Below, one piece after another: positions 1 to 35,868 of a stretch of 35,868 nt of DNA (its first letter is position 1; every line of letters begins with the position of its first letter). The stretch spans positions 1 to 35,868 of the forward strand of contig JAMNXM010000003.1 of assembly GCA_023653145.1 (NCBI GenBank), read 5' to 3'. The position numbers and the translations under genes are program-made. Origin of the DNA: Minisyncoccota bacterium (GTDB taxonomy: Bacteria; Patescibacteriota; Minisyncoccia; Phycocordibacterales; Phycocordibacteraceae). The notes under the pieces were generated by a model. That model ran no database searches. It saw nothing but the letters and a program-made list of their open reading frames with translations, and was not told the origin of the DNA.

Positions 1-2046
1 GGATCAGAGGAAGGAAAGATGCATGAATGGGAGACATTTCCATACGATTGGCGTAAAGCCGTAAGCGACCCAATACTCCTTGCTGGGCTCGCCGCAAAGT
101 TGCATCAACTCGCAGCTGACTCAAACACTGAAAAGGTGAGTATTGTTGCACACTCGAATGGTGGGCTCTTAGCGAAAGCACTTATGGTGTACCTTGGAAA
201 CACCGAGGCCGTTGCACTAGTCGACAAAATAGTTTTGGTCGGGTCTCCACAGATTGGGACTCCAAAAGCTGTTGGAGCACTTCTGCATGGATACGAGCAG
301 GGGATTCCTTCGTTTTTCCCTGTACTCCTGAGTAACGAAGAAGCACGCGCGCTAGCGCAAAACATGTACGGTGCGTACGGGCTCATCCCATCGGCGGCTT
401 ACTTTAGCACTGTGACAGAGCCAATGATTACTTTTGAGGGCACTAACTCCCCGTTCATAACTCAAATGATTAGTGCGTATGAGTCAGTAGTAGGGAACAC
501 AGTCGAATACCGTGAATTTCTAACCGGTGCTGAGGGGCGGGCCGATCCAAGCGCAGTCGATCTGATTCATCCCGAAGTACTACGAACAGTACAGTTTGAT
601 GTGGCGCAGACACTTCACGCAAGTATCGATGCGTGGGTACCTCCAGCAGGTATAGAAGTCTATCAAATCGCTGGTTGGGGTGAAGAGACGGTTAAAGGAT
701 TCGATTACAAAGGTAGGGAAGTGTGTCTTGAAGGGGTGTGCTATGAGCAGATACGTACGCTCCCACAAATGACCATGGATGGTGATGGGACAGTTGTTAC
801 GCCAAGTGCTTTGTACATGAGTACTGAATCAAACAATGTGCACCGATACTGGTTCGATTTAGATGCATACAACTCAGAGAATTCGTTATCTACTACATTC
901 GGTTTGGTTCCATACTCTCACGCTTCAATTTATGCTGCCAGTAATTTAAAAAATTTTATTTTAAAGTTACTCAAAGACGTGGCTGAACCTACTGATAGTT
1001 ACGTTTCCAAATATCGTCCCGACAGTACACAGGCAAGATTAAGGTATTTCCTGCACTCCCCCTTGAACCTTTCGGCGACCGATTCGACTGGAAGAAGAAT
1101 CTCAAATGATCTTAGTGAGATACCTGGAGCACGATTCGAAAAATTTGGAGAAGTGCAATATGTATCTCTTCCGGCAACTTCTGCGCCGACTATAAACCTT
1201 GATGCATATGCTGGTGGGTCATTCATCCTTGATGTTCAGGAAGTTTTAGGAAACTCTATAGTCAATCAAGTCTCATTTGTCGGTATTCCTACAACTGAGA
1301 ATACGGAGGTTAGTATTTCATTTCCTGACGGGACTATTGAAAACGCAACCCCGCTAGAGATAGATAAAAATGGAGACGGCACTGCTGACTTCTCCATCTC
1401 AACTACAGATACAGAGGTAGGACTTAAGAAGATACCAATTGTAATCTCTGCTGACTCAAAAAGTATGATTGTTGGTTCCAAAATACCGAAACTCACACAT
1501 ACAACTTCTGGTTTTGTTGCTGGCGAGACACTAGAGACAAGTGATATCAGTGGTTCCCCAGAATGTACGACAACAGCAACTTCATCAAGCCCTGTAGGCG
1601 TCTACACAATTACCTGCACTGTAGGCACACTGCAATCCGACTATTACACGTTCGATACGTTTGTCGCTGGGACTCTTACTATCAACTATACGTTCAAAGG
1701 TTTCTTGAAACCGATTAACAATTCTGTTCTGAATCCGAGTATCTTTAAAGCAGGTACTGTGGTTCCGGTTAAGTTTGAGTTGCTAAACGCAGAAGGTGAG
1801 TCCATACAGGCAACAAACCCACCTGAGTGGGTTGAACCTGTGCAGGGAGAGCCGCTCGCCGCAAAGAGGAATGAGAAGAAGAGGAGTAAAAAGCCGACTC
1901 GAGGCGGGTTGTATGAGTGGAGACCAAAGCAACAGAATTACCAGTACAATTGGGATACCAAAGGTTATGAACCCGGGTACTGGTACGAAGTATCTGTAAA
2001 GTTAGACGATGGTACTATTAAAACAATAATGATCGGATTAAAATAA
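1..2046 (+). CDS. Alpha/beta-hydrolase, LCAT/lipase-like, with C-terminal beta-rich surface domains; 5' end probably outside the window
   Basis: Frame is open from base 1. FPYDWR motif, nucleophile elbow AHSNGG, GSPQIGTPKA. C-terminal NPSIFKAGTVVPVKFEL resembles the PxKF-type domain. Confidence 0.7.
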   Translation, partial: GSEEGKMHEWETFPYDWRKAVSDPILLAGLAAKLHQLAADSNTEKVSIVAHSNGGLLAKALMVYLGNTEAVALVDKIVLVGSPQIGTPKAVGALLHGYEQGIPSFFPVLLSNEEARALAQNMYGAYGLIPSAAYFSTVTEPMITFEGTNSPFITQMISAYESVVGNTVEYREFLTGAEGRADPSAVDLIHPEVLRTVQFDVAQTLHASIDAWVPPAGIEVYQIAGWGEETVKGFDYKGREVCLEGVCYEQIRTLPQMTMDGDGTVVTPSALYMSTESNNVHRYWFDLDAYNSENSLSTTFGLVPYSHASIYAASNLKNFILKLLKDVAEPTDSYVSKYRPDSTQARLRYFLHSPLNLSATDSTGRRISNDLSEIPGARFEKFGEVQYVSLPATSAPTINLDAYAGGSFILDVQEVLGNSIVNQVSFVGIPTTENTEVSISFPDGTIENATPLEIDKNGDGTADFSISTTDTEVGLKKIPIVISADSKSMIVGSKIPKLTHTTSGFVAGETLETSDISGSPECTTTATSSSPVGVYTITCTVGTLQSDYYTFDTFVAGTLTINYTFKGFLKPINNSVLNPSIFKAGTVVPVKFELLNAEGESIQATNPPEWVEPVQGEPLAAKRNEKKRSKKPTRGGLYEWRPKQQNYQYNWDTKGYEPGYWYEVSVKLDDGTIKTIMIGLK

Positions 2047-2051
2047 TCCAG

Positions 2052-2450
2052 ATGAATAAGAATTACCTAGCCAAGATATCTTTTGCAGGGTCTATAGTTT
2101 TTCTTGCAATTCTTTGGTTTCACGAATTCGGATACTGCAGAGCTTCGGAGTGGTGTATTGGGACAACTCAGGATATTTTGGTTGCTTCCCCTGGGTACCT
2201 TTCTATATTCGTTGCTACGCTAACTATTGTTGGTGCTTCTTATTTATTAAGGACTGGGATCTCAAGAAATCTGGTATTTTTTACACTAGTCTGGGTCATG
2301 GCCTCAATAGTGATCAGTTTTATGTTAGGTAATGGAGGTGGTAATTGGGTTACCTCTTCCCCTAGACCTGAAGGAATATTCTTCTTTCTCACAATAATCT
2401 ATGCCGTGATTGGTTTAGTATGGCAGATGAGGAGGTTCTTACGGCATTAG
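2052..2450 (+). CDS. Small multi-pass membrane protein, hypothetical
   Basis: 132 aa ORF with several hydrophobic segments, directly after the lipase-like gene. Confidence 0.55.
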   Translation: MNKNYLAKISFAGSIVFLAILWFHEFGYCRASEWCIGTTQDILVASPGYLSIFVATLTIVGASYLLRTGISRNLVFFTLVWVMASIVISFMLGNGGGNWVTSSPRPEGIFFFLTIIYAVIGLVWQMRRFLRH

Positions 2451-2714
2451 ATCTCCATTGATTGATACTTTGAAGAGGCCCGGCAATGCTTCATTGACGG
2501 AATAGGTAATAGGCAAGCCATTTATTCTGTTTTTCGGGCTTGGGGTCCAGAAAAACCCTTATTCTATATAGAGCATGAGTTAGGGGTAGACGAAATACGT
2601 ATAATTTAAGCCATATTGCTTACTCGTAGCGATATGCACGATGCCCCACAATCAGTGAGGGGACGTCGCAGGTATGGCTGAGGTTTTGTTGTATTTTTTC
2701 TATAAAATTGCATA

Positions 2715-2909
2715 ATGCAGCCCATGTATCGTGAGCAGTACCAAGGTATGGGACCGGCTAATAGTGAAAGCCTAAGCACGTTCTTTAGAAAAGAAAGCAC
2801 GTGCGTACACTGTGATTCCGGATGCACCTGTACAAAATGCTCTAACTGCATGTGTGTTCAAGAGCACTGTGGTACTTGTACGAATGGGTGCCACGGAGCA
2901 TCGATTTGA
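2715..2909 (+). CDS. Cys-rich small protein, possibly metal-binding (metallothionein-like)
   Basis: 64 aa; CVHCDSGCTCTKCSNCMCVQEHCGTCTNGCH has 10 Cys in about 31 residues. TATAAA lies 8 nt upstream of the ATG. Confidence 0.6.
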   Translation: MQPMYREQYQGMGPANSESLSTFFRKESTCVHCDSGCTCTKCSNCMCVQEHCGTCTNGCHGASI

Positions 2910-3003
2910 TTAAATAAGCAATATATAAGCCATATTTTGGTTAAAACCGAGATAGGTGTGGGTAGTACGGTACGCCCATAGGGAGGGGTGGTACCCTATA
3001 TAT

Positions 3004-3144
3004 ATGAAGAAGAAGGCAAAGCAGGGGTTTGACTGGCACTGCCAAGGGATACCGCACACGTTCCACTGGTTTGCACTCGTCGTATTTGCCCTCGGTATGA
3101 GCACCATAGTGCTTGCCGCTATCAGCGAGGTTACAGGTATTTAG
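3004..3144 (+). CDS. Small single-TM protein, hypothetical
   Basis: MKKKAKQGFDWHCQGIPHTFHWFALVVFALGMSTIVLAAISEVTGI; TACCCT-N6-ATG upstream. Start chosen downstream of the ORF-track start at 2956. Confidence 0.5.
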   Translation: MKKKAKQGFDWHCQGIPHTFHWFALVVFALGMSTIVLAAISEVTGI

Positions 3145-3173
3145 TTGACTCTCAGGGGGTGGGATGATACGAT
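3145..3173 (+). promoter_or_regulatory. Sigma70-type promoter for the ribosomal protein operon
   Basis: TTGACT (3145-3150), 17-bp spacer, TACGAT (3168-3173). Confidence 0.6.
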
Positions 3174-3243
3174 AGCACAAGCGTTATAGGACGCGTTTTT
3201 GTTTACTTAATAGTGCAAAAAGGCCTTCCCTAGGCGCGAAAGT

Positions 3244-3513
3244 ATGGCTAAAAAGTCACAACTCGCCCGAAACAACAAAAGAATCAAGCTGGTCGCACAG
3301 TTTGCGGCTAAGCGCGCAGCACTTAAAAAAGCAGGGGACTTTGAGGCGCTCCAAAAGCTCCCAAAGAACTCGTCACCTGTCCGCATTAAAAACCGTTGCT
3401 CTATTACTGGTCGCTCAAAGTCGTACATGCGCCAGTTTGGTATCTCTCGCCAGCAGTTCAGAGAGATGGCACGTCGCGGAGAGCTCCCGGGGGTTACTAA
3501 AGCATCTTGGTAA
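3244..3513 (+). CDS. rpsN: 30S ribosomal protein S14 (long, zinc-independent form)
   Basis: [13 protein letters not shown]...[39 protein letters not shown]. Confidence 0.95.
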
Positions 3514-3515
3514 GT

Positions 3516-3911
3516 ATGGTTACTGACACTATCGGCGACTTCATCAACCGTTTGACTACTGCAACAGCAGTACGTAAGGCGACGGTGACTATGCCGTTTT
3601 CAAAGCTCAAGCACCAGATCGCGCTCGTATTGAAGCGCGAGGGGTACCTTGGAGAAATTAGCGAGTCAAAGGGTGAGGTTGGTAAGACCCTCACAGTCGA
3701 GTTGATCTACGATCCAGACGGCGAGCCTCGCATCCACGGTGCCAAGCGCCTTTCGAAGCCTGGACGCCGCCTCTACGCACCTGTCCACACTATCCACCCA
3801 ATCAAAAACGGTAAGGGATGCCTGGTGCTCACCACGCCGCGCGGCATTATGACTGACAAGGACGCACGCCGCGACCGTGTCGGAGGGGAAACAATGTTCA
3901 CTATTTGGTAA
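3516..3911 (+). CDS. rpsH: 30S ribosomal protein S8
   Basis: MVTDTIGDFINRL...TTPRGIMTDKDARRDRVGGETMFTIW; the ATG at 3516 is preferred over the TTG at 3507. Confidence 0.95.
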   Translation: MVTDTIGDFINRLTTATAVRKATVTMPFSKLKHQIALVLKREGYLGEISESKGEVGKTLTVELIYDPDGEPRIHGAKRLSKPGRRLYAPVHTIHPIKNGKGCLVLTTPRGIMTDKDARRDRVGGETMFTIW

Positions 3912-3916
3912 CCTAT

Positions 3917-4453
3917 ATGTCACGCCTCGCTAAAAACACTATCCCATTCCCGAGCGGCACCACCGTGTCGTTTACTGACGGCACACTCACCGTTAAGGGT
4001 CCATTGGGCACACTCACGAAGCCGGTTAATCCAGTGGTTTCTATCACGGTCTCTCCTGACGGCGTCAACGTGGCACCAGTTGGTACCACCAAACTCGCAC
4101 GCGCACTCACTGGTACGTTTGCATCTCACATCCGCAACATGATGAAGGGAGTAACCGAGAAGTACGCAAAGAAACTTGAGCTCCAGGGTATTGGCTACCG
4201 CGTTGAACTCCAGGGTAAGAACCTCAAGTTCCAAGTCGGTTTCTCTCACCCAGTGCTGATGGCAGTCCCAGCAGGTGTCGACGCATTGGTAGAAAAGAAC
4301 TTCATCACGATTTCTGGTATCGACAAAGAAGCGGTTGGACAGTTTGCCGCAAACGTCCGCGCGATCAAGAAGCCTGAGCCATACAAGGGCAAGGGTATCC
4401 GTTACGAGGGTGAGTACGTCCGCCAGAAGCAGGGTAAGAAGGCAGCTGCATAA
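3917..4453 (+). CDS. rplF: 50S ribosomal protein L6
   Basis: MSRLAKNTIPFPSGT...ELQGIGYRVELQGKNLKFQVGFSHPV...PEPYKGKGIRYEGE. Confidence 0.96.
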   Translation: MSRLAKNTIPFPSGTTVSFTDGTLTVKGPLGTLTKPVNPVVSITVSPDGVNVAPVGTTKLARALTGTFASHIRNMMKGVTEKYAKKLELQGIGYRVELQGKNLKFQVGFSHPVLMAVPAGVDALVEKNFITISGIDKEAVGQFAANVRAIKKPEPYKGKGIRYEGEYVRQKQGKKAAA

Positions 4454-4462
4454 TGAACTCGT

Positions 4463-4819
4463 ATGTCTAAACTCACTCCAAAATCAAAGACAGCACAGCG
4501 CGAGCGCCGACACCGCCGCGTCCGCGGAACGGTCAGTGGCACTGCAGAGCGCCCACGTCTTGCCGTTTTTCGTTCTAACAAGTACGTGTACGCACAACTT
4601 ATTGATGACGATAAGGGAGTAACGATCGTTGCTGCATCAACCATTGGCGGTCGCAATATGTCGCAGATGGAGCAGGCAAAGACGGTAGGTACTCAGATTG
4701 CAAAGGCAGCGGCAGAGAAGCGGATTACTAAGGTCGTGTTTGATCGTGGCGGGTTTCAGTACGGTGGGCGCATTGCAGCGCTTGCTGATGCGGCTCGTGC
4801 GGCAGGACTTCAATTTTAA
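4463..4819 (+). CDS. rplR: 50S ribosomal protein L18
   Basis: [42 protein letters not shown]...[26 protein letters not shown]. Confidence 0.96.
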
Positions 4820-4824
4820 CTAGT

Positions 4825-5415
4825 ATGACTGACGAAACACCAGCAGCTCCGCTCACTGAAAACGCACCAGTCGAAAGCACGTTAGTGCAGGCGCCACAGC
4901 CAGAGCGCCGTGACCGTGGTGGCCGTGGCCGCAATGATAAGAACCGCCGTGGTCCACAGCGTGGACGCCGCGACGAGAAGCCTCGTTCAGAGTTTGACCA
5001 AAAGATCATCCAGCTCCGCCGCGTTGCGCGTGTGGTCGCAGGAGGTCGCCGTTTCTCATTCTCTGCAGTAGTGGTCGCCGGAGATCGTAAGGGACGCGTC
5101 GGTATCGGTATCGGCAAGGGTGCAGACACTGCGCTCGCCGTCGACAAGGCGTTCCGTGCCGCAAAGCGCACCATGTTCCGCATCCGCACTACCGAGTCTA
5201 TGTCTATCCCGCACGACGTGATGGCAAAGAACTCATCAGGTATCGTCGAGATCCGTCCAGCACCTGACCGCGGTATTGTTGCAGGTTCATCGGTAAAGAC
5301 CTTGCTCGAACTTGCTGGTGTAAAGGACGTCACCGCAAAGATCCACTCTGGTTCAAAGAATAAGTTGAACATCGCACGCGCCGCATACGACGCACTTCGT
5401 AAACTCAAAAAATAA
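4825..5415 (+). CDS. rpsE: 30S ribosomal protein S5
   Basis: RRVARVVAGGRRFSFSAVVVAGDRKGRVGIGIGKGADTALAVDKA; extended charged N-terminus. Confidence 0.96.
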   Translation: MTDETPAAPLTENAPVESTLVQAPQPERRDRGGRGRNDKNRRGPQRGRRDEKPRSEFDQKIIQLRRVARVVAGGRRFSFSAVVVAGDRKGRVGIGIGKGADTALAVDKAFRAAKRTMFRIRTTESMSIPHDVMAKNSSGIVEIRPAPDRGIVAGSSVKTLLELAGVKDVTAKIHSGSKNKLNIARAAYDALRKLKK

Positions 5416-5419
5416 GACT

Positions 5420-5854
5420 ATGGACCTCTCATCACTTTCTCGCCCAGTTGGACTTACCAAAGCACGCCGTGTCGGCCGTGGTGGTAAGCGCGGCAAGACG
5501 TCAGGTCGCGGCGGCAAGGGACAGACTGCACGCGCTGGTAACAAGCGCCGTCCTGAGTGGCGCGACATCATTAAGCGCATGCCAAAGCGTCGCGGGTTTG
5601 GTAAGAACCGCTCACGCACCGTGCGCCCTATGACTCCGATTGCAACGATTACGCTTGACGCACTCGAGAAGCACTACGCATCAGGAGAGACCGTCACGGT
5701 GAAGTCCTTGATTGAGAAAGGTTTGGTCCGCCGTGTCTCTGGTGGCGTACCACCAATGAAGATCCTTGCACGCGGCACACTCACCAAGAAACTTATTATT
5801 CCAAAGGGTATCGCACTCTCAAAAGAAGCACAGGCAAAGATCACGGGCGCATAA
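5420..5854 (+). CDS. rplO: 50S ribosomal protein L15
   Basis: RRVGRGGKRGKTSGRGGKGQTARAG...; directly after rpsE, with no rpmD (L30) between. Confidence 0.93.
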   Translation: MDLSSLSRPVGLTKARRVGRGGKRGKTSGRGGKGQTARAGNKRRPEWRDIIKRMPKRRGFGKNRSRTVRPMTPIATITLDALEKHYASGETVTVKSLIEKGLVRRVSGGVPPMKILARGTLTKKLIIPKGIALSKEAQAKITGA

Positions 5855-5857
5855 GCC

Positions 5858-7129
5858 ATGAGCACCTTTTTTGCAAAACTGAAACTCATCCTCACTGACG
5901 CATCTATCTTGCGGAAGTTGGGCTACATGGTTGCAGGACTCATCCTGTTCCGCCTTATGGCGACGATCCCGCTTCCGGGCATCGACCATGCGCGTCTTGA
6001 GGCATTCTTTTCGGACTCGGCACTCCTTGGGTTTTTGAACGTCTTTTCTGGTGGCGGACTGTCGAATCTTTCAATCATGATGCTTGGTGTCGCGCCGTAC
6101 ATCACTGCGTCTATCATCATGCAGCTTGGCACCGTGCTCTCACCTAAACTCAAGGCGCTCTATTCAGAGGAAGGGGAGCTTGGGCGTAAACAGTTTGCAC
6201 AGTACTCGCGCCTTCTCTCAGTACCACTTGCGGTCATGCAGGGTGTTGGGTTGTTGTTCTTTTTCCAAGCGCAGGGTATCGTACTCGACCTCGGGTGGTA
6301 CCTCTTTGCGGTGAACGTCGCGGTTGCCGTTGCAGGCTCGATGCTCCTCATGTGGATTGGCGAGCTTATAACCGAGTACGGTATTGGGAACGGTCTGTCA
6401 CTCATCATCTTTGCCGGTATCGTCGCCAGTCTCCCATCTACTATTGCGCAACTCGCATTTACGTTCGATCCATCACAGATTCCGCTCTACGTGACGTTTG
6501 TTGCTGCGGCACTCGCGATTACCTTTGGTGTCGTGTATGTGTCAGAGTCTGAGCGTCCTATCCCGGTGACCTACGCAAAGCGTGTGATGGGCAACCAAGT
6601 AACAGGTGGCGTACAGTCGTACGTGCCGCTCCGCCTCAATCAGGCAGGCGTGATGCCTATTATCTTTGCGCTTTCTATCCTTACCTTGCCGCAAATTGGT
6701 GTAACCTACCTCTCCACGTCGGGGAGTGGTGCTGTTTCTGAGATTGCGAACCTCCTTCTCACGTTCCCTGGTTCGGAAGTGGTGTACGCCGTAGTGTATT
6801 TCTTCTTTGTTATCCTCTTCACGTACTTCTTTACCGCAATTACGTTTGACCCAACGCAGATGGCAAACAACTTGCAGAAGAACGGCGCATTTGTCCCAGG
6901 TGTACGCCCAGGCCAGACGACGGCAGAGTACATTGGTCGCGTCATCACACGCATCACGCTCGTCGGTGCACTTTTCCTCGGCGTGATCGCAGTCTTGCCG
7001 CTCATCATCCAGAACCTCACTGGTGTTGCCGCACTTGCTATTGGTGGTACGGCGCTCCTCATTATTGTGTCTGTGGTCCTCGACGTCGTCCGTAAGATCG
7101 ACGCGCAACTGAGTTTGCGAGAGTATTAA
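5858..7129 (+). CDS. secY: Preprotein translocase subunit SecY
   Basis: Multi-pass protein; IPLPGIDHARL, GIGNGLSLIIFAGI, GVMPIIFA, FDPTQMANNLQKNGAFVPGVRPGQTT. Confidence 0.96.
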   Translation: MSTFFAKLKLILTDASILRKLGYMVAGLILFRLMATIPLPGIDHARLEAFFSDSALLGFLNVFSGGGLSNLSIMMLGVAPYITASIIMQLGTVLSPKLKALYSEEGELGRKQFAQYSRLLSVPLAVMQGVGLLFFFQAQGIVLDLGWYLFAVNVAVAVAGSMLLMWIGELITEYGIGNGLSLIIFAGIVASLPSTIAQLAFTFDPSQIPLYVTFVAAALAITFGVVYVSESERPIPVTYAKRVMGNQVTGGVQSYVPLRLNQAGVMPIIFALSILTLPQIGVTYLSTSGSGAVSEIANLLLTFPGSEVVYAVVYFFFVILFTYFFTAITFDPTQMANNLQKNGAFVPGVRPGQTTAEYIGRVITRITLVGALFLGVIAVLPLIIQNLTGVAALAIGGTALLIIVSVVLDVVRKIDAQLSLREY

Positions 7130-7132
7130 CCA

Positions 7133-7155
7133 ACCGCCCTTCGGGGCGTTTTTTG
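7133..7155 (+). terminator. Intrinsic terminator after secY
   Basis: CGCCC-TTCG-GGGCG hairpin followed by TTTTTTG. Confidence 0.75.
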
Positions 7156-7168
7156 TTACACTGCATCT

Positions 7169-7708
7169 ATGAAGATCACTATTTTTGGTAACCCAGGCAC
7201 CGGTAAGTCTACTGTCGGGAAACTGCTCGCATCAAAATTGGGGTACGCGTTCATGTCGTCCGGCAATATGTTTCGTGATATGGCAAAAGAGCTTGGTATG
7301 ACCGTGTATGAGCTGGATACTCTTTCACAGACTGACCCACAGTACGATATCAAACTCGATCAGATGGTAGCTGAATACGGCAGAACAAATGATAACTTCG
7401 TTTTCGAAAGCCGACTTGCGTGGCACTTTATTCCTGACTCAATCAAGATAGAACTTTACACAAATGATGTCGTTGCGGCAGAGCGTGTTGCGCAGCGCGA
7501 CCAGATTTCGACCGAAGATGCGCGTGCGAATAATGAACTAAGGATTGCTACCTATGTTGCACGATACCCAAAAACATACCCAGACGTACACTATCCGCCG
7601 TTGAAAGAGGATTTTCACTTGAGCATCGATGTGACCGAGCCGCTCCCAGAGGCAATTGTTGAGCGTATTCTTACTTTTCTCAAAAAAGAGGGCTACGTGT
7701 TAGAGTAG
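7169..7708 (+). CDS. Cytidylate kinase-like / P-loop NMP kinase
   Basis: MKITIFGNPGTGKSTVGKLLASKLGYAFMSSGNMFRDMAKELGM; TACACT-N6-ATG promoter. Confidence 0.7.
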   Translation: MKITIFGNPGTGKSTVGKLLASKLGYAFMSSGNMFRDMAKELGMTVYELDTLSQTDPQYDIKLDQMVAEYGRTNDNFVFESRLAWHFIPDSIKIELYTNDVVAAERVAQRDQISTEDARANNELRIATYVARYPKTYPDVHYPPLKEDFHLSIDVTEPLPEAIVERILTFLKKEGYVLE

Positions 7709-7714
7709 AGGGGC

Positions 7715-8272
7715 ATGACACGAACCATCTTTTTCCTCGGGAAGCCCGGGAGTGGCAAGGAAACGCAGGCACGACTCTTGGCAGAGAAGACCGGGTTTAC
7801 GGTCCTCTCGACGGGAGAAAAATTCAGAGAGCTCCGTGAGCGTCGTGACGCCTTAGGTGACCACATTAGGAGTGAGTACGATGCGGGACGCCTTATGCCC
7901 GACTGGTTTGCAGATTTTTTGTTTCAGGAGTCTGTGCTCAACCTGTCTGCAGGTGCAGGGATTATTTTTGAAGGCTCGGGACGTACGGTAGAGCAGGTGA
8001 CGATTATCGATAAGGTGCTCAACTGGCTCGGTCGCGAGTACGTATTTGTTAACCTTGATATTTCAGATGACGAAGCGGTACGCCGTATGCTCAGCCGCGG
8101 GCGTCTCGACTCAAACTCTGAGGACAAGGTACGTGTCCGCCTTGCACAGTATCAAGAGCATTCGGTACCAGTACTCGAGCACCTTACGGCACAGAGTAAA
8201 CTTCTTGTCATTCCTGGCGAGCGTTCTGTCGAGGATATACACGCTGACATCTGCACCCGCCTCGGCGTCTAA
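7715..8272 (+). CDS. adk: Adenylate kinase
   Basis: IFFLGKPGSGKETQARLLAEKTGFTVLSTGEKFRELRE...; position between secY and map. Confidence 0.8.
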   Translation: MTRTIFFLGKPGSGKETQARLLAEKTGFTVLSTGEKFRELRERRDALGDHIRSEYDAGRLMPDWFADFLFQESVLNLSAGAGIIFEGSGRTVEQVTIIDKVLNWLGREYVFVNLDISDDEAVRRMLSRGRLDSNSEDKVRVRLAQYQEHSVPVLEHLTAQSKLLVIPGERSVEDIHADICTRLGV

Positions 8273-8273
8273 C

Positions 8274-9047
8274 ATGGTAGGGACGATCAATACACCTGAC
8301 GAGATAGCACTACTCCGCGAAGGAGGGAAACGGCTGGCACACGCAGTCGCGGAGACTGCAAAAAAAGTTGCGGTAGGGGTAAAGACGCATGAGCTCAATG
8401 ACTATTTTGAACAACTCGTACGTGCCGGAGGCGATGAGCCAGCATTTTTAAACTATCAGCCCCGCGGCGCTAAACGCCCGTTCCCCGCATCTATCTGCAT
8501 CTCGGTGAACGAGGAGGTGGTACACGGCATCCCGACTGAAAACACACGCGTCATAAAGGATGGCGACATAGTAAAACTTGATGGTGGGGTTCGCCACCGA
8601 GGTCTCATTACAGACCATGCAGTATCTGTTATCGCAGGCAACGCACAGCCTGAAGACGAGGCGCTCGTGCGCGGCACCAGGCAGGCACTTATGGCCGGGA
8701 TACAAGCAGCCCGTGGCGGAAATCGCACTGGTGACATATCGGCTGCTGTTGAGGCAGTGGGGGTGGAACTGGGCTTCGGCATCGTCTTTGAACTCGGTGG
8801 TCATGGGGTAGGGCACCATGTACACGAAGAGCCCTACATACCCAATGTTGGTGACGCTGGTACCGGGGACCTACTGGTACCAGGTATGGTGCTTGCCATT
8901 GAGCCGATGTTTACCTTAGGGACCCCAAAGGTGCGGGTTAAGTTTGATGGCTACACCTATGTCACCAAAGACGGGACTCGTGCTGCGCACTGGGAGCATA
9001 CTGTTTTGATTACCGACAAGGCGCCAGAGATTTTGACTGCGCTATAA
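8274..9047 (+). CDS. map: Methionine aminopeptidase type I
   Basis: SVNEEVVHGIP, DGDIVKLDGGVRHRGLITDHAVSV, ELGGHGVGHHVHEEPYIPN, GMVLAIEPMF. Start ATG 8274 follows the adk stop. Confidence 0.95.
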   Translation: MVGTINTPDEIALLREGGKRLAHAVAETAKKVAVGVKTHELNDYFEQLVRAGGDEPAFLNYQPRGAKRPFPASICISVNEEVVHGIPTENTRVIKDGDIVKLDGGVRHRGLITDHAVSVIAGNAQPEDEALVRGTRQALMAGIQAARGGNRTGDISAAVEAVGVELGFGIVFELGGHGVGHHVHEEPYIPNVGDAGTGDLLVPGMVLAIEPMFTLGTPKVRVKFDGYTYVTKDGTRAAHWEHTVLITDKAPEILTAL

Positions 9048-9054
9048 TTGTTGG

Positions 9055-11907
9055 ATGGTTACGCCTGGCGTCCCAAACTTTGACGCAAACACAACCAAGA
9101 ATCTGTCGCCAGAGCAAAACATGGCGAAGCAGAAGGAGAATAGTCGCACCGGCGGCTATGGTGGTGGACGAAAGCGCGACTTTAACTTTGACGACGCACC
9201 ACTTGCTCCTATTCCTGAAAAGCCTGAGCCGTATCAGTACGTGCCTGAGTCGTATGGCTCGGCGCTCGACCAAACACCTGACGCAAACGACAAGGATATG
9301 GAGGAGCTCCTGGGCATCCTCAACACTAAGGGGCTTGATGCCGTTTTTAAAGAGCTTGATAGGATTGCAAACCCGCACCTCGAAGACGACTTCCATAAGC
9401 TGTTGGTGCAACTCAAGAGGCAAGGGCAGAAGATTAATGGACTTGATCCAAAGAGCCCGCTCGCTAAAGCGCTCGACTTTGTAGTGATTCAGATTTCTGT
9501 CCCTGAACCAAGTAGTTCACTTAGTGAGGTGTGTGAGCAGATGATTAGCGTCTATCAGGCGATCCTTCCGTTCGTCGGGTTGCCGTCTGAAGCCATCTTC
9601 TTTAAGGATTGGCGCTACCGCAAAGCGATCCAGAAAGAGCACATCACTATGGAGATTGCCGTGTCATCGACTGATGAGGCCGCATGCTTTTACCTTGCGG
9701 CGCCGCGCTCTCGCATGGACCTTATTGAGAAGCAGATTTTTGCAACGTTCCCTGGCGCACAGATATCTGAAGCACCAGACGACTACAACATTTTCAACCA
9801 GTTTGGTGCGTCTGCAATTGCATATACAACGCTCTATCGCCCTGCGCCGCTTTCAATTAAAACGTATGACGCGTTTACGAGCGACCCCATCAACCAACTC
9901 CTCACGTCGATGGCACGCATTTCAAAAGAAGGGGAGGGTGTTGCGTTCCAAATCAGCGTGGCTCCCGCGGGTGAGTACTACATGAAGCGCTTCATGAAGC
10001 TCCTTGACGACATGCGGCATCCTAAAATGCCGCCATCAGATATATTCCGCAAACATCGCTACCTCTTCCGCAACTCGTGGATTAGGCGTCACGCACCAAA
10101 CTTTATAGGGACGATTATGGATTTCTTTTCGTCTGAGGAAAAGAAGAGTCAAGATCGTGATGTCGACAACATGCAGGTCAGTAGTATTGAGAAGAAGATG
10201 AAGCACATCATTATGGGCACCAACATTCGTATCGCGACATCCGCGCGCACCGACGCACGTGCCCAAGCACTCCTCAAAGACTTCGAGCTCGTGTTAAACC
10301 AGTACGACGACCCACAAGGCAACCGCTTTAAACTACGCTTTCCAGCGTCGCGTGCTGAGGAACGTGACTTGTTCCGCCAGTTTATCTTCCGTCTCTTTGA
10401 CCGCGGCCCTATAGAGGGTGTATGGAAGATGTTGTACCTTGAGTTTTTCGAAAAAATACACTCGCCGCTCATGTACTACAGCCGTGCAATGCCGATGAGT
10501 CTTGCTGAAATTGCAACGATGTTCCACCTTGCGATTGCGGGTGGCACACTGAGTCGTGAGGCCGACACCGCAGGAGGGAAGTACGCTATGGCGTACCCTG
10601 GACTTCCGTCAGAGGGCATACTCCTTGGTCGCAACAAGCACGCCGGCGTGACTACGGACGTTCGTATGCAAATGCAAGACCGCATGCGCCACCTCTATAC
10701 CATCGGCCAGACCGGTACCGGTAAGACGAACTTCTTAAAGAACTTGATTATTCAAGACATTGAGCGCGGAGACGGCGTCTGCTTTATAGACCCGCACGGC
10801 GTCGACGTGTTGGAGATCCTGAGCCGCATCCCCAAGGAGCGCCAGAACGACGTGATTTACTTTGACCCTGCATACACGGACCGCCCAATGGGGCTCAACA
10901 TGCTCGAGTACGATCCACGGTTCCCCGAGCAAAAGACGTTCGTGGTTGATGAGTTGTTCAAAATCTTCCAGAAGCTCTACGGCCAGGTGCCCGAGGCGTT
11001 CGGTCCTATCTTTGAGCAGTACTTTCGCAACGCAACGCTCTTGGTTCTTGAAGACCCGGAAACGGGCTCCACGCTCCTTGATATTTCACGCGTACTGTCA
11101 GACGAGGACTTCCGCCACCTCAAGATCTCGCGCTGTAGAAACCCAGTGGTTGCACACTTCTGGGAGGATATTGCCGAGCGTGTCTCGGGGGAGGGGTCCC
11201 TCAAAAACATTGTTCCGTATATTACGTCAAAGTTCGACATCTTTATTGCAAACGAAATCATGCGCCCTATTGTGGGCCAGCAGCGCTCCGCGTTCAACTT
11301 CAAAGACATTATGGACAACAAGAAGATCTTTTTGGTCAACTTGTCTAAGGGACGTCTGGGTGACGTAAACGCAAACCTCATCGGCCTCGTGCTTGTGGGT
11401 AAGATCTTGATGGAGGCCTTGGCGCGCGACGTCAGTCAGAATCCGCCTGCGTTTTACCTCTATCTCGACGAGTTCCAAAACATTACAACTGACTCGATCT
11501 CTATTATTCTCTCTGAAGCGCGCAAGTTCCGCCTCTCAATGACGATGGCACACCAGTTTATCGGCCAACTCTACCCAAAGATCCGCGACGCGGTGTTCGG
11601 GAACGTGGGCTCTATGGCAGTGTTCCGCGTTGGTCCTGACGACGTTGAATTTTTGGCGCGCCAACTTCAACCAATCTTTGAAGCTAAAGATTTGTTGAGG
11701 ACGAAAAACTTCCAAGCGGCAATGCGTCTCCTCAACAACAACTCGCCATTTCCACCGTTTACGCTTGAGACCCTACCGTTCACACCAGGGGATACCGGAA
11801 CAGCAGACGCAATGAAGCAATTGTCGTACCAGCGTTTCGGCCGTCCACGCGAGGCAGTTGAGGCAGAAATCCGCGAGAAGTACGCGATATTCAAAAAGGA
11901 AAAGTAG
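9055..11907 (+). CDS. VirD4/TraG/VirB4-type ATPase (type IV secretion-like DNA-binding domain)
   Basis: Walker A GQTGTGKTNFLKNLI, FIDPHGVDVLEIL, FYLYLDEFQNITTDSISIILSEARKFRLSMTMAHQFIGQL. Confidence 0.8.
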   Translation: MVTPGVPNFDANTTKNLSPEQNMAKQKENSRTGGYGGGRKRDFNFDDAPLAPIPEKPEPYQYVPESYGSALDQTPDANDKDMEELLGILNTKGLDAVFKELDRIANPHLEDDFHKLLVQLKRQGQKINGLDPKSPLAKALDFVVIQISVPEPSSSLSEVCEQMISVYQAILPFVGLPSEAIFFKDWRYRKAIQKEHITMEIAVSSTDEAACFYLAAPRSRMDLIEKQIFATFPGAQISEAPDDYNIFNQFGASAIAYTTLYRPAPLSIKTYDAFTSDPINQLLTSMARISKEGEGVAFQISVAPAGEYYMKRFMKLLDDMRHPKMPPSDIFRKHRYLFRNSWIRRHAPNFIGTIMDFFSSEEKKSQDRDVDNMQVSSIEKKMKHIIMGTNIRIATSARTDARAQALLKDFELVLNQYDDPQGNRFKLRFPASRAEERDLFRQFIFRLFDRGPIEGVWKMLYLEFFEKIHSPLMYYSRAMPMSLAEIATMFHLAIAGGTLSREADTAGGKYAMAYPGLPSEGILLGRNKHAGVTTDVRMQMQDRMRHLYTIGQTGTGKTNFLKNLIIQDIERGDGVCFIDPHGVDVLEILSRIPKERQNDVIYFDPAYTDRPMGLNMLEYDPRFPEQKTFVVDELFKIFQKLYGQVPEAFGPIFEQYFRNATLLVLEDPETGSTLLDISRVLSDEDFRHLKISRCRNPVVAHFWEDIAERVSGEGSLKNIVPYITSKFDIFIANEIMRPIVGQQRSAFNFKDIMDNKKIFLVNLSKGRLGDVNANLIGLVLVGKILMEALARDVSQNPPAFYLYLDEFQNITTDSISIILSEARKFRLSMTMAHQFIGQLYPKIRDAVFGNVGSMAVFRVGPDDVEFLARQLQPIFEAKDLLRTKNFQAAMRLLNNNSPFPPFTLETLPFTPGDTGTADAMKQLSYQRFGRPREAVEAEIREKYAIFKKEK

Positions 11908-11944
11908 AGTCGCACGAGCAGGTGCGCTGTGGTATAGTGCGCGC

Positions 11945-12544
11945 ATGAAGTTCCAAGATCAACGCTCACTTATTCTTTTTAAGCCCGACACCATTCAACG
12001 TGGGTTGGTCGGCGAGGTTATGCGCCGCATCGAGCGCACGGGGCTCAAGATTGTTGCGCTTAAAATGCTGATCGCATCGCGTGACCAGGTTGTAGCGCAC
12101 TATCACAAAGACGAGGCATGGTTTATAAAGAAGGGCACCAAGATTGTTGAAGACCGCAAAGCCAACAACTTGCCCATTGAAATGGAGGCAGTTGAGTACG
12201 GACGCAACATTATCGAGCAGAACGTCCAGTTCATGACCTCGGGGCCTATCGTTGCGATCATTGTGCAGGGCAACGAAGCACCAGCAGTCATCAAGAAGAT
12301 TACTGGAGGCACAGAGCCTGCAACGTCAGACGTTGGGACTATACGCGGTGACTTTACGATAGACTCGTACGAGCATGCAGGAGTTTCGGGTCGCGCGGTC
12401 CGCAACCTGCTCCACTGCTCAGAGAGCGTCGAGGAAGCAGAGCGCGAGATTACCGTCTGGTTTACCCCACAAGAGATCGTCTCGTACCGCTTGGTAGGGG
12501 AGCAGATACTTTACGACGTGAACCTCGACGGCATCTTGGAGTAA
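11945..12544 (+). CDS. ndk: Nucleoside diphosphate kinase
   Basis: RSLILFKPDTIQRGLVGEVMRRIERTGLKIVALKM...GTIRGDF...NLLHCSESVEEAEREITVWF; TATAGT-N6-ATG. Confidence 0.93.
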   Translation: MKFQDQRSLILFKPDTIQRGLVGEVMRRIERTGLKIVALKMLIASRDQVVAHYHKDEAWFIKKGTKIVEDRKANNLPIEMEAVEYGRNIIEQNVQFMTSGPIVAIIVQGNEAPAVIKKITGGTEPATSDVGTIRGDFTIDSYEHAGVSGRAVRNLLHCSESVEEAEREITVWFTPQEIVSYRLVGEQILYDVNLDGILE

Positions 12545-12562
12545 CCCTACTCTTGGTATACT
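12536..12562 (+). promoter_or_regulatory. Extended -10 promoter for the structured RNA
   Basis: TTGGAG (12536-12541), 15-bp spacer, TGG-TATACT (-10 at 12557-12562). Confidence 0.5.
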
Positions 12563-12567
12563 GGGGT

Positions 12568-12724
12568 GGGGCTCGTGCGGGCGATTATCCGCTTAAAAAA
12601 GCTTCGGGAGTCTTAGATCACCTACCACAACTGATGTCCTTCGGGATTCAAATGGGGTTAGGTTGCGGGCACCCACCTGAGCGAAAGCTCGGGTAATCGC
12701 CCCAGGGCCCCACGCAAGCCCCCG
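12568..12724 (+). ncRNA. Structured RNA with 6S RNA (ssrS)-like architecture, candidate
   Basis: Closing stems GGGGCU/AGCCCC, CGUG/CACG and GGGCGAUUA/UAAUCGCCC; internal bubble; 3' bubble hairpin ACCUGAGC-GAAA-GCUCGGGU; apical ACCUA/UAGGU arm. Own promoter and terminator, no ORF. Confidence 0.5.
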
Positions 12725-12757
12725 TCCTTCGTCGAGAGACTTCTTAGGACGGGGTTT
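12720..12757 (+). terminator. Hairpin terminator of the structured RNA
   Basis: CCCGTCC...GGACGGG stem with inner GTC-GAGA-GAC, then TTT. Confidence 0.55.
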
Positions 12758-12764
12758 CGCATAT

Positions 12765-13175
12765 ATGCGTCTGACATTGCTCATTTTTTCTCTTGTCATT
12801 GCCAGCGTCATGGCGGTGGTGCAGTATATCGCTCTTGTTGAGTATTGGTACTGGCAGTATTGGTGGCTCGATATTGCAATGCACGCCGCTGGCGGTGCGC
12901 TCCTTATGTGTATCGGCCTTGCGCTTGGCCTGAGGCGTGCACTGGCACTCATCGTGTTTGTAGGGGGCATCAGTCTTGCATGGGAGGTGTACGAGTTTGC
13001 ACTTGGTATTTCAGTACACGAGGAGGCGTTTCTCTCCGACACGACACTCGACCTGGTCATGGATACACTCGGAGCACTGGTGGTGTACGGTATGATGAGG
13101 CAATGGCTCAGATCTCAATTACCTTTGCCCGCGGTGCACGGCGTGTCACCGGGTCAAACTTCCTCGTCACCGTAG
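12765..13175 (+). CDS. Small 4-TM membrane protein, hypothetical
   Basis: 136 aa hydrophobic ORF containing WLDIAMHAAGGALL...WEVYEF...DTTLDLVMDTLGALVVYG; overlaps the next gene's start. Confidence 0.55.
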   Translation: MRLTLLIFSLVIASVMAVVQYIALVEYWYWQYWWLDIAMHAAGGALLMCIGLALGLRRALALIVFVGGISLAWEVYEFALGISVHEEAFLSDTTLDLVMDTLGALVVYGMMRQWLRSQLPLPAVHGVSPGQTSSSP

Positions 13176-14464
13176 TTGATGGCGCACGGACGACGCGGAT
13201 ACTCATTGATTGTGGACTGACGCAGGGAGAGCAGTTTTGTGACCCAACGAACGGCGAGACCTTTACCTACGACCCAACGGAGATAGGCGCAGTATTTTTT
13301 ACCCACGCACACGCAGACCACATTGGGCTCTTCCCCAAGTTGGTCAAAGAGGGGTTCAAGGGTCGCGCGTATGCAACTGCACCCACCAGAGACTTAATGC
13401 CAGTCATGCTTGAAGACTCAGTCTCTTTGATGAGATCTGAAGCAACACGCTGCGGTACTGATGTGCCGTACGTTATGGACGATGTGGTGCACGCATTAAA
13501 GATGCTTACCGACATTCCGTACGGAGAAACAGTGACGGTGGGTGACGCACGCGTGACGCTCTTAAATGCCGGGCACATCTTGGGTTCCGCACTTGTTCAG
13601 ATAGATGCAGGAGGGAAGCGTGTCGTGTTTACCGGGGACTTGGGGCGCGTACCGTCTATCTTAGCCCCAGACCGCGACGTACCTGAAGGCGTTGACGTGC
13701 TCGTAACCGAGTCGGTCTATGGGAACCGCACGCACGCCTCAGTGTCTGACTCAGAGCAAGAACTTGCCGCCGCAGTACAGCGCTCGTACCAAGAGCAGGG
13801 GACACTCCTTATACCGGCGTTTTCGCTCGAGCGTACACAAATAATCTTGGCCGCTCTTGACCGCATGATGACTGAGGGCACGCTACCGAAAGTGCCGGTC
13901 TACATGGACTCACCGCTTGCAGCGAAGGTCACCGACATATACCGCGCGTACCCAGCGTTTTTGCGCCCTGAGGTGCGCGAGCGGCTGGAGCGCGGCGATG
14001 ACCCGTTCAGCTTTCCGACGTTGCGGGTGACGGTCAATACCGAGTCGTCGCACCTTATTGATGTGGCTCCGAGCCCAAAGATAGTGATTGCAGGCGCCGG
14101 TATGAGCCACGGCGGACGTATCCGCCACCACGAGCAAAAGTACTTACCGCTCAAGAACACGACACTCCTCCTCGTGGGGTATCAGGTTGCAGGTTCGCTC
14201 GGCCGTAGGCTGAAGGATGGGCGAAAAGAGGTTGCTATTGATGGAGTCAAAGTAAAGGTGCGCGCACGGGTTGCCGCAATTGGTGGCTTTTCTGCTCATG
14301 CAGACCGCGACGATATTGTAGGCTTTGTCGAGGCGGTGAAGCCCAGGCGCGTGTTTGTGGTCCTAGGCGAGACCGAGGCGGCTACCTTCTTGGCACAGCG
14401 CATTTCAGGCTTCCTAGGCCTCCCGACAGACGTCCCACAGGAAGGGGAGACCTACGAACTCTAG
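13103..14464 (+). CDS. MBL-fold/beta-CASP ribonuclease (RNA-processing exonuclease-like)
   Basis: MAQISITFARGARRVTGSNFLV...FTHAHADHIGLFPKLV, FTGDLGRV, TESVYGNRTH, GFSAHADRDD. Start ATG 13103 is inside the longer track ORF. Confidence 0.9.
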   Translation: MAQISITFARGARRVTGSNFLVTVVDGARTTRILIDCGLTQGEQFCDPTNGETFTYDPTEIGAVFFTHAHADHIGLFPKLVKEGFKGRAYATAPTRDLMPVMLEDSVSLMRSEATRCGTDVPYVMDDVVHALKMLTDIPYGETVTVGDARVTLLNAGHILGSALVQIDAGGKRVVFTGDLGRVPSILAPDRDVPEGVDVLVTESVYGNRTHASVSDSEQELAAAVQRSYQEQGTLLIPAFSLERTQIILAALDRMMTEGTLPKVPVYMDSPLAAKVTDIYRAYPAFLRPEVRERLERGDDPFSFPTLRVTVNTESSHLIDVAPSPKIVIAGAGMSHGGRIRHHEQKYLPLKNTTLLLVGYQVAGSLGRRLKDGRKEVAIDGVKVKVRARVAAIGGFSAHADRDDIVGFVEAVKPRRVFVVLGETEAATFLAQRISGFLGLPTDVPQEGETYEL

Positions 14465-14467
14465 TAC

Positions 14468-14496
14468 TTGACTAATGTGTTTAGAGGGTGTATAAT
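14468..14496 (+). promoter_or_regulatory. Consensus sigma70 promoter
   Basis: TTGACT (14468-14473), 17-bp spacer, TATAAT (14491-14496). Confidence 0.75.
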
Positions 14497-14504
14497 ATTA
14501 ACAT

Positions 14505-14639
14505 ATGGAGAACTTTGGGAATGGAATTGAGATGGCAGGAGATATTACTACGCCAATGACTTATTTTGCCACCCTTATTTTTGCAGCAATTCTAATTGGT
14601 AGATGGCCCACAATACGTTCGACATTCTCATCCCGATAG
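14505..14639 (+). CDS. 44-aa single-TM peptide, hypothetical
   Basis: MENFGNGIEMAGDITTPMTYFATLIFAAILIGRWPTIRSTFSSR; lies between a near-consensus promoter and a terminator. Confidence 0.5.
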   Translation: MENFGNGIEMAGDITTPMTYFATLIFAAILIGRWPTIRSTFSSR

Positions 14640-14650
14640 TAAGTTCAAAT

Positions 14651-14686
14651 AAAAACCGCTCCGACTATAGTCGGAGCGGTTTTTTG
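14651..14686. terminator. Bidirectional intrinsic terminator
   Basis: Perfect palindrome ACCGCTCCGACTATAGTCGGAGCGGT flanked by A5 and T6; lies between convergent genes. Confidence 0.85.
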
Positions 14687-14695
14687 TATTGAGAG

Positions 14696-15043
14696 TTACG
14701 CTACTTTTGCCAACAGGCGCTTGAATGACTCTGGGTGGGTCATCGCCATCTCAGAGAGCACCTTGCGGTCGAGCATGATGTTCTTCTTCTTCAAGGCATC
14801 AATGAATGTCGAGTAGTTCTTAAAGCCGTTCTCGCGGAGAGCGGCGTTCACACGCACGATGTGGAGTCCGCGCATAGTGCGCTTCTTAGCGCGGCGGTCG
14901 CGGAATGCGTGCTGGCCAGCGTGCTTGATTGCCTCAAGCGCCTGCTTCTTCTTCGTAGAGCGGCCGTGGCGGTAGCCCTTCGTCTGCTTCAGGATATTCT
15001 TACGGCGCTTCAACTGTTTTGGACCTCCTTTGGTGCGTGCCAT
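14696..15043 (-). CDS. rplT: 50S ribosomal protein L20
   Basis: MARTKGGPKQLKRRKNILKQTKGYRHGRSTKKKQALEAIKHAGQHAFRDRRAKKR. Confidence 0.95.
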   Translation of the reverse strand: MARTKGGPKQLKRRKNILKQTKGYRHGRSTKKKQALEAIKHAGQHAFRDRRAKKRTMRGLHIVRVNAALRENGFKNYSTFIDALKKKNIMLDRKVLSEMAMTHPESFKRLLAKVA

Positions 15044-15072
15044 ATGTAACTACTATGTATTAAGTACTAAAA

Positions 15073-15258
15073 CTATGCGCCAGGGAAGTAGCGTGCGCGG
15101 TCTGCGCTCGTCATCTCGATAGAGGTCGAGCGGCCCTTGCGTGCCTTGGTCTTCGAACTCTCCTTAGCATTAAAGTGGTTCTGCCCAGCCTTGCGTCCGA
15201 CGAGTTTACCCTTCTTGGTAATGCGGAGGCGCTTTTGGAATGACTTGTTGGTTTTCAT
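15073..15258 (-). CDS. rpmI: 50S ribosomal protein L35
   Basis: MKTNKSFQKRLRITKKGKLVGRKAGQNHFNAKES. Confidence 0.93.
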   Translation of the reverse strand: MKTNKSFQKRLRITKKGKLVGRKAGQNHFNAKESSKTKARKGRSTSIEMTSADRARYFPGA

Positions 15259-15779
15259 GATTTTTTAGTGCTTTTTTCGAGTGTCGTTGCTATGCCTCGG
15301 GGACCTCGCTGGGGCGCTTCTGCCACTTTGTACTCTTCAGGGATGAGCTTTACAAAGCGGTCGAGGCGCTCCTGCAAAAACTTTGGGTCCATGTACTTGT
15401 ACCGGCCCCTCAGCTGCAGTTCGACTTTGACTCGGTGCCCCTCGCGGAGCCACTCAGCAGCGTTACGAGCCTTGCGGGTTAAGTCGTGCTCGCCCTCGGT
15501 CACTGTCACCTGGATAGACTTGGTTTCAGTGGTGTGGGACTTGGCTCGTACCTCGCGCTCCTTCTTCTGCTGCTCGTATTGAAATTTACCATAATCCATT
15601 ATTTTGGCAACCGGTGGGGTTGCGGCAGGTGAGACCTCGATAAGGTCGAGGCCGAGGGCTTTGGCCTGCGCGAGCGCCTCTTTAGTCTCGAGGACCCCGA
15701 GGTTTTGACCGTCTGCACCAATGACCCGAAGTTCTGGTGCGCGGATTTGAGCGTTGATGTTAATGCGGGGGGTAGCCAC
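15255..15779 (-). CDS. infC: Translation initiation factor IF-3 (GTG start)
   Basis: ININAQIRAPELRVIGADGQNLGVLETKEALAQAKALGLDLIEVSPAATPPVAKIMDYGKFQYEQQKK. Confidence 0.96.
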   Translation of the reverse strand: MATPRININAQIRAPELRVIGADGQNLGVLETKEALAQAKALGLDLIEVSPAATPPVAKIMDYGKFQYEQQKKEREVRAKSHTTETKSIQVTVTEGEHDLTRKARNAAEWLREGHRVKVELQLRGRYKYMDPKFLQERLDRFVKLIPEEYKVAEAPQRGPRGIATTLEKSTKKS

Positions 15780-15836
15780 TGGTGTTCGTTACCTCGCTAC
15801 TTTAGCATGCCGTCTACACGAGTGCTACAGCATAAA

Positions 15837-15862
15837 AAACAAAATCCCGACAGGGTCGGGAT
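15837..15862 (-). terminator. Intrinsic terminator distal to the tmRNA-associated element
   Basis: Minus strand ATCCCGA-CCCTG-TCGGGAT followed by TTTTGTTTTTT. Confidence 0.65.
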
Positions 15863-15868
15863 GTATTG

Positions 15869-16052
15869 GTGGAGGTGGAGGGTATTGCCCGCGACTCGTG
15901 GGCTCACCTTCGTTCGCCCACGGTCTGGGCACCGCCTCGCGACTCGTCGATACGACGAGTAACGCTCCGGCGCTCATTACCCTCACGCATGCAAAGTAGT
16001 TTGCATGCTCACCCTACAAATAAAAAGACTGCCTTACGGCAGTTTTTATTTG
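15869..16052 (-). repeat. Palindromic tmRNA-3'-end-associated element
   Basis: GTGGAGGTGGAGGGTA at 15869-15884 duplicates 16052-16067 (tmRNA 3' end). Inverted copy GCTCATTACCCTC at 15972-15984. Internal hairpins; core shared with the tRNA-Ile element. Confidence 0.75.
16014..16052 (-). terminator. Intrinsic terminator of ssrA
   Basis: Minus strand ACAAATAAAAACTGCC-GTAA-GGCAGTCTTTTTATTTGT. Confidence 0.75.
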
Positions 16053-16435
16053 TGGAGGTGGAGGGTAATGAGCCCTCGTCCAAAGAAGGTCTTGTGAGCA
16101 TTGCTACGCTGTCTAGTGTGTTTCGAGGTTTAAGTACTACAGTAAGAATCACACAAGATAATGCAGTACCGATCTCGTGATCTTATCTACTACGTGAGCA
16201 GGGCAGTAGACCAGCCGTATGGTTATTACACTCGTCTGACCCTATGCGGCGTCAGGGGACGAGCGCCGTCCGCTCAATGGCAGACGGGTCGGTACTTACG
16301 CAACTGCGAATGCAGGAGTGAAGTACGGACTTGCAACAGGTTTCACACTGTTGGTGCTCGAGATTTTAGGTGTTCTTGAGCAATCACCACAGCGCACACA
16401 AACAAGGAATTTCTTTGTCGAATCTGGTCACCCCC
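16053..16435 (-). ncRNA. ssrA: Transfer-messenger RNA (tmRNA), CCA not encoded
   Basis: Minus strand starts GGGGGTGACCAGATTCGACA and ends GGACGAGGGCTCATTACCCTCCACCTCCA. Acceptor stem GGGGGUG/CACCUCC. Internal reading frame ends ...SPYFTPAFAVA-TAA. smpB lies immediately upstream. Confidence 0.9.
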
Positions 16436-16514
16436 GTAGGGGACACATGCAGGAGCATGCAGCCCCAACGCGAATGACCAGGTACCCTGAGCGCGCCAGA
16501 GGCGTGCCGAAGGG

Positions 16515-16964
16515 TTATTGATTTTTCAAAGAGCGATCGATGTCCCGCTTGGCATCTCGGTCCTTCAGTGTAGCCCGTTTGTCATGCTTTTTCTTCTTCC
16601 GTGCCAGAGCAAACGAGAGCTTGATGAACCTCTTTTTATTATACACCATTATAGGCACTAATGTCAAGTCTCCCTGGGATTCTGCCCCCTCGAGCGCCTT
16701 CAACTCCTTTTTGCCGAGCAATAGTTTCCGCGTGCGCTCGGGGTCGTACGACTTTGGCGTGTTTCCAACTTGGTAGGGAGTGATAGATGCACCGACGAGG
16801 TATGCCTCGCCAGCGCGCACAACGACGCGCGCCCCGATGAGGGTCGCCATGCCTGCGCGCAGTGCTTTTGCCTCAAACCCGAAAAGCGAAATACCCGCCT
16901 CGTATGTCTCAAGAAACTCGTATTCGAGGTGTGCTTTTTTATTTTCGACGTGTGTTCGTTCCAT
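16515..16964 (-). CDS. smpB: SsrA-binding protein SmpB
   Basis: MERTHVENKKAHLEYEFLETYEAGISLFGFEAKALRAGMATLIGARVVVRAGEAYLVGASITPYQ...; ORF extends to 16976. Confidence 0.92.
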   Translation of the reverse strand: MERTHVENKKAHLEYEFLETYEAGISLFGFEAKALRAGMATLIGARVVVRAGEAYLVGASITPYQVGNTPKSYDPERTRKLLLGKKELKALEGAESQGDLTLVPIMVYNKKRFIKLSFALARKKKKHDKRATLKDRDAKRDIDRSLKNQ

Positions 16965-17802
16965 GCGATTTTCCAAACAGTGTCTGGAGCTCCTGACTGT
17001 TTGTTACATCAGCGTACCCCAGATTAAAGGCCTCGGTAATAGCCTCGGGTGTGCCAGCAATAGTACCGACACGGAGTGGTCGTGAGGGGCTCAAGCAGTA
17101 GGCGCGCGCCGACACACCAGTGGGGCAGAGTCCTGGTGGAAGTGCCAAGTCTTTGAGCATGGCAAGCCTGAGCCCTCGTGGCGAGCGGAGCGCTTCGGCA
17201 GTTAAGAACATCTTTGACAGCGTGTCTCGACGCACCGACTCGCAGTTGATGGTTATGAGTGCCGTCACTCCGGTGCTCGCAATTTTTGATGCAAGCGTCT
17301 GTATATTTGCAGACATGCCGCCGTCTATGTAGCGCTTGAGGCCGAGACGCACCTTTTTCCCATACACGACGGGCAACGCTTTGGCGGCGCGGAGTGTCTC
17401 GTAGTAGTCGAAGAACGATGTGTTTGAAATAAACTCAGTAGCACCTGTGTCGGCGTTCGTGACGGTGATGTAGTACTGTGTTTGCGCGGCGCTTAGCTTT
17501 TTAGTGTTGAGCGGTACCTGCTTCTTGCAGATCTCGTCAATCAAGTAGTCGATGTTGACCCGACCTCTACGCGATACAAACTTTTCGTCATTGAGGTGGT
17601 GCAACCAAATAGTGCGTAGTTCCTCATACTGCTCGGCGAGGTAGTAAAACGCGTTACCTGCAGAGCCAGACTCGGCACCGAGCGCATAGGGTCGCGTCAA
17701 CCCGTATACCTCTTTGAGTGCGCTGAGGGCTCCCGCAGAGTAGGCACAGCGCTTACCGCCACCGGTTAAGACCAGACCAATTTTTTCATCGGACTTCGTC
17801 AT
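16939..17802 (-). CDS. Patatin-like phospholipase
   Basis: LVLTGGGKRCAYSAGALSAL, GAESGSAGNAF (GxSxG), YIDGGMSANI (DGG). Confidence 0.85.
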   Translation of the reverse strand: MTKSDEKIGLVLTGGGKRCAYSAGALSALKEVYGLTRPYALGAESGSAGNAFYYLAEQYEELRTIWLHHLNDEKFVSRRGRVNIDYLIDEICKKQVPLNTKKLSAAQTQYYITVTNADTGATEFISNTSFFDYYETLRAAKALPVVYGKKVRLGLKRYIDGGMSANIQTLASKIASTGVTALITINCESVRRDTLSKMFLTAEALRSPRGLRLAMLKDLALPPGLCPTGVSARAYCLSPSRPLRVGTIAGTPEAITEAFNLGYADVTNSQELQTLFGKSHGTNTRRK

Positions 17803-18197
17803 AGGAGTTTAAAGTTGTATCGCGAGTTGAGAAAGAATGACAAAAACCCAAAGAGCGTACCGACACCAATACGCGCAGGGTAGAGCCCTACCTGTGCATA
17901 CTCCACGAGTCCTGACACGAGTAACGTAATGAGTGCTGCGTTGGTACACATAATGGCGAGGAAGAATGCGTATCCTTTGCCAATAGCACGTGTCGAGTCG
18001 TGGTACACAAAGAGGCGCAGAAGTGTGTAGTGCGTTGACGTCGCAATAATAAACGCGCCCGGGACCGCAATGTAGTAGGGGAGAGCAAGGAACGTCGCCG
18101 CACCGTAGAGGAGTAGGAGGTCAAACGCAAATGCGCTGATGCCAAACACCGAGTATTGCAGGAACTTGATGCGGTGACGGTAGGTGTAGGCGAGCAT
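17799..18197 (-). CDS. GtrA-family membrane protein
   Basis: RHRIKFLQYSVFGISAFAFDLLLLYGAATFL...RIGVGTLFGFLSFFLNSRYNFKLL. Confidence 0.8.
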   Translation of the reverse strand: MLAYTYRHRIKFLQYSVFGISAFAFDLLLLYGAATFLALPYYIAVPGAFIIATSTHYTLLRLFVYHDSTRAIGKGYAFFLAIMCTNAALITLLVSGLVEYAQVGLYPARIGVGTLFGFLSFFLNSRYNFKLL

Positions 18198-18252
18198 GGT
18201 AGGTAGACTGTATCTTATTTCGTGATTATCCGCACACCATATATACTATCGT

Positions 18253-20217
18253 ATGTATGGCGACCAACGCTCGCCCCAAAAAACTACTCGAATGAAAAAA
18301 CAAGACGATCCAAAGCAAAAGAAAGGCTGGATGCAAAACGGCATGCCACAGATGCCGCGCGACCAGTGGAGTTCTTTGACGACCACACTCGCCTTAGTGG
18401 TGCTTATTGCGCTTGCCTACTCATACTTCTGGAAGGACGACAAAGCGCCCGAGACGTTGTCCCTCTCAGCCCTTGTTACTGACATCCGCGAGGGTGAGGT
18501 ACAGCGCATCGACATAGCGGGCGACGAACTCACTGTCGTATACGCAGACGAGGTAACTAAGAATGGGAAGAAAGAGCCGGGCGCAGCGCTGACTGAGACG
18601 CTCTCAAGTTACGGCCTCACCGGACCAGAACTCGAGAAGGTGCAAATAGAGGTTAAAAACCAGTCCGGGTTCCGATATTGGTTCTTCTCGCTCGCGCCAC
18701 TCATTTTGCCGCTCATCCTTATCGTTGTGTTTATCTGGTTCTTGTCGAAGCAGATGCGCGCCGGTGGTGTGCAAGCCTTTACCTTTGGGCAGTCCAAGGC
18801 ACGTATGATAGACCCCAAGGACACTGCAACTCGTGTGACGTTCTCTGACGTTGCGGGCGCCAAAGAGGCAAAAGAAGAGTTGACTGAAATTGTCGACTTT
18901 TTGAAGAACCCAAAGAAATTCTTAGACATTGGTGCACGTATTCCTAAAGGCGTACTCCTCATGGGAGCACCAGGCACCGGGAAGACCTTGCTCGGGCGCG
19001 CGGTTGCGGGTGAGGCAGGTGTGCCGTTTTTCTCGATCTCGGGGTCCGAGTTCGTCGAGATGTTTGTCGGCGTTGGTGCAAGCCGCGTGCGCGACCTGTT
19101 TGATATGGCAAAGCGCGCCGCACCTGCAATAATCTTTGTCGACGAAATAGACGCCGTAGGACGTGTGCGCGGTACTGGTGTGGGCGGAGGGAACGACGAG
19201 CGAGAGCAAACACTCAACCAGATCCTCGTCGAGATGGATGGCTTTGAGCCGAACGAAAAGGTGATCGTTATGGCAGCGACTAACCGCCCGGACGTGTTGG
19301 ACCCAGCACTCCTGCGCCCTGGCCGCTTTGATCGCCGCGTGACTATCGACCTTCCTGACCGCGATGACCGCGAGCAGATACTCAAGGTTCATGCACGCAA
19401 GAAGCCTTTGGCCGAAGACGTGGTCTTGCGCGTTATTGCAGAGCGCACCCCTGGCTTTTCTGGTGCAGAACTCTACTCATTGATGAACGAAGCAGCCATA
19501 CTTGCTGCGCGTGAGAATCGCAAGAAGGTTGGACAGTTTGACCTTATCCGTTCGATAGAAAAAGTGATGCTCGGTCCGGAGCGCAAGTCTCATGTGTTGA
19601 ACAAGAAAGAGAAAGAAATCACTGCGTACCACGAAGCAGGGCACGCCTTGGTGTCGTCGATCCTTCCGTTTGCTGACCCAGTACACAAGATTTCGATCAT
19701 CAGCCGAGGCCGCGCCGCAGGGTACACGCTCAAGTTGCCGTTTGAGGACAGCAAAATGCAGTCAAAGAACGAGTTCCTCGACGACATTGCCGTGTCGCTC
19801 GGCGGCTACGTTGCAGAGAAGGAAGTGTTCGGTGACCTCACGACCGGTCCATCGAACGACTTGCAGGTGTTGACCGCGCTCGCGCGCGACATGGTGACGC
19901 GCTTTGGTATGTCTGACGTCATGGGCCCTATGGCGCTTGAGGGCGAGGGTGGACGCACACTCTTTGGTCGCGGCGTGTCTGACAAAGAGTATTCTGAAAC
20001 CGTCTCCGCGCAGATAGATGCAGAGGTGAAGCGCATCATCGATGAGGCATACACCAAGGCGCATCGCATTATTACCGATAAGCGCTCAGTCCTTGATGCT
20101 ATTGCACAGAAACTGATTGAAGTAGAGACTATTGAACGCGAGGACTTTGAGAAGGTCTTGATCGCAAACGGCGTTACCCCTAAGGCTAAGAAAGATATCG
20201 AACACGCAGTGGTATAG
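18253..20217 (+). CDS. ftsH: ATP-dependent zinc metalloprotease FtsH
   Basis: [49 protein letters not shown] region, [19 protein letters not shown]. Confidence 0.97.
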
Positions 20218-20286
20218 GGGGCGGGCAACCATCTATGCGAGCCGTTCGGCACGATGTATAGTTGAACAGTCGAACGTTCGACGTCC

Positions 20287-20360
20287 GCGCCTGTAGCTCA
20301 GTTGGTTAGAGCACGGAGCTTATACCTCCGCGGTCCTTGGTTCGAGTCCAAGCAGGCGCA
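20287..20360 (+). tRNA. tRNA-Ile(UAU), CCA not encoded
   Basis: Full cloverleaf; acceptor GCGCCUG/CAGGCGC; anticodon stem CGGAG-CTTATAC-CTCCG gives anticodon UAU; T-arm CTTGG-TTCGAGT-CCAAG. Confidence 0.93.
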
Positions 20361-20374
20361 CACAGTACACACAC

Positions 20375-20396
20375 ATCCCGCCTGCGCGGGATTTTG
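20375..20396 (+). terminator. Terminator after tRNA-Ile
   Basis: ATCCCGC-CTGC-GCGGGAT followed by TTTG. Confidence 0.55.
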
Positions 20397-20542
20397 TGAC
20401 TGTGTGCGAGCCGGAGCCATGTTTTACGTCTCGTAAAACCGCGAGGCGGGGCCTGCGTGCACACGTGAACGTAGGTGAGCGTGTGACATGTGGGCCACTA
20501 GAACTAATCCCGAATCGCGGGCGAGTCCAACCAGGCGCACAC
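20397..20542 (+). repeat. Palindromic tRNA-Ile-3'-end-associated element
   Basis: CGAGTCCAACCAGGCGCACAC at 20522-20542 duplicates tRNA bases 20343-20363 with one mismatch. GTGTGCG left arm is inverted. Core CGCGAGGCGGGGCC and hairpin loop GAACGTAGGTGAG are shared with the tmRNA element. Confidence 0.75.
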
Positions 20543-20547
20543 TTTTA

Positions 20548-21126
20548 CTACGTAACCGTTGGCAACTCGCGCGGAATGTCGAGGTACACCTCACCACGGC
20601 GCAGTGTCTTGCGCTCCACCACCTCGCGCCCCTCGGCGTCCGTGTAGGTGACTTCAACCACGTCTTCACTTACACGTTCTTTGGCATCCGCTAGGTCTGT
20701 GCCAGTTGCAGTGCGCTCGGTCTGTATCTCAGTTGCGAGTGCTCGCAGTTCTTCTTCTCGACCCCAGAGGAGTGCTTGCGCATTCGCAACCGCTACGTCT
20801 GGGCTGTAGCCTCGGGCAGCAATCTGCCATAAGTCGTGCGACGTACCGTCGCATCCCATCGCCTCAGCGGCTGCCGCCATAGTAGGGTGGAAGTCGCCAG
20901 TCAAAGTGTATCCGCCGTAGCCTGGACCCGGGACGTCGGACGCCTCTATGAGATCCATGCCTAAGAGTAGAGCAGCGAGCGCGTGGCATGCCTCGTGATA
21001 GGCCGTACTGCCTATGGCGTGCTCTACCACGGCGCCCTCGACACGCGCTACCGACACACTCATGCCCCCGACAGTACGTACCGCCTCAGCCTCATTGAGC
21101 CCTAGGTGTACCCGCTCAAAGCCCAT
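20548..21126 (-). CDS. Stand-alone M41 (FtsH peptidase domain)-like putative metalloprotease
   Basis: YHEACHALAALLLGMDLIEASDVPGPGYGGYTL parallels Fts[45 protein letters not shown] parallels TTGPSNDLQ. Confidence 0.7.
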   Translation of the reverse strand: MGFERVHLGLNEAEAVRTVGGMSVSVARVEGAVVEHAIGSTAYHEACHALAALLLGMDLIEASDVPGPGYGGYTLTGDFHPTMAAAAEAMGCDGTSHDLWQIAARGYSPDVAVANAQALLWGREEELRALATEIQTERTATGTDLADAKERVSEDVVEVTYTDAEGREVVERKTLRRGEVYLDIPRELPTVT

Positions 21127-21175
21127 TAGAAAACTTACTGATGGAATACCACTCTGGTTCCTATATGCGGCGTTA

Positions 21176-21204
21176 TTGACAAATTATTTATAATATGCTA
21201 TTAT
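21176..21204 (+). promoter_or_regulatory. Consensus extended sigma70 promoter
   Basis: TTGACA (21176-21181), 17-bp spacer ending TGC, TATTAT (21199-21204). Confidence 0.8.
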
Positions 21205-21210
21205 ACAAAT

Positions 21211-21474
21211 ATGATTACAGCAGACAAAATATTAAATGTGTCTGAGGGTTTGTTTATTCTTTCAGCTAGTTCTATGTGTCTCGGTTTGATGGGCTGCTTC
21301 TTGCTTGATGAGATTGGTTACGATGTGATTGAGGGTGAGCTTGGGAGTCCAGAGTACTCTAATGAGCGTCTCGCTCTTATTGGCACAATGAGTCTCGCAG
21401 GTCTTATCGGTATGGTAGTTGGTGGCAAAATGCTTGCTGCTAACGTGTTCAACAGCAACCAAACTGCCCACTAG
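21211..21474 (+). CDS. 87-aa two-TM protein, hypothetical, predicted leaderless
   Basis: ORF start is 7 nt after the -10 box; followed by a terminator. Confidence 0.6.
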   Translation: MITADKILNVSEGLFILSASSMCLGLMGCFLLDEIGYDVIEGELGSPEYSNERLALIGTMSLAGLIGMVVGGKMLAANVFNSNQTAH

Positions 21475-21485
21475 TTTAATTACTG

Positions 21486-23621
21486 TTACTCAAAATGCAG
21501 GTCCTTCAATTTCAGAAGGGCCTGTTTTTTTAGTCCGGGATGCGCAGTGAGCCCTGGGTCTTTCTGCGCTAGGGCAAACGCTTCGCTGCGCGCCGCTTCA
21601 ACAAGTTTGACGTTCGCGAGCGCCTCCATGCCAATGTCTGAAAGTCCCGACTGCTGCCTGCCGTACAACTCGCCTGCGCCGCGGATCGCGAGGTCTGCCT
21701 CGGCAAGTTCGAACCCATTTTTTGCTTTGAGTATTGCCTTGAGGCGTGCGTTGTCTTGAGACGCAGCCTTGTCTACCATCAAGAAGCAGTACGGCTGGTG
21801 TGACGAGCGCATTACGCGGCCGCGCAACTGATGGAGTTGCGCCAACCCAAAGCGCTCTGCACCCTCGATCAAAATACTCGTTGCGTTCGGGACATTAACG
21901 CCCACCTCAACAACACTGGTTGCAACGAGTATGTGTGTTTCGTTCTGCTCAAAGCGTCGCATGGTTGCCTCTTTCTCTGCAGGTGACATCTTGCTGTGGA
22001 GTTTGTCTATGACCAGGCTAGGGAAGACCTTTTGGAGATTTTTAATTTCGGTCGCCACCGAGCGTGTTTGGAGTGCGAGTTGCTTGGTTGGGTCAGGCTC
22101 GTCGATACGTGGACAGATAACGTACGCTTGGCGCCCTTCAGCAATGAGGCGACGGATAGTGTCGTACGCGCGTACTCGCTCTTTGGGCCCCGCAATTTCA
22201 GTCTTTATTTCTTTGCGTCCTGCTGGCAACTCGTCGAGTACGGTCAGGTCGAGGTCACCGTAGAGCGTAAGTGCAAGTGTGCGCGGTATGGGCGTTGCAG
22301 TCATCGACAAGAGATGCGGCGTCGTCCCGTCTTTGAGCGTGAGTGCCTGACGTTGGAAGGTTCCGAACCGATGTTGCTCGTCAATGATCACGTACGCGAG
22401 GTGCTTAAACTGCACTGCCTTTTGTATCAGCGCATGTGTGCCGATGAGTATTGGCACTTCGCCGTTTGCAACCCACTTCAAGAGTTGAGTGCGCGATATG
22501 TCGGTAGCGCCGTCTGGATTCACTTTGGACGGGTACTTGTAGCACCCACTTGAGGTGATGAGTCCGACCTGCACGGGGTAGTTCTTAAAGTATGACGTAA
22601 ATGTCGCAAAGTGCTGCTTGGCAAGTATCTCAGTTGGGCACATGTAGGCAACTTGGAGATTGCCAAAGGTTTTGCCTGGTATGGGCCGCGAGGTAACGAC
22701 AGCGTACGCGGTCGCTGCAGCGACCGCGGTCTTGCCGCTCCCGACGTCGCCCTCTAAGAGACGTGCCATCGGGTACGGCTCCAGAAAGTTTGCCAAGATA
22801 TCCGCAATCGCTTTTTTCTGCCCGGCCGTTGGGGTAAAGGGGAAGGTCGAGACAAAGTCGGCAACGCGCCGCTCGTCAGCGTCGACAGGGAGCGCGTGTC
22901 GCGTCTTGTTGGTCTCACGCTCCAGGGCGCGTGCCAGTTGTATCAAAAATACTTCTTCAAACGCAAAGCGCTTGCGCGCCGCAGACGCATCCTTCTCACT
23001 CTTTGGTTGGTGTGCCCAGATCCATGCAGTTTTGATGTCCGGGAGGTGGTAGCGCTCGCGTATAGACTCGGGTAGTGGGTCATCAACGTTTTGTATGAGC
23101 GTCGGGTGCGCCTCAACAATGCGTTTGACTGCATGATAAAACCACAACGACGTGATGCCAGCGGACTCGGGGTAGACGGGCATGAGCCCAACGGAACTGT
23201 CGAGTATCGGGAGTCCTGCCGCCTTTTCAACCACTGGGTTTGCAATGTACTTCTTACCACTTCCTATCGAGAGTGTGCCGTGGAGGCGCACCAACTCGTT
23301 CAGGGGTACCATCTTGGCAAGATACGGCTGATGAAACCACATCACGCGCACGGACCCGGTGCCGTCATCAAACACACCTTCCGCCATAGGGACCTTGGTC
23401 TTCCACGAGCGCTTCATCTCGAGTTTCGTAAACTGGCCGTACAGGACCACGTCGCCCTTGGTATGGAGTTGCGCTACTTGCCGAACATCAGCGCCCGACT
23501 CGTAGCGGTGGGGGACGTGATAGAGGAGGTCGCGGATGGTCCTGAGTTTCAGCCGCTCGAGCGCTGCGCGCTGTACCTGGGTGAGGCGCACTAATTCGGC
23601 AATAGGTGAGTCGAGTTCCAC
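21486..23621 (-). CDS. recG: ATP-dependent DNA helicase RecG
   Basis: LLEGDVGSGKTAVAAATAYAV, MSMTATPIPRTLALTLYGDLDLTVLDELPAGR, IEGAERFGLAQLHQLRGRVMRS. Confidence 0.95.
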   Translation of the reverse strand: MELDSPIAELVRLTQVQRAALERLKLRTIRDLLYHVPHRYESGADVRQVAQLHTKGDVVLYGQFTKLEMKRSWKTKVPMAEGVFDDGTGSVRVMWFHQPYLAKMVPLNELVRLHGTLSIGSGKKYIANPVVEKAAGLPILDSSVGLMPVYPESAGITSLWFYHAVKRIVEAHPTLIQNVDDPLPESIRERYHLPDIKTAWIWAHQPKSEKDASAARKRFAFEEVFLIQLARALERETNKTRHALPVDADERRVADFVSTFPFTPTAGQKKAIADILANFLEPYPMARLLEGDVGSGKTAVAAATAYAVVTSRPIPGKTFGNLQVAYMCPTEILAKQHFATFTSYFKNYPVQVGLITSSGCYKYPSKVNPDGATDISRTQLLKWVANGEVPILIGTHALIQKAVQFKHLAYVIIDEQHRFGTFQRQALTLKDGTTPHLLSMTATPIPRTLALTLYGDLDLTVLDELPAGRKEIKTEIAGPKERVRAYDTIRRLIAEGRQAYVICPRIDEPDPTKQLALQTRSVATEIKNLQKVFPSLVIDKLHSKMSPAEKEATMRRFEQNETHILVATSVVEVGVNVPNATSILIEGAERFGLAQLHQLRGRVMRSSHQPYCFLMVDKAASQDNARLKAILKAKNGFELAEADLAIRGAGELYGRQQSGLSDIGMEALANVKLVEAARSEAFALAQKDPGLTAHPGLKKQALLKLKDLHFE
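21498..21531 (+). terminator. Intrinsic terminator for the 21211 gene, lying inside the 3' end of recG
   Basis: CAGGTCCTTC...GAAGGGCCTG followed by TTTTTTT. Confidence 0.7.
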
Positions 23622-23679
23622 CCGATCAGTATAGCCGAGGCACCTGGCGCGCTCTACCGTAACCGCGTAGAATGAAGGT

Positions 23680-24387
23680 ATGGTAGCGAGTCCAGAATCT
23701 GGTCAGGAGCAGCCCAAAAGAGAAACTGAAATAGAGGTTCGTACTGTGTGTGCTGATAAAGCACAGTATGAGTCGATCATTACTACAGTAAAAAAAACGT
23801 CTGAGGTCATCAGACCCACATGCACCATTGTTGACGAGCGGTATGAGATTCCGGCATTACCTGACACGACGGTACGTATTCGTGGGTACTGCACTAACGG
23901 TGTCTGTAAGTACGAGTGGACGATAAAAACTAAAAATAAAGGTATTGTTGCAGATGATGCAGCGCCCGCAAAGGTGCGGAGTGAAGATGTGTCTGAGCAG
24001 TTTGATACTAAGGAGCAGGCGCTCCAAGCACTCAGTGCTCGGATTAAAGAACTCACACAGCAAGAACTGTCTGCCGAAGAGATTCTTGCGAAGAAAAGTT
24101 TTTCATGTACCCGCGAACGCACCGTGTATCGCGTGAACAACGAGGAGTGCGGCGGCTTGGTAGTATCTGCTGACGTTTTTACCAGCTGGGACGGTGTTGA
24201 GTATGACCCACCGCTCTATAGTTTGGAGTTTGAGGTCACTGTCCCAGAAGATGCAACCGATGAGCAAATCGCGAAAGCACGACAACGCGTCAACGAGTGT
24301 GCGGAGAAGTTAGGTGCTGAGGGCGTCACCGATAAGTCAGTGGTTAAAATCTTACGTTCAGAAACAGCGCGCCGAACGGGTGCGTGA
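23680..24387 (+). CDS. CYTH-like domain protein (putative)
   Basis: ETEIEVRT, VRIRGY, YEWTIKTK, RTVYRVNNEECGGLVVSADVF, YSLEFEVTVPE pattern; TAGAAT-N6-ATG upstream. Confidence 0.55.
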   Translation: MVASPESGQEQPKRETEIEVRTVCADKAQYESIITTVKKTSEVIRPTCTIVDERYEIPALPDTTVRIRGYCTNGVCKYEWTIKTKNKGIVADDAAPAKVRSEDVSEQFDTKEQALQALSARIKELTQQELSAEEILAKKSFSCTRERTVYRVNNEECGGLVVSADVFTSWDGVEYDPPLYSLEFEVTVPEDATDEQIAKARQRVNECAEKLGAEGVTDKSVVKILRSETARRTGA

Positions 24388-24419
24388 TACGATAATTCTA
24401 TAGCACTAATAAAAAAATT

Positions 24420-24782
24420 ATGACCACAGCCGACGTCGCTCAAAAAGTTGTTGAGTACAACCGCGCTAATAAGATCAAAGAAGTATATGCAGAGTTCTAC
24501 TCACCTGACGTGGTGAGTGTCGAGGCGATGCCAGGACCTTTGCAAGAGGTGCGAGGCATGGACGGCATCCAAAAGAAAATGGAGTGGTGGGAGGCAAATA
24601 ACGAGATTCATGGCGTCGAGGTGTCTGAGCCACTCGTGTCAGACAGTCACTTTGCTGTTGTGTACACGATGGATGTCACCAACAAGGAGATGAATATGCG
24701 AACTAAAAGTGCGGAACTTGCAGTGTACGAAGTAAAGGACGGCAAGGTCGTCCGCGAGCAGTTCTTCTACTCGATGGGGTAG
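24420..24782 (+). CDS. SnoaL-like / NTF2-fold protein
   Basis: VVEYNRANKIKEVYAEFYSPDVVSVEAMPGPLQEVRGMDGIQKKMEWWEANNEIHG. Confidence 0.75.
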   Translation: MTTADVAQKVVEYNRANKIKEVYAEFYSPDVVSVEAMPGPLQEVRGMDGIQKKMEWWEANNEIHGVEVSEPLVSDSHFAVVYTMDVTNKEMNMRTKSAELAVYEVKDGKVVREQFFYSMG

Positions 24783-24800
24783 GGTACGATATTCAAAACT

Positions 24801-24826
24801 AAAAAACCGGGTTCTGCCGGTTTTTT
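24801..24826. terminator. Bidirectional terminator
   Basis: AAAAAACCGGGTTCTGCCGGTTTTTT between the SnoaL-like gene and the minus-strand tRNA. Confidence 0.75.
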
Positions 24827-24834
24827 GTTTGCTG

Positions 24835-24919
24835 CGGAGGGAGCGAGATTCGAACTCGCGGGCCGGTGAAGGCCGGCGGTTTAGTAAACCGCTGATTTAA
24901 ACCACTCATCCATCCCTCC
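24835..24919 (-). tRNA. tRNA-Ser with anticodon ACU
   Basis: Minus strand GGAGGGA...TCCCTCC-G; anticodon arm GCGGT-TTACTAA-ACCGC; long variable arm; T-arm GCGAG-TTCGAAT-CTCGC. Confidence 0.85.
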
Positions 24920-24981
24920 TCTATACGGGAGTGTACCGTATTTCATAGGTATTTACAGTATGTGCTATGGTTACTGCGTTA

Positions 24982-25066
24982 GGAGACGTGTCAGAGTGGT
25001 CGAATGTGCCCCCTTGCTAAGGGGGTAGGGCGCAAGCCCTCGTGGGTTCGAATCCCACCGTCTCCG
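24982..25066 (+). tRNA. tRNA-Ser(GCU)
   Basis: GGAGACG...CGTCTCC-G; anticodon arm CCCCC-TTGCTAA-GGGGG; long variable arm; T-arm GTGGG-TTCGAAT-CCCAC. Confidence 0.92.
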
Positions 25067-25073
25067 CTACGAC

Positions 25074-25106
25074 AAAAAAGAATAGCGACCAGCTATTCTT
25101 TTTTTG
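25074..25106 (+). terminator. Terminator after tRNA-Ser(GCU)
   Basis: AAAAAAGAATAGC-GACCA-GCTATTCTTTTTTT. Confidence 0.8.
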
Positions 25107-25113
25107 TTGTCGT

Positions 25114-25221
25114 GCGTGTAGGGATGGGATTCGAACGACGGAGCGAGCGCAGGCGAGTGAGTCGGTGCCCAGAGCAGTGTCAGCAGGCACTGACTCGCGG
25201 GCGAATCCCACCGTCTCCGCT
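25114..25221 (+). repeat. Palindromic tRNA-Ser-3'-end-associated element, copy 1
   Basis: CGAATCCCACCGTCTCCGCT at 25202-25221 is identical to 25049-25068. Left arm GGGATTCG is inverted. GAGTCGGTGCC/GGCACTGACTC stem. Confidence 0.75.
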
Positions 25222-25261
25222 GCAAAAAATAAGCCAGCATGTGCTGGTTTTATTTTTTGCC
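25222..25261 (+). terminator. Second terminator hairpin downstream of the tRNA-Ser element
   Basis: GCAAAAAATAAGCCAGCA-TG-TGCTGGTTTTATTTTTTGC. Confidence 0.75.
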
Positions 25262-25263
25262 AC

Positions 25264-25332
25264 GGTGGGATGAGAAGGGCGCGAGTGCGCGCAGCATCCA
25301 GGCTCCGAGTCGGAGCGAGGAGGAATCCCACC
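25264..25332 (+). repeat. tRNA-Ser-3'-end-associated element, degenerate copy 2
   Basis: GGTGGGAT ... ATCCCACC enclosing inverted repeat; GAATCCCACC at 25323-25332 repeats the T-arm sequence; inner GCTCC-GAGTC-GGAGC hairpin. Confidence 0.6.
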
Positions 25333-25389
25333 ACCTTTGTAATCAACGCGTCGTAGGTACGGCTTCCTAAAGTAACATACACTGTATAT

Positions 25390-25788
25390 ATGGAAGGATA
25401 TCTGCAGTACGCCGCATGGCTCAAACCTTCGTGGGCACCTCCCGCCTGGCTCTTTGGACCTGTGTGGTCGGTCTTGTACGCACTTATTGCGGTTTCGTTT
25501 GGATATGTGTTTTACCGTTACTTCATGGGGACTATACCTGCCGTAGTTGCACTCCCATTTGCACTCAACCTTATCTTTAACATCGCGTTTACTCCCATCC
25601 AGTTTGGGCTTGGGAGCCTGTGGCTTTCGTCAGTCGACATCTTGCTGGTATTCGCGACCTTGGCGTGGGCACTCTACGTTATCTATCCATACGCGCCCTG
25701 GGTGACATACATCAATCTTCCGTACCTCCTCTGGGTCGCGTTTGCTACTGTGCTCCAACTTACTATCTTTGCACTCAACTCGTTCTAA
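25390..25788 (+). CDS. tspO: TspO/MBR family protein
   Basis: KPSWAPPAWLFGPVWSVLYALIAVSFGYVFYRYF...LNLIFNIAFTPIQFGLGSLWLSSVDILLV; TACACT-N6-ATG. Confidence 0.9.
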   Translation: MEGYLQYAAWLKPSWAPPAWLFGPVWSVLYALIAVSFGYVFYRYFMGTIPAVVALPFALNLIFNIAFTPIQFGLGSLWLSSVDILLVFATLAWALYVIYPYAPWVTYINLPYLLWVAFATVLQLTIFALNSF

Positions 25789-25799
25789 GTTCTACCACT

Positions 25800-26222
25800 A
25801 TGGCACTGAAGACTCTTCCGACTAAAACCTCAGCACGGACATTGATTACTGCGCTCCCAGACCAAAAGCGCGCCGACGCACTCCTGCTCCTCAAGATTTT
25901 TACTGACGCAACAGGTATGAAGCCGGTAGTGTGGGGGACAAGCATCATTGGGTTTGGAAAGTACCACTATGAGTCACAGCGCTCCGCACAGAAAGGGGAC
26001 TGGCCGCTGGTCGCATTTGCATCACGCGCGACAGGCTTCACCATCTACATCATGCCGGGGTTCGGTGAGTACAAAGCACTACTCGCAAAACTTGGTCCGC
26101 ACAAAATCAGTGGCGGTTCATGTCTCTACATTAAACGCCTTGCTGGTGTGCACGTCCCAACACTCACGACGCTGATCAAGAGGTCAACAAAAGAGATGCA
26201 AAAGAAGTACGGTGCAGCATAG
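25800..26222 (+). CDS. DUF1801-family protein
   Basis: KRADALLLLKIFTDATGMKPVVWGTSIIGFGKYHYE...KISGGSCLYIKRLAGVHVPTL. Confidence 0.8.
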   Translation: MALKTLPTKTSARTLITALPDQKRADALLLLKIFTDATGMKPVVWGTSIIGFGKYHYESQRSAQKGDWPLVAFASRATGFTIYIMPGFGEYKALLAKLGPHKISGGSCLYIKRLAGVHVPTLTTLIKRSTKEMQKKYGAA

Positions 26223-26241
26223 TCCTTGGTATGATAGAAGT

Positions 26242-27798
26242 ATGAAGAAGCTCTGGAAACACATTGTTGAACAGCAGGCACTCCTACTCATCCTAGTGGT
26301 TGCAGTTGCTGTTGGCGGATACTGGTACCTCTCGCGCGACATCAATGGTGCAGAAGAACTCTTGTCAGTCACCCCCGCTCCGTTCCTCCAAGAAGTGTCA
26401 CTCTCCGGCAAAGTTGAGGCGCAAAAAGATGTTGACCTCGGGTTTGCGGCAGGTGGCCGCGTTCAGTACGTGACGGTCAAAGTGGGCGACGTCGTCCAAG
26501 CGGGCCAGACGCTCGCAGAGGTAGAAAACGGTGACATCGTTGCGCTCGTCGAGCAGCGCCGTGCCGTACTCCGTGTTGCCGAGGCAGAACTTGCCGCACT
26601 CAAAGTTGGGACTCGCCCCGAGCAGGTTGCAGTGTCTGAGGCAGACGTTGTTGCAAAGCGCGTTCAACTTGAGCAGTCAGTGTCCGCGCTTGTGAACGCA
26701 ATTAAAGACGCATACACCGAGGCAGACGACGCGGTACGCACGCAGACTGACCAGTTCTTCTCAAACCCTACGAGCAACAGTCCGCAACTCACGTTTACCG
26801 TTGCAAGTTCTCAGACCGAAGCGTCTGTAGAGAATGGTCGCCGCGACATGGAAGGCATGCTTGCTGCGTGGGCAGGGGACGTTGCGGGACTCTCGACATC
26901 AGGCGATGTGGACGCTGCGCTCCTTAAGGCAAAGACCAACCTTGCGACAGTTGCATCATTTTTGTTCAAGACTAACCTTGCGATTACGCAGGGAGGGGCA
27001 ACGGGAGCGGTAACTCAGGCGGACCTTAACTCGTTTGCGGCGGGCGTCAGTGTTGCACGCTCTGCAATAAACAATGCCATAACAGTGCTCACGAGTGCAG
27101 AAACCGCGCGCGCAAACGCAACCACCGCACTCGTGTCCGCTCAGTCGTCACTTGCACTCGCACGCGCAGGCGCAACGCAAGAAGACATAACCGCGCAAGA
27201 GGCACGTGTCGCGTCTGCGCGCGCTGCAGTATCGGACGCAACCGCACAACTTCAAAAAACACGCATTACTGCACCATTTACCGGCACCGTCACGACGGTT
27301 GATGCTAAAGCGGGTGAGGTCGCATCGGCCAACACCCCGGTCCTATCGCTCATCAGTGCATCAGACGTGTTGATTGAGAGTTATGTCCCGGAGATTAACT
27401 TTGCGATTCTTGCGCTTGGTGACAAGGCGCGTGTAACCTTGGACGCATACAGTGAAGAGACGGTCTTTGCGGCAACACTCACCGCCATCGACCCAGCCGA
27501 GACGGTGCGAGACGGGGTTTCGACATACCGCGTACTCCTGTCGTTTGATCAGAAAGATCCACGTATCCGCGCAGGTATGACTGCAAACGTGATTATTGTG
27601 ACTGACGAGCGCCCGGGCATTATTGCAATTCCACAGCGCATCGTCCGATCCAAAGATGGCGTAAAGGTAGTAACCGTAAAAGTTGGTGACACATATGTTG
27701 ACCGTCAGGTAGTAACTGGAGTAGTATCATCGTCTGGGTCTGTTGAGGTAGTGTCAGGACTCCAGGCAGGGGACACTGTGGTTGTGGTACCAAAGTAA
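26242..27798 (+). CDS. HlyD/MacA-type membrane fusion protein
   Basis: N-terminal TM; AEVENGDIVALVEQ; long coiled coil; TAPFTGTVTTVDAKAGEVASANTPVLSLIS. Start ATG 26242 preceded by TATGAT-N6. Confidence 0.9.
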   Translation: MKKLWKHIVEQQALLLILVVAVAVGGYWYLSRDINGAEELLSVTPAPFLQEVSLSGKVEAQKDVDLGFAAGGRVQYVTVKVGDVVQAGQTLAEVENGDIVALVEQRRAVLRVAEAELAALKVGTRPEQVAVSEADVVAKRVQLEQSVSALVNAIKDAYTEADDAVRTQTDQFFSNPTSNSPQLTFTVASSQTEASVENGRRDMEGMLAAWAGDVAGLSTSGDVDAALLKAKTNLATVASFLFKTNLAITQGGATGAVTQADLNSFAAGVSVARSAINNAITVLTSAETARANATTALVSAQSSLALARAGATQEDITAQEARVASARAAVSDATAQLQKTRITAPFTGTVTTVDAKAGEVASANTPVLSLISASDVLIESYVPEINFAILALGDKARVTLDAYSEETVFAATLTAIDPAETVRDGVSTYRVLLSFDQKDPRIRAGMTANVIIVTDERPGIIAIPQRIVRSKDGVKVVTVKVGDTYVDRQVVTGVVSSSGSVEVVSGLQAGDTVVVVPK

Positions 27799-27799
27799 T

Positions 27800-29050
27800 A
27801 TGCTGCCGCTCTCAGTGCGGATTGGGTTTTTCCTCGCGGTGCGGCAGATCCGCCACGCATCGCTGTGGACGACGAGCCTGATCATCGGGGTGATGGTGCT
27901 CACATTCCTCAACCTGGTGGTGGTGTCAGGCATTTTGGTCGGACTCATACAGGGGTCGATTGACCAGTTCCGTGCACAGTCAACAGGGGACTTGATCATT
28001 TCAAACCTGACTGACAAGTCGTTTATCGAAAACAGTCCTAACCTCCTCACACTCCTCGACACTATCCCAGAAATAGACTCGTACTCAGCGCGCTACATCG
28101 AGACGGGCTCTGTCGAGGCAAACTATCAAACCAAGCGCGCCAAGGACAAGCCAAACATTGCAGGCACTGCTGTGACAGGCATCGACCCTGCGCGCGAAGA
28201 CTCGGTCACGGGTATTAGTCAGTTCGTTATCAAGGGAAGTTACCTCGGGCCAAACGACTTTGACCAAGTACTCATTGGCTCGTACCTCCTCAAAGAGTAT
28301 TTCCCCGTCGAGAGTCCAGGACTCCAAGTACTCGACAACGTCGACGTCGGGAGTAAGGTGCGCATCCAAGTGGGAGGGGTCTTGCGCGAGTTTACCGTCA
28401 AAGGAATTTTGAAAACTAAAGTTGATGAGGTAAGTCGCAACGCGTTTTTAGTCGACTCGCAGTTTCGGAGCATGATTGGCCGCACGGACGGGAACGTCGA
28501 CCAAATAGCCGTGCGACTAAAGCCCGATGCCGACCCCGCAGCGGTCCGCGACACACTGATCCGCGCAGGTGCAGACACCTACGCGCGCGTGCAGACTTTT
28601 GAGGACGCACAGCCTAAGTTTCTTAAAGACATCGTCGCGACGTTTAACCTGCTTGGTGCCGCGTTCTCATCTATCGGGCTCGTGGTCGCGTCTATCACTA
28701 TCTTCATCGTCATCTTTATTAACGCGATTACGCGCCGCAAGTTTATCGGCATTCTCAAAGGTATCGGCATCCACGGACGCGTGATCGAAATCTCGTACGT
28801 GTTCCAGTCTATCTTTTACGCAGTCATTGGCTCGGGGATTGGGCTCGCCATGGTGTATGGACTCCTCGTCCCGTACTTCGCGCGTAACCCTATCGACTTT
28901 CCATTCTCTGACGGTATCCTCGTGGCGCCGATCGACGAGACTGTCGCGCGCATCGCGCTCCTCGTGGTGTCTACCGTGATAGCAGGGTACATACCGGCGT
29001 GGATGATTATTCGCAAAAATACGCTCGACTCTATCCTCGGTCGTAAATAG
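27800..29050 (+). CDS. ABC transporter permease, MacB/FtsX family
   Basis: N-terminal TM, large soluble domain, three C-terminal TMs (SIGLVVASITIFIVIFINAITRRKFIGILKGIGI). Confidence 0.88.
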   Translation: MLPLSVRIGFFLAVRQIRHASLWTTSLIIGVMVLTFLNLVVVSGILVGLIQGSIDQFRAQSTGDLIISNLTDKSFIENSPNLLTLLDTIPEIDSYSARYIETGSVEANYQTKRAKDKPNIAGTAVTGIDPAREDSVTGISQFVIKGSYLGPNDFDQVLIGSYLLKEYFPVESPGLQVLDNVDVGSKVRIQVGGVLREFTVKGILKTKVDEVSRNAFLVDSQFRSMIGRTDGNVDQIAVRLKPDADPAAVRDTLIRAGADTYARVQTFEDAQPKFLKDIVATFNLLGAAFSSIGLVVASITIFIVIFINAITRRKFIGILKGIGIHGRVIEISYVFQSIFYAVIGSGIGLAMVYGLLVPYFARNPIDFPFSDGILVAPIDETVARIALLVVSTVIAGYIPAWMIIRKNTLDSILGRK

Positions 29051-29051
29051 T

Positions 29052-29738
29052 ATGATTGTCACCAAAAACCTCATCCGCACATTTGTCACCGGTGACATCG
29101 TCACGCAGGTGTTAAAGGGTATCGACTTTGAGTCGAAGGACGGAGACTTTATCGCCATCATGGGACGCTCCGGCGCGGGGAAGTCGACGTTTATGTACCA
29201 GCTCTCACTCCTCGACTCGCCGACCGATGGCACGATAACCATAGACGGCGTCGATACGCACACGATGCCAGAGTCTAAGCGCGTCGAGTTTCGCCTTACG
29301 TACTTCGGGTACGTGTTCCAGGACTACGCGCTCCTGCCAGAGTTGACCGCGCTCGAGAACGTCGCACTTCCACTTTTAATGCAGGGGAAGAAGCGTGCGA
29401 AGGCGTATAAAGAGGCGACCACTGCGCTCGAGCGGATGGGGCTCGGCCACCGGCCTAACAACCTACCGTCACAACTCTCCGGCGGCGAGCAGCAGCGCGT
29501 GTCTATCGCACGCGCCGTCGCCCACAAGCCGAAGGTCCTCTTCGCCGACGAGCCGACCGCCAACCTCGACAACGAGTCGTCCGAGGCCGTGATGCAGATC
29601 TTTAAAGAGCTGAACGAAGAGGGGCAGACTATTATTATGGTCACCCACGAGGAGGTCTACGCCCGCCGTGCGAAGCGCCTCATCGTCATCGACGACGGCC
29701 GTATCAAGAGCGAAGAGAAGTTGCACCACAAACACTAG
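29052..29738 (+). CDS. ABC transporter ATP-binding protein, LolD/MacB type
   Basis: GRSGAGKSTFMYQLSLLDSPTDG, LSGGEQQRVSIARAVAHKPKVLFADEPTANLD. Confidence 0.94.
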   Translation: MIVTKNLIRTFVTGDIVTQVLKGIDFESKDGDFIAIMGRSGAGKSTFMYQLSLLDSPTDGTITIDGVDTHTMPESKRVEFRLTYFGYVFQDYALLPELTALENVALPLLMQGKKRAKAYKEATTALERMGLGHRPNNLPSQLSGGEQQRVSIARAVAHKPKVLFADEPTANLDNESSEAVMQIFKELNEEGQTIIMVTHEEVYARRAKRLIVIDDGRIKSEEKLHHKH

Positions 29739-29785
29739 GGAAGAGGTACACTGTCCGTAGTTACTACTTATTTATACAAAAACCT

Positions 29786-30154
29786 ATGGCGTACGTAGAC
29801 GGATTTATATTGCTCGTGCCAAAGAAGAACAGAAAGGAGTATAAAAAGATGGCAGAGGAAGGGAAGCGTACGTGGTTGAAGCACGGCGCCATAGACTACC
29901 AAGAGTGCCGTATGGACGACGACACCAGGGCCAAGTACGGAACACTGAGTTTTGCCAAGATGGTAAAGGCTAAGGCAGGGGAGGAGGTGTGGCTTTCGTA
30001 CATCGTGTACAAGTCAAAGGGTGACCGCGCTCGCATCAACAAGCTCGTGATGAAGGAGATGGAGACTATGTACAGCGAGAAAGATATGAAGAACATGCCC
30101 TTCAAGATGAATCGGATGTCCGTCGCTGGCTTTGCCGTCGAGGTGGGAAAGTAA
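29786..30154 (+). CDS. DUF1428-family protein
   Basis: MAYVDGFILLVPKKNRKEYKKMAEEGKRTWLKHGAIDYQECRMDD...KMNRMSVAGFAVEVGK. Confidence 0.8.
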   Translation: MAYVDGFILLVPKKNRKEYKKMAEEGKRTWLKHGAIDYQECRMDDDTRAKYGTLSFAKMVKAKAGEEVWLSYIVYKSKGDRARINKLVMKEMETMYSEKDMKNMPFKMNRMSVAGFAVEVGK

Positions 30155-30155
30155 C

Positions 30156-30854
30156 ATGAAAGGCAAGGTCGTCGTTATCACGGGTTCTAGTACAGGTTTA
30201 GGCAAGGCGCTGGCACTCGCGTTTGTACAGCGTGGTGCTGTGGTAGTTGTGAATGGCCGCGATAAAGAAACACTTGAGAGAGTGGCTGCTGAGGTGGGCG
30301 CAACCGCGTTTGTTGCTGATATCACCAAGGCTGACGACGTTGCCGCACTCGCTGATTTTGCAGTTACACAATTCGGGCACATAGATATCTGGGTCAACAA
30401 CGCAGGCGTGTGGATGGCGCACGCCCCAGCGACAGAACTAAACATTGAGCGTGTACGCGCGATGTTTGATACAAACGTCTTCGGCCTCATGCTTGGCTGT
30501 AAGGTTGCACTGACGCAGATGCGCACACAGGGGTTTGGCACCATACTCAATATCTGTTCAACCTCGGGCCTTGTTGGTCGCCCTACGTCGTCGGCGTACT
30601 CGTCGTCCAAGTGGGCAGTGCGCGGCTTTAGCGACTCTATCCGTGGAGAGTGCGAGGGGACCAATATAAAGGTAGTCACTGCCTACCCGGGCGGCATCAA
30701 GACGAATCTCTTTGATGAAGAGCGACCCCCAGAATACGCTGACTTTATGACCCCAGAGTCTGTGGCTGAGAAGATAGTCCGTAACTTAGAACTTGAAAGT
30801 CCCGAGACAGAGCAAATCATAAAGCGCCCCGCCCAGCCCGACGGACCAAAATAG
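30156..30854 (+). CDS. Short-chain dehydrogenase/reductase
   Basis: VVVITGSSTGLGKALALAF, NNAGVW, YSSSKWAVRGF. Confidence 0.92.
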   Translation: MKGKVVVITGSSTGLGKALALAFVQRGAVVVVNGRDKETLERVAAEVGATAFVADITKADDVAALADFAVTQFGHIDIWVNNAGVWMAHAPATELNIERVRAMFDTNVFGLMLGCKVALTQMRTQGFGTILNICSTSGLVGRPTSSAYSSSKWAVRGFSDSIRGECEGTNIKVVTAYPGGIKTNLFDEERPPEYADFMTPESVAEKIVRNLELESPETEQIIKRPAQPDGPK

Positions 30855-30956
30855 ATGGTCACCCACGAGGAGGTCTACGCCCGCCGTGCGAAGCGCCTTA
30901 TCGTCATCGATGATGGTCGTATCAAGAGCGAAGAGAAGCTCCACCATAAGCACTAG
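30855..30956 (+). pseudogene. Duplicated 3' fragment of the LolD-like gene (33 codons plus stop)
   Basis: MVTHEEVYARRAKRLIVIDDGRIKSEEKLHHKH* is identical in protein sequence to 29637-29738; nucleotide differences are all synonymous. Confidence 0.9.
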
Positions 30957-31000
30957 TACACAATTGCTATAGCTAAGACATCGAGGGCGCCGGATAGGAG
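30953..31000 (-). pseudogene. comF 3'-end fragment, degenerate copy
   Basis: Minus strand TCC GGC GCC CTC GAT GTC TTA GCT ATA GCA ATT GTG TAC TAG = SGALDVLAIAIVY*, versus comF SGALDVLAIAIAH*. Confidence 0.75.
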
Positions 31001-31023
31001 AGTGTGCGTCCCTAGGTTGATAC

Positions 31024-31062
31024 TTGAATGCTGTCGCGGGCTTTGCAGTTGACATGGTAAAG
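31024..31062 (+). pseudogene. Possible DUF1428 gene 3'-end remnant
   Basis: LNAVAGFAVDMVK, versus MSVAGFAVEVGK at the end of 29786-30154. Confidence 0.45.
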
Positions 31063-31140
31063 AGGTCTCCGTAAGAAGAACTGTAAACTAGCGCCATTTC
31101 GCCGAAGCCGGGACCTGTCTGATGAAATTAGTTACAACTT

Positions 31141-32979
31141 CTATTTTCTTTGCTTACTTAGCGCCTCCTCAGCATAAGAAAAGATTTTTTCAAATTGGTC
31201 TTTTGTAGCTTTTGTAATCAATACCGATTCTTTCTTAAAAGACAAAATGCTAAGGGAATGATTAAGAGCACTCTTAAGCGCTGGTGCATCCTTTCTCGCC
31301 TGTACATGTGCATTCGTTCCTAAGGCAGCATCTATAATTCGATCAACTTCAGCTTCATTGAAGACGCCCTCCGTTTCAAAAGGTTTCTGTAGTACATCCT
31401 GAAGAGTAAAAATTCTCTCCTTAATGAAATCTCCGAATTCCTCAATGTAGGCACTTTTTGCCTTTTCACCACCCTCATCGCCATCAAGCATTACCACAAA
31501 CGGGGCACCCCAAGATAAGTAAATGCGAATAATTTCCCACAACTGGTCTTTTCCTGCCCCTGGATAGAATCGGAAATCATATTTCTTACGAAGACCAATA
31601 ACATTATTTATGTATTCAAATGTAAACCAATCATTTTTACCCTCCGTGATAACAATGTTTGGTACTGGTTCAACAGCACTTGGTGCGTACTCGAGTAAAT
31701 CTAGAATAGGTTGGCAGTAGGACATTTTTGTAACTCCGTAACCCTCTCCAACAAAGGTGAAATATCTAAGTGCATTTATTCTTGCACTATCTTCAAATGT
31801 CATATCGCCCTCCAAGTTTTTCTCCGACTGGTTCTCATTCATAACTACGTATGTGCCTGGCAACCACTCCATACGGATTAAATGGTGACTGTGAGTTGAG
31901 TAGGCGACCATTGACTTGTCACTCAGGTCTGCAATAGCATCCAATATTTTGGTCTGCGCTTTTGAATGCAGGTTTGACGCAGGCTCGTCAAGCAAAAATA
32001 GAATATTCCTAGATCGATTCTTTCTAAACTCTGTGAATAATAGAAATGAAAAGAACCATTTGCATCCCTTACTACGCTCATTAATTGAAAACTGCTGATT
32101 AGCATCAGTAATAACCCGGAATGATACCTCAAGGTACGCTCCCTTTTGCTCAGGAATAAGTCGAATCTCTTTGAAGTTTAATTTTTTACCACCGTCTATA
32201 AACAGATCTTTCCATGCATCAGTAATTGTTTCATTTAACTTCCCCTCCATTTTTAAAACTCTCCCTGCTGCAGTATCGTGATCAGGTGTCCACAAATCTG
32301 CAACCCATTCCTGGAAGGAAGTTGATTTCGGTTGCACTGAAACGAGAATGTCATCCAACACAGACTGCCAAGATTTATTGAGTTCAGTATCTACTTCGAC
32401 CTGACGGTCATTTGGCGTTGATGTGTTGGTATAAAAAAGTACTTTTTCTGGAATATCAAAAATAAAGTCTTCATAAAAAAGGATTTCTGGCAGTAAATTC
32501 TCACGAATATGCTTGATTAACTCAACCCATGAATTTTTGTCGGTAGAAGAAAGGCTTTTAGTTTTTCCTTTCACACGAGAACTGAAGGACACAGTTTTAG
32601 TAGTATCAACGTACTGATGGTCTTTGAAGTTAAAGTTAATGGTATAGGTGAACTCCTCACCAATTTCGAGTGTAGTCTTTTTTCCGATCTCCTTCCATTT
32701 TTTCAGAATGGAATTCTTGTCAGTCTCGTCTAATAGAGCTGATGCCGTCAATTCCACACTTCCAGTGAAGTCTGTACCTTTAGGTCTAAGCATTTTATAC
32801 TCGTCAGCATTCGGTGTCTGGCCTCGAGCTACGCGGTAAAAAAGCTCTAGCGACTTCAAAATTGTAGTTTTACCGCTTTCATTTAAGCCGACGAGGGTCA
32901 GGATACGGTTTTTCTGCAAGTCTAAGTCAACTTTCTCAATGCCCCTATAGTTTTCAAGATGGAAGCTCTTGTATTGCAT
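31141..32979 (-). CDS. OLD-family ATPase-nuclease (ABC/RecF-like ATPase plus Toprim)
   Basis: LENYRGIEKVDLDLQKNRILTLVGLNESGKTTILKSLELF, FLLDEPASNLHSKAQTKIL, YSTHSHHLI, Toprim VITEGKNDWFT and VVMLDGDEGG. AT-rich relative to its neighbours. Confidence 0.87.
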   Translation of the reverse strand: MQYKSFHLENYRGIEKVDLDLQKNRILTLVGLNESGKTTILKSLELFYRVARGQTPNADEYKMLRPKGTDFTGSVELTASALLDETDKNSILKKWKEIGKKTTLEIGEEFTYTINFNFKDHQYVDTTKTVSFSSRVKGKTKSLSSTDKNSWVELIKHIRENLLPEILFYEDFIFDIPEKVLFYTNTSTPNDRQVEVDTELNKSWQSVLDDILVSVQPKSTSFQEWVADLWTPDHDTAAGRVLKMEGKLNETITDAWKDLFIDGGKKLNFKEIRLIPEQKGAYLEVSFRVITDANQQFSINERSKGCKWFFSFLLFTEFRKNRSRNILFLLDEPASNLHSKAQTKILDAIADLSDKSMVAYSTHSHHLIRMEWLPGTYVVMNENQSEKNLEGDMTFEDSARINALRYFTFVGEGYGVTKMSYCQPILDLLEYAPSAVEPVPNIVITEGKNDWFTFEYINNVIGLRKKYDFRFYPGAGKDQLWEIIRIYLSWGAPFVVMLDGDEGGEKAKSAYIEEFGDFIKERIFTLQDVLQKPFETEGVFNEAEVDRIIDAALGTNAHVQARKDAPALKSALNHSLSILSFKKESVLITKATKDQFEKIFSYAEEALSKQRK

Positions 32980-33157
32980 GTAGATTATTTATTCTTTTTT
33001 CATTATACGCCGCCCTTCCTCAAAAGCCACAGGAGACTAAAAGGTCAAGTTTCGTTAGCAGAAAACAACATATATCCTACTAGAAGGAAATAACGTATAT
33101 GTAGACAGTCAACGTCCCATAATTTGCAAATCAGGCAATGAAGAGTACTCTGATTTT

Positions 33158-33475
33158 GTGAATACGGAAGATGAGGAGTTTGAGAAAGATGTGAAGGGAC
33201 TGTGGGATCAGTGGTTATTTGTTGTGGTTGCGACTTGTTTAGCCGTATTTATTGGTATAGCTGTAAATGCAGCTTATGAAATTTTAAGAGATTGTTTCTC
33301 AGCTTGGTATATACTTGTCCTCGGCATTATTTTTAGTTTGATATTAATAGACCTCTTTACCTATCTTCTAACAACTCTTTACCACACGCGTGAGCATCCT
33401 GAGGAGACATATTCAGGATTTCTAAAGAGGTATTGGAAGATGCGAGTTAGAAGCCTGCAGTTCTGGAGAAAATAG
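33158..33475 (+). CDS. Small two-TM protein, hypothetical (GTG start)
   Basis: 105 aa ORF; QWLFVVVATCLAVFIGIAVNAAYEIL and AWYILVLGIIFSLILIDLFTYLLTTLYH. AT-rich. Confidence 0.5.
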   Translation: MNTEDEEFEKDVKGLWDQWLFVVVATCLAVFIGIAVNAAYEILRDCFSAWYILVLGIIFSLILIDLFTYLLTTLYHTREHPEETYSGFLKRYWKMRVRSLQFWRK

Positions 33476-33486
33476 GAGTTGCTTGT

Positions 33487-33552
33487 TTAATGCGCTATTG
33501 CTATAGCGAGGACGTCGAGGGCGCCGGAGGAGAGGAGCGCACGGCGGGCGTG
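33487..33552 (-). pseudogene. comF 3'-end fragment, well-preserved copy
   Basis: Minus strand HARRALLSSGALDVLAIAIAH*; versus the real comF end all changes except the boundary codon are synonymous. Confidence 0.88.
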
Positions 33553-33697
33553 GGGGCAAGATGTACACGACTAACTATTCTCTTATTCACGCGAATAGGA
33601 GAATAGTGCGGTTTAGGAATACATAAAGGTGGTTGCCTCCTAGATAGGTTCCTCACTCGCTCCACAGGTTCACAACGAGTTTTGGTATAGTGTTGAT

Positions 33698-34225
33698 ATG
33701 AAGATAATCGACCTGACATTGCCATTGTATTCTGGCATGCCAGTTTTCCCTGGTGATCCTGAAGTGTCTATTGAGCTCGTAGCAACACTAGAGAAGGACG
33801 GGTGGAATATGCGCCGCATGCAAGTAAACACGCACGATGCAACGCACATGAATGTTCCGATTCATATGGTTGCGGGAGGTAAAAATTTAGATGACTACTC
33901 GCTCGAAACATTCTGTGGTCCAGCAAAAATCTACATGCCTGATGCTCCGATGGAGCCCTCATTTGGATACATATTTAGAGACAGAAACATTGATACGGCA
34001 ATCGCAGAAGAAATAAAGAAAGTAAAACCCAGATTTGTTGGCATCTCAAGCGAATACGAATGGGATATAGAGATTGAGAAAGATCTCTTGGTTACTGGGA
34101 TCATCCAGTATGAGCATCTTGCAAATACTGCCGAGTTGCCCGAGAATTTCTTCTTTTATGGTATGCCTCTAAAGATCAAGGAAGGGGACGGAAGTCCAGT
34201 CAGAGCATTTGCTGTGGTTGATTAA
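33698..34225 (+). CDS. Cyclase/kynurenine formamidase-like family protein
   Basis: MKIIDLTLPLYSGMPVFPGDPEV, THDATHMNVPIHM; TATAGT-N6-ATG. Confidence 0.85.
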   Translation: MKIIDLTLPLYSGMPVFPGDPEVSIELVATLEKDGWNMRRMQVNTHDATHMNVPIHMVAGGKNLDDYSLETFCGPAKIYMPDAPMEPSFGYIFRDRNIDTAIAEEIKKVKPRFVGISSEYEWDIEIEKDLLVTGIIQYEHLANTAELPENFFFYGMPLKIKEGDGSPVRAFAVVD

Positions 34226-34282
34226 GGTTCCAACATCGTCCCATAGGGTCCACAACGGTATTTCTCAGTTATACTCTAGGCT

Positions 34283-34648
34283 ATGAAGATCTATATTTCT
34301 CATCCGAATAGTATTGATTTTAAAACTATTTTGTACGAGCCCTTGAAAGCATCAGAACTTTCACAAAAGCATGAATTCTTTCTGCCTCATGACGAGGGTC
34401 GTGATGAGAACACAAAGGAAGTGATCCGTACGAGCGGATTACTTATTGCAGAAGTTTCTGAACCATCAACAGGTTCTGGAATTGAAATGGGATGGGCAAG
34501 TGCTTTTGAGGTACCAGTATGGTGCGTCTATCAGAAGGACATGAAGCCTTCAGGGTCTGCAAAATATATTGCTTCAAAAATGTTTGCCTATACCGACAGC
34601 AAAGACCTTACTTCGATTCTGAATAAAGAGTTAGAAACTGTAGATTAG
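34283..34648 (+). CDS. Nucleoside 2-deoxyribosyltransferase-like protein
   Basis: MKIYISHP...SGLLIAEVSEPSTGSGIEMGWASAFEVPVWCVYQKD. Confidence 0.7.
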   Translation: MKIYISHPNSIDFKTILYEPLKASELSQKHEFFLPHDEGRDENTKEVIRTSGLLIAEVSEPSTGSGIEMGWASAFEVPVWCVYQKDMKPSGSAKYIASKMFAYTDSKDLTSILNKELETVD

Positions 34649-34677
34649 GATTCCAACCTCGTCCCATAAGGTCGGGA

Positions 34678-35322
34678 CTAGTGCGCAATCGCAATAGCGA
34701 GGACGTCGAGGGCGCCGGAGGAGAGGAGAGCCCGGCGGGCGTCGGAGAGGGTGGCACCGGATTCGGTGACGTCGTCTATGAGGATGACGAAGCGGCCGCG
34801 CGCACGCGAGTGCGCGCGGAATGCGCCTTGCATGTTCGCTTTTCTTTGCGATCGTGCAATGTGTACTTGTGATGTGCGGTCCTCGCGCGTAAGGAGTGTG
34901 TCGTCGTACGTTACGTCGGGCATGCGATCTGCGATAGCGCGGGCGAAGAGTGCTGCCTGGTTATACCCACGCTCGCGGAGTCGCGCGGCCGAGGAGGGGA
35001 TAGGCGCGAGGACCACGTTCTCCCAACCAGAGAGGGCGCGCGCTTCTGCCACGAGTTCTGTGAGGTAGTCCGCAGCGAAGGGCGCGACTTTATCTCCGAC
35101 CGAGCGCTCGCCGTAATACTTCACTGCCTGCACGAGGGAGCGGACACGCTCATCGTGATAGGGGAGCAGTGCATGGATCCACGGATGGCCCGGGAGCACC
35201 GTCGGTGTGGCAAGGTCTGCAATGTCCTCGTCAGAAAGTATCCGTGCTCGGGTTGCACGCGGATGGCGCGGCAAAAGTGTGTCAAAGACTGCGACGACAC
35301 ATAAAGTCAACGCACGCCACAT
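34678..35322 (-). CDS. comF: ComF family phosphoribosyltransferase
   Basis: YHDERVRSLVQAVKYYGERSVG, APIPSSAARLRERGYNQAALFARAIA, VILIDDVTESGATLSDARRALL. Confidence 0.9.
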   Translation of the reverse strand: MWRALTLCVVAVFDTLLPRHPRATRARILSDEDIADLATPTVLPGHPWIHALLPYHDERVRSLVQAVKYYGERSVGDKVAPFAADYLTELVAEARALSGWENVVLAPIPSSAARLRERGYNQAALFARAIADRMPDVTYDDTLLTREDRTSQVHIARSQRKANMQGAFRAHSRARGRFVILIDDVTESGATLSDARRALLSSGALDVLAIAIAH

Positions 35323-35344
35323 GCTATACTCTCCCCATAGTACT

Positions 35345-35868
35345 ATGGAGTTTTCATTGGGAAAGGTCGGTGAGTACCTGTCTCGGTTCAGCGGCGCGCT
35401 TGGTCAAAAGGAAAGCGAGTCAGTGGTGGGCGTTGACATAGGGACCTCAAGCATCAAACTCGTACAACTGCGCGAGCGGCACGGCTCTGCGATTTTGGAA
35501 ACCTACGGCGAGATAGCACTCGGCCCCTACGCGCAGGCGCAAGTTGGGCAGTCGACCTCGCCGCCAGCAGAAAAGATACAAGAGGCCTGCACCGACCTTA
35601 TCCGTGAGGCAAACGTGACCGCTCGCACCGGCGGTTTTTCAGTACCGCTCTCATCCTCACTCATCACACTCCTTACGCTCCCTACTAAAAACGCTGACGA
35701 CTTAAAGTCGATGGTGCCTATTGAGGCGCGCAAGTACATCCCGGTCCCCGTGTCCGAGGTGGCGCTCGACTGGTTCGTGATCCCTGAGGAAGAGGTCAAG
35801 TTTCTTGGCGCACCCAAGGACACACGTCCACAAAATGCGACCGACATTTTAATGGTCGCAATTCACAA
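35345..35868 (+). CDS. pilM: Type IV pilus assembly protein PilM, truncated by window end
   Basis: MEFSLGKVGEYLSRF...VVGVDIGTSSIKLVQL...LPTKNADDLKSMVPIEARKYIPVPVSEVALDWFVIP; open to the last base. Confidence 0.85.
   Translation, partial: MEFSLGKVGEYLSRFSGALGQKESESVVGVDIGTSSIKLVQLRERHGSAILETYGEIALGPYAQAQVGQSTSPPAEKIQEACTDLIREANVTARTGGFSVPLSSSLITLLTLPTKNADDLKSMVPIEARKYIPVPVSEVALDWFVIPEEEVKFLGAPKDTRPQNATDILMVAIH

What the first reader, a model, noticed from the sequence alone, without database searches (positions are those of the whole stretch)
20361..20542. Structured element downstream of tRNA-Ile that ends in a second copy of the tRNA 3' half and shares a covarying core with the tmRNA element
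Seen directly: tRNA-Ile bases 20343-20363 (CGAGTCCAAGCAGGCGCACAC) recur 179 bp downstream at 20522-20542 with one mismatch. Between them is a non-coding palindrome. In RNA-sense orientation it reads GTGTGCG (antisense of the acceptor tail) - GGAGC - hairpin TTTTACG/CGTAAAA - CGCGAGGCGGGGCC - hairpin CACACG[loop TGAACGTAGGTGAG]CGTGTG - TCGCGGGC - tRNA 3' end. The element behind tmRNA has the same order: GGAGC - hairpin ACTCGTCG/CGACGAGT - CGCGAGGCGGTGCC - hairpin GTGGGC[loop GAACGAAGGTGA]GCCCAC - TCGCGGGC - tmRNA 3' end. Stem sequences differ but stay complementary, while loop and core sequences are kept. That is a covariation signature of a selected DNA or RNA fold. Inference: either a miniature, integrase-less element that targets tRNA-like 3' ends and restores them, with breakpoints in the T-loop, or a processing/regulatory RNA domain that mimics the T-arm. 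I do not recognise it as a described family.
Basis: partly seen in the sequence, partly recalled or inferred. Interest (0 to 1): 0.88.

Follow-up and report, generated by a model that had tools for sequence, protein, structure and literature searches.

The report
Gene-less mobile hairpin behind tRNA genes
Behind many tRNA genes of Paceibacteria (Parcubacteria) sits a tiny, gene-free, strictly folded DNA insert that carries a short reverse-complement copy of whichever gene it sits in and leaves that gene intact; it looks like a previously undescribed, target-adapting mobile element, although the enzyme that moves it is unknown.

Summary
A covariance model finds the element in 9/10 genomes of the genus, 61/106 of the family and 119/387 of the class. 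About 75% of 173 copies lie within 120 nt behind a tRNA or tmRNA; others lie behind efp, rpsI and topA. The layout is constant: gene, hairpin, S' (antisense of the gene's own 3' part), an 86-nt two-hairpin CORE, then a displaced copy of the gene's end. CORE covaries strongly (92-94% paired against 63-66% shuffled). S' matches its own target from -2 to +9, with a sharp edge. Near-identical COREs carry different S' at different targets, so S' is rewritten when the element moves. Empty and filled orthologous sites and identical tandem units indicate mobility. Element-rich complete genomes have no reverse transcriptase, Y1 transposase, serine recombinase or IS110 (G005 lacks all four); only the housekeeping Xer is left. 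The window's Ile locus is nested. No Rfam family matches. Shown: family, fold, target match. Inferred: S' acts as a guide. Unknown: the enzyme.

The parts
20287..20361 (+). tRNA-Ile(tat), target gene, intact
   Evidence: ARAGORN and Rfam
20357..20366 (+). gene copy of the target site, CG|CACACAGT; insertion point between 20358 and 20359 (type II register, tRNA 3' end)
   Evidence: sequence; register found in 26 copies
20375..20392 (+). hairpin with CTGC loop between tRNA and S' (ATCCCGC-CTGC-GCGGGAT, then TTTT)
   Evidence: sequence; CTGC-loop hairpin in 54/164 copies before the core against 6/164 after
20399..20408 (+). S': antisense of the target site, ACTGTGTGCG
   Evidence: sequence; rule over 122 copies
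20409..20495 (+). CORE (P1 and P2 hairpins) of the younger, complete element
   Evidence: R2 82.7 bits, E 8e-14
20496..20498 (+). start of the displaced target copy (CAC)
   Evidence: sequence; register as
20515..20521 (+). right end (TCGCGGG) of an older, degraded T-loop (type I) element
   Evidence: same block as the right end of the tmRNA core; inference
20522..20542 (+). displaced copy of the tRNA-Ile 3' part belonging to the older insertion, 1 mismatch
15973..15984 (-). S' of the tmRNA element (GAGGGTAATGAG on the minus strand)
   Evidence: 13-nt perfect inverted repeat with tmRNA 16061-16073
15887..15972 (-). CORE of the tmRNA element
   Evidence: R1 108 bits (training member), R2 96.5 bits
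15864..15886 (-). displaced copy of the tmRNA 3' end
   Evidence: 92% identical to 16047-16070
16050..16435 (-). tmRNA gene (target)
   Evidence: Rfam RF00023, 66.9 bits
24982..25067 (+). tRNA-Ser(gct), target gene
25124..25135 (+). S' of the Ser element (ATGGGATTCGAA)
   Evidence: sequence
25136..25202 (+). CORE of the Ser element, short version
   Evidence: R2 42.6 bits, E 6e-6
25203..25222 (+). displaced, still exact copy of the tRNA-Ser 3' end
   Evidence: sequence

Best explanation
A family of gene-less insertion elements of Paceibacteria. SHOWN: each copy inserts at GNN|C in the 3' part of a gene (tRNA T-loop 55|56, tRNA 3' end 71|72, tmRNA, topA; with deviations efp and rpsI), leaves the gene intact through a duplicated 3' part, and consists of a hairpin, a segment S' of about 11 nt antisense to its own target (-2 to +9), and an 86-nt CORE of two covarying hairpins whose right edge abuts the displaced target copy. 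SHOWN: CORE is not tied to a target, whereas S' is. INFERRED (about 0.4): S' is the targeting part. As RNA or single-stranded DNA of the gene-sense strand it pairs with the target strand; CORE is the scaffold that a protein recognises; joining occurs at -1|+1, two nucleotides inside the pairing; a new S' is written when a new target is used. UNKNOWN: the enzyme (host Xer, or a helper active only at times) and how S' is rewritten.
For: Distribution: 9/10, 61/106 and 119/387 genomes; an exact-pattern scan of GTDB species returns 54 contigs, all labelled candidate-phyla (mostly Paceibacteria) or unclassified 'bacterium' MAGs. Fold: 30/31 pairs with changes on both sides, 92% paired against 63% shuffled and 31-45% slid; 94.5% against 66% in 97 further copies; single copies fold the same way unaided. 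G.T against A.C mismatches 57:7 and 94:30, so the gene-sense strand is the one that folds. S': reverse complement found upstream in 67% against 9% permuted and 1.4% shuffled; located by +1..+10 only, agreement stays at 110-112/122 at -1,-2 and falls to 40/122 at -3. With the T-loop fixed by the tRNA fold alone: S' and displaced copy 70, S' only 24, displaced only 2. Rewriting: core 92% identical at tRNA-Cys in G075 and tRNA-Ala in G070, both arms perfect to their own gene. Mobility: empty and filled orthologous sites at tRNA-Cys (flank identity 160/201, 188/235) and tRNA-Leu(taa) (130/167); identical tandem units (G005 Trp; L284). Non-tRNA targets: topA with a ~55-nt duplication, efp in three genomes and rpsI.
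Against: No movement was observed and gain against loss at the empty sites is not rooted. No enzyme is linked to the element, and none of the recombinase or RT families tested other than Xer is present in all element-rich complete genomes. S' could be a by-product of insertion (the other strand of a staggered end) kept by template switching rather than a guide. About a third of S' arms have no close match within 350 nt upstream. The displaced copy differs from S' in many old copies. Alignments used for pair counts were fitted to the model.
Confidence: 0.55

Rival explanations
1. Single-stranded forked-hairpin recombination as in CTXphi or integron cassettes: S' and the displaced S pair to form an attachment stem, CORE is the fork, and the host Xer exchanges one strand; the 2-nt extra complementarity stabilises the exchange.
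For: The layout is strikingly alike: CTXphi has two inverted sites about 90 nt apart that fold into a forked hairpin, and integration is decided by base pairing that stabilises the strand exchange (PMC3089051). Xer is the only tyrosine recombinase in G005, G036 and G000. Singly folded copies show the three-way junction.
Against: Targets share no dif-like sequence, only GNN|C. When gene copy and displaced copy differ, S' follows the gene 76 times and the displaced copy 3 times, so the stem is not what is kept. Xer is equally present in genomes without elements.
Confidence: 0.22
2. S' is not functional: insertion joins CORE to a staggered end (bottom strand to -2, top strand from +1), so that S' is the other strand of the target, and template switching between S and S' keeps it complementary.
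For: The 2-nt offset between S' (to -2) and displaced S (from +1) and the palindromic GNN|C fit a cut with 2-nt 3' overhangs. Hairpin-prone repeats are known to be corrected by template switching (general knowledge).
Against: The offset is constant in both tRNA registers and complementarity stops sharply at -3; correction by template switching would be expected to run variable distances. Some S' carry GA opposite target GA instead of the complement.
Confidence: 0.22
3. Ordinary remnants of tyrosine-integrase islands that used T-loop and 3'-end sites and have lost their genes.
For: Restored target plus displaced fragment is the island signature (PMC4383910); T-loop and 3' end are known integrase sites; one integrase can be redirected between T-loops by matching attP (PMC1762012).
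Against: No integrase other than Xer in most element-rich genomes; about 180 bp with a covarying core in some 60 sampled genomes; no larger version with genes was seen; attP does not predict an antisense copy of each target; no match of three core patterns in 2.9 million viral contigs.
Confidence: 0.08
4. A host RNA element that acts on the upstream gene (3' processing, termination, antisense control or modification of the T-loop).
For: On the gene strand in every case examined; RNA-like G.U pattern; S' is better kept than the displaced copy (24 against 2).
Against: Sits behind efp, rpsI and topA as well as tRNAs; patchy among relatives, with empty orthologous sites; T-run between tRNA and core in 72/125 cases; no promoter-like site at the Ile copy.
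Confidence: 0.08
5. REP or REPIN-like element moved by a Y1 (RAYT) transposase.
For: G000 has a RAYT-like gene (G000:C19) and many family members have Y1 transposases.
Against: G005, G036 and G070 are 99-100% complete, hold 12, 20 and 3 elements and no Y1 transposase. REPs are 20-40 nt (PMC3733652 abstract) and have no duplicated target.
Confidence: 0.02

Closest known systems
CTXphi attP(+) forked hairpin and Xer-dependent integration (PMC3089051)
   Same: No own recombinase; inverted arms about 90 nt apart around two folded branches; short base-pairing homology at the junction
   Different: One fixed kind of target (dif) against many gene ends; a phage genome against about 180 bp without genes; arms here follow each target
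Integron attC sites and cassettes
   Same: Structure kept while sequence varies; folded single strand plausible; mismatched or extrahelical bases
   Different: Insertion into gene 3' ends; arms match the target; the core is a two-hairpin junction; no dedicated integrase besides the single Xer
Tyrosine-integrase genomic islands in tRNA and tmRNA genes (Islander, PMC4383910)
   Same: Target restored, displaced 3' fragment, T-loop and 3'-end sites, tandem arrays
   Different: No integrase, no genes, 100-200 bp instead of kilobases, an antisense copy of the target inside, a covarying core
REP/REPIN and RAYT elements
   Same: Short, non-autonomous, hairpin-based, many copies per genome
   Different: Target duplication, gene-end targeting, no Y1 transposase needed in the same genome
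IS110 bridge RNA and IS200/IS605 guide sequences
   Same: A short element-borne segment that pairs with the target near the junction
   Different: No IS110 protein in 30 genomes; no Y1 transposase in several; segment of about 11 nt next to a different scaffold
Retron msr-msd RNA
   Same: Inverted arms closing two hairpins
   Different: No reverse transcriptase in G005, G003, G004, G036; arms match the neighbouring gene

Membership tests
Tyrosine-integrase tDNA island | displaced fragment and restored target | tested here: met
Tyrosine-integrase tDNA island | integrase gene inside the island | tested here: not met
   elements have no room for one; only the housekeeping Xer elsewhere in G005, G036, G000
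REPIN / RAYT | cognate Y1 transposase in the genome | tested here: not met
   none in G005, G036, G070
IS110 / bridge RNA | DEDD_Tnp_IS110 recombinase | tested here: not met
   0 of 30 genomes
Retron, group II intron, other retroelement | reverse transcriptase in the genome | tested here: not met
   absent in G000, G003, G004, G005, G007, G036, G010, G012
Serine-recombinase element | serine recombinase in the genome | tested here: not met
   absent in G005, G003, G004, G209, G031, G429; present in many others
CTXphi-like Xer-dependent element | inverted arms about 90 nt apart, forked hairpin, no own recombinase | tested here: met
CTXphi-like Xer-dependent element | arms are dif-like Xer sites | tested here: not met
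   targets share only GNN|C
Integron attC | recombination of the folded strand by IntI | not testable with these tools
   needs an assay; the Xer sequences were read but not tested for an IntI-type insertion
Known Rfam RNA family | score above gathering threshold | tested here: not met
MITE | terminal inverted repeats shared with an autonomous transposon | tested here: inconclusive
   no autonomous partner or recurrent neighbouring protein found

The most novel reading that the evidence does not exclude
A naturally reprogrammable, gene-less insertion system: a guide of about 11 nt joined to a small folded scaffold directs insertion at GNN|C in gene 3' ends and is rewritten for each new target, using a housekeeping enzyme of ultra-small bacteria.
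Probability: 0.3. Interest if true: 0.97.

Novelty: categorically new. Interest (0 to 1): 0.86.

Why it matters
Mobile elements that choose their target by base pairing are few and depend on a dedicated protein. Here a whole bacterial class carries tiny gene-free inserts whose target-matching part changes with each site while the scaffold stays. If S' directs insertion, this is a new, very small programmable insertion principle; if not, it is a new way of generating target-matched inverted copies. Either way it explains a recurrent, unannotated feature behind tRNA genes in candidate-phyla genomes, and it gives a concrete test through GNN|C, the -2 to +9 match and empty sites.

Tried and rejected
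RAYT/REPIN (no Y1 transposase in element-rich complete genomes; the core-like hit at G000:C19 is just the start of the RAYT gene). Target-primed reverse transcription by a resident RT: attractive because of the precise right edge and the variable duplication, but no RT in G005, G003, G004 or G036. Serine recombinases (2-nt 3' overhangs fit) are absent from G005, G003, G004 and G209. IS110 bridge RNA: none. Phage-borne element: three core patterns, no match in viral contigs. Neighbour genes: only orthologous neighbours and spurious antisense-tRNA ORFs recur. Vertical, target-specific lineages: the nearest core shares the target in only 13/114 and the genome in 16/114. Known RNA families: none. 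Literature searches for Paceibacteria tRNA-downstream repeats found nothing fitting.

Full report
WHAT WAS CHECKED. A search of the window's own genome (633 kb, 48 contigs) found further copies behind Val(gac), Gly(gcc), Glu(ctc), Glu(ttc), Ala(tgc), Arg(ccg), Arg(tct), Lys(ttt), Cys(gca) and, inside the window, Ser(gct). About a third of its tRNA genes carry one; several carry tandems.

THE FOLD. Single copies fold, unaided, into two hairpins P1 and P2 that are closed by a third stem. A model from four copies (R1), then one from 52 (R2), was used for searching. On 43 distinct sequences 92.0% of pair cells are standard pairs against 62.6% after shuffling and 31-45% when the partner is slid; 30 of 31 pairs show changes on both sides. 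On 97 further sequences, mostly from other genera and families, the figures are 94.5% against 66.0%, with 29 of 31 pairs changed on both sides. These alignments were fitted to the model, so the numbers lean towards it, but the slid controls leave little doubt. G.T cells outnumber A.C cells 57:7 and 94:30. Hence the gene-sense strand is the one that folds; this is what RNA would show, but single-stranded DNA is not excluded. P1 and the tip of P2 contain tandem G-A/G-A steps (read directly from the sequences).

DISTRIBUTION. 9 of 10 genomes of the genus, 61 of 106 of the family and 119 of 387 of the class, in 83 of 298 genera. An exact-pattern scan of GTDB species gave 54 contigs, labelled Kaiser-, Adler-, Nomura-, Yanofsky-, Moranbacteria and relatives, one each Falkow- and Saccharibacteria, and unclassified 'bacterium' MAGs. 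Three patterns found nothing in 2.9 million viral contigs. Rfam has no matching family.

LAYOUT. Every well-kept copy reads: gene, tail with a hairpin that is often terminator-like, S', CORE, displaced copy of the gene's 3' part. Of 173 usable copies 131 lie within 120 nt of a tRNA or tmRNA 3' end on the same strand and 150 within 600 nt. The rest include protein genes: topA, where a duplication of about 55 nt restores the reading frame; efp in three genomes (one search shows the EF-P C-terminus; L141, L155 and L160 share it; assignment from the sequence by eye); and rpsI. Two lie in the rRNA operon. In 26 of 33 tRNA-end cases the insertion register is the same (71|72 by tRNA numbering), and in 96 cases it is in the T-loop at 55|56.

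THE ANTISENSE ARM. S' is the reverse complement of the gene at the insertion site. Its 12-mer is found upstream with at most 2 mismatches in 67% of copies, against 9% when arms are permuted among copies and 1.4% when letters are shuffled. Located by positions +1 to +10 only, agreement is 93-99% from +1 to +8, about 90-92% at -1 and -2, 33% at -3, and declines after +9. The arm therefore has a sharp edge on the CORE side two nucleotides beyond the junction. This also holds at targets whose -2,-1 bases are not TT (37/47 and 35/47). Those targets share G at -3 (40/47) and C at +1 (38/47), so the site is GNN|C; efp and rpsI deviate at +1. Where the displaced copy differs from the gene, S' agrees with the gene 76 times and with the displaced copy 3 times. 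Because that set was chosen by S' match, a second test fixed the T-loop from the tRNA fold alone: both arms kept in 70, S' only in 24, displaced copy only in 2. S' is thus better kept than the displaced copy, by selection or by copying from the neighbouring gene.

S' IS REWRITTEN. Core similarity follows neither target nor genome closely: the nearest neighbour has the same target in 13 of 114 cases and the same genome in 16. COREs about 90% identical sit at different genes, each with arms matched to its own gene; the tRNA-Cys copy of G075 and the tRNA-Ala copy of G070 are 92% identical in the core and perfect in both arms.

MOBILITY. At tRNA-Cys, G018 has an empty site while G045 and G090 are filled; the downstream flank begins right after the tRNA in the empty genome and right after the displaced copy in the filled ones (160/201 and 188/235 identity). 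At tRNA-Leu(taa), G090 and G102 are empty and G077 is filled (130/167 between G090 and G077). Two identical tandem cores occur in G005 and an array of three units, identical where not masked, in L284. Gain was not distinguished from precise loss.

THE WINDOW LOCUS. The Ile locus is nested (inference from the parts). The complete copy is of the 3'-end type: S' ACTGTGTGCG 20399-20408, CORE 20409-20495, displaced CAC from 20496. The block TCGCGGG 20515-20521 with the 21-nt repeat 20522-20542 is the right end of an older T-loop insertion.

ENZYME. No resident enzyme explains it. G005 (100% complete, 12 elements) has no Y1 transposase, no reverse transcriptase, no serine recombinase, no IS110 and a single tyrosine recombinase, the Xer that nearly all genomes have. 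G036 (99%, 20 elements) lacks Y1, RT and IS110. No protein family recurs next to the elements.

MECHANISM. Best reading: S' recognises the target by pairing, CORE is the recognised scaffold, and joining happens two nucleotides inside the pairing; the enzyme is the housekeeping Xer or a helper present only at times. The closest described mechanism is CTXphi, where two inverted sites about 90 nt apart fold into a forked hairpin and base pairing at the junction decides integration (PMC3089051). It differs because S' follows the gene rather than the displaced arm and because targets share no Xer site. A second reading is that S' is the other strand of a staggered end with a 2-nt overhang and is kept complementary by template switching. 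The data do not decide between these.

VERDICT. A real, widespread, apparently undescribed family; mobile in all likelihood; mechanism open.

Noticed in passing
L083, L097, L061, L092, L099, L151, L153: start of the displaced copy: Some displaced copies carry a small extra hairpin after CGA (for example CGA-aaccgtattcgggg-TTCCC), as if a further element part were inserted there.
   Followed up: no
S' arms of L066, L072, L105, L119, L122, L127, L134, L142, L184, L195 and others: A class of S' arms reads GGAC-GA-GAA instead of GGAC-TC-GAA, putting GA opposite the target's GA (tandem G-A mismatch).
   Followed up: partly
L086 and L088, rRNA operon: 16S rRNA genes with an inserted ORF that looks like a LAGLIDADG endonuclease; a conserved stretch in the spacer (GAGAGCCACATATGAGCTCTCAA..GGGACAGAATAGGCGGAACAAAAGAGCGCAC) precedes the element.
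   Followed up: partly
hairpins before CORE, many loci; window 20375-20392: Hairpins and terminators before the core often have the tetraloop CTGC: 54 of 164 copies against 6 of 164 in control stretches.
   Followed up: partly
window 25004-25424 and spurious ORFs near tRNAs: Antisense tRNA T-arms in the elements give spurious ORFs with GFEP, IRT or SNP motifs that could be annotated as hypothetical proteins.
   Followed up: no
G000:C19 about 4730-5400 (L013): REP-associated (Y1) transposase-like gene in the window's genome; its start codon region matches a core pattern by chance.
   Followed up: yes
window 20548-21126, minus strand: ORF with an HEACH motif next to the element and next to an ftsH-like gene; possible metallopeptidase-like protein.
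   Followed up: no
G000 tRNA-Asn, tRNA-Pro and tRNA-Phe downstream regions (L027, L025, L042): Extra displaced tRNA 3' fragments without a recognisable core, probably remnants of older insertions.
   Followed up: no
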